This document shows, piece after piece, positions 1 to 64,000 of a stretch of DNA of 64,000 nt. The DNA comes from Nautilus pompilius (Eukaryota > Mollusca > Cephalopoda > Nautilida > Nautilidae): contig JACATO010000059.1 in the NCBI GenBank assembly GCA_018389105.1, positions 806,001 through 870,000 on the forward strand. Reading direction: 5' to 3'. The position numbers and the translations under genes are program-made. The notes below the pieces were generated by a model that saw only the letters and a program-made list of their open reading frames with translations, did not search any database and was not told where the DNA came from. How positions within the stretch are numbered: the first letter of the stretch is position 1; each line of letters begins with the position of its first letter.

Positions 1-1177
1 GCTTCTATAGTTTCCCATTGTTATCTAAATCATAGATGTTTTCCCTTTAATCCCGATATAAGCATGTAAAGAATAATTAAAAAGAAGTAATAATTTAGGA
101 AGAAAAACTTAAAAAGATAATTTTATTTTTCAGTCTTACATCAGCAAACACCTATGGACACTGTTAAAGAGATCAGAAAGTTTGTTAGACATTTACTACT
201 ATTTAACTGATAAAAGTCATCACTCACTCTTTACCTGCTGTGTTGGCTATGGGTTTTCATTTACTTTTAATTTGCATGTTAGTCATTAAATAAACAGATA
301 CTTATCCCGATTATATATAATTTATTTAATAAATTCAATTTTATAAATTAGATCACTTGGCAAGGAATTTTTTTAGGTATTTCAAATGAAACCTAGCTGA
401 GAATGGCACTGCTGTAATCATAACCTTGATCTGCTTTTTCGCATTCATGTTTAGCCACTATCCTAACATTACACTTATACATCTCCAAAAACACAAAACC
501 AACCATGAGTTTGCAAACTCAGTCATCCATAAAATGATCTTTTAACAGAAGATTTTCCCTTGAATCAACTGATCCAGGCAGGCATGTAATTAGTGTAAGA
601 ATTAGCACACTTCTACTTTTAAAGGCTAAGTCCCCAGTACATAGTCTGCTTTAGTTATTAAAGCCATGTCGTGCTATTAAAACAAACAACTTGTATGGAA
701 GAAGTTGTGGTGTGTATAGAACCTGAGTAACTGTCTTTTTGTTTTTATTATCAAGACCTCCTGCATTAAGAACAGTTGACAATTTTACCAAAGGAAAAAA
801 ATTAAAATATAAATTTGTTTTAACTTTTGTAGATTGGCCTGGTTATCAATCAAATAATGAGTAATAATTTATTTATAAAATATTAAAGATTCTATTAATT
901 TGACTCCAAGTCTTAGATTTTTACGTATTGTATTATTAAACTGATGAAGAGATTACCATTGTAAATTTAAATTACTGATCTGATGAAAGATAGAGCTACT
1001 ATTATTATTTGTAATGTGTTTACATTAATATTAAATAATTAGTTACATTTTATTTCTATCATGGTGATTTGAAATATTCATGTTTTTTATTCTTAATATC
1101 TTTAAGTAACTATGATATCAGTCTCGTTGTGGTGTAGTTTTTATTTCGGATTACATATTTGGCTTTCTGTTAGTCAC
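1..1177. other. Intronic sequence, nothing recognised
   Basis: AT-rich non-coding sequence. I see no conserved ORF, RNA gene or clear terminal repeat before the hAT remnant begins. Confidence 0.5.
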
Positions 1178-2160
1178 CAATGCCTGAATTGTGTCATCAT
1201 TCACCAAGAACAGCTGTGTACAAAGATCCTGGAGATGAAATGTGTGATGGAAAAGGTTTATACAGTCAGTTTCGTAATGTCCAAGGAGCTCAATCACAGA
1301 TAGGTCAAAGTCTTTCTTATAGAGGTAGGATCAGACCATGATGATGTTATTTTCTTGCTTTAGCCATGTTTGTTGGCTCAGCAGGGCAGCCACACCAGTC
1401 AGCTTCTGGTCACTACTTGAAGAAGTAAAAACCTTTATGACAAACAAAGAAAAAGATTGTAAGCTTCATGGACGACGGTGAGTGGGTGAATGGCTTACCA
1501 TTCCTAGTTGACATTACCAAGTATCTTGTAGACTTTAATGTAAAACTACAAGTAAAGGATCAATTTATCAACAAACTATATGAGCACGTCCAAGCATTCT
1601 TTCAGGAGTTAAAATTGATTTAGAAACAGTTGATTATGAAGAAAGTTGACTTTTTCACAACACTATCAGAAGGCATGCTGGGATATTTAACCATGAAAAA
1701 TGTTCTGCACTGATTAGCATCCCGAGAGATGAATTCAAACAAAGATTTGTGGATTTCAGGGAACACTGTGATGAAGTGAATCTGTTTACAGATCGATTCT
1801 GAACTGATGCCACTGATGTTCATGACATTCCAGCTAGAACTAATTGAGATCCATAATGACAATGACATGAAGAAAGCTTTCCCAGAGTACGACCTTCAGA
1901 CATTTTATAGTCGATATGTTCTCTCAGAGTCTTATCATAATCTGTGAAAACACGTCATCTGAATCATTACACTGTTTGGCAGCAAGAATGGAAAACACCA
2001 AAACAAAATCAAGATCAATCCTGACAGATGGACATTTATCCGGAATACTTGGGTATTTGTAGATCAAGTGTGCAGGCAGATAATGCCCATTTGTGCAAGT
2101 AAAAGCAAAGCCAGATATCTCACTAAATCAGTGTTCAATATGGTGACGAGAAAGTAAGCT
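1178..2160 (+). pseudogene. Decayed hAT transposase, ZBED5/FAM200/SCAND3-like
   Basis: Translated in shifting + strand frames, this stretch follows the order of a ZBED/FAM200-type hAT transposase. It opens with LNCVIIHQEQLCTKILEM (family: the HCIIHQE-LC-K motif), then KELNHR. At about 1490 comes WVNGLPFLVDITKYLVDFNV followed by KLQVKDQFINKLYEHVQAFF. Near 1830 are FQLELIEIHNDNDMKKAF and a tail resembling the hAT C-terminal dimerisation region (ITLFGSKNG, where active copies have LSLFGSTY). Several in-frame stops and frame changes show it is long dead. The N-terminal BED finger and the first catalytic Asp region were not seen, so it is a 5'-truncated copy. Target duplications and terminal repeats were not found. 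Confidence 0.8.
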
Positions 2161-3009
2161 AATAAATCAGTCTTCTCATTTGAAGTTGTTTTGATTAATA
2201 GTAAGATAAATTTCTAATGCCTTATTTTTCCAAAATTTGCTCATTGGCTCTCTATGTGGGACAAAAATTGCAATGTTACCCCCTGCTTAAAAGTTGGATA
2301 CCCCTAATCTAGATTGTTAAGCATTCTCTTTTTAGATTGTGTCCTTGAGTTGCAGTTGTTTTAATTTTTTAAAAATGGTTACACGTTGGATAGAAAAATT
2401 CAGTTTGCTTGTTTGTTTGTTTTGCTTTTAATTATAAAGATTATTGAGAAGAAAAAAGAAATGGCATTATTATTTTTAAAAAATTTAGAGTAAAAGAAAA
2501 CTACTAGAAATGTGTAAATAATTCTTTATGTGATTTACCTAGAATTTCCATGAAATTTCACACATTTTCTAGATACAACTTCTCAAAAAACAAATAATTT
2601 AATTGTGGTAAATCAGTTTAATTTTCCTGCATGGATTCTATAAGAGAAATCATAAACATAGCGTTATTTCATTTACAAAAAAAAAAAAAACAAAATTATT
2701 TGTTTATTTTCTAAGTTTCTCCTTGGCATTATGAAATAATCTCACTTTTTGGATATTATGGTACAACTTTCTGATCAGATAACCAGTACTTAATGTTTCT
2801 CCCATTATTAACATGTCTCAAAATACTATAACTACAAAATCTTGCCATTGCTGCTACCAATTAACTTGGTTGTCATGTGATTTTATAATTATAGGTTTTT
2901 ATCTAGAACACTGGTTAATACTGCTGATGTATTGCAGTGGATATTTTCCTGAGTGATGTTTGTAATGGATACATGTCATTGATATTTACTCATATCTGCA
3001 ATATATATA
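2161..3009. other. Intronic sequence, nothing recognised
   Basis: AT-rich spacer with a short poly(A) run near 2678-2690 and a TA dinucleotide run at 3000-3011, which is where the adjacent Tigger-like element inserted. No coding signal was seen. Confidence 0.5.
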
Positions 3010-3011
3010 TA

Positions 3012-5225
3012 TAGTAAACTCCCAGATATCCGGCACCCATGAGGAATGGGGAGCGCTGGTTGCATGGATCTGCTAGTTGCATGAGAAATACTCTTATAGA
3101 AACCCAATACAGTACACTAAAGTATTTCATAAACTTTCCATTAAATTTCCCTTTATAAATAACACTGTTTAACACAAAAATCTATAGCTTTATGAAGCAA
3201 AGACAAGCATATGCAGTAAAATTATATTAAAAATAAATGAAAATTGAAATGAAGAACTGTAGTTAACATCACATAAGCTGCACATCTTTGGAGGATATTA
3301 CTGCTAATTAAAACTGCCCTGCCAAATAGCCCTCTTGAATAAAGTTAGGACATCAGCTGCTTGCATGCTTTTCTTCTCTCGTGCAAAAACTGGGAAGGTA
3401 GTAAGTGAAACTGCATTACAGTTTGTGCAGTAAAGCAGTCTCTCTGCTCAACAAGTTTCAACACTTCAAATCCTTTGGCAGCAACCCAACCCACCATGAG
3501 ACTTTTTCAACATGTTCCTCTTCATCACTTTCCTCCTCTTGAACATTAGGTTTGTCAGGGTTCAAAAATCTCCCTATAATTTCTCCAGTATTTAAAGTCA
3601 TTGTAACAGGAGCATCCTTATCAACATCATCCATCCATCCATCCATCAAATTCTTCTCTGGCAGCACCAGCACAGTCAACCAATTCCATGATTTCATCAT
3701 AGTTTTCATTTGCTTGCTTTTTTTTGCTCACGAAATCCTTCAAAAACATTCTCCTTGTCAGACAATCCTCCCTCAAACATGACAAGACGCCATAGTTTTT
3801 GCCAGTATCTTCACAGAGTTTCACTTTTCACCTGGTTCCATGCACAAGACATGTTACAAATGGCATCTTTGATAGAATACTTTGACTCAGATTTGTCAAT
3901 TTTTCCTTCATAGTTTGTCAGCATTCTCATAGAGTCATGTCAGTAAATCATTTTCAAATTTTGAATCACACCCTGATCCACAAGTTGAATCAAACTTGTC
4001 ACATTGGAAAGGAAAAATCACACAAAGAATGCAAAGATATTGCCACTAACTAGATCTTCTGTGGGGGGATGAGCATGACAGTTATCCAATAAAAGAACTA
4101 CTTTGCTATCTTCAGGCATTCCTTTCTTTCACAAATGTTCTTTGACACTTGGCACAAATACATGATGAAACCACAATATAAAAATTTCTATCCATCCATG
4201 CACTAACTTGGGATTTGTATTCAACTGGAAGATGAATTATGCCTTTGAAACATCCTTGTCTTGCATATTTTCCAGTAACAGTCAATTTCACTTTGTGTTC
4301 CTGTGGCATTAGCACACACTAGCACAGTCATATGGTCTTTGTTTGGCTTAAAACCATGAGCAACCATTTCATTAGCACCAGCTAGGGTTATAGGCAGAAG
4401 ACATCACCAATGTAACCCAGTTTTGGCAGTCAAGTCATGTTCAGTCACAAGTTTGGCAAAAGTTTCACAAAAATCTTCAGCTGCATTCATATCTGAAGAT
4501 TTCAGTTTACCTGATATGTCAAGCTTTTGGATCCCATGAAATATCTTAAAGCAAGTGAGCCATCCTTGAGAAAAGGCCCTGGGATGTTCATTTATTCATG
4601 AAATTCTTTAGTCTTTTCCATTAACACCAATCCTGAGATACATGTACCTTCTGAACTCTTTAACAAAAATCATTCATAGAATGCACAATCCAAGTCATTC
4701 AGTTTGGGAGTATGCAATGCATGATGCTGCTTTACACTTTTATCACTCAGATTTGGCAAAGAACTCCTTAAGCTTAGCACTTTGAGCTTTAATGTCATAA
4801 ATGTTGACAAACCAACATTGAACTCCGGCATAAACACTTTTTGATTTTCACCCTTTTCCAGTAATTTACATATTTCCATCTTCTGTTTCAATATTAAAAT
4901 GACCCTCTTCCTCTTCAGTCCTTTTCTGGTATTCTTATTAGGCAACAGAGTGAATTTATTGGTGAAGATATGTTGGATACAATACGAGCACAGATTCAAA
5001 CAACCACTGCAACAACTGTAATGGTGGCTGAGGAAGAGGACACTGAGCAGCATAGTGGTGGTTGGAAGAAATATTGGTTGGTGGTGGGTGAACATGATGT
5101 GCCAAATTCAGATTTATGTATTTGAAGACAATTTATGAAAATTGTAATTTTCTAAAAAAAAGTTTTTTTTTCCAGTTGGACGAGAATTTTGGATATTGGA
5201 GTATCTGATATCTGGGAGTTTACTG
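3012..5225 (-). mobile_element. Tigger-like (pogo/CENP-B class) DNA transposon with TIRs
   Basis: The element is bounded by near-perfect terminal inverted repeats. The right end, read inward on the minus strand, begins CAGTAAACTCCCAGATATC; the left end is the same except that the first C is T. TA dinucleotides flank both ends (3010-3011 and 5226-5227), the target duplication expected of Tc1/mariner/pogo elements. The 2.2-kb interior encodes a decayed transposase on the minus strand. The element sits in the CASK intron directly beside a Helitron remnant. Confidence 0.85.
3440..5095 (-). pseudogene. Tigger/jerky-like transposase, frameshifted
   Basis: Read on the minus strand in several frames. 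At about 4880-4690 is a CENP-B-type DNA-binding HTH: MEICKLLEKGENQKVFMPEF followed by NVG-ST, then LHTPKLNDLDCAFYEWFL and a degraded ISG-x-L segment, the usual second HTH. At 4112-4315 is [17 protein letters not shown], matching the strand that follows the first catalytic Asp. Near 4095-4050 is [13 protein letters not shown], which carries the second catalytic Asp of DDE_1 transposases. The 3458-3824 part is the C-terminal tail, with a cluster of acidic residues (QEEESDEEEHVEK). Several frameshifts and stops break the frame, so no active enzyme is expected. Active relatives are about 450-600 residues, and the remnant spans most of that length. Confidence 0.8.
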
Positions 5226-5239
5226 TATATCTATATATA

Positions 5240-5640
5240 CTAGCTGGGTACCTGGTGCCACATGGGAAAAAATGGCTTTTATAAAAAAAAAGGTTTCATA
5301 AGTTGAAAAACAAGAATTTTATTTGTTTAAGCACGTAATTGTTAAATGAGCATTAAACTGATGCTGATGATAAATTTTCTTACACTCTATAAGCTGTACA
5401 CTTAAATTTAACTTTGTTTAATAAGTGCCTCTTTATAGACAGTGTTTTTAGTTCTTCCTTGGGGTAGAAAGCAAAACAGATTTTTGTTTTGGCCAACTCT
5501 TGAGCATCCAATATACAGCTCTCCATGGGAAAAGCACGGACTATCCAAATTGAGGCCAACAACTTTCAGTCACTGGCCCTTTGCTTTATTGATGGTCATA
5601 ACAAAACTTGAGTTTTATAGGGGATTGGATTTTTTTAAAT
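5240..5640 (-). mobile_element. Helitron 3' remnant with Pif1-type helicase C-terminus
   Basis: On the minus strand, 5608 to 5408 reads SFVMTINKAKGQ, one TGA, LKVVGLNLDSPCFSHGELYI, GCSRVGQNKNLFCFLPQGRT and KNTVYKEAL, then a stop at 5408-5410. TINKAxGQ and the HGxLYxxCSRVG block are the last conserved helicase motifs (V and VI) of Helitron Rep/helicase proteins; cellular Pif1 shares them less exactly. The residues just upstream (SPIKL) continue the match in another frame, so one frameshift lies near 5610. About 165 bases beyond the stop is CTAG followed by T on the minus strand (5239-5243), a plausible Helitron 3' end, although no strong terminal hairpin is visible. The Rep domain and most of the helicase are missing. 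Confidence 0.75.
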
Positions 5641-5660
5641 TCAAAGGGACTTTCTAAAAT

Positions 5661-7699
5661 TGCATAATGGTTATATTTTAGCTGACTTGTTTAGGAATCT
5701 GAATAAGTACCTGACCACTATGGTGCTAGCTTATAAGATGATGATAAACCTATAGCAAACTACTAAACAAATTTTTATTCTTAGATTTCAGAGTTATACA
5801 GTGTATAATATCAAAACCTGCCATTGATGGCTTTCAACTGGCCTTCAAGGCTGACTTTTGAAAAATTGAAATCTGTGGTCACTTCAGAGTTGAATGAGTA
5901 CTGTGAAGCTGTATTAGCTCTGAACCTTGAAAGTTTGTCTTTGTCTGCCTTTGAGGTCAGGCTCTGGTGTGCTTGATCCTTCCTTTGATCCTGAGGTACC
6001 TTCATTATAATTTGAGGCTGCTTGGTCACCTATTTTGAATGAGAGCAGTGAACTAAATGTAATCTGTAAGGCTTTTGAAAAACAGTCTTTGGTGGCCTCA
6101 AAACAGCTTAAAACCTTGCCCAGAAAATATGTATTAGATGATAAATACATCAAGTATTTCTCTTTATGCTGTACTCTGGTGTGTGCTTCATCTTTCTATC
6201 TAATGTAGTTTTAAGGAAGCAGTTTAGACTTAGTTTTTGTCTTGCAGTCAATGTATCTGCAAATTTACAATGTTTGGATATTTGCATTATTGCATTAGGT
6301 ATTGATATCTGTGTTACATTAAGGTGGAATATAATACAATAAAGATATATATCTCATGATCTTTATTTTTTATATTCTAATGTTAATATTGAAATATTAA
6401 TTCCAAGACTTACTCTTTTGTAACGTTTTCTTGGTATGGAAGACAATGGTTTGAACATAGACATTTGGTTAAGAGTCTGGAGTAAAGCTAAGTATATGAA
6501 AGGGTATTCTGAGTGGAAATCTTATGGGTTTGAAATGGTAATTAATATATTTTTGAATTCCTTTTTAATTACCCAAGAATGAAAACCTTTTAGCCTACAG
6601 TTCTGCATCAGTACTTAGCTGAATAAAAAAAACCTTGAATGTATCCATTTTATGTAGTGCAAATTTGTAAAACATTAAAGAAATCAGAACTGTTGATGAA
6701 TATTTTTGAATTATTTACAGATAGTTGTTTTTTGACATTGCATTTAATAATTCATAATGGTTTATGAATTATGAATATTTTATTGCTGGGATGTGCTTGA
6801 AGCAGAATTGTTTACAATCCGTTAAGTTTTAATCAGTTTAATACTTGAAAAACAAACATACATGAAAGTTGACCTTATCATTATAAACATTGACACAGTT
6901 CTTTTGTATGCCTTTATAAATTGTAAATGGTAAATGTTATTGTAGTTGTAGTATCTGGGATCTGTGCCTAGTGGAAATCATAGGCAGACATCTTACTTGG
7001 TTTCTGCTAAGTTTGCATCATGTGACAGAAATGTGTTTCTGATTTTGTGCATATTTGCTTTAATGTGCAGTTACTAGTTACACTGTAGAAGAGGCAAACA
7101 GGTTGGAGAATTTAATGAAGTTGTGTGATCTGATTTAGAGAGGATTGTTTCTATGAGCTGCAGAGCAGATATTTCAGAATGCGAACAGATTGATTGGCTG
7201 TGGAGTATGTGGATAGTGCCACAATAACTGCTGTTTATAATGGATTAACTTCTGGATTATATCAGGCACATTTTGAGATCACAAGATAGTCTAGTTTATA
7301 TACAAAGAACTGGCAATTTTTATACTAGTTATCACCATAAAGTCTTTTGTATCCTATAGTAGGTTACATCCTTGACATTTTCATAAAATATTTCATTTAG
7401 CACTTTAAAAAAAAATATATTGTGAATGTGTGTGCTGTACATTTTTGTTTTGCTTGTTTAATATATTATAAAAAATAACTTGAGATATGATGCAAATGAA
7501 AACATGGCTCCAAATTAAGTCATTTGAACTTGGCAGCCATGTGTGAGCTGCCATGGTTAATAATGAGGTTATGAATCAGAATTAACTGAAATTTATCTTG
7601 CATCTAACATCATCCAAGCATGAAAACAAATGAACTGTTAAGTTAAGAATATAAAAAAAAATCATATGCAATAATAAGTAGACACTACAAAAACTTTAA
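5661..7699. other. Intronic sequence, nothing recognised
   Basis: About 2 kb without a recognisable gene. The open frames at 5811-6153 are short and match no family I know. Some of this could be more of the decayed Helitron, but I cannot support that from the translation. Confidence 0.4.
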
Positions 7700-7702
7700 T
7701 AA

Positions 7703-9068
7703 CACTGGTCAACAAGTATTTTTTATCAAGCATATGTCAAGGTGTACTTGGTGTAGTTTTTAATGCTGATTTAAAATATACAATTGGTTTTTTGACATCA
7801 CGTACAGTTTTCAAGATGAGAAAGTTTTTTGGTTTTAGCTCATGCATTATATAGAAATTCCAATTAATGACGTGTATGCATGTATTTCATTTACATCATG
7901 GAAACATACCTTTAAAATAAACTACATTATTCATTGCTGCATAGTTCAGATGCAATATTTCATCATCTTAAATTAACCAATCAAGTTTTGTCTGATGAAA
8001 TAGATATTTCAACATCTCAAATTGTCCAGTCATAATTGGTCTGATGTTATGGGAATGCAGGCAGGTTTCACAAAATACTGTTGTTTCTTGTGTCTATGGG
8101 ATAGTCGGGCAACTGACAGACATTCGGAATCAAACTGGCAGACAAAAACATCATACCAGCCAGGACTGTCTAGCGTCAAGAATACACCTCTTGTAGATCC
8201 ATGTAATGTCCTATTGCCTCCTTTGCACATAAAGCTTGGACTGATGAAACAGTTTGTAAAGACACTAGGGAAGAGAAATGCCAGAGGGTTTGAGTATATT
8301 GTAGAAAAGTTTCCCAAAATCACACAGGCGAAGTTGAAAGAGGGTATCTTTGTCGGACCCCAAATTAGAGAAGTACTCAAAGATGTCAACTTCAAGACAA
8401 CACTGGATGAACTGGAGCTGCCTACCTGGAATGCTTTAAATTGGATCTGTGAGAATTTCTTGGGCAACAAGAAGGCAATGGACTACAAGGATGGCATCAA
8501 GAATCTTCTGAAATGTTACTCAGCAATGGGTTGTCGCATGTCACCGAAAGTTCACTTCTTGGACTCCCATCTGGATTTCTTTGCAGATAACCTTGGAGCA
8601 GTGTCTGATCCACATGGTGAAAGATGTCACCAGGATATTAGTGCTATGGAGAAACGGTACCAAGGCTTCTGGAATGACAGTATGCTGGCTGACTACTGCT
8701 GGACACTTTACCGTGATCAACCAGATCAGGAACACCGCAGGAAATCCAAATCACAATGTTTCTAACTCTGTTGTTCTAACTTTGTCTGTTTTGTCTGACC
8801 CACTTTTTGTGTATTCACTCTTTGTAGAATGATAGTGATGATTTTAAACTCAATAGACTCATTTATTTTCTAAAAATAATATGTCCTTACTTATTACGTT
8901 AATGATTTAATATATACAAATATGTAAATATTTGCATGTATCTACTGAAAAACTGATATGAGCTGCATACAAATGGAGTGAAATTTTGAAATCAGCATGA
9001 AAAATTAGTCTAAAAAAGTTGGTTTGCATTCATAATGAGTATAATACATTTAATTTTGTTGACCAGTG
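7703..9068 (+). mobile_element. CACTG-ended DNA transposon (possibly CACTA/EnSpm-like), internally deleted
   Basis: The left end reads CACTGGTCAACAA from 7703, and the right end is its exact inverted complement ending at 9068 (13 bp identical). Both ends are flanked by the 3-bp direct repeat TAA (7700-7702 and 9069-9071). CACTG/CACTA termini with a 3-bp duplication are typical of the CACTA/EnSpm superfamily. Chapaev elements also start CACTG but make a 4-bp duplication, which does not fit here. The 1366-bp element contains one substantial ORF on the + strand. The 320 bp before the ORF have no coding signal, suggesting an internal deletion that removed the N-terminal part of the transposase. 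Confidence 0.75.
8022..8765 (+). CDS. C-terminal half of an uncharacterised transposon protein (CACTG element)
   Basis: This uninterrupted 247-codon frame is the longest open frame in the window. After about ten poorly matching residues it reads GMQAGFTKYCCFLCLWDSRA, with a Cys-rich CCFLC cluster followed by His. Next come LLPPLHIKLGLMKQFVKTLG, KEGIFVGPQIREVL, a YSAMGCRMSPKVHFLDSHLD segment, DNLGAVSDPHGERCHQDISA and MEKRYQGFWNDSMLADYCW. From memory this is a protein family scattered in high copy through arthropod, cnidarian and mollusc genomes as uncharacterised proteins of several hundred residues. The stop follows RRKSKSQCF, which looks like the natural C-terminus. The true start is missing; the ATG used is only the first in frame. 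Its position between matching CACTG termini suggests it is the transposase or a partner protein. Confidence 0.7.
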   Translation: MSSHNWSDVMGMQAGFTKYCCFLCLWDSRATDRHSESNWQTKTSYQPGLSSVKNTPLVDPCNVLLPPLHIKLGLMKQFVKTLGKRNARGFEYIVEKFPKITQAKLKEGIFVGPQIREVLKDVNFKTTLDELELPTWNALNWICENFLGNKKAMDYKDGIKNLLKCYSAMGCRMSPKVHFLDSHLDFFADNLGAVSDPHGERCHQDISAMEKRYQGFWNDSMLADYCWTLYRDQPDQEHRRKSKSQCF

Positions 9069-9071
9069 TAA

Positions 9072-10105
9072 TTATTACACATCTACAATGAATAGTGATT
9101 TTGATTTTTCCTCATTTGATGAGATCACTTTTTGCACTCTCTGGGACATACCCTAATCTATCTAATTCTTAAATTTCTGCTAATTTATTTTAATATGTGG
9201 GGAAATGCTTTTTATCTTTACTTAAATAATAATATTCTTTTATTTTTTCCTACCTCATCAAAATTTTCTGCAGCTGAAGCATTCACAATTACCATGGTGT
9301 TTCTTTTTGATTTAAATGTCATTACATGAATTCGTTCAGACATTGCATAAATATAGAGATGGAGATCAAGTGAGTATATTAAGCAGATCATGTTTAAAAT
9401 GGCTTGAAATCTTTTTCATGTTTTTATTTGGTTTGCTGGGTTTTTTGACAAAGATTACATGTATCAGTTTCTTTCTTTACTACTATATTTGAACAGACGT
9501 CTGGGAAAGCTGTCACCTTATTTATGGTTTAATGGATAGTAATTTGTCACCTCTTTAAAAACATTTTTTCACTAAAAAAGATGCTTTATGCAGAATGCCT
9601 ACACACTGTTGTCGTTAGTATTTCTGAGAATCTGTGTTTAGTGCTGCAGTCTTATTAACAAGAATACAGGTAACTAACTGCTGCTGCTTTTCTTCACGTT
9701 AATTTGAATTTGGCAAGAGAAAATCTTCATTACCGTGTTCTCTGATAATTATTAGACACACAGGCGACTAAAAGATTCAGTTATTGATGATTAGTCATAT
9801 TTTGCTACAGGATTTTGTGATTGAAGATTAATGTACATCTTGAGAAGTTATCATGTGTAACCTCACTTTTTGCATCCAAATGGACTGGATTTGTAATTTT
9901 CTGGTAGATCTGGTCTGCATCTGAAATATTGATATTATGGATGAAGAGAGAAGCAGCCACCTGTTGTTTAAGGAACTGAGAAGTCAGATGTATTGTTGAG
10001 GATTGTAAAAATGAATGATTTTTAAATGTTTGAATCCATTCTAACAATTTTTTCTTTTAATCCTTGTCCTGACTTTTGAGTTTTAAGGACATTGCACAAT
10101 AGTGA
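9072..10105. other. Intronic sequence, nothing recognised
   Basis: AT-rich spacer between the CACTG element and a dispersed repeat copy. No coding or structural signal was seen. Confidence 0.45.
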
Positions 10106-10179
10106 GGAAGGTGGGTGTAGGGTGACCAGGCAAGTATAAGCTAGGTATGGTTGGGGTCTCTTGATCAAGGTGGAAACCA

Positions 10180-10290
10180 ATCGAGAGTTACTCATGTGCC
10201 TGGAAAACCCTACTAGTCTTTTCACTTTTAGATGTGGGAAGACATCAAAGTACTTGAAGGAAACCCACACTGCCACCCAATAAATCACAG
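10180..10290 (+). repeat. Dispersed repeat, copy 1 (shared with 12026-12095)
   Basis: The segment around 10212-10275 shares a core with 12026-12095: CCTACTAGTC, then TTTT, then TAGATGTGGGA, an A-rich AAxCxxAGTxCTTGxA box, and GAAAxCCxACA. The box resembles the GGGAGGAAAC...GAGAAAACCC core of widespread animal tRNA-derived short repeats (Deu/Nin-DC type), but I do not recognise a tRNA head. Borders are uncertain. Confidence 0.5.
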
Positions 10291-10299
10291 GAATAATGT

Positions 10300-12019
10300 A
10301 CCGTTAGGGAGAAAGGCTAGATGGAAGCAAGTGGCAACAAAATTAAAATAAAATCAACCCAGCCACTCAACCACCCGGCACTAAGCAGGAAGATAAGAAT
10401 AATAGTTTGGTTTATTTCAAAGGAAGTTCTCTCCTAATGAGACCAGATATTCTGATTTTCTTGATGTTTGCTTGACAGAATTTTAGAAATATGAAGGTTA
10501 TAATGAACATAATGACCCCTTATTGATTATGGGAAAACGACTATTTGGAAAACACCTGTGATTTTATTTACACAGAATATGACACCTGTTGGAAATACTT
10601 GAATAAATTTTAAATAGTCTGGTACTTTTTCACATAGTACCCATTTTTTGGACCATACTTTTTTCCAAAACTGTTTCCAGGTAATAAAGTCCATCACCGT
10701 ATTACAGCATTCCTCACATGAATTTTTTTAGAGATTACACACTTTATAAGGAACTTTATGATAATTATGTTTTCTAAACAAACTATTCATGGTAGATTCA
10801 TATACAGTGCAGCTACCTGTGGAGTAATAATGATGGTTTTGTTGTTAATCAGTAGAGATATCAATATATTTTTTATAAATAAAATTACACGTTTGTCTGA
10901 ATACTATTTTTTTTTTGGAATTAGGGCTAATTACTTTTTGTATGAACCCTGTACTTTAATGGCTTTTGTTGCGTGTGTTGTGTGTTGTGGATTTAAGCAC
11001 TTTCCTCCAAAGTTTACTGTGGTGCAAGACAAGAATTTATTGATAAACTCAGAATCTCAGTTTAATGTTGGGCATGTGTAGCTGTTGATCCACAAATTAT
11101 ATGTTTAGACCTAATAAATCATTAGACATGTGATAGTTTAAATAAAAATATATTTTTATTTTAAACATTCTAAAGTAAACAGTGTCTTTTTTATCCTTCA
11201 TTAAAAAATGAATTTGGCTCATCACCCGAAATATTTCGTCATGCTGAACCTTGGCAGTGCAAGGCACATTCAGCCCAATTTGCAGTGTATCTCCATAGTG
11301 GCTGATAACAGGCTCTTTGAAGTTCTCCAATCATGATATCTGTGTATTAAAAACAAATTGTGAGAAGTTTTCAATTAAATCTGTCTGGTGATTCCTCTCT
11401 TTGCATTCTCTTGAATAAGATGTTTTACCAACCAGATCAGTTCTGTAATCTGCAGTATTCTATACTACTGAATAAGATGTCAGTAAGAGGGTCATAAAAT
11501 TACTTTAAACATCTGAATGTTAGCTTTGGAAAGCCTGTGAAACATATTGGTAGGAAATGTTTGTTTAGGGAGTGGTGGTTGGTTTGTGGCACTGATGTAA
11601 TCAAGGGACTATCACAGGTTGAATATTTAACTCCAAAGAAATCACTTAAATACTGTTGGACTATCATTCAAGTATTTGTTTAAACCTGAATATTATGTAG
11701 GGCAGACAGTCTCTGTGGGTACTTTTCTAAGGTAGGCTTTCCACAGATTTCCCAGTGTAATTCATCTTTCAATTTGTTGTTTATCATGGAATAAAGAGCA
11801 GAGCCAGATAAGAGAGAACTGTGCAAAGCAATTACAAACCTTTTAATTAAATATTTAACTATGAAAAAGGGATACACCTGTCATCTAACAGTGTAGAAGA
11901 AATACCAAGATCTCTCGGTCTACCATTTTTCAATAAATTTGGATTTCTTGGTCAATTCTATACTTCATTTTTATGTGCAAGCAAGTGAAAAGTTACCCTT
12001 AGAGCATCCAATATGTACC
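10300..12019. other. Intronic sequence, nothing recognised
   Basis: No gene recognised. The 107-codon open frame at 10758-11081 is low-complexity and hydrophobic and matches nothing known to me. Confidence 0.4.
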
Positions 12020-12210
12020 AGAAACACCTACTAGTCCTTTTAATTAGATGTGGGAGGAAACCATAGTGCTTGGAGAAAACTCACAGCTGGCTGATGAAGA
12101 AGAGTGAGAAGATAGATACTATGCCAGGAAGATCTGCTAAACTGAGCAGGTCCCAACTAGGATCTGAATTTGGGCTCTCGATCAATGCAGTCTATCACTG
12201 GCTGCCCGAC
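12020..12210 (+). repeat. Dispersed repeat, copy 2, SINE-like tail
   Basis: The core CCTACTAGTC...TAGATGTGGGAGGAAACC is followed by TTGGAGAAAACTCACA. Further on is a TAGGATCTGAATTTGGGCTC segment reminiscent of the anti-sense B-box/anticodon stretch (GGATTCGAACC) found at the end of many tRNA-related repeats. It then reads ATCACTGGCTGCCCG. The copy is decayed; the class (Deu/Nin-DC-type SINE or derivative) is a suggestion from motif order only. Confidence 0.5.
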
Positions 12211-13059
12211 AAGGATTTTCTTCAAAATAGCTAAGTAGAAGGAGGTTTCTGTAAGCCGTTTTTTTGGAGGCTATGACATCACATGTTTTTTTTACGGCCA
12301 AAGTGCGATTCCACTACGCTAGCTGCTATTGCTGCTACCTTACAACTTTTTGGTGGTGAGGTATGACATACCACTCTAATTATCTGTGCAAGTTATTTGT
12401 TTTGGTTTATTGTGAATTGGAGTCAAATAAAACGGTTTGTTTTAAAAACTATTTAACTACTAAAATAGAAAATGGCTTTTTAAAAAAAGAATTTATTATA
12501 ATAGCAAAAATTGTTAATTGATCCAAGATCAACAAATACAGAATAAGCCTACAGGAAGTATAATAGTAAACTGCTCCCCTTTGATTGTGGGGCAGGGAGA
12601 GAAATTAACAGTGTTGTTCGTTACCAGTTTTGTTTATATTAATAGTTATAATTTGTCAAATAAGTAACAGGGCACTTAAAAAATTGATTTGTTTGTAATT
12701 ATTTCAATAGTCATTTTAAATAATGCATTGTTTAGAAATACACTTCTGCAAAAATAAATTGAAATTCAGAATTAAAAAAAAAACTTTTTAAAGAAGTATC
12801 TCCAATGTTTTGGCACTTTGACAGCCTCTAGCCTTCCATGAGCACACTAATTTTATGTTATTTTAAAAATCTTTATTTTATTTATTTACATATTTTATTT
12901 ATTCATTATTCTTGGACCATAATGTGACTAATAACAGTTTCTTTTCATGTTGACATGTAGTCATGGTAATCTGGAGATAAAGAAACTGCTTATTATAAAT
13001 GTTACACAGACTTCAGTTTACAGGACAATGCTAAGTTGTTGTAAGCAGTCAGTATAACT
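12211..13059. other. Intronic sequence, nothing recognised
   Basis: AT-rich, with an A run near 12774-12783 and several T-rich stretches; no coding signal recognised. Confidence 0.45.
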
Positions 13060-13830
13060 CTATAATGAATATACTTGTGGTAAGGAGAGTCAACAGTTCC
13101 AGCAGAAAAGGATTCCAGCAAGGAGTTACACTGGCAGTTATGGGAAATGGCAAAAGCTTCGCTGCATTCAAAGAAGGAGGCATAATAGTGGGTGCACATC
13201 TACCAGGGAGGGCAAGTAGCCAAGACAGTTTCATGTGTAGGCTGCTTCAATATGTTGATCGCTTAAGTCCATCAGCAATGGCAAAAATGTGAAGAAAATG
13301 TTTTCTGCGAGAGGAAATTGTGACCACAATTATATAGTGATAAAAAGAGAGAAACGTGATTATAACACTACAACATGTAAACCGCTGATCACAGTTACTA
13401 ACATGGAAAGATGCTGTGTGTGGTGTGAGGAGTACAGACAGTGGACTAAGGTCTAGTGAAAAGTGATGTGATCTTATGAATTATGCTCAGATTTGGAGAA
13501 AGGGGTCAAGTGATTGTATGGCTTTTTTGTGGTCTCAACTGTCCAAGCCTCTGTGGAGTCATGTTTTGCTGGCAAACTCTGGGTCCCTTGGATCCTTTAG
13601 AAGGCAAAGCTTACCTCAGTATCATTTTCGATTGTGCATCCAGGGATACTTCATGTGTACTATGATGGCGATAGCTACTTTTATGATTACAGTACTCTCA
13701 TCCATCATGTCCACATAATGTGCTCACAGTTTAAGGAACATGAAGAAGATTGCAGGCATCTCCCAATGGCAAGCATAATTTCTGTATCTTAATCCATTTG
13801 AGCCTTCTGTGTGATGAACTTCAAAGTATA
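13060..13830 (+). pseudogene. Decayed Tc1-like transposase
   Basis: On the + strand the N-terminal part (about 13165-13290) contains FKEGGIIVGAHLPGRASSQD, matching the paired-domain start of Tc1-like transposases (GxIVGAHLAG-S). About 13550-13620 gives GVMFCWQTLGPLDPLEGKAY, which corresponds to the WGAFS-x-GPL-PLEG segment after the first catalytic Asp. About 13690-13800 gives HVHIMCSQFKEHEEDCRHLP followed by M-A-S, the region before the SPDLNPIEH motif; the last shows only as degraded codons. Frames change repeatedly and stops are frequent, so this is an old, dead copy. No terminal inverted repeats were located. Confidence 0.65.
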
Positions 13831-14743
13831 GTTAAAACAGTCTGTTGATAGTCTGTTATGCAAGCAGCAAGATAAACTGTGGTTTTGGGAATCTTAAAGT
13901 AGTCTATCATTCTGATTAAAACAATATTAATGTAGAAAATGATTTAATATCATGGAAATTTTTTTGAACTTCCAACTTGTTAAATTAGAACTGTACAGAT
14001 GTAAAATCATTGATTGGAAACAGCTCACACCAGTGTCTCTGTAAGGTAGTTTAAGTTATTTGTTTTCTCCTAGAAATATGGTTAAGTTATTATTTTTTTT
14101 TTGTTTTTATGAGAACCTGTACTGATGCTATTATTGTTATTATTATTAATTCTGGGAATGACTGTAAGAAGAAAACAGCTAGGTGTAGAAATACTATAAC
14201 CTGACTGGCCTGAATTAATCATTTCAGTTCACCACCACACTGTGTTAGGAATATTTTATAAATATTCTATTTGCATTGATTTTGGACTTTTTACAACAAA
14301 AAAGAAAAGCAACAGAGGGTTTTTTTTTCCTTTCTTTTCTACAACCAGTCCACACAAATCAATATTATTTTTATGTAGATTTTTTAGAATTGATTTTCTA
14401 AGAGGCCTAAAAATTAACTACTCTGTATTGATATATGGCTGGATTATCTTATTTCTTTTTCTTTCCTCTTTGATTTCATTGTTTACTTAACAATTTACTC
14501 CTTTAGCCAAACCTGAGATCTTGATTTGGTTTGAATTTTTGTGGTAGACAATCTTATAAATTAAAATTAGATAATAATAATAATAATCTGTATTTACTAT
14601 TTTTGGATGGCTAATGTTGCTACCCAGAAGTAATGTGCACAAGTGGCCTTCGTTTATACTGTAGATATCTTTCAATGTTGTATATCATATATATAATTTT
14701 TTTCTTTTTTGCATAACTTGAATGTTTTTTCTACTGATATTTT
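13831..14743. other. Intronic sequence, nothing recognised
   Basis: AT-rich with short ATT/TAA runs around 14130-14150 and 14570-14585. No coding signal recognised. Confidence 0.45.
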
Positions 14744-15034
14744 TACCGTGTTATCCTGCATACATTTGCATGTGAGTGTAAGTGGAATTCTTCTCATTTA
14801 TAGGATTTCAGAAATTGAAAGAACGACCCGGATACACTGGAATGCAGGTGTAATTTCAATTTACCAAAATATTAAAAAAATAAATGTAGCATTTAAACAT
14901 GAAATGTGCAAAAAGGTAATTAATTGTAAGTAAGATAAAGTAAAACCAAAAAAATTATTGCATTCTGATTGTTTTTATGTATAAATGAGTGCACAAGGTT
15001 ATTCAGGTTACTAAATCTAAATTACTCAATGCCA

Positions 15035-16400
15035 TCTAGTCGTCATTGTCCCCTTCACCATTGTCGTCTAGCGAATTGTCATTGTCTCCTTCATCATTGT
15101 CAATGGAGTGATCATCTCCATCCGTCCGTCCTCCTCACTTTGATCCGACTGCTCATCATCGTTGATCTCCCTCATTTCTCAAGATACTCATCGACTTCTT
15201 CAATAAAGTCATTTGCTACACAGTGGCTTTTAATAGTCTCGTGTAAACTTTCAAGTTCATCCTTGTACTCGATATATCTTTGTTTGAATCTGTGCACTAT
15301 TATTTGTCAGTTGCAACTTCCTTCCACGCTGAATCAGCCCACTGAGTAACGTCTCATAGGAAACTCGTTTTCTCTTCTCCGTGTGAGTAAACTGTATTCC
15401 CCCATCATCGAGCCATTGATTCCAATGATCCTGCATTGCATTCAAACGGTTTGTTGATGTGTGTATCGAGGAATTGCAGCAAAGGTGTCATTCCTGAACG
15501 AATTAGCTTGGTATTGACATGATGCTTCTTCATGGTAGCACCCAACACATCGCTTTTGTGAGACGTAGTAGAATCCATTATGAGCAATGAAGACTCTGTG
15601 TTGAAAAATTCCCCTGGTCGTCTTGATACAATTTTTGGTACTTATGTGTTGTTATACATTAACTCATTTGTCATTGACCCTCCTCTAGAGCTGAGGACCA
15701 CAACCCCATATAGGATATTTTCCTTTTGGTGCATTCTTCAGATTCTTAAATATCAAAAATGGAGGCAATCGGAATGGTTTCCATTTGTTTCAAACCTGCT
15801 GCATACCTGCAGTCAATACTGCTGTATAACGTAACTTTTCATACCTGGTAGGTTTCTGCCACACTGATTTCACACCTTTGAAGTCATATGTATGAGAGGC
15901 TGGCAGATCAAAATAGCATGGCGTTTTGTCCATGTTCATATTGACCCCATATTTTAAACTTTTCATGTTGTCAAGAAACTGCTCACAAAGCTCAGGGGCA
16001 TTGTCAGGTACTCTTTGTCCACCACTGCTAACACAATGCTTAACAAGTCGGTTTCTAAGCAGAAACCTTAGGTAACCTTGGGTGAGGGAACAAATTGTTG
16101 AGTTTGCTCTCCAGGGTACATCTTTGCGAATAGAGTGCACACTTTTCTACGGATCAATTTTTCACTCAAATTTTCACACTTTTCTCTCTTGTATATATCT
16201 AATGAGTTCTGTGTCAAGAAGCGGATACATGGCAGCTCTGTTACACATTCTGATTTGAACTCAGGAGTTCATATCCTTTTGGTTGATGGCACTTCTGATT
16301 AAATCTGCTTGTTTAACCCACTGCCGCAAATTCTGGCAAGTGATCTAGGAAACAGAGCAAAAGGAACAGTATGAACCAATTTCTAGAAGTAGAAGAACTT
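15035..16400 (-). pseudogene. pogo/Tigger-type (DDE_1) transposase, broken
   Basis: Read on the minus strand from 16400: an HTH-like segment with LRQWVKQADLIRSAINQ, then LIRYIQERK. Next is GYLRFLLRNRLVKH and, at about 15950, NMDKTPCYFDLPASHTYDFK followed by EKLRYTAVLTAG; NMD supplies the first catalytic Asp. Near 15587-15560, MLIMDSTTSHKSDV carries the second Asp. At about 15500-15450, GMTPLLQFLDTHINKPFE carries the third Asp in the LDxxxNKPF motif. A Trp-containing segment (NQWLDDGG) and an acidic tail end the protein near 15035. All three catalytic Asp codons can still be read, but frameshifts and stops separate them, so this copy cannot make an intact enzyme. Confidence 0.82.
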
Positions 16401-16933
16401 GTGTGTGTTTGTGTGCGAGTCCCTTCATTTTATGTACAGATGTTTGCTTTTAATTTACTAGTTTATATCTTTTTTCTTTTATATCACAGTTTTAAAATTA
16501 TTTTATTGTAGATTTTATGGTTTGGTTTTAATTAGCTATACATACACAAATATATAAGCATCTATAGCTACATAGTTTTTAAACAGTTAAATAAAGAAAT
16601 AATAATAATAACATAATACACAAGTTTACATACATTGAGTTCTCTCACTGTTTTACTAATATTCCCCATCATTTTCTTTAAGAAGATTGAGTGCTTTCCA
16701 CTTAAAGTTGATGGGAAACTCTCTTCATGTATTGTACATCCTTTCACTGGTTTAAACTTCAGCAACTCAGATTTGCTCAGTATTTTTTTCAATGAACACA
16801 GTTCAAATATCCAATCGTTGGATTAGAACAGAAATTTGAATGAGCATTCATTGATTTGAGGAAGGAAAAAAGTTTATCCAATCCCTCAATAGACAATCAC
16901 AAAAACATGCAAACCAGTTTTAAGGTAAAGTAA

Positions 16934-17290
16934 ATGCCTTTCCTTCTAAAAACATTACGGAAAATGGCACGATACCAAGATTGTTGCCCCTATTCATTTC
17001 ATTTTGATGGTTTTGTTACTGGTCACCATATCTACCAATGTTCTTGGAATCCAGTCATCGGTGAAACACTAACAACCCAAAGAGAACCTGAAAATCCTCA
17101 TGACAAATATGCAGTAAGTATTTTAAGGAATGATCAAATCATTGGCCACATCCTAGGGACATATCTACAACATTTTCATATATTCTTTGTGTGAGCAGGA
17201 ATTTTGAATGCGAAAGTTACAGGGAGAATAAGTAGCATAGGAGGCTAGAAGTTCCAATCGCATGTTATGTGGAAAGGACCCAGAAGCCAA
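16934..17290 (+). pseudogene. HIRAN-domain-like passenger ORF inside the pogo-like element
   Basis: An 86-codon + strand frame reads FHFDGFVTGHHIYQCSWNPV, then IGETLTTQREPENPHDKYAV and SILRNDQIIGHILG. The order GHH-Y, W-PVIGE, REPxNPHDxYAV, GxIVGH is the core of HIRAN domains (single-stranded DNA 3'-end binding in HLTF and relatives). It is also the core of a family of small uncharacterised invertebrate proteins that I remember with this same sequence. After the TGA at 17192 the match continues in other frames (KVTGRISS, then LEVP), so the copy is frameshifted. It is transcribed away from the pogo transposase and lies inside the same terminal repeats. Function in transposition is unknown. Confidence 0.65.
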
Positions 17291-17437
17291 TGGAAAATGA
17301 TCAAATGTTAATAAATGAATATTTTTAAAGATGTAAATATAAATAAATCAAAGTGTTTTCTTTTTCTAAAAAAATTAATTGGATACACCTGCATGCAAGT
17401 ATAACTGAGTTGCAGGTGCATGCGGAGTAACACGGTA

Positions 17438-20400
17438 GTAGTAAATTATTAAATTAGATGTTTGTATACAAAATTAAAAAGTTTTTTAAAAAAATTTATG
17501 AAAAACTTGGATTAGGGATACTGCTTTAAATATCTGGTTCTTGGGCTTCTTTATATTATTTATTATTCGCAGACATACTGAGATTACGGTGGTTATGAGA
17601 TAAGAGTATAGTTAACTTTTCTTGAATTTGGTGATCATCACAGGTCAGAGATCCTTTTCGGGTCAGTCATGATACAGTAACTTTACCAAAATTATTAGGA
17701 TCAACTTCATATTCAGGTATCATAGAACCATGCTGTCAACCAAACCTTGATTGCTGTCAGACAAAACAATACACACACTTAATTGAATGTGGGCACTCTT
17801 TTTTACTTCAATCTACAGAGATTGGGCAGGGTTAATAAAGTGGACCAGATTTTGTTGCTTGACCAGTATGTACGGTTTTTTAGTTCGGAATTTATTGTGG
17901 TCTCATTGATGGAGTATAATTGGAACTAGTTTTACGAAACCTGTTACCAATCTTGCTCATTTGTTCAGATGTTATTTGAATTTGATCCAAGGAAAATAGT
18001 GAGTTTTTAGTTTCTGGTTTCTTTGGTTAGACCAATACTTTGGAGGCAATTAGTGTAGAGTTACTGTGGTCCATATTTACTGGGGAATTCCATGTAAACC
18101 ACCAGTTCACTTCACAATCATGCTGTGTATGCTTGTGTCTTATCTCTTAATCTTGAAAGCTCAACAACATTTAGCCCTAGAATTTTCTGGAACAGTAGCA
18201 CAAAAGAAAGACTAGTAAGGAACAATTACGTGCTAGTCAGCCTGTGAATGCTATTTTCAGTGCTATGAAGTTAAATATTTTGAGAACATATGCAGCGGCT
18301 TCCCTATTTGATGCAGTCTGGCTACCTTGCTAAAGATAATGAAGATTGTTCGTTTAATAGAAGAACTTTGCTATTAGACACAAGCAATTTTAAGAACATT
18401 TTTTTAAAGAAAAATTGTTTTAATTTAATACTTAATTACTTTCATACAAATTTTGCAAAATGTTCAAAATTTTATTGTCTGTCAATACAGAAGTCATATT
18501 ACTCGGAATGGTAAATGTTGGGCAGTGGGGCATTTTCATTCCACATGGACAGAAAAAAAAGCTATAAAAATAAGACACTAGTAAATAAGAGAGAAGAATT
18601 ATTATTGTCAGAGGAAAACGAGGGAATTTGTTAATAGTTTTTATGTAGAATTATGTAAGGTTTCTTTAAAAACAAAGTTAATGGTGTGTCAAGAAAATAA
18701 TGCTTGTGAAAAGATAAAGAATAAAAGTAATTTCAAATTTAGCTGTGGCCTGGCTGTCTAGTGTACATTAATTGTTTGGTTAATTCGATTAAACATGAAA
18801 TTCATTATCTAAATATGATTTTCTTTTTTTTTTTCATTCAAGCAGAATTTATTTAGATATTAATAAAACAAGCGATATAGTGTTTCGGTCTGGCTCTCTC
18901 TCTGGTGGAGTTGGCCATCTTTGCTACTTTCTGACAAAAATGTGAGATATGACCTAAAAGCCAAAAGTGTCATCCAAAGCTATCTATAAAGAAATTAGAT
19001 TAACAATGCATTTACATATAGGATGCTTGTAATGAGAATAACTGTGGTAAAAATTGTTTATTTTAGATAGAACCTGTTTGAACTTTACAAACTGGTGAAC
19101 ACTTTAATCAATGGCAAACAGCAGTAATTTTTTTCCTTTCTCTTTCAAATGGAAACATTCCTTTAAAAAAGTCAAATGTTCAAAAGTCCACATAAATTTT
19201 GAATATCAAGTAACATTGAAAAAAATTAACATAAAACCTTTGATTTTAGGAGTTAATTGAACCTAAAAAAGTTTTCACTTTTTTTATTTGTTTGTTTTAG
19301 ATTGAATAAGCTTTTGATATTAAACCATCCTATTTTTGGTAAACAGAAAGTCTGTGTTATAAAACAGGCGGTTACACCTGAAGAAATTAATCCTTTGTTT
19401 CTCTTTGAAATTCATTACCTGTCATTGTTACTGTCATACCAGTTTTATGGATATATGAATTTATGTTGACATTATCTCTGATTCCACCTAAACCACTGTT
19501 GTAGTTTTATTTACTTTCACCAGTTCTTTACTGGTAGCCTATGGTGACCAAATAACCTTTTTTTCTAAAATACATGATGGAAATAATGCAAAACTTACTA
19601 GTGTGTAGTCATTCGAAAGCCAGCTGCCACGTAAGTACCTGTATTTTTTCTACTATGGTGAAATATTTGGAAAACTCAGCTAACTCTCTGTACATTTCTG
19701 ACTGCTATTTACTCTCTGGGATATTTAAGGTCTTGGCAAATTGTAGTAAAGTCCTCTGAAAGCAAAACTATTTCAGGGTGGAATCCATTTGTCTGTCTAT
19801 GTAGGTGAAGTTTATATCATTTTATAGCTATTGGAATGCATAATGGATTGATTCCCTGATCAAGAATGGCCAGGATTTAATAACTGTTGTACTTAGTTAA
19901 TGAATTGAAAGCATACACTGCTATTCAGAGATCTGCTCTTTGGTGCTGGAAAATGGTTGAAATTTCCAGTAAGTCAAATACTATATGCTGTTTTCAAAAC
20001 AGGCTCTATCAGCTTATGGATGGATTAGAGACAGCATTCACTTATAACTTTAAGGATAATGGGTTGATTGATTCTTTTGCTGAGAAAGGATTTCATGTAT
20101 CACTAGAAACTTGCCTTGGGAGGAGCGTTGTTGCGATATAAACAAGACTGTATATTTGCAATAACTGAGAGTATTATTTGACAGACTTTTGTTTGGAAAG
20201 GAACCAACAGATGTAGTATGAACAACTGTAATCAAGATCCAGCACCAAGAAAGGTAAATCAGAACTCTTTTTGCCAGTAAAAAGAGGAAGTGATAAAGGA
20301 TAATTGCTGAACTCTTCCAACTGTGAAATATTTTTGTACAGTGGAATGTTGCTTACCGGTATATATGTTGAATATACTGAACAATTAGTCACATGACTTA

Positions 20401-23400
20401 AAAAAAATCCCAATCATAATAAAATAGTCTGTACCATGTAATTGTAGGATTTTTCTTTCATTAAAAAAACAGTCACTTAGTTAACTTTCATCTTGGCCTC
20501 TGTATTTTATTTGTACAGGCAACAACCATCATCAGTCATTTTATTCAAAGAAAGAAAGAAACTAGTAAGAAGGGGAAAGATGGATGAGCTCATAACTCCT
20601 TAAAATTACCTGTAAATCTGTTATTGTTTTAAAATGTTCTGAAAATCTTTCTGAAAGATCAACCAAAATGTTTACTCCATTTCTACTGTTGGAGAGAAGT
20701 ATAGGAACATTGTTAAAACTAATTGTTTCCCCACTTTTTAATAGTTTTTTGGTATAAACAACCTTTCTTTAATATATAAATAAATAGTCAACTTGCTAAT
20801 CCAGAAATTGGAAGGAATCAGTACTGTTTCTAAAATGTCATTTATTAAATCTGGTTATAGTACCTAAATCTGTCTGATTTATTCACCAGAACCTTTGACT
20901 GAATTATCTGGAAGTTTTGAGACTTGCTTAATTTTAATAGACAATATACATAAATCATATCCCCATCTTTTGTTCTTAATGTTGATTCTTTTTTCTTATC
21001 CTAGCAATTTGCTCTTTTTTTAAATATTATATTTCTTACTGAAATTCTCTTTTTTGGCTTAATTTGGAAACATTTGAGCTCTATAAAATGTTGGATTTAA
21101 TGTAAATTCTGTGTATCAGTCAACTTTATTATCATGGAAAGCTATATCTACTAGATTTGATACATCTAGAGCAGCTGACAAATCTGTTGGATTTAATATA
21201 GTTTCTGTGTATCAGCACAGAAAGATGTTATATATATATATGACAAGTCATCAGGCACTATTTTTAAATTATTACTTGCATTAGGAACTTGATCTTGTGC
21301 AAACATGATGACCATTAAATAATATACATAATACCATTCTTAGCAGAATGAAATAAATATTGCTTTTGGAATTTGTAGCTGGTTTATAGTTGCCTGATTT
21401 ATGTGTGTGCTGAAAGGATGGCTGGACTGTTCTTCTCTTTCTGTGATGTACCACACGTCTACCAGCCAGTATTCTGCTGTTGCTGTAAGCAGATTTATTA
21501 CCTTAAGAATCACTGTTTCATAGATGAGCAGTGAGCTGAGCATTCATTCATCTTGTTGATCATGTAGCGGCATCCTAAGTCGGGGATTAAAGCCCCACTG
21601 ATGCATGTTAAAGAAACTGTTGCCAAGTTTGGAGATTTGAAGAAGCATTGTTTACAGCAGATTTTTAGTGATCATCTTTAAAAATTTTACTTGTAACTGT
21701 CATCCACCTACTGTTTTGATTTAAAAAGTCAGAAACAGCACTAAAATCTCAGAATTCGAACGGAAAGCCTCATAAGAATGAGGAACGAAAAGAAAAAGAA
21801 AAGATTGGTTCTTCAATTGGATGCTTTTTATGGGAAATTATACAGAGTTGGGGGGAGTTTGAATGTACTTACTGTACAGAAAGCTAGGGTTTAAACCCTC
21901 ATGTACCATGTGGTATCAGACATTAGACAGCTGTCTGCACACAAATATTGGTGATTATTGTCAACTGTCTCTGAATATTAAGAAAAGTAGAGTTAGCTTT
22001 TTTGTTATAAATTATTTTTATGGCACGGTTGTAATGAGAGATTGTTTCATGCTTGTCTGGCTTAGCAGACCAGCTCTGGTTTTGGTGCAAGTTTGCTGAT
22101 TGTGTCCTGTAAACTAGGGGTTTGACTGAGGTTTGTTAAATACTAGCCAATGGAATGAGTTCTTCCTGTAATTTTAACCAGAAAAAATAGTGCAGACCTT
22201 TTATTTACTTAATGTTTTTATAATTTTATTTTTGTGACTCCATCTTTTTGATTATATATAGAATGGCTTAATTTCATTTTACCAATTAAAAAGGGAAATG
22301 AAAAAATAATTCTGAGTAATGTTTTAAAGTTATCACTTCACACCAATGGACTTTTAAGGAACAGAGCTGATTTAGGAGGATGGATGTCTCACAAATGGCT
22401 AAACAAAGGTCAACATTAATAACTGATTATTGGTAGGTCAGCATCCCTTCTTGAGTCTGAACATTTATGTTATCATCATACTGAATGAACTGGAAGAATG
22501 ATATCTGTTTATTTAGTTAGCAGTGTTTCAAGTTTCTGTTTCTTTAATGAGACCACAGACAGGAAGCAAACTATTTTCCATACTTTCCTGCACATTACTT
22601 CAAAGACATTAATTTTATGCATGAATGGATAAATTGTTTTAGAATAATAATTATTCCAAAAATAAATAGAATATTATATATTTGGGTTGTAAATAGATCC
22701 ATGAAGCATTCATTATATCGAATTCCATTAATAAAAACTGAATGTCATGAGAACAGCTTTGTGTATAAAAAAGGAAATTTTTTTACCAAAATGTAATCAA
22801 CTAGTGAGATGTTGAGGATGAAAGTTTGCCTTGTTTAAAGTACTTGTTTCTAATTTAACCTTTTAATCAGTAGGTTAATTTTCTTAATATCATTTAATTA
22901 ATTTTTTTGTGGTATCTAAATCAGTCAGTCACTGGTAAGATAGAGAAAGGAAAAATGGCCAAACTTTAGAAGCTTTGTGCTAGAATGAACAAACTAAAAA
23001 AATAAACGGAATTCAGTTTGGGAGCGTCAGTAGCTTCAAATTTTCTTACTTGCTGCACATAATCACCAAAGAAATCTAGCTTCATGCGTTGGACCTGATC
23101 CTTCTAAAAGAAGGAAAAATGCATCTGCTGTAAGGGAAGCATTGCTCAGTGCAGGTTTAAGGATGAAAAGTTAAAATGGCTTCAAACTCTACTCTTGACA
23201 ACTCTTCAAAAAGATTTCTAGTTCTTGTAAATGCTCATTCTTGATACGTCCCTGATGTAAACTGAACTGGTACTGACTCCCTATTATCACTTGCTAATAT
23301 TGTCATTGTTTGTAGGGGTGTAAAAAAAATTATATCTAAACTCATTTGGATAATGCAATATATAATCATTCCTACTCATTGTGTAGATTAAAGAGGAAAC

Positions 23401-24635
23401 AACTCTAGAAGAAAATAACGAACCCCCCATTATTTTGACTATATATATAAATACATTACAGAAATTATGATTAGTAAATTCTCATTTTAAAATATTAAAA
23501 AAAACAAACAAAATACCTTTGTTTATCAATAAATAAAATCTAGTTTAATTACAGAAATAAATCTATGGCGATAAATATAATATTGAAAGTTGATATTTTG
23601 TCAATAGAAAAACAGAAAGGAATAGTTGAAAATGTATTTGATTTTTAACTGTCAAAACTTTATTTATCTATCATCTTTTGCACTTGACAGGTCAACTTAT
23701 TATTGATATTAACCCTTGTTCCATCACATTAAAAAGAAACAAAAACTGTTACTGAATTTTGTATAAATAAAAGTTTTTTTCTTTATAATGTCATTTAAAA
23801 TTTGAGCAAATTTTGTTATTTGTTGTAAAAAGTAAAAAAAAACACAAAATATCTTTAAACTTTGATTCTCTATATTTGGAATTAAATATGTTGTAAATTG
23901 GATATATATAAAAGAAGTTAATTTGTTTATTTCTGTCTTTAAATATGATGATGGAGTGCAGATTTTGGTATCTCCTAGTGGGGTATGGGGATAGATGTTT
24001 CTCTCTGATATAGAACATTTCACCTCAGTAAGAATGAACTTGTTTCTTTTTAAGTTCTTAATGAATATCTAATTTAATTTATTATTATTTAGGATATCAA
24101 ATCTGTTTGTTTATTTTGGTTTTTCATTTGTAGATAGAGTAAATGAAATGTTTGCTGGTTTGCTAGCAGATCTCAGTCCACTGAGACAGTGTGACTTTTT
24201 GCTGATGGAGAATTTACTAAACGCCTATTGACATTAAATGTTGGGCTTGGTTCTCATTGAAATGAAATTTATAGCTTAGATTATCATGGAAATTCTGCTT
24301 CTTTATTAGAGGATCATAGTTTCAGCTTTGCCCGATGGCATTACAGCATCTATTTTTGTACTACCTGCTCTGAATAATATGCAGGCTACTGATATAAAAT
24401 TTTTATTCAGTTGCAAAAATAGTGTATATGCCTAAAGAAAGCAGTATCTTAAATGGCATGTCCAGTGTTTGTATGTATCTGTGCAGGTGTAGTTACAATT
24501 GTCAATAGTGTTCAGTAAAGTATAACTCAACACAGGGATGTGACAGCTACCCTTTAGGCATGTTTTCAGGTTTTGTCACTTTGTAATTTGATAGCTTGTA
24601 CTGCTGGTGGTATTTGTTATGATGACATAATCTAT
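17438..24635. other. Intronic sequence, nothing recognised
   Basis: About 7 kb of AT-rich sequence without a recognisable coding region, terminal repeat or RNA gene. Short simple runs occur (TATATATATA near 21231-21241). The open frames here are all below 100 codons and match no family I know. Confidence 0.4.
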
Positions 24636-24655
24636 GCACACAACACACACACACA

Positions 24656-24691
<36 letters not shown>

Positions 24692-24927
24692 CACACAACA
24701 CTCACACACACTAACTCACACACACACACACTAACTCACACACACTCACACACACACACTAACTCACTCACACACACACCACACACTAACACTCACTCAC
24801 ACACACACACACACAACTCACACACACACACACACTCACACACACACACACTCACACACACACTCACACACACACACTCACACACCACACTCACACACAA
24901 CACACACACACTCACACACACACACCA
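24636..24927. repeat. (CA)n microsatellite with CTCA interruptions
   Basis: About 290 bp of CA dinucleotide repeat, broken by CTCA, ACCACA and CTAACTCA variants that recur at irregular spacing. The interruptions suggest an old, partly reorganised array rather than a young pure tract. Confidence 0.95.
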
Positions 24928-25057
24928 TCATTACACATTGCACCTGAGAAATCTTGTGTACAAAAAAACAACAAATGGCATGCATTTGATTTACTTTACT
25001 GTGTGCAAAGCTAAAATTCTTTTCTCTTTTGGTTCATAATGCTTAGTCTTACGTTAA

Positions 25058-25260
25058 CTGTTTCACTGCGGAGGCCCAGCATCGTGGTCTGCTGAACTTG
25101 TAAAACGGGCACTTTGATTCATTAATTAATAGCAAATTTTTATTATGTAACTTGACCCATACCAAAACTTGATAAAAGAGTGTTTTTGATTGGTTTGCTG
25201 CTAAAATAAGATCACGAGGAATACTTTTTGTGTGCGGAAAAAAACTTAGCAGCAAAACAG
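25058..25260. mobile_element. piggyBac-type MITE with TTAA duplication
   Basis: TTAA at 25054-25057 and 25261-25264 flank a 203-bp insert. The left end reads CTGTTTCACTGCGGAGGCCC; the right end on the minus strand reads CTGTTTTGCTGCTAAG, agreeing at 10 of the first 12 bases. TTAA targets are diagnostic for piggyBac, and similar non-autonomous elements with TTAAC-CTTTC-CTGCGG ends are common in arthropods, from memory. There is no coding capacity. Confidence 0.7.
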
Positions 25261-25264
25261 TTAA

Positions 25265-26643
25265 TTATCGCCCTATTTAAGGGACAGATTTCAGTGAAAT
25301 AGATTTGCCTCTCACAAGGTACACTTAATATGAACAAATATTAGAAGTGCTAATGAATTTGAAAAAAATAAAATGAATGAATAATTTTTAATATATATTT
25401 GTTTACACAACTATCATAAAGATATAATTAGTTGTTTATAATTACCTTTATACAAATATATTTATGCATTAAAGAATTTTACCTGTACTTATTTATGAAG
25501 GTATAACTGAAAATGTGCATTAAAAATTTTAATTTGTTAGTTTTAAAGTTATTTTGACTATAACAAAGAACTACAAATTTGAAAAAAAAACTTGAACTCT
25601 TCATTGTTGCATCTAGGAAATAGAAATTTATGAAAAATCAATAATAAATCATTATTGACAGGTCTCCAAATTAAATAAAAAAAAAAAAAGGTAGCTAACA
25701 AAATTTTCTAGTTGCTAGCTAAAATAGGGTCACAATAGGAAGGTCAAGTAAATTTTTCGGCTTTCCGGGCAGCCCAAAAGCTTGGTTAATTAATCAGGTA
25801 TCTGAAAATTTCTTTCTTTCACTCAGACTGGAGTAATGGATTGCTCGTTTTTTGTGCAATTGAAGCCTCACATATCTTCTGATAATGATTTAAGCCTGTG
25901 GTTATTCTTGCTACTTGCTTAGCAGTGAAAGTCAGGAAGCTAAAAAAGCAGCTTTTTTGTTGAGGGGTGAACCAAAAGGCACAATGGTTCAGACTGAGTC
26001 TGTGCAGGGGACATTTACCTGATTGTATCAAAAGTCAGAGTAGGTTCCAGCGACAATCGCTTGCTTTCTTTTTACAGTAAACTTTTTACCTTTGCCTCAC
26101 TCTTGTTTGAATCCTTCTGCGTTTATTATCTTTTCTGTGGTGTACTGGCTTGTTCCTTAAAAATAAATGTAAAATTGTGGTTTTCTTGCTGTTTGAGATC
26201 ACAAACCAAAAATGTATCGCTTTATTGAATTATTTAATTGTCACTAATTTGCAAGGTAATGGTCTGTACAGATCAACTCATGCCTGTGCAGGTTTTAGTA
26301 GCACCTTTGTATTATGGTTTTCCCTGTTGGTGTCATTGATGGTTATCAGAAAAAATAGTTAATGCCAGCTTCCTTTTTTTTTTTTTTTTTGCTGGTTGCT
26401 AATGGTGACTTGGCAACCATATTTTTAGAGCTCTGATTATTTACATTGCATATTTGAAAGGATTTCAAATTTAGTTTTAGTAAGAACATAAGTAGATTGT
26501 TGGTTGTTCAAAACAGAACTCCAGTTTTAAACATTTTTAGGTTTGTTACAGAGGCATTTTGAATTTACTGATAACTGAACCCTATTAAATGTGAAAAAAT
26601 TGTTTAGTTTGTACATGAGGCAGGAAGCCTTCAGTTATATATA
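25265..26643. other. Intronic sequence, nothing recognised
   Basis: AT-rich spacer with an A run at about 25676-25689 and a T run at 26374-26390. No coding signal was recognised. Confidence 0.45.
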
Positions 26644-26645
26644 TA

Positions 26646-27953
26646 CGAGGTCTGTTGAAAAAGTATCCGACCTTAGGCTGGGAAAAAAAATTCCGTACTT
26701 GGTGGGGTTCATTTGCTAATCCCCATTGAAGTAGGCCCCTTGTGCCTACATACACTTAGCCCAGTGATCCTTACACTGTTCGAAGCCCGTCTGGAATGCT
26801 TTGTCCGGAATGGCTCTCAGCTCCGCCGTCGCATTCCACATGATGTTCTCTCGGCTCTCAAAGTGGGAGTCTTTCAGTGGCATCATTATTTTTGGGAACA
26901 ACCAGAAGTCAGAAGGAGTCATGTCTGGAGAGTATGGAGCCTGGCGAATGAGCGAAATGCCTTTTTTGCCAAGAAACCTTGGATCAGCTGCGATGAATGA
27001 GCCGGGGCGTTGTCATGATGCAGCTGCCAATTTTGCGAGGCCCACAGATCCGGTCTCTTGCGCCAAACTGCATCATGAAGATACCAGAGGACTTCCTGAT
27101 GGTACTCCTTTGTAACTGTTTGTCCTTCTGGTGCGTATTCGTGATGCACAACGCCTTGGTAGTAGAAGAAAACAGTCAGCATTACCTTGATTTTTCTCCG
27201 GACCTTGGCGATATTGGGTGCTTCCACTGTGATGACTGAGCTTTGGTTTTCGGGTCGTACCCATACACCCACGTCTCATCTCCAGTTATCATGGTATTCT
27301 GGAACTCAGGATCCCTGTTGGCAGTATCCAGCAGGTCCTGCGCAACCTCAAGATGAAGTTGTTGTTCCTGAGAAAGCAGCTTGGGCACAAATTTCGCTGC
27401 CACTCTGCACAAGCCCAAATCCTCCTTTAAAATTGCATGTGTAGAATCTTTACTGATCCCAACCTTGTCACAAATTTCGTGTACCTTCAAACGACAATCC
27501 TCCATTATCAAGGTCCGCACTTTCTCGATAACAACTGCATTGCTTCTTGTTGACGGCCTCCTGGAATGCTGGTCACTCTCCACCGATGTGCGGCCATCTT
27601 TGAACCTGTTGTACCATTCTTTTATTTGGGAACACCCATGGCATTGTCACCAAAAGCCTGTTGAATTTTGCGAATTAGTTTCCGCTTGGGTATCTCCAAG
27701 CTTTTGGCAAAACTTGATGCAAGATCGTTGCTTCACATGTTCAGTCATCACGGGTGAAATGAAAATGTGACTAGTAAGTAGTACAGCGCCTCACATGCTG
27801 GCTGCCTGACAGTGACTGATGCATCCGGCAAGCCCACCAAAAACTACGCATGTGCATGAAGGCAAGTGGCTCCACTATGCACACTTTTGCCTCCCTAACG
27901 CCATTACTTCCCACGGGAAAAAATAAAGTTGGATACTTTTTCGACAGACCTCG
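26646..27953 (-). mobile_element. mariner transposon, near full length
   Basis: The left end reads CGAGGTCTGTTGAAAAAGTA; the right end on the minus strand reads CGAGGTCTGTCGAAAAAGTA. These are long TIRs with a single difference in the first 20 bases. The 1.3-kb length and single transposase gene are standard for mariner. TA precedes the left end (26644-26645); the right flank is TT, so the TA duplication has probably mutated on that side. Confidence 0.9.
26716..27748 (-). pseudogene. mariner transposase, full-length remnant with frameshifts
   Basis: The minus-strand frame starts with MTEHVKQRSCIKFCQKLG at 27748 and passes through IKEWYNRFKDGRTSVESD (HTH-1 end). It continues into a 133-codon open stretch with VHEICDKVGISKDSTHAILK (HTH-2) and ITGDETWVYGYDPKTKAQSS, whose GDE has the first catalytic Asp. 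The second is in WQLHHDNAPAHSSQ at about 27000. The third is in YSPDMTPSDFWLFPK near 26910-26950, read in another frame. The end is GAYFNGD and a TAG at 26716-26718. All catalytic residues of the D,D34D triad remain, but at least four frame changes (two near 27640-27700, one near 27240, one in the A run near 26970) inactivate it. The protein would be about 345 residues, the normal family length. Confidence 0.9.
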
Positions 27954-28783
27954 TTTATATATATTTTGACATACTGAATTTCACTTCACAAAAAAAATAT
28001 TATTTTGAAAATTATGTCACACTGGACATTATTATAAATCAAAATATCTTTTGTTTGAGTATTTACGTATGACACTTTCATTAGTTTGCATTAAAAATGC
28101 AAATAATGATCAAGAACTAGACAAATTTAAATTCATACTTGTGGCTAGGGTATACTTTGCTTTTCTTATGAGATAAATAAGCTACCTGACAAAAATAACA
28201 ATACTATCATGCAAACTTCTGTACAAGCGGAGGTGCGTCGTATAAGCCATAATGACTCCTTCCTTCTTTTATGTTTACTATACTAGAACTTTGACATTCA
28301 AAATTTCTCTTTTGGTTCTTGTTGTCATGCACCACTAAAGGTCCATCTCCCACTTTAGCCACAAAGCTATTTAAAAAATTACCATTTATCTGCATTCATA
28401 ATTACGTAACTCCTGCTTTAAGAAAATTTTTTGCATATGAACATCATTTAAGAATTTACCTTGTAAATCAGATCACCTTTGATCATTGCATTTACAGATG
28501 CAATTCAAATAAGTTTTAGTGTATTTTAAAATAATTTCTATCATCAAAGTGTCTGTGCTAGTGGTAAACAGATTATTTCTTACTGTTTATTGATTTAACT
28601 CTCTATCTTATGTACTTACATTGTGTCTCTGTAGAGTTTATTGGATATTGCCATATTTGGCAAGGTCTCTTTGTACATATGATTATAGTATCGTTGACCA
28701 TGTGACACTTAACGTTTAAGTGATGTGCACTGATTGTGTCAGATAAACACTTGCTGTGCCTTTACTGTATTATATCTGTTTAC
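27954..28783. other. Intronic sequence, nothing recognised
   Basis: AT-rich spacer between the mariner and the MER2-like element. A short open frame at 28207-28395 matches no family known to me. Confidence 0.45.
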
Positions 28784-28785
28784 TA

Positions 28786-29307
28786 CAGGTTGAGAATCCC
28801 TTATTCAAAATCATTGGGGCCAAATGTGTTTCGAATTCCAGAATTTTTTGGATTTTGGAATATATATATACTGGCATAATTTGGTAGCTAACCCACTGGG
28901 GAGTGGGGACTGGGCACAAGTTCATTTACAACATTATAACTGCATATGGATACATATAGCTACTGGTAGTTTATGCAATATTTTAAAATCATTTTGTGCA
29001 TGAAACCATAAGAAAATAAGAAAAAGATGTACATTTAACCATCAGAAAGGTAAGCTACCACTACGGTAGGCCTACCAGTACCATATTGGTATTTGCAGGC
29101 CTTTTCGACATTTTTAAAGTATATTCACACCAACAACAAAGCACAAAAATTACGGTGAGTAATGCGCATATGTCAAGTGTGTTGGAACCCATACGTCGCC
29201 AAGGAACCCCCCAGAACCTGGAATTTTCCACTGAAGGTGCTCCAAAAATATTTCGGATTTTGGAGCTTTTCGGTTTTCCAGATTTCGGATAAGGGATTCT
29301 CGACCCG
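28786..29307. mobile_element. MER2-like Tigger MITE (non-autonomous pogo)
   Basis: The left end is CAGGTTGAGAATCCCTTATT; the right end on the minus strand is CGGGTCGAGAATCCCTTATC, giving TIRs of about 24 bp with few differences. Both are flanked by TA (28784-28785 and 29308-29309). Subterminal runs such as TTTTTTGGATTTTGGAATAT at the left and the GATTTTGGAG/CAGATTTCGGAT motifs at the right repeat the same theme. An interior segment near 28990-29050 (TTTTGTGCATGAAACC, then TGTACATTTAACCATCAGAA) agrees closely with my memory of the mammalian MER2 consensus. At 522 bp it has no transposase and would depend on a Tigger enzyme. Confidence 0.78.
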
Positions 29308-29309
29308 TA

Positions 29310-30738
29310 CAACACCAATTCTTTCCAATGTGCTTAATTGTTCATTTGAAATTATAGTAATATGCATTGTGTATTCTTTGTAGAAGAGTTAGAATGCCAA
29401 AGATGGCAAGGTTACACAATCAAGTTCAAACTAGATGATGCAAATTAGAAAGGGAATTTGGTGCAGACACAGAATTTGAGAGAGAGAGAGAGTGAATACA
29501 ACAAGATGGCAAAGAAGTTGTGATCGTGGTATATGGATTATAGAAAAACAGATGAAATTTGAGGAACATATTTCTCTGCAAGTCCTGGATGGTGTGCCAT
29601 GCTATCTTTATGAGATAGAAAATAACTGTTTTTAAAAACTGCTTTAACACAAAGATGAAAAGGCAGAAACATGCTATTAATACATCATTAGAATGTGAAG
29701 ACTCCCTGAGTACTTAATTGCTGTTATTGGAAACACGGATTCCTATTTTGACTTGGAAAATGTGACTGCATTACTATTGGAAAAAAGCAATCTTAATCAG
29801 AATGAATGGGCATGAAAAAGACATTGATAGTCAAGTCTAAGTGCAGGAGATGTATCCTTCTGTGAATAGGGGAGATCCAAGGGCATACCCATTTCTTGTT
29901 GAAAATTGCTGAGGGTGAATTCCCCTCGTAGAAAAATAGCAAAACACCACTGGATAAATCCCCAAATTTTTCTTTTTTGTTTTGTCTCATTTTTTAAAAT
30001 AAAAAATGTTAAAGTTGGGAGGAGCAATTTTATATTATACATGCACTAAAATTAATATAATCTCAATTCTTTTTTACTCATTTTTGATTAATGCAGTTCC
30101 AAATAATGATAGAAAGGCTGATATAATAGATGTTAACATTTGTTGGCTTCACACAATAATTATGAAACAAACAAAGTTTTGATTTTAAAAATTATTTGTG
30201 AGAACTTCAAGATGAACAGAAAATTATTAGTTTATTTGGTTTTTGGATTTGGTGAATAAATTTCTATTCTGATATTTGACTTTACTTTGCAAAAGGTTTG
30301 GTCACCCATTTTAAGAAAACTGATATTCTGGACCATTTATATGTACATGGTTCAAATAAACATGGATGGAATATCAGTAAACTGGAAATTTTATGAAGTC
30401 ATTGAAAGCCAAATTCAGCAAGACTATAATTATTAATTGATAAATATAGGATCTTATTATGGCTTGCATATTTTGCATAATATATTTTAATTGGATGGTT
30501 GCCAATGCTTGGGTTGGTCATCTGTTCTTAGCAGTTTGTTATTATGTGTTTAAGAATACTGGATAGAGAGGAAGGCTAAATTATAAGATCCACTAATTCC
30601 ACTAAAATTTGTCAGTCCTAGGTGGTTAGAAAATGTACCAAAATGGAGACAAGCATTAATAATTTTGGAATTTGTTTGGATTCATGTGAAGAAAGGTTGA
30701 GTCAAAGGATTTGCCAAAGTCCAATAATAAGTTTTATA
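29310..30738. other. Intronic sequence, nothing recognised
   Basis: AT-rich; a short AGAGAG run occurs at about 29479-29492. No gene or element recognised. Confidence 0.45.
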
Positions 30739-30741
30739 GTA

Positions 30742-30810
30742 CAGTGCGTGCCACTTAATAGAATCACTTCGGGCCGATGTACATTAATTCTGTTAAGCGG
30801 CACGTGTAAG
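30742..30810. repeat. Transposon-end-like hairpin
   Basis: After TA (30740-30741) the sequence CAGTGCGTGCCACTTAATAG leads into an internal inverted repeat. GTGCCACTTAATAGAAT pairs, with two mismatches, with ATTCTGTTAAGCGGCAC about 26 bases further on. Subterminal palindromes with GCxGCTTAATAGAAT-type units occur in DNA-transposon ends from memory, but the partner end was not found. Confidence 0.5.
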
Positions 30811-30979
30811 TGATGCAGTGAAAGATAAATTAAAGTGTACCAAGTTATAGTTTTTTTGTTCATTGGCTTCAATATTACAGCCATTCTTAACACATTATCA
30901 GACTGATAAGTCAATGGTACCATTTTTAGTGGAAGGTATGACTTTAGTCTTTAAGTGTCTTATGTGAGCGTTTATTAAG

Positions 30980-31680
30980 TCTGAAGTTTTGGATTTGGCA
31001 AATTTCTCTAAAAACTTTAAAATAGATTTAGATAATAAAAGTAAGTATGAAAGTTATAGAAAAATTGACATTGGCTTTCTAGTGGAACAGAGACCACAGA
31101 AATGTAGTGAAAAAAAAGGTGATGGAACATTGTTTTTAGAACAAGAAATTTCTCATGGAAATTTTGAAGAAAGTTACCATTAAATATCTTATCACATACT
31201 CATTGATAAGAAATATAGATCCATAAAATCCTAAGGAAATGCTTTGAGACAAGAATTATTGCAGAGAAAGATTCAAGAGAGTCTTGAAAGTATTGAAGTT
31301 ATTTAACAGTATGTTTTTAGATAATATTCTAATAATTAGATCAGATAATTTTTCAGGGTTTGATCATTAACATAATAGACAATGCATTTTTTTGTTCAAC
31401 ATATGTCACTCCAGATGTGAATAATTACTTGAATTATTGATAATTATCTCTCATGGGCAGTCTTCTGTTGAGAGAGGGTTTTCTATCAGCAGAGAAATGC
31501 GTGAAAACATGAAAACACAGACTGATTTGTGATCATGTAAGACAGAGGAGGAATAATGAATCTGCCAATCATAAATCAGTTAATGTTAAGTTAGGCATCA
31601 GACAGAAAAGTATTAAGCGTATGGAACAACGAAGGCAGCAAAATTGGACTGGAATAGAGCAAAGGAAAAGGTAATTCATT
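30980..31680 (+). pseudogene. Decayed transposase-like ORF with SHGQ-VERGFS motif
   Basis: A broken + strand reading frame. It starts with VLDLANFSKNFKIDLDNKSK at about 30985 and runs open to 31183. About 250 bases later come SHGQSSVERGFSISREMREN and MKTQTDL (31450-31530). The SHGQAxVERGFSxN motif is one I remember from repetitive uncharacterised proteins in cnidarians and arthropods, where it sits near the C-terminus in the same place as the hAT dimerisation segment. A basic tail (RMEQRRQQNW) follows. Multiple stops show it is dead. It may belong to the same element as the hairpin 240 bp upstream. Confidence 0.5.
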
Positions 31681-31689
31681 ATAGAGGAG

Positions 31690-34600
31690 ATTTGAAAATA
31701 AAAAAAATAGGTTAAATAATCACAACAATATTGAAAAAATGTAGATTTCTGTGTTAAAGCAGAGAATACTGGAAAAACTTAAAAACTATAGTAAAGGATA
31801 TATTTTTTTAAATATTATAAATTAAAGATAGATTCAACCCATACTAGGCTAGCCACTTTACTGACAGAAATACTTCAAGGTTAATTAACTTAACTGACTT
31901 TTGATATATATAAAGGTGAAGGGAGAGAATTTAGTTTTAAAACAATTTAATGTATAATTGCTAATGATTGCTGGTTCATTTAGTTTCAACAAAAGAGTAA
32001 GAAATGCTTAATTTCTTTTCTTGGTCTCTTTGCTAGGACTTATTTAAATAAGAAAATAGCAGCAATAAATTTCTAAAACTTAAAAGCTACAATAATAAAT
32101 TTTGTTTGGTGTATTATGTAATCTATATAAATCCTAAAGTAATCAAATGTCACACTGATCACTTGCATAAAAATCATGTTTTCAGCAATCTGTTGATTGT
32201 AGCCTGTGGCCATTGTCTTTTGAAAGTCATCTTTATCCCCCTTAAACATTGTTCCATTCTAATGGAGTGCAGTCTTATCTGGCACATTACGCATTCCCTC
32301 TCAGTGGTCATGATTAATTCATCTTTGACCACTGATTGCCATACTTTGTTTAGGCAACTATCTAAATTTGCCTTTTATCAGTTTCACTGGCACAAGCAGT
32401 TCAAATACATGCACAATCACCGAAAAACTGCTGTTTTTTTAAAAATCTACTACAGTATGGAGGTTATAAATACTGACTGCAGTATTATTTTCTGTTTATA
32501 TTTTTTGACATCCATTACTAGTGCACACACATTTACAATTGTACACTATATATAATTTAAATTTGTTATATTTTATTTACCATTATATGTTTTAGCAGCA
32601 GGTAGTCAGCCATCAGACTAATTTCTAACTTAACAAGATAATTTTTTTTCACTTAGACTATTCCGAGATAATTTTTTTTAATGCTTATGTTCATTTTTGG
32701 TATATTTTTATTTAATATTTCTGTATTTTATTGATCAGTTACTTGGGAAACTTCATCAGATTACCATTGGGAAAGAAGGCTGTGCAGTCTCATGGTAGTG
32801 CCAAGTACATGCCGCTTTTTGAAACTTCAAAAACGATAATAGCAAAGAAAGTGAAAAGTACATGATTACTGCAGTAATGTAATAAAAAATAAGAAAGAAA
32901 TTGAGTCGTTTTTTGCTAGCTATACAAGTACTACAGAACAGCCATTTATTTTCTATAATTATCATAGAGAGCCTTTTGATTGACTTCCCGTGTTAACCCT
33001 GACTTTTCTCATATGGCTGTTGCAGGCAGGTCTGCCTTTGTTTGGCTGACCCATCAGACTAGACATCTGGTTCTCACTACTCCAGATGATGCTGGATAGT
33101 AGGGCCACCATCTATGACTGTTGATGGTTTAGTTGAGATCTCTGATTATATATTAACATTATGTTCTTGATAAAAACTCACCGACAAAATATCATTTCTA
33201 TTTTTCAGTTTGTTTGTACGAAAGCAGCACATTAAATTCCATCTTTTTTTTTTAATCCTTAGAAATTATTTTTTTTTAAGTTTTTTAAGAAATTTGAATG
33301 AAGTCTTTGTTCTGGTTAAGTTATTTTATTGTAGTAGTTTATACACAGTGAAACCATCAGTAGTTCTATCTCCAATTATATTGTTGCTTTAATACAATAT
33401 CAGTTTCTGTAATAGTGAATAGAAATGAATCTTCTAGTGTTTTTGGAACATGGAACAACATTAAGGCTCTTTGTAGGTAGTACTTTGTAGAAAGATTATT
33501 CTTTTAAATGTCCACTTTTTGCAGAATCATCTTTTCATATTTTTCTCTGTATACTATACAACCAAAAGAGAATATTATAATTCTTCATGGTTCTTATCAA
33601 GTGTTCTCTAAGCAGGTGAGAAAAGTGTAATGTTTTTATTTCAAGTACCAAATGATTGTTCAAAATGAGGTGTGAATGTGGAAATATTTCATTAGATTAA
33701 GGTAGCCATTTACATACTAAGTGTGACTAATGGCTTATGGGATCTCAAGTCGTTATCAGGCTGGAGATTTCTCAAGTTACCTAAGTTTGGATTACATGGG
33801 GAGAATTTTGACTAACTAGAAGCTAAGTAGACAAAAAAGACTTGTGTATCTTCAAAAGGTATCTATTATACTCATCATTATTATCCAAAAGCTGGTGAAT
33901 TTGCAAGCATTGACAAATTTGAGAAATTGTTACTTAATCATGAAAATCTCTTGGAAGTCATACATAGTGTATATTTAAAAAAAGACTTGATATTTCTTGA
34001 GATCAGAAATACATTTATAAGAGATAGATAAAGTATTTTGATAGCCATTGTAGTATTGGTTGTGAGTTCATTTGAAAAGCAGTTGTTAGTTTGCTGATGG
34101 CCTAACTGCCAATAAAATTGCATCTGTTGACATTTAGGTAATTTAGTTGCTATAACTCTAATCTAACTTCAAGCATTTCTCAGACCAGATAGTCAGATAT
34201 GCAAGTTCTGACTTTTGACTATCCTAATATCTTAATAAAATTGCAAGATTAAAATTTAATTTGATGGCTTCTTACTTTTTAAGAGATGAATTTGTAGTGA
34301 GGAATGCTTTTTGTAAGAATGGCTATGTTCTGGTTATACGATTTATTGGCTTTCACCATAAGAATGGGCAATCATGGAACAATTGTGTTCTGACATATCT
34401 TTGTAACCTTGGTTCAAGTCAGATGGCTTGGTTTATTTTTGCTAGTCATCTGATGAAGATACCAGTTGTGAAATCTGTAGAAAACCAGCAATTGGTTAAA
34501 AATAAAACTGATTTTAAAATAACTATTTTTTATATCTGCTAAAGTAGAAACTTGATATTAATAAGCAAACACGAATAATCACAGGTTTAACAAAATACCA

Positions 34601-34855
34601 CAGAAGTAAATTGTTACCATACCAGTAATTATTATTATTATTCTTTGTTTGGCTATTTTGAATCCATAAAAACAAACATTGGATTTTTATTGTAAGTATA
34701 TTTGTTTTCTGAGAAGAAATCTTATGAATGAAAATTATTTAGATGCTTTTTATGATTTATAAAAGCAGTTTCTTCTTAACTAAATATGTTTTGAAGGTTG
34801 TTTGGCATGTGACCATTTTCAAACATCTTTGGGGAAGAATAATTTACTGAAATTG
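31690..34855. other. Intronic sequence, nothing recognised
   Basis: About 3.2 kb of AT-rich sequence. The 149-codon open frame at 32106-32555 has no recognised motif, no clear homologue in memory and a composition like its surroundings, so I do not call it a gene. Confidence 0.4.
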
Positions 34856-35030
34856 TACTTGAGGGGCACTCCACAAAGTAAACCTTTTAACTCAAGATTT
34901 GTTGATCATTAGTCTTTCTATATGAGGCTTTCTATTTGAAACTCCGATATACGGGTCTATCTAAGCTGAGAAACTTTATTTTTAAGGGTTTTTTATGATA
35001 TTTTTTCATGAACTTCATTTTTTTTATTAA
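34856..35030 (+). repeat. Unclassified dispersed repeat, copy 1
   Basis: Shares with 38206-38360 the series AAACCTTTTAACTCAAGATT, TTGATCATTAGTCT and a T-rich stretch with GAGG. A GATATxCxGG/GATACTGAGA-like box and TTTAAGG follow in both. The two copies are in the same orientation 3.35 kb apart. No coding capacity or terminal repeats were found, so the class is unknown. Confidence 0.55.
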
Positions 35031-38000
35031 AAAGTCTAATTACCAATACAATGAAGTCTCAGCAACACATCAGACCGAGAACTTGGTAATATTGCTGCTA
35101 TAGAAGAAACAGTGATTGGACATGTTTTCTGGCATGTAAAAAATAGTATGCAGTGCTCTCCAGTAGTAAGAACAGAGTCTTCTGCTGCTGTGGCAGGCAG
35201 GCAACTCAACTGTCCTGATGACAAGTATTTGCAGGGAAAATACTGGGCTGCTGACACAAGGTGATGCCTGTGTGTGCTGAGTTGTGAATTGGAATGATAC
35301 TCCAGTTGTGGCCAACTTTACCCTACAGTTACAGGGATATTTTCTATAAACAAACATGGCTGGTCATGGCTATCACCAGGATTATTATCATCTCTCTATA
35401 ACTGCACTTGTACACATCACCTGAAGCTTTGTTTAGGGTAGGCATTTGCTGCTGTTATTTTTTCAGACATTTTTTGCTAGTCTGCAATATTGTCTGTCTG
35501 TTTAACAGTGTATCTGTTTCTAAATTTTCTGCAAACTACAAAAAAAAAACGATGTAACTTTTTGAAATAAAATATAAAAGTAATTACTAATTAAACTGGT
35601 TGAAGATTTTCTGAGCTCATCATCTGCCTAATGCTGTTGAAGGGTGGCTCTTGCATCTTAAATAACTGGGCTATTCATATTTATTTTCTGATTAAGACTT
35701 CTTCCTGTATCTTAATGTTTAATGTGCTTCCCCCTGCTCTTCATCTTCAATCCTGAGTAAATACACTCTCCATCAGAACAGTGATATGGATGCTAGCTTT
35801 GGATTATCTATCAACTACCGTGCAAATTATGAAATATGCTCAGAGAAATAGGGGAAGGAAGCAGCTTATCTAAAGGTGTCAGTTGATGCTATTTTTTAGA
35901 AATGTTTAACGTGATTTCTTAAAAACTGTATGATTCAGAAGTAACAAATTATGGAATAAATTCAAATGTGACCTTAGTCTGTTTGTAAAGTAGGTTCAGC
36001 AAATTAAGAAATATCAAATTTCTCTACACGCTCAGAAATTATCTTGCCCACTATTGAAACCTAAATGAAAGCTAGGTTCAGCTAAAGCAGCAGTCTCCCT
36101 TGTAATTGTGAGAATTTTTGTTAAAGCTGATGTGTATGCCACCCATAGTTTGCTTAATTCTGTTTTCACAAGAAAATAATCTGTTACTAACTAATAATCA
36201 GTTTTTTAGACTGTATATTTTGTTTTTAATTTGCAATTTATTAGATTTAACGTTCTTAGAAATTAAGACCAAAAAAAAGAGAATCTGGTCAAAGCCTACA
36301 GAAAATCCACATTCTCTCTCTCTCTCTTGCTTTTAACTTGTCTTGTCTCTTTGCATCATAACTGCAGAAATTGATTTTGATTAGTTGCTCTATTTTTAAC
36401 ATTAATTTAATCATAGCTTAGAATTCTGTCATGTACATTATAGAGTTTTTTTTTTAAATTTGGTAACATTGCAGCCATTTCTCTATTTGGCATAAAGTAT
36501 GTTGGTTTAGCTAGCTATTATATTTGTTGACAGTTGATTGCACTTACAACTCTTCCATGTGTCAAATGGCAAGTAAAAAATGTTTTTAAAATGTTTGGTG
36601 CATTGTAGCATTTTAATATTTTTTCATGATAAAACTGGTGTAAATATCGATGTTTTCATTGACAATAGTGTCTGAAACAATTGCATTGTATTATCTATTA
36701 AAATTAAATGATTTGATCATTCTTGCTTTCCATAACAGAGATAGCAAGAATATTTTTACTGCATTCCTATATTATGTTTGTAATTTTAATAAAATTGATT
36801 GATTAATACTTGCAATAACCAATATTCATTTGTTGATTGTTGATCAGCTAATTTAAATAAGTCACCAAAGCCAAGCTTAGGGTAGTCCACCTTTGGAATG
36901 CTGGGTTCACACAGGGCAGGAAATTCTTTTTGAAAGACCTAAGATGTTTGAGAAATAATGGCTGTGGCTATCTTTTGCCACTCTTATAGTACATTTTCTC
37001 AAATTGTTTTCACCAATGTTCACCTCAGATTTACATTGTTGTTTTCTGAAAATCACTGCATTTGGAAATCTTGGAGATTTTTGTCTAAAAGTTATCAAAC
37101 AAACAAAAAGGATACATTCTGCTTGAGTCATGCAGGAGGCTGCTGCTGCACCACAACTTTAGTGTAAAAAATGACAGAAATTGGAAAAAAAAACCCAGTG
37201 AAGATGTTGGTAGATAACTACATCAGTGTGGAAGAGTGATATAGCATCACTGTTGTCGTGCACTTAAGGAAAAAAGTATTGGCAGTTCAATGGGTGATTG
37301 AGAACTTTGAGCAAAACATTAATTTTAAATCTGTTAAGCAAATGGAAATGTTCAACTCAGATGTACTGCTGTTGATAATGCTGTCATTTCTGACAAGTAT
37401 TGTTGCAGATATTTCAAACGACCTAACAGTTTTAATTTGCTATATAACAATGGAAACTTTCAGTAAAATTGTGGTTTATTAGCACTTCTCTTGTTAAACA
37501 GTATTGTGGTGAATGGTTTATCCCAATATTTGAGAAATTGCAGAACTTGTGGACAATATAATTTTTATGAGCTTAACATTGACGTGAACTGTATTACCAA
37601 TGCCAGTTGATGTAAAATAGAAATAATTTTTCCTGCTATTGTTGGCTACTGTGCTTTGTGAAACGTCAGTACACATTTGTTGCTACAATTTAAATTTGCA
37701 AAAATCCTAATTAAAGGAAGGAAGGAATGGATGGTCATAGGGAGGCTGTAAAAGTTTGGATTTTGTCATACATGGTCAGTAAAAATCACATAGGAAATTT
37801 AAAGCTGGTTTTTGTGAGAACTCTGGCCTAACAACGAACTGTACAACTCTAGCATACAACATATGTGGCAGCAGCAGCATATGGACATTTTGGACTAACA
37901 TTTATTTTTTCTCTTTTCTTTTTTAATGTAACATTTTTTTCAGGAAAGCTAATAAGATATATACTGCATGTAACTGATCTCCCTTGGCAAAAAGAATCTG

Positions 38001-38205
38001 AAACAACAAACAATATGAAACACTGCTCTTACTTGCTTATTCTGTTATTGCTAATCTTAAGAAGTGTCACCTGTGTCGGTAACCCACAACACATTTATAA
38101 TGAAAAATAGTGTAATCTAAAGCATTTAAGATTAATTAATTATTACTTTAGAAATAGATAATTTAATGCATTTTGTTGGGATGGAAGAGGAAATGAGAAT
38201 TATTA
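35031..38205. other. Intronic sequence, nothing recognised
   Basis: AT-rich, with a TCTCTCTCTC run at 36313-36327 and T and A runs. Short open frames at 35036-35357, 36907-37167 and 37258-37482 match nothing I know. Confidence 0.4.
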
Positions 38206-38360
38206 AAATCATATTTTGAGGGATCTACAAACCTTTTAATTCAAGATTCATTGACCGTCAGTCTCTTTTTGTGAGGGTTACTTTTTTAAATGCTGAGATA
38301 CTGAGAATCTTGATCTTTAAGGTTTTGTGGGACATTTGGCATGAAAACAGTTTTTAGAAG
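38206..38360 (+). repeat. Unclassified dispersed repeat, copy 2
   Basis: The core AAACCTTTTAATTCAAGATT, then CATTGACCGTCAGTCTC and a GAGGGTTAC box, aligns with 34885-34945; the following TCTTTAAGG also aligns. By eye it is about three-quarters identical over roughly 120 bp. Confidence 0.55.
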
Positions 38361-38695
38361 TGCTTTTTGTTTTCCACTTTTAATTTTGCTATAGATAAAG
38401 CATGTATGTATTTTTACCTATAATGTAGATAGTAATGTAAAACATATTTTCTTCCTGTGGACCAGCTTCTGCTCTGATATTTGACGTCCCTCTAATAGCC
38501 ATAAACAGGTAGACAAGTGTACTATCTTGCTGCTCTGCCTTTAGCTACTTACCGTTTAATTTAATAAGAATAACAACCACAATTATTCTGTAAAAACCTG
38601 CTATCAAGTCTGAAGACTAATATTTGTTTGTCCTATATAAAACATTAAATTGTTATTATACACTGAAACCTTTCAATAGCTTTATAATCAACTTG

Positions 38696-38697
<2 letters not shown>

Positions 38698-38750
<53 letters not shown>

Positions 38751-38766
38751 TTATTATTATTATTAT
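38698..38766. repeat. (TTA)n microsatellite
   Basis: About 23 TTA units with one slip near 38750. The repeat produces a run of tyrosines in one + strand frame, which is an artefact and not a gene. Confidence 0.97.
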
Positions 38767-39502
38767 ATCCAGTGTTTCTTGTTTAACTTCATTTATAATG
38801 AAATGCTCATTTTTATATATTGTAATTGTTTTTGTTTATACAGAGAGTAAAAGGGAAAAAAAAAGCTATTTATACAAAGTAGTAAATTATGATATTTCAT
38901 GAAAATTGTAATGGCCATTTTCCAATTTGTTTGTCCATCCAGCAACTATAGAATACCAATCGTAATCTCCAGTGTGTGGTAGATAGGAGAGTTAGTGTAG
39001 CTTATTTGCTGATGTGTCCCTTCTGATTTTCTTTCTGAATCAAAATGAAGGTTCACATCTACAAAAAAGCATAATATTTCAACTAATTTCTCTCAATAAT
39101 TTTAAAACTAACAGACAGAAGTGTATATATATATATCACATTGTCACTGGTCTTTAATGCATGCCAAAACATGACTAGTATCTTACAAAGAGGTTGATCA
39201 TTACAATTTTGATCTAAAGAGCAGATATAGAGCAATGAGCTGATGTTAGTACTTTTGCAATTATGATTTTATATTTAGCACTTTTCCTATTGTTTCTTAT
39301 ACAGTTAACTTATCATGCAAAGGTATAAATTACAAAAATACTCTTCATGTTCTCTTAGTCTACAAATTAATTTTCTATCTATAATGAATGGGGTTAATGC
39401 AACCATCAGTGAATCTGTCTTGTGACCCTGACCAAACATTCTTAAAGATAGGTTGTTTTGTGTTAGTGCTACAGTGAATTGTTGCTGCTGTTGTACTTTC
39501 AG
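38767..39502. other. End of the long intron, acceptor side
   Basis: AT-rich sequence leading to the splice acceptor at 39501-39502. A pyrimidine-rich stretch (GTTGTACTTTCAG) precedes the exon. No other feature was recognised. Confidence 0.5.
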
Positions 39503-39615
39503 AGGGCCATTTAGTGTGGTGCGAAGATGCCTCCATACAGAAAGCAAGCAACAATATGCTGTGAAGATTGTGGATGTGGCTAAGTTCACATCTAGCCCGG
39601 GACTCAGCTCTGAAG
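39503..39615 (+). CDS. CASK: CASK kinase-domain exon (P-loop and beta-3 lysine), internal
   Basis: This internal exon encodes the end of the glycine-rich loop and the N-lobe of the CASK CaMKII-like domain. The acceptor is a pyrimidine run ending in AG at 39501-39502; the donor GT is at 39616. The first base completes the P-loop Lys codon. The translation runs [14 protein letters not shown]..., then [19 protein letters not shown], then S-S-E. The AVK lysine is the beta-3 ATP-contacting Lys, and FTSSPGL is a CASK signature. The exon is 113 bases and leaves one base (G of an Asp codon) for the next exon. CASK is a membrane-associated guanylate-kinase scaffold that links neurexin-type receptors to Mint and Veli proteins at synapses and epithelial junctions. 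The identity rests on near-continuous agreement with the remembered family sequence. Confidence 0.93.
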
Positions 39616-41104
39616 GTCTGTCATTATCTCTCAAATTTATGACATTTTAAAAACAAAAATAATAAGGAAATGAAAAAACTTTGTATACAATTTGTTAATC
39701 TTGAAGACTGCACTTTTTGATATTTTAGCAAATGGTTTCTGATCAGTTGGTAGGAAACATTTGCTGTAGCAATTTGCAGACTGTTAGGCTGATGTACTTT
39801 AATTTTCACACCATCAGCGCTGACAGAAGTTTTTCTTTTGCCTGATAATTTCAGAGGAAATAACCTGTGGCATGTCACTACTCAGTCTGTAAATGTCATT
39901 GTGTTAGATATAAATCTGGTAATTCTTTGGTTTTGAAAATTATTTTTGCAAGAACAGCTGCATCTAATCTCCTCACTGATTATGTATGTGAATACTGATA
40001 AAAAACCACTAAGCTTTTTTTTGTTCAGTTCCCTCCTCTTATTCAAAGATGAGAAATAGCTCATTGCCATTTGTAAGGTTCTATATCTGGCAAATGTGGC
40101 TCAATATGATTTGAAAAAGCTGCAACAAACAGAAAAGATATTTTGAGAATTACCAGAGAATATTTATACAACTAAATGGCTATAAAGTTTATAGTTATTT
40201 TTGAAGTAACATAGTATCAAGTGTGGGATTGAAACTTCATAAACAACATAATACAGAGAGAGATCGTTTGGCATCTCCTTTTACCTCTTATTTGAAAGTG
40301 TGATAAAGTTGAGTTTATTGGTAGAAAAGTAATGTAACAATAAGTCATTTTGTCAGCAGATTCTTTTAGACATAAATGCCCCAAATAACTATCTCATTTT
40401 GAAATTATGATTCATTTAGAATTCTTAGTCTTGCAACAATAATTCAGAAAGATCAGATCAGATTCTACTGGACTGGACAATTGATAACTGTTGGGTAGAA
40501 AAATGGTGAACAAAGACTAGAATTTGTACTGAGTATCTGGAAGAAGTTTACAAATGTAAATGAAAACATTTTCATCCATAAAATGTACTGTTATCTGTTC
40601 TTTACAAAACACCTATCTAGGTTCTCTACAAGTTTTAAGGCTAGTTTGCACTCTTGATATTGTCAGCAGCTCTTAGTGCTAAATATAATCAGTGGAGACA
40701 GTATGGACACTTTATTGCTGTTTCTAAGGCCAATAAATAACACTAATGATGAATTCTAATAAGAATGAAAAAAGATATTAAATTAAAATGATGGATTAAT
40801 GACTGTCTAAGTTTATTTCTAGTTAATACTAGTGATTATTTTAAACTCATAGTGAAAAACAGTATTTGTTTCACTGAAATAAGTATTCAAGTTAACAAAC
40901 AACCCACTCCCCCCCACTGATTGGTTTTGGTTATTCTTTGTTAAAATTTGGATACAATGTTGTTTTGTTATGTTTTTTTTAAAGATTTTCTTTTTCTATT
41001 AATATATTCTTTTGCTGATAATACTCATTTAGAATCAGTTTTCTGTTTTTAGCAAAATAGTGCACTTACGCTCTGACCAAGTGATGATGATTTGTTCTCT
41101 ACAG
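39616..41104 (+). other. CASK intron, 1.49 kb
   Basis: GT-AG intron between the P-loop exon and the alpha-C exon. No transposon or ORF recognised; a C-run interrupts AT-rich sequence at about 40908-40916. Confidence 0.7.
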
Positions 41105-41210
41105 ACTTAAAGCGAGAAGCCAGTATCTGTCACATGCTGAAACATCCACACATTGTAGAGCTGCTGGAGACCTACAGTTCTGGTGGGATGCTCTACATGG
41201 TGTTTGAATA
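41105..41210 (+). CDS. CASK: CASK kinase-domain exon (alpha-C helix to hinge), internal
   Basis: The acceptor AG is at 41103-41104 and the donor is GTAAG from 41211. Joined to the preceding exon it reads [20 protein letters not shown], then [16 protein letters not shown]. The alpha-C glutamate lies in the KREA segment, and MVFEY is the hinge leading into the ATP pocket. The exon is 106 bases and ends with TA; the C that completes the Tyr codon begins the next exon at 52557. It sits 1.49 kb downstream of the previous exon and is followed by the largest inter-exon intron in the window, 11.3 kb. The stretch is nearly identical to CASK of other animals and shows no break. Confidence 0.95.
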
Positions 41211-41869
41211 GTAAGTTATTGCAGTTTTTATGTTTATTACTGATTTCTTCCACAATTTTCGAATCATGGGCATGTGTGCCTGCCATGAAGTTAGCATTCA
41301 TTTCACGGTGTGAATTTGTAATGTTTCTGACTTCACTTTGTCTGTCCTCCACAAAAATTACCAAACCATCTCTTATCTGTTGTCTGCCCAATGACATTAA
41401 AACAAAAAACAAAAAACGTTGCAATTTGGCAAAGGGGGAAACAAGCCAGCTGAGCTCTAAAAAAGATTAGGTTTGGTTTATTTCTGCACACAGTGGCATC
41501 ATTAGATGCAAAAAGTGTTTAAGACAACTATTTGCCAGTAAAATGATGAACGTTTAGTATACCACTAAAAAATTGCTAAGGATCAAGTGTATAACATTGA
41601 TGTCATAGTAGCTAGATACCATAAGGAAAGTAAAGTTAGAATGTGTATAAACTATAATTTAAGGAGACATTAATGATGTCAAATGTTAAAAATATCACTA
41701 AATAATAACAGAGCAGGTCCGTAGTGACACCCACTCGAAAACAAAGATTTTTAGTTACTGAGAGGGAGTGCTAAATCTAATATTTTGTCTCAAAGTGGCA
41801 AATTCCTGTCCAGAAATTAATTCTGCATCTTGTTTGAGAACTGTCAGCTTAGCACTGGCATTATTTCAT

Positions 41870-42690
41870 GCACCTGATAGGTATTTTGAATGTTGATTTG
41901 GTCCATATTAGCCTATTTCTTTACAAGGATATCAAAAAATGTCTTGCAATGGCAGCTGAAGTATGTTCCAAACATGTTGAACTGGATTAAAGTCTGCACA
42001 ATGAACTGGCCACTGTCACCTTCAAGTACTGGTTAACTATTCGGCACAATGTGGACAGCTGTTATCATCCATTAAAATAAAGTTATTCCCAATAACACTA
42101 GCATATGGCTTCATGTAAATACCAAGGATCTCATCCCTGTACCTTAAATCTGTTATGGTAATATTCTGGAAAACATGGAGATTATTTTTATTATCCCATC
42201 ATCCCTTCCATTGACATCTTGAAATCTTTCTCCTGGCCATTTCCATATTCTGGCCTGTTGATCTGTACATATCCGTGCAAAATAGTTGAATCTCATCTTT
42301 CGTTTCAAGTCCTGTCCTGCTGCAGTGGCCCATGGTTTGTGATGTGTGAATACAGACTTTTCTTGGATACATATCATTAACCAAAAATTGATTATGTACA
42401 GCTGTGTTGAAATCTTGACTCCTGTTGCATTTTGAAGACTAGATGAGTGCTGTTCAGAAACAGTTTCTTTTTTGCTTGCAAGAAAAATGTGATCCTAATG
42501 ATGCCTTGTTGACTTGGATTGTCCAACAAACTATTGTTTATTACCAAAAGTTTGATGCTGATAGTCCATATAAATGATGCTATGGCTTATGCTTAGCTCA
42601 TCTGCCACATTGCATAGAGCTCCAGTCGCCAAGCACACTAATCCTGTTAAATGTTGCTGTTGTGTCATTCTGTATCAACAAGCATTTAAA
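41870..42690 (-). pseudogene. Decayed Tc1-like transposase (minus strand)
   Basis: On the minus strand, about 42660-42560 reads NVADELSISHSIIYMDYQHQ, the paired-type HTH (family: ALNVSHSVI). At about 42377-42180 is KRKMRFNYFARICTDQQARI, then WKWPGERFQDVNGRDDG, which parallels the WxRRGERFxDxN segment after the first catalytic Asp. At about 42060 is FILMDDNSCPHCA, with the second Asp in the DDNxxPH motif; a degraded WPAxSPDLNPIEH-like stretch follows. Stops and frame changes are abundant, so this is an old copy. Together with the 13-kb copy it shows two independent Tc1-like invasions of this gene. Confidence 0.7.
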
Positions 42691-45600
42691 AAATTACCAT
42701 TTTGGTGATGAAGCATTTGTTAAGTGACAGTATGCATTTAAGTGAAAATCATTTCAAAACATTACATGAAGGAATTTCTGTCACAGTGTTGGACTGAAAG
42801 TAAATTGCACTAGTATTAAATGTATTATTCTTGGTTCATTTCTAACCATTTGATTCTTAGCAAATTTTGAATAATACATAACTGGTACATGGTATGGATA
42901 CCTACAAATTATACAAATTGTTTTAAAATATTATTTAATTAAACTAATATTAATGTTTGTGTAAATTTTTGAATGGTAGAGTTTCTTTTATATCTGTTTG
43001 AATATGTCTGCCTTATATTGAAAATTTTGGGCAAAGAGAAACAGCTTGAAGCATGTCTGTTCTTTGTTTTCATAATTTTGCTCTGGAAAATTAGTCAAAC
43101 ATTGGTCTTTATATAAGAGAATCCCTTTCTAGTGAGAGAAACACCTTTGATTTTTTGTTATTTTCCTCTCCATCTGCATCACTTTGAGGAAAAGAAAAAG
43201 TGGCATGTTTTAGAACACAAAGTAAAATGGTAGAAGTTCCAAATTACATAGTATATAATTAGTACAGCAAGAGGACAGACAAGCAGCCATTACAACTTAT
43301 GTGATGATGGATGCTTGTTTAAGTATGGTTTTCAAAAAAACATAAACTAATGAGAGCTGATACTGGTGACAAATATCCCTGCTCATTAAGGAAAAAAAGT
43401 ATCTTGTTCTGGGCGCCTCAAGTATTTAATCATTTATTATTTTTCTTGTCAGGAAATTTTCTTTTTAGTTTTCATTTAACAGGTTTTGTCACCTGTGATG
43501 ATTAGACTTAGACTCTGGTATCATTTTATAACATCTGAGTGGAAACCTAAACAACCAACTGATAATGCTAATGGAAGCCACAGTGCATCTGTCATAGTTT
43601 GTCAGACCTGTTCACAAGGATATGTTAAAGCTGTGTTGATTGATTTGTTTTATTGCCATTCCACAAATGGGCATGTCATCGACAAAATATAAAAAAAGAA
43701 AATTAATCTTTTTACAGTCAAGTTATTGGTCCTTCTGAAGCTAACCAACTAGCAAGGCCATTTCTCTTTCCTCGGTGCTCTTGTATACGCCACCATGACT
43801 CTATGTCTCCTTGTACTTACAAGCTAAACCCCAGTGGAATGTTTTGTTGTTGTTGTTTTCTAAAGGTTTATTAGTGAAATATAAAAGATGATTTTTTAAG
43901 TAAAGATTGAAAAAAAAGTTTGTTATATTAAATTCAGTTTGATAAAATAATTTTGAGATAAATGGTTGACTTACTGTTTGTTTTAAAAATCTTTACCTGT
44001 ACATGATTATGTGGAGGTAAATAGTAGAAAACAATAGTGTTTATCTAAACTTGGAAATTACATACTGACTCTGTTGTTTCTCATTTGGCTATATATATGT
44101 ATGTACACAATTTAAATTGTCTGATTTAGTGGGTTAGAAGTATCAACATCTCTTTTCCTCAGTTTTGTTATTTTTGTCTTTTCTACAAGTCTGAATTTAT
44201 GAATTGCAATAACTTAAAATCTGGATAAAACAAACCCTGTTGCAAGTAGGCTTGATCATCATGTCATTTATTCAGTCAGGCTGTCAGGCTGTCAGCTTGC
44301 ACACAATTTTTGCTGGTTTGGGTTTTAGTTGACTGTATCTAGTGGTAGTGCTGCTAATCCTGTCTTACATATTGTTAGAAGATGCAGATTTTTGTGGGAA
44401 AGATGTGGTGGTTGGGCGAATGTTGGTTTCTCCACTAGAGAATTCTGGTTGAGTGGTAGAGATGTCATCTAATGGGTTGGGAAGTATCTGTGGCATATAG
44501 TTGAACCAGGTGGCATTGGACTTCTCTCCATTGCTTCTGTAGGAGGTTTTATTATCTTGTTATGATCCAGTTATTCAAGTAAATTTTAACAAGATTGAGC
44601 CAAACCACATGGCAGCAGTATGAAAAGATAGGGATGGATCATGAGTTACTGCTGTTCTGAAAGAGTTAATGGATAGAATATTTACCTTATAAATATAAAT
44701 CAATAAGATTTTTGGCTCATTAAAATTCTCATACACAATTTAACTTTCAGGAGTTTACTCTCAGTCTGATGATGAAACCATGAGCTGATAGCAACTTTTT
44801 CATGAGGCTTTTAGCAAATAAGCTTCATCTCTTTTTCTAATTGATTTCAAATATCACCCAGGAATGGAGAGTAATCTACTTCACAGTTTATTCATAAATT
44901 TTGTTTTCATCATTGACGAGAGGATACCTTCAAACAGCAACAGAATTAAAATCCAATTTGAAATTTGTGGAAGAAAAATATCAGGGGTTAATCGGTCATC
45001 GTGTGGTTTGTCTATTTTCTGGAAAATTAAAACCTAATAATGAAAATAGCTGGTAGCAAAACTTGGATTTCAGGAAGAGTCACTGATGCAGATGTTGAGA
45101 GAATTGATGTACCTGTGATTTATTACTTAGGCTAACAGTAGATCTCGTGAAAACATCAGTTTTTCCTTAAATTCACTAACATCAGCAGCAACATTTTTAT
45201 CTATTTTTTTTTTTTTTTTTTTAATTTCACATGAGGGAAAATTTATAAAAAAAACTTCATTGTTTTCAACTCATTGTGTTCTGAGTTTTACAAATGTGAA
45301 CTTTGATGATGGTTTAGGTAAACAGGTAAGTAATCATGTGTGTAGCTGCTTTTTTCATGATTACCAAAGCATTGTAGTAGCTTAGCTTAACAGCTGCACC
45401 AAAACTCTGTAACAGCCTCTTGCATTATTATGACAATACTTTAATACATATGTCATAAGCTCTTCCTTTTTTAATACCATTAAAAATACTTAACTGCTCT
45501 TTTAAAACAACAATTTTACTCTTTTAGCTCAGATTTACTGACTAAAATCAAAAACAAAAAAACAACCAACCTTAATATTTTAAATCTAGGGAAAAAGAGA

Positions 45601-46397
45601 AAGAGGAAGGAAGCTTTGTAGAAGTGTTGTTTATGTAGGTGGAACAGATTCTACTTGTTACATGGGAAATTCAAAGCTGATTGATTTATTGTAATTGGAG
45701 GTTTTTAGGAGAGACTGATGGACTAAGGCTGCTAATGAGGAAAAAGGAGGATCATCAGGTGGATCAGAGTCTGGATTTCAGTGTTATTGATTTGAAATAA
45801 TTGGTTTTGTATTTCTTGTCTACAACTGTTTTCAGAGCACAGCAACTATGTTTCTTGTGTTCAGATCCCATGACAGCCAGAGGAAAATTTAATCCAAACT
45901 GGCTGCTTTATTTCTTATACTCTTTACATTGTTCTTATGGATGCAGTGAAATTCAGGGATAAAAAAAGACTCTGTGGAAAACTATTTTGGGAAAATGAAG
46001 TTAACAGCTGAAAGAGAAGTCTCTTTTTGTGAAGTAGCAGAAGTGGTGCAAGTGAAGAAATTTCTGTCGTTCAAATTGAGACACATTAGAGCTATGTCTG
46101 GTTGTCATGGCTACTTATAAGTGAGGTTAGCAAACAAATTAAAAAATCTGTAAAGTGTGTTTGATATAAGAAGAATATTTTCTGGCAGTAACTGTAAATG
46201 AATGGAATATATCGGTAGTATTTGTTGGTAGTGAAAATCAATTTAATAATCAAATTAATAAGCATTTAATTTTTGTTGGGAGGTCTTGTATAAGCCATGA
46301 TGGCTTGCTGCCCCTTTCAGCAGCTAAACTAAAATAACTAGGCTGCTTTATTACTTATTCAGTGTAATTTCCATTTACAACACTACATTGGCTGGCA

Positions 46398-46602
46398 TAG
46401 ATGAGAGGGGAGTTGGATATGATAAAGAGGACTTTAGATCATACCATTTCTGAACACTACTTGTCAGTGAGGTTTCTCTTGTTGCAAGAAGATGGTGCCT
46501 GGACTAGATGAGAGGGGAGTTGGATATGATAAAGAGGACTTTAGATCATACCATTTCTGAACACTACTTGTCAGTGAGGTTTCTCTTGTTGCAAGAAGAT
46601 GG
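46398..46602. repeat. Perfect 107-bp tandem duplication (about 1.9 copies)
   Basis: The unit starting TAGATGAGAGGGGAGTTGGA at 46398 begins again at 46505 and is identical for 98 bases, up to GCAAGAAGATGG at 46602, then diverges. Perfect identity in an otherwise decayed intron points to a recent duplication (replication slippage or unequal exchange) or an assembly artefact. The unit has no recognised coding content. Confidence 0.95.
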
Positions 46603-48099
46603 CGCTATTTTAGTTTGATTTCCAGATTATTTTTATTGTTACTACCTGACTTTTGAATTGTGATATTTGCTGAAGAAATATGACAAGTGGCAGGCCAAAA
46701 TATTGTAGCACAGAGGAGCTGTGGTTGTTAAATGTATTTCCCAAATAGATTTTTTTTTCAAGAAACAAAACAAAAAAATCCCCTAAGTTAGTGTCTAGAC
46801 CTGTAACTATTTTTTTATCCATCAACACTTTATTGTAAGCTAAACATTTAACTACACAAAAACAATTTCTGCTGGAATTAACATAAATTTTTAGACTAAA
46901 ACTTTATTTTTCATAAATAATCAAAAATATTTTTAGTAAAATATTAAACACAGCAAAAATGGTGAGACTAAAAGAAACATTTTTTTTGCTACATGTGTGT
47001 TAATTTGTTGAATTTTCTCTTGGTTGTGAACCAACTCAGCTTCTTGGCCGGAAATGATGGTTTCTGCCACTTTGTTGGCTGTTTAGTTTATTTGGTTGGC
47101 TGAGATTCTGAATAAAGATTTGGAGAAGACTGACTGAAGAAGTTGCTTATTCATCTTATAGTTGCAGGTTTGTGAGATAATTGATTTAACAAGAAGTATA
47201 ATTTGATATTTGTTTTAAAATTTTAATTAATTCTTTAAATATTAAATTAAATATATTATTATTATTATTAATTTATTTTTATTTATTTTTAATTTAAATG
47301 TGAATGTACTTCAGACCAAAAGAATGAGGAAGAGAGATACCTGTAAATACTGCTCCGAGATTAACTGGTAGATGGTGCTTTTTTTCCTTTGTAAGTAAAT
47401 GCATTTTATAGTTCATTGTTCAGACAAAAGTGAATTAGATTTAGCTCAGTTAATTCTATAACCAGGTGAGATGGCTGACGGTTGGAAGTTTGAGAGTTTG
47501 ATAAATTGCCTTAGAGTCAGGGTTGGTCTGGCACTCTCTGATTGGACCTGTAGTACTGTGCAGTAGCAGCACTAAGGTTATGTTTTCTGTTAGGGTAGCC
47601 CATTGCTAATGCTTAGCAGACATCCACTGTAGACAGTTTTATAATTATATATCATAAACATTTTTCCTGTGTGCTGGTGACAAAATAAGTAAGCAAAAAC
47701 AAAAATCTTGCTCACAAATGTGAGTAACAATACTTGCAAAATAGTGCCCTGAATTGTGGTAGAAAGTCACCAAGAAATGTCAAGTCTGTCAGCTTTTACA
47801 CTGATCCCCTGGTATCAACTTGAGTGACAATCATCTCATTAGGTGTGTTTGAAGTGAATGTGCAGATACTACGGATATTAAAATGAAACCTGGCTGGATA
47901 CATAGGTTTAAGGTAATTCTGTTTCATTTGATTGTCTCTAATAGTTTGATTTTTTTTTGGAAAGTAACAGATGACCATAAAGTTACTTTCTGTAATATGT
48001 TGCTTATAATTCCCAAACCACAACTCATTTGTTTACAAAAATAAGTGTGCATACATATGGAATGCATTTTCAGTGTTTGAGATTTTGCCATTTTTGAGG

Positions 48100-48700
48100 T
48101 GGGGGCACCACTTAGTTTGTATGATGTTAGCTCTGATGGTTTTCCTTTTTATATAGGCATACAGAGCTGTCAGGTATGTCAGCTTCCATGTAAACAATCT
48201 CCTAAAATTGCAGGGGTGCCTTTACATGTTTTTCATCATCACAGAGTTGTTCACCAGCATTCAGTGACACATCCTTGCCATCTACAGTAGATCATTGCAT
48301 GTAGCCTCATGCAAATGTGTTAATGTCTGGAAAGGTGACCCTTTATCTAGGAAGCTTGGAATTGTGAGTTTACCAGATTCGAGGTTTCTCTGGATTTTGG
48401 GTCAATGAAAAATGTTATGAATAAACATTTTTATTTACTTGCTAAATAATTGTTCTTGTTTCTGCTTACAAACTAATGTTTGTTGGATGAATATTCTTTA
48501 TTTCAAAATTTGTTCCTTTGTGTTTTTTTTTTTTTGAGATAATAGATTGTGGAGGTACCAACTCCATACTCGTCACTTAGCTTTTTGACTGAGGCTCCAT
48601 TTTCTACCTTCCTCAATAATTCCACTTTTTTTGAAATACCTTCTGCTGTTCATGGGGCTATCAGCTTCCCTTTTTGACATCATTATGGTTTACTGTGGTG
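48100..48700 (-). pseudogene. Internally deleted Tigger/CENP-B-like transposase fragment
   Basis: On the minus strand, 48680-48500 translates (with frame changes) to a CENP-B-type HTH: a KKVELLRKVENGASVKKLSD stretch, then EYGVGTSTIYYLKKKK. This is the standard N-terminal DNA-binding segment of Tigger/jerky transposases (family: KLEVLRRLDxGESVKKLAEEYGVGTSTI). Around 48290-48170, VDGKDVSLNAGEQLCDDEKH is acidic and could be the far C-terminal tail, which would mean that the catalytic core between them is deleted. The HTH is convincing; the tail assignment is tentative. Terminal repeats were not found. Confidence 0.65.
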
Positions 48701-50766
48701 CAGGCAAAAAACCAAATTAAGCAAACAGAGAGCTTTGAGAGCTTGCACAAACAAAGGGCAGGCCTGTACTTATTGTGTTGGTCCAGAATGTCACCAATCA
48801 AAGTGGCGATGTTGAGAAGTAAAAAAAAAAAAAATGGCTGGTTTTTGGAACATTCCAGTTTTGGGAGTTGCTGTATTTGAGAAGGCAGAAGACATGAACA
48901 CTTACTGTAGAAAGTTAAACTAATTCAACAAAATGTTGACAAAATTTTGTTTAAATAAATTGGTGTTGGTAACTATTTTTTAATTGTTTTCTGTAATAGT
49001 TACACATTGATTTTAGAAGAAAGTTGTGTTTAAAAGTGACATGTTCATTTTGGCTTGATGTCACTGTGTGTGTGTGTGTGTACTTGTGTTAAGTGTTGCA
49101 TTTTACAATTTATAAGCACTCGACTGCAGGAAGTAACTTTATAGTTACTTGGTTATTTCATGAGGAAGATTTTGAATCTTCCAGTTTCTTATTGTCATGA
49201 TATATCTACAGTTGTGTCTGTAACTATGATCATAGCCTTCTCTTAGGGTAAAGATACTGAAGCAGATGCTCCTCATTCACTTATTGAAGACATATGACAG
49301 TGGTTGTGATCTTCAGTAGGATTTTCTATGATGTGTACAGTGCAGACCCAAAATAAGTAGGAAGTGGATTTTGACAGACTATTGCTAAATTTCAGGGAGT
49401 TTTTATAGGGTAAAAGCTCCACTTCAGAAATAAATCTCATCTTAAAACTAATTAAAATGTTTTTCTGAATTTTTTTGTTTTTTTTTTCAAAACTTTAATG
49501 CAAAATCTCTATTAATTTCTAGATAAAGAAAAATATAAATTAGTAATTGTATAATGCAGGAAAAAGGAAGTGGGGAAAAATGTATCGTAAAATAAACAGA
49601 AAATTATCTATTCATGTAGTCTCACTGCATTTAAAATCAATAGGAATCTGGTATTTAAATGTTTTCATCTTGACCACTTTTGTACACTATTTACTACTGC
49701 TAGCCACTTATTCATCAGTGCTTTCTTGTTATGATCTCACCTTTCTGACCAGTATAAATATATGGTTTATTTTGTAATCAGCTATTTTTATGCAATGCAT
49801 TAACTACTTTACTATGCTAGCGAAATGGTATCTGTCACGGACTAACATTGAGATTCTCCATACCATTTACCACACACAAAACAAACGACTTACAATTCAC
49901 TAGAACCAGTTTTGCTCTTCTATTTGCCTTAGTAAAATAGATTATTTTAAACATTCAAAACTTGCACATTAACAGTTTTCACTAATGAAAAAAATTTGTC
50001 CTTATTAAGTTTTGGTTCTTTTAAACCCAACACTGGATTGCACCAAGCTTAAAAGTTGCAAGATTATTTTTTAAAATCCTATGATATTTTGTAATTTGTT
50101 CTAATTTAAAGTATGAACACAATCACACATGAAGGAATCCTGTTCTTGTATACAGACATCATGTTTCAGACACAACAGGTGTAACCAAAGCCTTAACATA
50201 GTAGGATGGTTAATAAAAAAAACAAAGATGGATTGTCAAAGTAAATTTAAATTGAATTCTTAATCAGTAAGTTTGAAATGGTGAATATTATCTTTAAGGG
50301 GATGAAGTTGTAGAAGCAGTTTTATTCTTAGTTCACATTTTTACTTCATGTGATTTAATTTGGTTTTAGTTTATATCTCTGGTCCTTTAAGTTGTGAAAC
50401 TTTTTTTCTATGAAAGTTATCTTTTCCCACTCGGACCATTTTTTTTTTTTAAATCTATCATATACACAGTAAAACTAATAATTTCAAAACTGTGTAATTC
50501 TTGATTGACTATTAGACATTTCTTGTAATCTGTATTTTAAAGGAATATTACAAAATTATCAAAAAAAGTCTGCTCCAGAAAGTTTATTAACTTAAAAAAA
50601 AAAATTACAATATCAGTATATTTATATATAACATTTGGTAAGAAAGTAGATAATTATTTTTCAGATCCTGTGTCATGAATTACCAGTTGTTTGGATGATG
50701 TTATCTTGGTTCTATAGGTGGCTTAAAGTTACTTCTTTCCAACAGTAAACTAATTAAGTGGTATCA

Positions 50767-51840
50767 GGTCGTTACAAAAGTTTTGTCAGTTTTTATATTA
50801 TGTTAATTTGTGTTTAATTTTTTTCAAGCTTGTGAAGGTGTATGTGGATAAGTTATATATCATTTTGTAGTGTGTGCTTTGGCATACATTATACAAAACC
50901 TACCTTTTTAGAAATCATTAAATGGATATTTGTTTCAGGGTTCTGAGTGAAGCAGGGACAGAAAAGTCTTTCATGCCATTTTGCTTCACGAGTTCAAACC
51001 AGGCCACAGAGTGAGGCCACTCGTAACATTGAGCAAGTATGGGACGAGGACACAGCAGATGAGTGCACAGTACAACAATGGTTTGCAAAGTTTTGGTCAG
51101 GAGATGTGAGCCTGGAAGATAAGGAATGTAGCGGATGTCGTTCCAGTTGTGATGACGACCGTCTGAAAGCCTCAGTTGAAGCTGGTCCAAGCAAACCACT
51201 GCGAGAAATTGCTAGAGAGCTCGACGTAAGCACCGCAACTGTTTCTCAGCATCTTGACACAATTGGCCAGATGAAAAAGCTTGACAAGTGGGTGCCTCAC
51301 AAGTTTAATGACCAACAACAAAATCGTTGAATGTAGATCTGCTCTCTGCTTGTCATAAGAAACAAAACCTGGCGAAACCATCACAGCAGAAAGATACTGT
51401 CATGAATTAAATGTTCATCAGAAACTCTCCCAACGACAACCGGCATTGGTGAATCGAAGAGACCCAATCCTGCTTCACGATGATGCTTGTCCTCACGTTG
51501 CAAAAGTGACTTCAGAAACTAAACTTGTTGGGGTACCAAGTTCTCCCTCATCAGCCTATTCACCAGACCTTTCTCCCACAAACTACCATCTCTTCAAACA
51601 CCTCGACAGTTTCCTCCATATGAAATCCTTTTCTAACTAAGCAGCAAATGAAACTGCCTTCCAACAGTTTATCAACTCCAGAAATCCAGATTTTTTTCAA
51701 AATGGTATAAATGCGCTTGTAATTTGTTGGCAGAAGTGTATTGATGGTAATGGAACTTAGATTAACAAACTTCACCTTCAGCAACAATATGAAGTCTCAT
51801 CGTTGCGGTAAAAAAACCCGACAAAACTTTTGTAACAACC
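50767..51840 (+). mobile_element. mariner transposon, Hsmar1/SETMAR-like, internally deleted
   Basis: The left end reads GGTCGTTACAAAAGTTTTGT; the right end on the minus strand reads GGTTGTTACAAAAGTTTTGT, one difference in 20. The right flank is TA and the left flank CA, so one TA duplication appears mutated. The element is 1.07 kb instead of the usual 1.3 kb because part of the transposase gene is missing. Confidence 0.9.
50950..51765 (+). pseudogene. Hsmar1-like mariner transposase lacking the first catalytic region
   Basis: The frame opens with a degraded HTH-1 (EATRNIEQVWDEDTADECTV, then QQWFAKFWSGDVSLED) and continues into KPLREIARELDVSTATVSQH, then LDTIGQMKKLDKWVPHKFND (HTH-2 and linker). 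At about 51365 it jumps, through an AAAC junction, from the RNK of the linker to KPGETITAERYC, then PALVNRRDPILLHDDACPHV. About 85 residues, including the CDE-W first catalytic Asp, are missing. The second Asp is present (LLHDD). The third site reads YSPDLSPTNYHLFKHLD, with Asn where active mariners have Asp. The tail is FQQFINSRNPDFFQNGINAL. Stops and frame changes are also present. Confidence 0.88.
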
Positions 51841-52556
51841 TAATAGTATTGTCAACCATGGAAATATAAAAGGGATAAATGCTGATGTTTTTCTAGATAG
51901 ATTACTCCACTGTCTACTGGGGATATCACTACCATATGCTGCATAGGTACTAAAGGTTATCATCAGCTTGCAAACTGTTTAGGTTGTAAAAAGTAGCATT
52001 ACAATTTTAAGCTAAATTTTATAAATTAGTCTTTTGGTAGAATATGGGTTTCATTATAACTGTTTGCTTCTAGAAAAAAGCGAGCTAAACAAATTCATGT
52101 AAATTACTTTTTAGATGAGATAGCTAGCTATATTTGAGAATATCCAGAAGTTTTGAAATGATATGACACATGAACTCTGTACAACACAATTTTATCTTGT
52201 CAGATTTTGTGAAGGGTCACAGAGTGAACTATTTTAACCAGAGTTTTTTCCAGATGTTATTAAAAACATTTGGATATTAAATATATAAAGGAGTTTGTTT
52301 AAACTGAATTAAAATGTAAGAACAAGAATAAATTATTGAGTAGGTACAACAAAGACAATTTAGTTTGAATAATCACTGATGTGTGTTTAGTCTATTGCCC
52401 TTGTATTTAACACTACAGCAGACAAAGATGGTATATTTAGGGTACCAACCCACTACCAGGTTACATAAATAAACCTGTGAAATTTCTCTTTAAATTTGTT
52501 TAATCAACAATCCTATCAATTGATGATGTGTGGCTTTTTCTTCTTTGTCATTGTAG

Positions 52557-52634
52557 CATGGATGGAGCTGACCTCTGCTTTGAAATTGTTAAAAGAGCAA
52601 CTGAGGGTTATGTGTACAGTGAAGCAGTTGCTAG
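52557..52634 (+). CDS. CASK: CASK kinase-domain exon (alpha-D region), internal
   Basis: This small exon of 78 bases is bounded by AG at 52555-52556 and GTAAC from 52635. With the carried-over TA it reads [19 protein letters not shown], then VYSEAVA, and ends with AG, the first two bases of a Ser codon. [14 protein letters not shown] is diagnostic of CASK, where it forms the alpha-D helix after the hinge; VYSEAVA begins alpha-E. The reading frame is intact and agrees in phase with the exons on either side. The only other CaMK-like reading would be another CaMK family member, but the exact MDGADLCFE string argues for CASK. Confidence 0.95.
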
Positions 52635-53737
52635 GTAACTATAATTTGTGTAAAGAATTTAATGAATAACATTCTCAACTTTATTTCATGATTTAGTGAT
52701 GATTGTATGCTTGGCTGTGTAAGAGTTAAGTTTCTACAGAAAACAAAACAAAACAAAATTAATATTGAAAAAAAGGAGAGAATTGACTTGGATTGAAAGC
52801 TCTTTCATTACTGAAGAACATTGATATAAATACAGTGCTTTTGTTTGCATTTCTTTGGACCCTGCTAACTTGAATTTTTTTCCCTTTGAGGAATATTATT
52901 GATTGATATAAGCTGACCATTGAAAAAGTACTCCAGTAAAGTTGTTGCTGATAAGGGAAGGCACAGATAGGGTCTTCAGTAAATTGTATTATCTTGTAGA
53001 AGATTGTTGTTTCGCTAGCCTTATTGCTGTCCTTTTCATGCAACAACATACACCTGAAAATAAACAACTCCTTTCTCTTATCTGGACTGCCCTAATTTAA
53101 AGTCAGTCTGGTTTTCACCAGGTTTTTAAAAAATGTATTTGACACAATTTGTCTATAAACTTTGAAACCCTGAAGATGACTGATTTGCAGAATTTTATTT
53201 TTGAGAGGCTGATCAGGTGAGGCTTAGATCATCACCAGAAGAACCACACTAACCATAATGCACCTGGCCAACATCCCTGTGTCTGTATTACATTAGCTAC
53301 AGTTTTGTAAAAAGCCAGCAGATAAATTTTTCACTTCAGTTCAGAGTCTTTGCACATTCTGAGGGGGATACTAACTCTGATTGCATTCTCCCTGGTGGCT
53401 TTGTTACTTCAAAGAATTAAAAAAGCATGAAACATATTAACAATATATAAAAGGTTAAACCTATATGCACAAAGTGAAATTATTTGCTTATGGGTTTGAT
53501 ATTTTATTTCTTTTTGTTTATTGTATTTATAATTATTATGAAAATTTCTTAAGACATTTTCAAGATACAGAAGCTCTTCAAGGTTTCCTTGTTCTAGATT
53601 TACAGGAAATCTGTGGAATTTCATATGAGAAAAAGTATCAAAACATGAAAATCATTGTTATGAGCAGTAAATTGAACAAGTGGGGATGTGTCTTGATGAG
53701 ATCCTAAACTAATTCTACTTTCATTTTAATTTTTCAG
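52635..53737 (+). other. CASK intron, 1.1 kb
   Basis: GT-AG intron, AT-rich. Nothing recognised in it. Confidence 0.7.
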
Positions 53738-53911
53738 TCATTATGTGCGTCAGATTTTGGAAGCATTAAGGTATTGCCATGCTAATGATATAATTCATCG
53801 AGATTTGAAACCTCACTGTGTCCTTATCATCCAAAGAGAACTCTCCACCAATCAAGTTGGGTGGATTTGGTGTGGCTATCCAGATTCCAGAATCAGGCAA
53901 AATTTCTGGAG
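53738..53911 (+). CDS. CASK: CASK kinase-domain exon (catalytic and GFG loops), contains a 2-base frameshift
   Basis: The acceptor AG is at 53736-53737 and the donor GT at 53912-53913. The first part reads [19 protein letters not shown], then [11 protein letters not shown]. At 53826 one Leu codon is represented by a single base, after which the conserved sequence resumes one frame over as [18 protein letters not shown], then [10 protein letters not shown]. The exon is 174 bases where 176 would keep phase. Family hallmarks are present: HRD, Cys (PHC) where ordinary kinases have the metal-binding Asn, and GFG instead of DFG. In mammalian CASK these go with weak, Mg2+-independent kinase activity. 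Read literally, the frame runs out of the gene and stops at 60688-60690 in the last exon seen. The cause may be an assembly indel (a short T run is involved) or a real lesion. Identity is secure; intactness is not. Confidence 0.92.
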
Positions 53912-56900
53912 GTACCGTACCATAATTATTTTGTAAGGTTTTGTTGTGAGTAAGACCAAACTAAATTCTAGCCAATTGGAATGTTAGAGATTCTTAACTA
54001 GTATATTTGATTGGCAGAAATTTAGTATCTCTTTCCTTTTAGTCTATGAATTCTACACACAGCAGTTCTCTTATACTATACAATTTTAAGTTTAACTTGA
54101 GTTTCACTATATTATTTACATAGCTGAATATTTTGCAAATTTCTTTCAACATTAAATGTTGTTTTAAACAAAAGCAAAGTTTGTAATTGTTTTAAAAGTA
54201 ATAATTTGAATTTTATTACTGTTATCTTTCCATATACACTCCTCCACAGGCAGACCCTAGAAATGACATGATATATTTTAACAAAAAAATTGGGAAAGTC
54301 GGCAAAAGATTTTGTGACAAATATTCTGAAACTACATATAATATGGTTTTGAGCTAAAAAAAATATTTACATAAATTTTCAGTCATTTCTGGATGTTTCT
54401 GGTATTCCAAATAATATAATGTGCCCTGAGAGTGATAGACCCACACTTAAGAAGTTATCCATTATTGGTGGAAATGTGGAGGAGATTAGGAAACACATTT
54501 CTGTTAAATTTGTATGATGACAGCATCATCAGGTATTTGGAAAATCTTGAACTTCCACCCTGATCAAAATCCTGCATTTGCCAGGTGTAAGTTCATTTGA
54601 AAGGTGGGGATATATAGCTTTAGCTACAGCTCTACAAACAGTTTTTTTTATAGTTTTTATTTTTAACTTAGTCTGTCAATTAAATTTAACTATTATAGAT
54701 TACAAGCCAAACATCACAGAGGGATGGTGTGATCCTAGTATAGGGAATTAGATTCTGTATTTTGTGTATTCTGTATCTGAAATTTAGGTCCACACATTAA
54801 TTAGTACATAATTTCTTCTTTCCTTTCTGTCAGTAACAAGGAAGTAAATTATTAAAAAAAATATTCAGTTTAAATGCCGGAAACAAAGCCAGATATTTAA
54901 GTATACATGTAATAGGTGTTGAAATAAAGTAAATAAAATGAAAGCTTTTATAGAGAATTTATGGGCAGATTACAAAAAAGCGAGTAGTTTACTCAAGCAT
55001 TCATTATTCAGTATAATAATTATAAACCTAACAAGCAAATTCCTTTCTATTTTAGCTAATGATAACTGATTGTATGTATTATTGAAACATATACATAGAA
55101 AAATCAGACTGAAAATTAAACTGAACTCAGTATTTTTCAAGCAGCAAAGTTCCACAAAGGGAAGCAATTAGGTTCTAGAGAATCATCATGAGAATATATG
55201 GCTAAAAGCAGCACATTTACAGAGTATTTAGCATATCTAAAATTGTTTCATTTGTTGATAAATTTTGTGCATTTATAAGAGCATATAAGGTTTAAAAAAA
55301 AGCTGGAAAGTAGGATAGCAGAAATATGTTGAAAATGTTTGAAGTTGTCAGTTACCGGAACATAAGAGAAAACAAAAAATTCTCTCAGTAAATTCTTGTT
55401 GATTTTGATTTAGGGAGCTTATTGGGTTTCACTGCATAAGTAAAAGCACAACCAAAAAATATCTCTGGTTAATTAAGTCTAAAGAAAGGAGCTGATACAG
55501 TATAATTAAAAGAAATGTTTTGCCACAGGTATTAAGTAAAAAGATGACTTACTGTATACATTGTAAATCTTTTAAATAAACATTTAATTTGCACAATTGA
55601 AAGAGAAGAGAATATGCAGGTGAAATTTTAGGATGTAATGGAAGTGGTGCTGACACATAAAAATGACGGTTTGGCCTGCATTGGTATCTTTTCTTTTCCC
55701 TTTCTGTCTAATGGAATCAAAAGAGTTCCCAGAATACCATGCGAAATTCCATGGTCAGTCATAATTGTGAAACAATGATTTGAGGTTGAGAGTAAAATAT
55801 CTCACCACTTTTAGTATGTAGAAAGATGCATTTGTTTCAGTTTTTTTTTGGCTTCTGTAATTGATAAGTTGGTGGATGGAGACTTTATCTTGGCTGAAAG
55901 GCCTCATATTTCAAGAGACTTTGAAGATTCTACACATTTTTGTATTTAATTTGAATGGAAATCCAATTGATCTGTACTGATTTCACTTAGCTCTGAAGTT
56001 AATATCTCTTTCAAAAATAAACAAACCTATAACATTTAAAGTTTATCTTTGGATTTTATCTTTTTTGATTTTGATTTAAATTGCTTTTTTGATTACAGAG
56101 GAGAGAATATTATACGAATTGGAATTATTGTTTGATTTAAGGTCTGATGTTGTTGGTAAGATCGCTGTTAGTAGTTTGGCTTTGGGAATGGGAAGCAGCT
56201 AACAAAAATTGTACATGCTTATGCTTACTCACCTGTGTGGAAAGCTCTTCAGTTAAACATCATTCATGGAGGATCAGTTGCCTAGTTACTCTCTAATCTT
56301 GTTTATCTAGATAGTTTTTGACTATTTCCACAGTTTTATTGGACAAAAGGAAGCAAACATCTCTTTTCTTAATGCAACTAATAAACAACAGCAACACTGG
56401 GATGACACCTATTTAAAGTTTTTGTAATATAAATAATTTGGTTATGACAGTTGGTGAATTTGAAATTATAATTTAAGTGAACTTAGCTAAACTGACTGGC
56501 AGACTTTTACTTATTTATGTTTTAGAATTGACTTTTCTGCCATTTTCATCACGTGCGGGTGGCCAGGTTACTAATAATGGTGCATAGTAAACAAGTCTGA
56601 TTTCCAATGAAGAAAAGTCACTTTACGTGAACAATGAAGAGTGTTTCCTGTTAAAGGAAAATGAAATGGAGACAACAGGATAAAATTCTGTGGGATTATT
56701 ACGATTTTGTAGCATGAATTTTTAAATGCATTTTTCCAGTTTTTCACAGAGGTTGCAGGCCATTAAAAGTTTCTGCTTGCACCAAAAAATATTTTAAGGC
56801 CAGATAATCAAGGCTGAAGTGTGTTAAGTATTCTGTATATGTTGTTTTGTTTTTAAATATTTTTATTTGAAAATCAAATTTCATACCAAAAGCTACATAA

Positions 56901-59727
56901 AATAAATAAGGATCTTTAGTAAAAGCATCTAATTTTGAGATTACTGATAAATAATTATCAAAGGAGCATTAATTCTTGTGAATCTATTATTTCTTTTAAA
57001 TATAAGAACAAGAGATAAAATGATGGGTGGTTAGGTGGTGAGCCACGCATGATGGTTGGCCAGCTTTCAGTGATGTAGGTAGACTGAGGTTGTGCCCATG
57101 CATAAGATATAGAAGCTCAATGCAAATTAAAAAGGATTATATTAAACACTTCTGTAGCCCAGGAAGCTGCTAGTGTATATTGTTTCTGGAGTAACAGGAT
57201 TCTTTTACATAATAGCAATTTTATTTCTTTTATAAAACTGAATTTTTGTACAAGAAAGAGATGATAATGCAGTTTTTTTTTCCCATTTTTATTTAGCATT
57301 TACTAGTGAGGAACATCCACAGCTTTCGAATGGATAAAATTTATTGCCAGGGTTGGAATAATGAGTATTTTATGTTTACCTAGGAACAGAAAATATCTAT
57401 ATGTATGTAGATTTTTCTCTTTTTTAAATTTGTAATAAAATTTTGTTCTGATGTTTTACACAGGATATTTAGAAATAGATTGAAACATTTTATCCTATTT
57501 ATTATTATTTTCTTTTTTAGTTTCACGGATCTGCTATGATTTTAATCTATTGACAAGTAACTGGTAAAAGGAATACACTGGGTTTCTAGCTGATACTAGA
57601 TCTGTTTTAAAATGGCGCTGTTCATCTGAAAATGGAGTTTTAAATTTATTCTTTGGACAGAGATGTTAACAAGTTTCTCTTTACAGTAAAATTTATTGAC
57701 AGATCATACATGGCAGTAAGACCATTTATGATTCTCATTCTCTCGACACTTAAATCTGTTTTTGACATTTTCATTCCCAGACAATAGACTTTGTAAATAT
57801 TTTAGATGTTAATGCTAATTTGGTGTTGATGGTCACTATCCATTTGCTAATGAGATATTTTCGAATTTCCATTTGATATAAATACAAATCCTCTGTTGAT
57901 CTTCTGATAAAATGCTCTTTGGGAATTGAGCATTCTTCACCTATAGTACCAATTATTTCTAATTTGAAATGTCAAACATTTATGAAAAAATTGATGTTTG
58001 TGCAGTTATGGCAGTACTGTCAATCTTGAGGGGTAATAGGGTTATTGAGGATGAAATTGTTTCATATTTGCCAGATAGCAAAGAAGTGGCTCTCCTTCCC
58101 ATAATTTAGATAATGCCTTCTAAAACTATTTTATCTTTTTATCTCTTTGATCTTTGGTGGTGATCTGCTATGATGTTAACAGATGGATGAAAAATTAAGT
58201 TTAGGTATTTTCTTAAGATCAGTATAATATAATTATCTACTGCATCTTGTAGTTGTAGCGCTCTTGTGGTGGAGGTAGGTGAAGATAACTCATTAATTGC
58301 AAATGCTTCATTTTTAACATACTTTCTTTAAGGTTTTTTCCTTTGGTATATTTATTGTGATGAATAGGGTTACTAAATTTAGAGAAAAAATATACCGGTG
58401 TGCCATAAATCTAAAAATACGCGAAAAGAGGCCATAAAAAATTTTGCTAAATGTTTTCATTGGGCTTTAGATCAGTTCATTTAGATCAGCTTTCCATGGT
58501 ATGCTTTGAAATTTTCCATTGTAAGGTGATGTGTGTTTCTTAAATATAACTACCCACAATACTCTGTGAATTCAAGGTGAATGAACCAGATTTTTTCATT
58601 TTCTGTTTGTATCAAAATACTGCTTGCCAGACATTTTAGAGAAAGGTAGGAAATTATTGTGTTTATGTAACTGCTAACTATTTGAAACTTTTTGTTTGCA
58701 TAAATTGAAATTTTTATTAAAGAATTAAAAGGAAGAAAAAAAAATACATTGTGCATGCTACTTATCAGGAGATTAGTCTGTTGAATAAAAATGTAACTTC
58801 ACCAGGAAGAAAAACATTTTGAATTCTGATCTGTCTTCACTCTGAATGAATGGTTGCAATGTAATCTGATACACAAGGAACTTTGATAAGGAAATCATAT
58901 GAAAATTTGTAAATTATATTTTTTAAAAAAATTCTAAAAAAAAAAAATGTAAATTGAGTTTACTTGATATAGCTTAAAGATTAACAGGACTTAAAAGTTC
59001 AGACTTTTTAAAATTTACACTGGTTTGGAGGAATGATATGTTTGATTGCATAAACTAGACAGTCTACCATTTCCTATCACTTTATTATTAGTCATTAGAC
59101 TAACTAATGAACTTATATCGTAGAACTTTTCCTGTTTTTTTCCACCAGGGCTAGCAACTGTTTTGTTGTGCCATGATGTTAAGTTGCAGTAAAACACCTA
59201 TTACAAATTAGTATCATTGCACACTGGAATAGTTATTTTCAGGATCAAGCTTTCGGGAAGACAACAGGAAAATATCTCAGAAATGGAGGTTCTCTAGTTA
59301 GTTGGATTACTAATAAGGTGATGGAAGATGCTTGAAGTGACACTCTACTTTCTATTCTTATTTTGTTTAATAGCTGAACTGTTCATTTTCATAGAATTTT
59401 GACCATAACATTGTTTGAGCCAAGATCAGTTAATTAGTTGTAACAATGCAGCTCAAAGAAAAAAAAAAGATGCTTTTCTCAGGCATAGGGATACAGATGT
59501 CTATCTTGATTTTGGATTTGTTACATGATATGATGTTGATTTGTCAGAGTTAGTTGAAGACTGTGGGTCTAGGTATGAGTTGTGATGACTTTTCAATAAA
59601 TTCTTATCTCTTCATTCTCCTAATGTATATGGATGGAGACAATAGTAGTGAGCATTGGTTATCTTTCACTTTTCATTTTAGTTGTGAGTAAATAGTTTAT
59701 TTCACTGTAACTCATTTCCATTTCCAG
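53912..59727 (+). other. CASK intron, 5.8 kb
   Basis: GT-AG intron between the catalytic-loop exon and the activation-segment exon. I see no transposon ORF, terminal repeat or RNA gene. Simple A and T runs occur (for example 58922-58946). Confidence 0.65.
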
Positions 59728-59903
59728 GTCGAATAGGGACACCTCACTTCATGGCCCCAGAAGTGGTCAGCAGGGAGCTATATGGGAAGCCTGTGGATGT
59801 ATGGGGATGTGGAGTTCTGTTGTTTATACTGCTTGGTGGCTATCCACCATTTTATGGAACAAAAGACAGACTTTTCGAGATGATTACGAAAGGAATTTAC
59901 CAT
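59728..59903 (+). CDS. CASK: CASK kinase-domain exon (activation segment to alpha-G), internal
   Basis: The acceptor AG is at 59726-59727 after a T/C-rich tract, and the donor GTAAGT starts at 59904. The first two bases complete a Gly codon. The translation is [13 protein letters not shown], then [17 protein letters not shown], then [20 protein letters not shown] and [11 protein letters not shown] closes the activation segment, and the Asp of DVWGCG is the alpha-F anchor. The length is 176 bases and it ends in phase 0. Compared with remembered CASK sequences it has a few unusual residues (SRELYG for the usual xREPYG, LGGYPP for LSGxLP), but the frame is open throughout. Confidence 0.94.
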
Positions 59904-60649
59904 GTAAGTAATACAGCAATGGATTTTCAAAGTTGGATTGAGTGCAACTTGTTCCTACAGTTTTATTTTATTCATTTTGTACTAGTAAGAAAAGAATTAA
60001 ATGGTAACTTTTGGATTAGTGTATCAGCAAGAAAATCACAGAAAAAATAATTTATGCAAAAACTGGATTGGAAGGCTGCTTCCTGAATTGGTGGTAAACT
60101 AAATTCCACATATCTCTAGCTGCAAAATTCTACTAAAAAATCCCTTTGATGTGTTTAACATAGTCTACTATACAGTATATTTATTACTATTGTAAAACAC
60201 CAGCAACTCATTGTGTGCAGCTTTGGGCCAGGGGTGGGGTAAAACAAGGAATTATTTTTCTGTGTACAGTGCAAAAATGCTCAAAAGTATGAGCTCTGCT
60301 GGTGTTGCTCATCATTAACTTTCAAATCACAGCATTGCTGCTCTGTTTTATTACCTTATATCAAAATCTCTAAAAATGGCTGAAATGCCTATTTAATGAG
60401 TTTGATTTGGTGCAATAATTTACTGGTTATTAGCTTTCACACTGGTTGATTTTTCTGAAACATCGGTGTCCAGACTAATAAAGTGGATATCATACGTGTA
60501 ATTATATAGCTGCAATTTCTCTCTAAGATATCAGCTGAGTCCTGATATCTCTAACCTCGATCACCATAATAAGGCATAATTAGTACATTTGCTCTTTTTC
60601 TGTTTTGACCAAAACAATAGATTTGGTGTTTGTGTTGTTGTTGCTATAG
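59904..60649 (+). other. CASK intron, 0.75 kb
   Basis: GT-AG intron, the smallest between exons in this window; nothing recognised in it. Confidence 0.7.
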
Positions 60650-60772
60650 ATGCGGCCCAAACAGTGGAGTTGCGTTTCTTCTGGCGCTAAAGACTTAGTA
60701 CAGCGCATGTTAGAGGTGGAACCTGATAACAGAATTACTGTAGAAGAGGCTTTCAATCATCCATGGATAAAG
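60650..60772 (+). CDS. CASK: CASK kinase-domain exon (C-lobe end), last exon seen
   Basis: The acceptor AG is at 60648-60649 and the donor GTGGGT starts at 60773. The 123 bases (41 codons, phase 0 at both ends) read [20 protein letters not shown], then [21 protein letters not shown]. This matches the alpha-G to alpha-I part of the CASK kinase fold; NHPW is the conserved C-lobe end. The next family segment (ERDRYA... and the autoregulatory helix) was not found in the remaining 3.2 kb, so the following exon lies right of the window. Two substitutions at usually conserved sites (S-C-V-S-S for S-H-I-S, E-V-E-P-D for the usual L-D-P-x) hint at divergence, but nothing is broken here. Confidence 0.94.
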
Positions 60773-63700
60773 GTGGGTCTGCTAATATGGTTTTGTAAAG
60801 CTAACCATTTTATTTCATGAGCTTACATTGACAGCCATAATTGTGGAATCACTGATGGAATATCCCATATATCAGATAGAATCATCTTACTAGCACATAT
60901 GCTTTACCTGTGTATAAACATATAATTTTTTATAAAATATATACTTGGAGAACATTAACACAGCATTTTTTAAAAAATAAAAGAACCCTTTTGATTTTTA
61001 TTGGTGAGACCATAATTTTAGCCATCATCCCTCATTGTAAATGTCTCAGTAAGTGTTGGTTGGCTGTGCTAGAATAAAATGGTACGAGATTGTTGTTTAC
61101 CCTTTGAGGTATCTGCCATGGTACTAAAACTTATACTAACTATAAGATCTATTAGTTAAACAACAAATTATTGCAGCACATATGTATTATATTTTTAAAA
61201 TAATGTCTAAAGTCTCATGTGTGAATCCCTTCTTCAATGCTTTGGTTCTATAATATAAGTACCAAGTGGAGTGTTCCTGTGCACAATTTTTACTGGAATA
61301 CACACAATTAAAAGAAAACAATACTTGTAAATTTATACCCTTTTTTTTAGTTTAGATGTTACAATTTTACGCACAGATCAACAAAATGGTGGTGTTTTTT
61401 TGTCATATTTCTTTCAGCTAATTACAGAGTTCATTTAGATCAGTTTGGATTTCTAAAGCAATGCCACCAGATGTTTCTTATGCAAAATGCAATTAGACAT
61501 AAACTTTATTATTTTAATGACCTATGTATTAAATTGTACAGAAATCATATTTATGAAATTGCAATAATTTATAAACCTGCTCAACTTATTTGCTATCTGT
61601 TATCTTTTGACATTAAAAATCTTTTTTTTTTGTGCAAAAGAATCCTGATACAGGACCACGAAGTTTAAAACTTGAACTCTTTAGATGCTATGTCTTGGGT
61701 GCTTTTTTTTTTAACATGATCATGTTTTGCCTTGACTTGCATCATCCTCAGTTGTAATCATATTGAAGCTATTTAGGACTGATGCTTGCCTTTTCTTCTT
61801 TCTTTTCCTAATCTAAGATGTCCAACTGTAAGGTAAGAAGAACTGCATGTTTCTGACTACATGACTTCAGCTATTACTTACTGACTTTCATCAAAGTCTT
61901 CACTTTTGCAAATCTGATTTAAAAGTTTTTTTTTTTTTTTTTAGGTTTTGAAAATCCAAAACAAAAACAGAAATAACAATACAGCGTCATTTGATCAGTG
62001 ATTTTGAGTGCTGCATGTGTGTTCACCATTTGCTGCATGTGTGTAGAGTTAAGCGTTTGGTTTTATTATATCAAAACAATTTAGTAGAAGCCTGAGTCTA
62101 AATTTTTATGAACTATATTTACTTAAATAATTTCCTTGGCAAGTAACTGAGATAAATAAGATTGAATGATCATCAAGGTTTTTGTTTTCTCTTTAATGCA
62201 GGACTACAAACTTCTATACATATTTATCATTTTTATTTTAAAAACAAATATTAAGAAAAAAATCATCCAAACTATTTATTTATTTTTTAATATCTGATGC
62301 AGGCATGCTTTTGTGCTACCTTCTGCAAAATGTGTCAGGGTTATTATTACAAATAGTGGTTACAATTATCTCCCTTACACAGTAGCACTGTATACTTTGT
62401 ACTGTGGCCTGGGCACTACGATCTAGGTTAACAAAAAATACAGCAAGAGACTGAAATGCTAAACTCTTAGTACAAAACTAATGTGTTACTATTAATTTTT
62501 ATTGGAGACTTTGCTATATCTTTAATTGGATATTTGTCAAGATGTGACAACATGATAAAATCTCCTCTGTGACTGGAACATTTCCTTCCTTGTTTGTGGA
62601 ATGCTAGACTACAGAACAGGCTTGATCATCAGCGTTTTTGTGTCTTTGAGTATTTATGGGATAGACATTGCTGGGGTAGGCTAGTCTTTTTAAGATAGGC
62701 CAAGAGTTCAACTTGCTTGCTTTGGAAGCAGAAATTACTTTCTTGGTTACTAAGAACCAGTATGTAAACTTTAAAAGTTGTTTGTGGTTAATGTGATTGA
62801 ACCCATTTTCAGTGTTTTTCTGACTGCAACTTAGTTATTCTTGATTATCTGAAAAAGAAGACTGGCTTAAACACTGGGGCAGTGATGTTCTGCCTTATAA
62901 ATTGAGTTTTTTTTTTCTAGATGCTCATTGACAGAATCTTGATTGATGAAAATTCTTTGGTTAGGTTCATGACCTGAATTTTCATGACAAAATAAATTAT
63001 TCTTGGAACTCAGCAGACAACAAAATGTTTTCTACTAAATTACTGTCATATGGTCAGAACTTTTATTTTTTTACTATTTTAGGTATGATATTTTATTAAG
63101 AGAATAAACAAATTCAGTTTGAATTCATATTTATTTTAATACTACATTACTGAAAGTATGTATACACCTCAAACTATCAGAGATATTTTCATTTTCACCA
63201 CCATATTAAAAGTTGTATAAAACTATTATCCTGTAACATTTTATTTGCTTTTTTTAGACATTCATGCACAATAGAGCAAATTTTCTTTTTAAATGTGGAA
63301 TTTTAAAAAAATTAAAAACCCATCTAGCACTGTACTTCAAGTTTGTGTATTAACTCAGATATGACACTTCTGCACATGTGCAGTGTACTGCACTGTTCTT
63401 GCACAAGGCAATACTGTCATGCAACTTGTTTCTACTGCACCTTTTGAACTGACACTGGTATTGCTTGTGGTTACCATGGAAGTCACCAACTTTTGTTGTA
63501 GATTTTGCAACACTTTTTTAAAAATCTTTTCTCATATATGTCTGATCTCTGCTAGCTGCAGTATGAACTTCTACTGGTGGTTTCTTTGTAAAGAATTTAG
63601 GAATTAATGGTTGTTAGATAGGCAGTTTTGGAACTCTGAAACAGGATATCTGCAAAACCTGGCTTTCACAGAGTACATCTGTGCTATCTGGTCTAATATA

Positions 63701-64000
63701 ATATTAGCTCAAAACTTTGTGGAGTTATAAAACTTGACAGATTCTGGGATTCTCTTTGCATAGTTTCCAGTGGCAATGGAAGGATGAAATGTGCTGAGCA
63801 AAATGCCATTTTTGGCTTACACTTGTAGACTGTTTGGGTAGAAGTCTATGTTCATATCTTCTGCTGCTGGTAAATGTTTTCTCTTGACATATTTTAATAT
63901 GCTGAACAGGCTTGTCCTCTGGTTTTGCAACTGTTTTGCCAATTTCAGTGATGTGAAGAAGTTCTTAGTAGTAATGTTCCTACCTTTTTCTATGTTGGGT
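60773..64000 (+). other. CASK intron, right end open
   Basis: Starts with the donor GTGGGT at 60773 and runs past the window. No further CASK exon was found in the 3.2 kb, and no transposon was recognised. T runs occur near 61627 and 61927-61942. Confidence 0.6.

Follow-up and report, generated by a model that had tools for sequence, protein, structure and literature searches.

Transposons of the pogo superfamily are mobilized by a transposase that cleaves at their terminal repeats, and the protection of the cut ends and their hand-over to host repair are poorly known. To our knowledge, pogo elements are one-gene elements. The described groups Passer, Tigger, pogoR, Lemi, and Fot, as characterized in PMC7386202, share TA target sites, terminal inverted repeats, and a transposase with HTH_Tnp_Tc5 and DDE_1 domains, all of which recur in the family reported here. 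A second point of reference is the HIRAN domain of HLTF, which in the experiments described in PMC11237066 binds 3′ single-stranded DNA ends. In the same account, removal of Cas9 from a cut end by HLTF requires HIRAN and is blocked by the isolated HIRAN domain; the free domain competes with full-length HLTF for 3′ ends, and the bound nuclease is then not removed.

The window analyzed here is a 64,000-nucleotide stretch of the Nautilus pompilius genome, positions 14746 to 17435 of which are occupied by an old, damaged, and decayed pogo-type element of 2.69 kb (Table 1). The repeat arms, taken with the flanking TA (14744 to 14777 and 17404 to 17437), are 74% complementary and represent imperfect terminal repeats of ∼32 bp. 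A preliminary description of the locus, made from its letters, had placed a HIRAN-type gene between the same repeats as a pogo-like transposase and divergent from it. Both points hold for the window copy, in which the transposase, its frame broken, occupies the left and middle part on the minus strand and the HIRAN gene occupies the right part on the plus strand. The right repeat (17404 to 17435) and its TA lie downstream of the HIRAN open reading frame (ORF) and not upstream of it, and we rejected an ORF external to the element because terminal repeats and TA enclose it. Among the ends that could be resolved in the copies examined, TA flanks 26 of 28 on the 5′ side and 33 of 39 on the 3′ side, and the end octamers are mostly CCGTGTTA, CCATGTTA, or CTGTGTTA. 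A single CCGTGTTA octamer also occurs at window positions 32988 to 32995, but it has no partner in the window, and blastn did not align the element to that site.

Table 1. Features of the pogo-type element in the window (window coordinates)
Feature	Position	Strand	Basis
Left TA target-site duplication	14744..14745		direct reading
Left terminal inverted repeat, beginning CCGTGTTA	14746..14777	+	longest inverted repeat between 12000 and 20000
Decayed second exon of the transposase, covering the HTH_Tnp_Tc5 and DDE regions	15040..16344	-	minus-strand frames; 5′ boundary set by splice prediction, 3′ boundary approximate
Stretch absent from the commonest derivative, present in the window copy (element positions 471-2090)	15216..16835		49/89 distinct HIRAN loci
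Predicted 289-bp intron of the transposase (GTATGT donor, CTAG acceptor)	16345..16633	-	splice pattern
Predicted first exon of the transposase, with the first helix-turn-helix; upstream boundary tentative	16634..16740	-	splice model
HIRAN gene, ATG at 16964, frame broken in the window copy	16964..17340	+	Pfam, sister copies
Right terminal inverted repeat	17404..17435	-	paired with left arm in inverted-repeat search
Right TA target-site duplication	17436..17437		direct reading

The HIRAN ORF of the window (16934 to 17194, plus strand) matches the Pfam HIRAN profile at an E value of 6.8e-5 and 23.1 bits, slightly below the cut-off of 24.7 bits. Its likely start is the ATG listed in Table 1, because an ATG further upstream is missing from most other copies. 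The extent first proposed for the gene, 16934 to 17290, was roughly correct, but no single open frame runs through it: the frame is open to 17194 and changes more than once past the motif IIGHI (about residue 63), with stops at 17192 to 17194 and 17326 to 17328 and a homologous 3′ part that reaches ∼17340. An uninterrupted 127-amino-acid frame is present in a full-length sister copy, L048, which scores 35.3 bits against the same cut-off. Together with the window match, the five of nine family pieces that exceed the cut-off (L048; L090, 32.2 bits; L081, 29.5; L056, 28.1; L086, 27.4) support the HIRAN identity initially assigned to the ORF; L085 (23.2 bits), the window piece, and, weakly, L091 (15.1 bits) fall under it, and L093 has no match. 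When the majority base is taken at each column across 89 distinct copies, an open 127-codon HIRAN frame results, with many stops in the other two forward frames. Most individual copies are broken, and only 26 of 79 classed copies lack a stop in the L048 frame. We rejected the possibility of a chance ORF on the basis of the HIRAN matches in the genome (125, distributed over 102 places), the open majority frame, and the Pfam matches in sister copies.

The partner gene had been called a pogo-like transposase, and sister copies bear this out with DDE_1 (L035; 4.1e-9, 36.7 bits) and HTH_Tnp_Tc5 (L056; 5.3e-7, 29.9 bits) matches, in addition to the TA flanks and terminal repeats. The Pfam scan gave no DDE_1 or HTH_Tnp_Tc5 match in the L034 and L064 pieces and no match of any kind in the window transposase fragment. 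The first catalytic D lies in NMDKTPCYFD in exon 2 of the window copy and in NMDET in sister copies. The D-to-D spacing of 35 (DD35D), counted by eye in L035, falls inside the DD29-56D range that PMC7386202 gives for the superfamily. A predicted intron of 274 to 358 bp with a GTATGT-type donor, which connects an exon bearing the first helix-turn-helix to the ITxQNLQ motif, was recognized with a loose splice pattern and a QNL-motif filter in 12 of 39 stretches scanned (the window copy plus 11 more, of which two are identical). The joined, spliced L062 piece matches HTH_28 (3.3e-6) and, below the cut-off, BrkDBD (0.0073), and its N-terminal helix-turn-helix may be of the psq/Brinker/CENP-B type.

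Pairwise, fragments of the family align with a pogo-type transposase of another family on contig C291 (L138) at 33% and 30% identity (E values of 2e-19 and 2e-23). That transposase has a 441-amino-acid open frame with DDE_1 (4.4e-33), BrkDBD, and HTH_Tnp_Tc5, and no HIRAN was found in the 1.9 kb inspected at its locus. Members of this other family, including those at C291:38831, C317:990406, and C317:1167434, have open frames of up to 441 to 443 amino acids and equal scores, and the family is apparently younger than the HIRAN-bearing one.

The 125 HIRAN matches reported above came from a protein query against the window's own 728-Mb genome; the 2.69-kb element gave at least 61 matches there (best 40 of 122 candidates), with spanning copies at 77 to 82% DNA identity. 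Loci were collected from the element matches (38 places) and additionally via HIRAN matches, and duplicates were removed. We classed 89 distinct HIRAN loci from the 102 HIRAN places (outside the set are, for example, C855, C640, C122, C893, C970, and C2099): 35 contain transposase sequence, 49 contain a junction of element positions 470|2091, and 5 are unclear. In the opposite direction, a transposase query (the L034 fragment; best 150 of 297 candidates scored) gave at least 121 merged loci, which we crossed with the HIRAN places, choosing a family border of 46% transposase identity and a reach of 4.5 kb for HIRAN. Among the matches listed, HIRAN lies on the opposite strand, ∼0.7 to 2.5 kb off, in 40 of 44 family transposase loci (≥46% identity) and alongside none of 77 more distant pogo loci (<46%). 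Two of the four exceptions, C1071 and C123, have no HIRAN match yet keep parts of the HIRAN region; a third, C328, has no HIRAN in the 901 bases inspected, and the fourth, C188, sits at the 46% border. The preliminary description had proposed looking for co-occurrence of the two genes in other copies, and this is what the 40 loci, with remnants in two more, display; the 89 distinct HIRAN loci likewise argue against the possibility that other copies never hold HIRAN.

A search with the left end agrees with this distribution: each of the best 40 left ends (of 110 candidates) has a HIRAN place no more than 3.4 kb away. The right-end DNA search gave no match at the three HIRAN-less loci among the best 40 of 110 candidates, which is uninformative because lower-ranked ends would have been missed. 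The L057 and L061 stretches have no HIRAN segment within them, and HIRAN lies 2.5 kb away on contig C84, apparently past a nested insertion. Two element copies on this contig (C84:1192014-1195384 and C84:1551819-1555239; L057, L061, and L106) are apparently interrupted at about element position 1855 by another element, and L057 includes a separate Tc5/CENP-B-type transposase N terminus (HTH_Tnp_Tc5, 3.8e-13). We conclude, with near certainty, that the copies belong to one family of pogo-type DNA transposons whose terminal repeats enclose a pair of genes: a transposase gene, predicted to contain an intron, and a stand-alone HIRAN gene that diverges from it.

The 470|2091 derivative, found at 49 of the 89 distinct HIRAN loci with a junction that agrees within alignment error, keeps the terminal repeats and HIRAN and has lost the transposase. 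No short derivatives with intact ends minus HIRAN appeared among the best 40 of 110 left ends, a ranking in which shorter ones would fall lower and be missed. The HIRAN gene had been labeled a passenger; the label may be too weak for a gene that occurs throughout the family and in a transposase-less derivative. A single junction at so many loci is what a single deletion followed by spread would produce, and it would also fit an explanation in which the right 600 bp is needed in cis, for subterminal transposase-binding sites or a promoter, and HIRAN was retained in the derivative with no need for its protein. We consider this explanation unlikely. Neither the full-length nor the derivative class has a stop in its majority HIRAN frame, and only two synonymous positions separate the two classes; the stop-free derivative frame speaks against a purely cis requirement, though it demonstrates only intactness at the time of spread.

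Selection on the HIRAN gene was assessed as an excess of synonymous changes among variants common to several copies relative to private ones, using 83 copies (the 89 without L053, L100, L124, L126, L128, and L132). The shared variants were initially skewed to synonymous changes (p 0.0014), and codon positions were even nonetheless. When transitions and transversions were split, the skew disappeared (p 0.24 to 0.75) and shifted frames behaved alike, indicating that the early signal was a transition effect. The same test on 37 transposase copies also gave no signal; because the transposase was surely once under selection, the test is powerless here and says nothing either way. Median divergence from the majority is 8% across the family, and relative to their own majorities it is 8.3% for the full-length class and 7.8% for the derivative class. 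The copies resemble the product of a single neutral burst, which is why the test cannot discriminate.

The undetectable constraint on HIRAN is compatible with a captured passenger, a host- or other-derived HIRAN gene that was trapped once between the repeats and has no job in transposition. The mobility of other pogo families without HIRAN (none of the 77 loci among the matches listed, and the C291 locus with its intact 441-amino-acid transposase) points the same way. However, no host donor is visible: a Pfam HIRAN profile search of the genome returned 31 matches (26 exceed the cut-off), every one overlapping a place assigned to the element family, in a search that an intron-split host domain could have evaded. 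With no HIRAN match beyond the family, we also rejected a recent capture of a host HIRAN gene that would still be visible in the genome, again with the proviso that an intron-split host domain, such as that of HLTF, could escape. The majority frame, open in both classes, and the compact divergent layout are likewise at odds with a functionless rider. On balance, such a rider is possible and nearly as likely as the end-cap explanation set out below.

An AlphaFold model of the L048 protein, compared by Foldseek and VIA, matches the fold of the HIRAN domain of human HLTF (OB-type fold). The L048 gene product is a predicted 127-amino-acid stand-alone HIRAN (OB-fold) protein. In the alignment to HLTF HIRAN, N91 and D94 are kept and N90 is replaced by E, turning N90-N91 into E-N; a His aligns with the HLTF residue that we take to be Tyr93. 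Binding of 3′ ends by the transposon protein is not assured, because N90 and Tyr93 are both changed at the contact motif. The NPHD motif is also present in the prokaryotic HIRANs that were recovered by a search with that motif (see below).

The role that we propose for the protein starts from transposase cleavage at the terminal repeats, which would leave 3′-OH ends. Free HIRAN protein may bind these 3′ ends in single-stranded form, either at the element termini or at the donor break; once bound, it could protect the post-cleavage complex against HLTF and similar host motors, or it could steer repair of the donor break. By analogy with free HLTF HIRAN, it could serve as an end-cap that competes with host HLTF-type motors and denies them access to the cut complex; the inhibition of HLTF by its isolated HIRAN domain, described in PMC11237066, makes this idea concrete. 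The protein might also function in trans, in keeping with the spread of derivatives. This end-binding and shielding mechanism is tentative, and we give it clearly less than even odds. The whole explanation, two-gene architecture combined with a 3′-end-binding role, has in our estimate a probability of roughly 0.4; the lack of detectable selection, the broken state of most copies, the changed contact residues, and the pogo families without HIRAN all weigh against it. The divergent genes, with little space between them, could alternatively suggest that HIRAN is a regulator or DNA-binding cofactor, for example at a shared divergent promoter, rather than a 3′-end binder, but the binding of HLTF HIRAN to 3′ single-stranded ends (as described in PMC11237066) makes this improbable. 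Returning to the end-cap, a broader scenario in which a pogo-type element evolved its own 3′-end cap against HLTF-type motors, HIRAN-only derivatives relied for their spread on transposase acting in trans, and many small invertebrate HIRAN genes are this second transposon gene is speculative and rather unlikely as a whole.

We searched for relatives of the element beyond Nautilus. Viral contigs yielded 31 pattern matches, none of which was confirmed, and a second search of them yielded none; phages gave only three partial matches (E values of 0.05 to 0.07), and PHROGs gave only weak ones (best, 0.0093). A motif search recovered prokaryotic HIRAN-type ORFs at one viral-contig locus and 21 bacterial loci (L001 to L022), with no pogo element among them; as the motif was the search pattern, its presence there is by construction. 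Ten of these 22 ORFs were scanned, all ten match Pfam HIRAN, and some of the 22 far exceed the length of a single domain. Diverse bacterial groups and one viral contig encode small HIRAN proteins with the motif EPxNPHDxYAV. Elsewhere in the window, we observed a mariner/Tc1-like transposase remnant split into two frames (26919 to 27646, minus strand; Transposase_1, 2.1e-11), a mariner-type remnant in an open frame with a Mos1-type HTH_48 domain (50947 to 51330, plus strand; 8.1e-6), and a protein kinase exon (59688 to 60050, plus strand; Pkinase, 7.4e-14) that looks CASK-like by eye. Scans of the window against Rfam and for tRNA genes found nothing.

The earlier statement that no described pogo element has such an architecture agrees with our survey of the open-access literature, in which we found no HIRAN-bearing pogo element; a description in Repbase or subscription papers is possible. 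The terms “HIRAN,” “second ORF,” and “two ORFs” do not occur in the main text of PMC7386202, nor “HIRAN” in that of the pogo-diversity survey PMC7325037, and PMC3482391 gave no hit either. An element with its own putative 3′-end-binding protein would make the end-protection step testable, and the human relative has DNA-bound structures. Some HIRAN entries in gene catalogues may be transposon genes, as are all 31 matches found in the Nautilus genome. These 31 matches agree with the preliminary suggestion that many small HIRAN-like proteins annotated as host genes in invertebrates may be this second transposon gene. We know of no prokaryotic stand-alone HIRAN in a pogo-type element. Proteins such as lp_0118 (3K2Y) and the L001 to L022 ORFs are stand-alone HIRAN proteins but prokaryotic, whereas the HIRAN of HLTF (4S0N, 4XZF, 4XZG, 6KCS, and 5BNH) is a domain of a larger protein, in contrast to the stand-alone transposon HIRAN, which shares ∼20% identity with it. 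For the pogo superfamily, we found no second gene named in PMC7386202, only fusions in domesticated CENPB, POGK, and POGZ, whereas HIRAN is a second gene in the Nautilus family. The multigene state itself has a counterpart in the Tc1/mariner-related Tec/TBE elements of ciliates, which carry several ORFs according to PMC7325037; the second ORF of Tec encodes a site-specific recombinase, and that of the Nautilus family encodes HIRAN.
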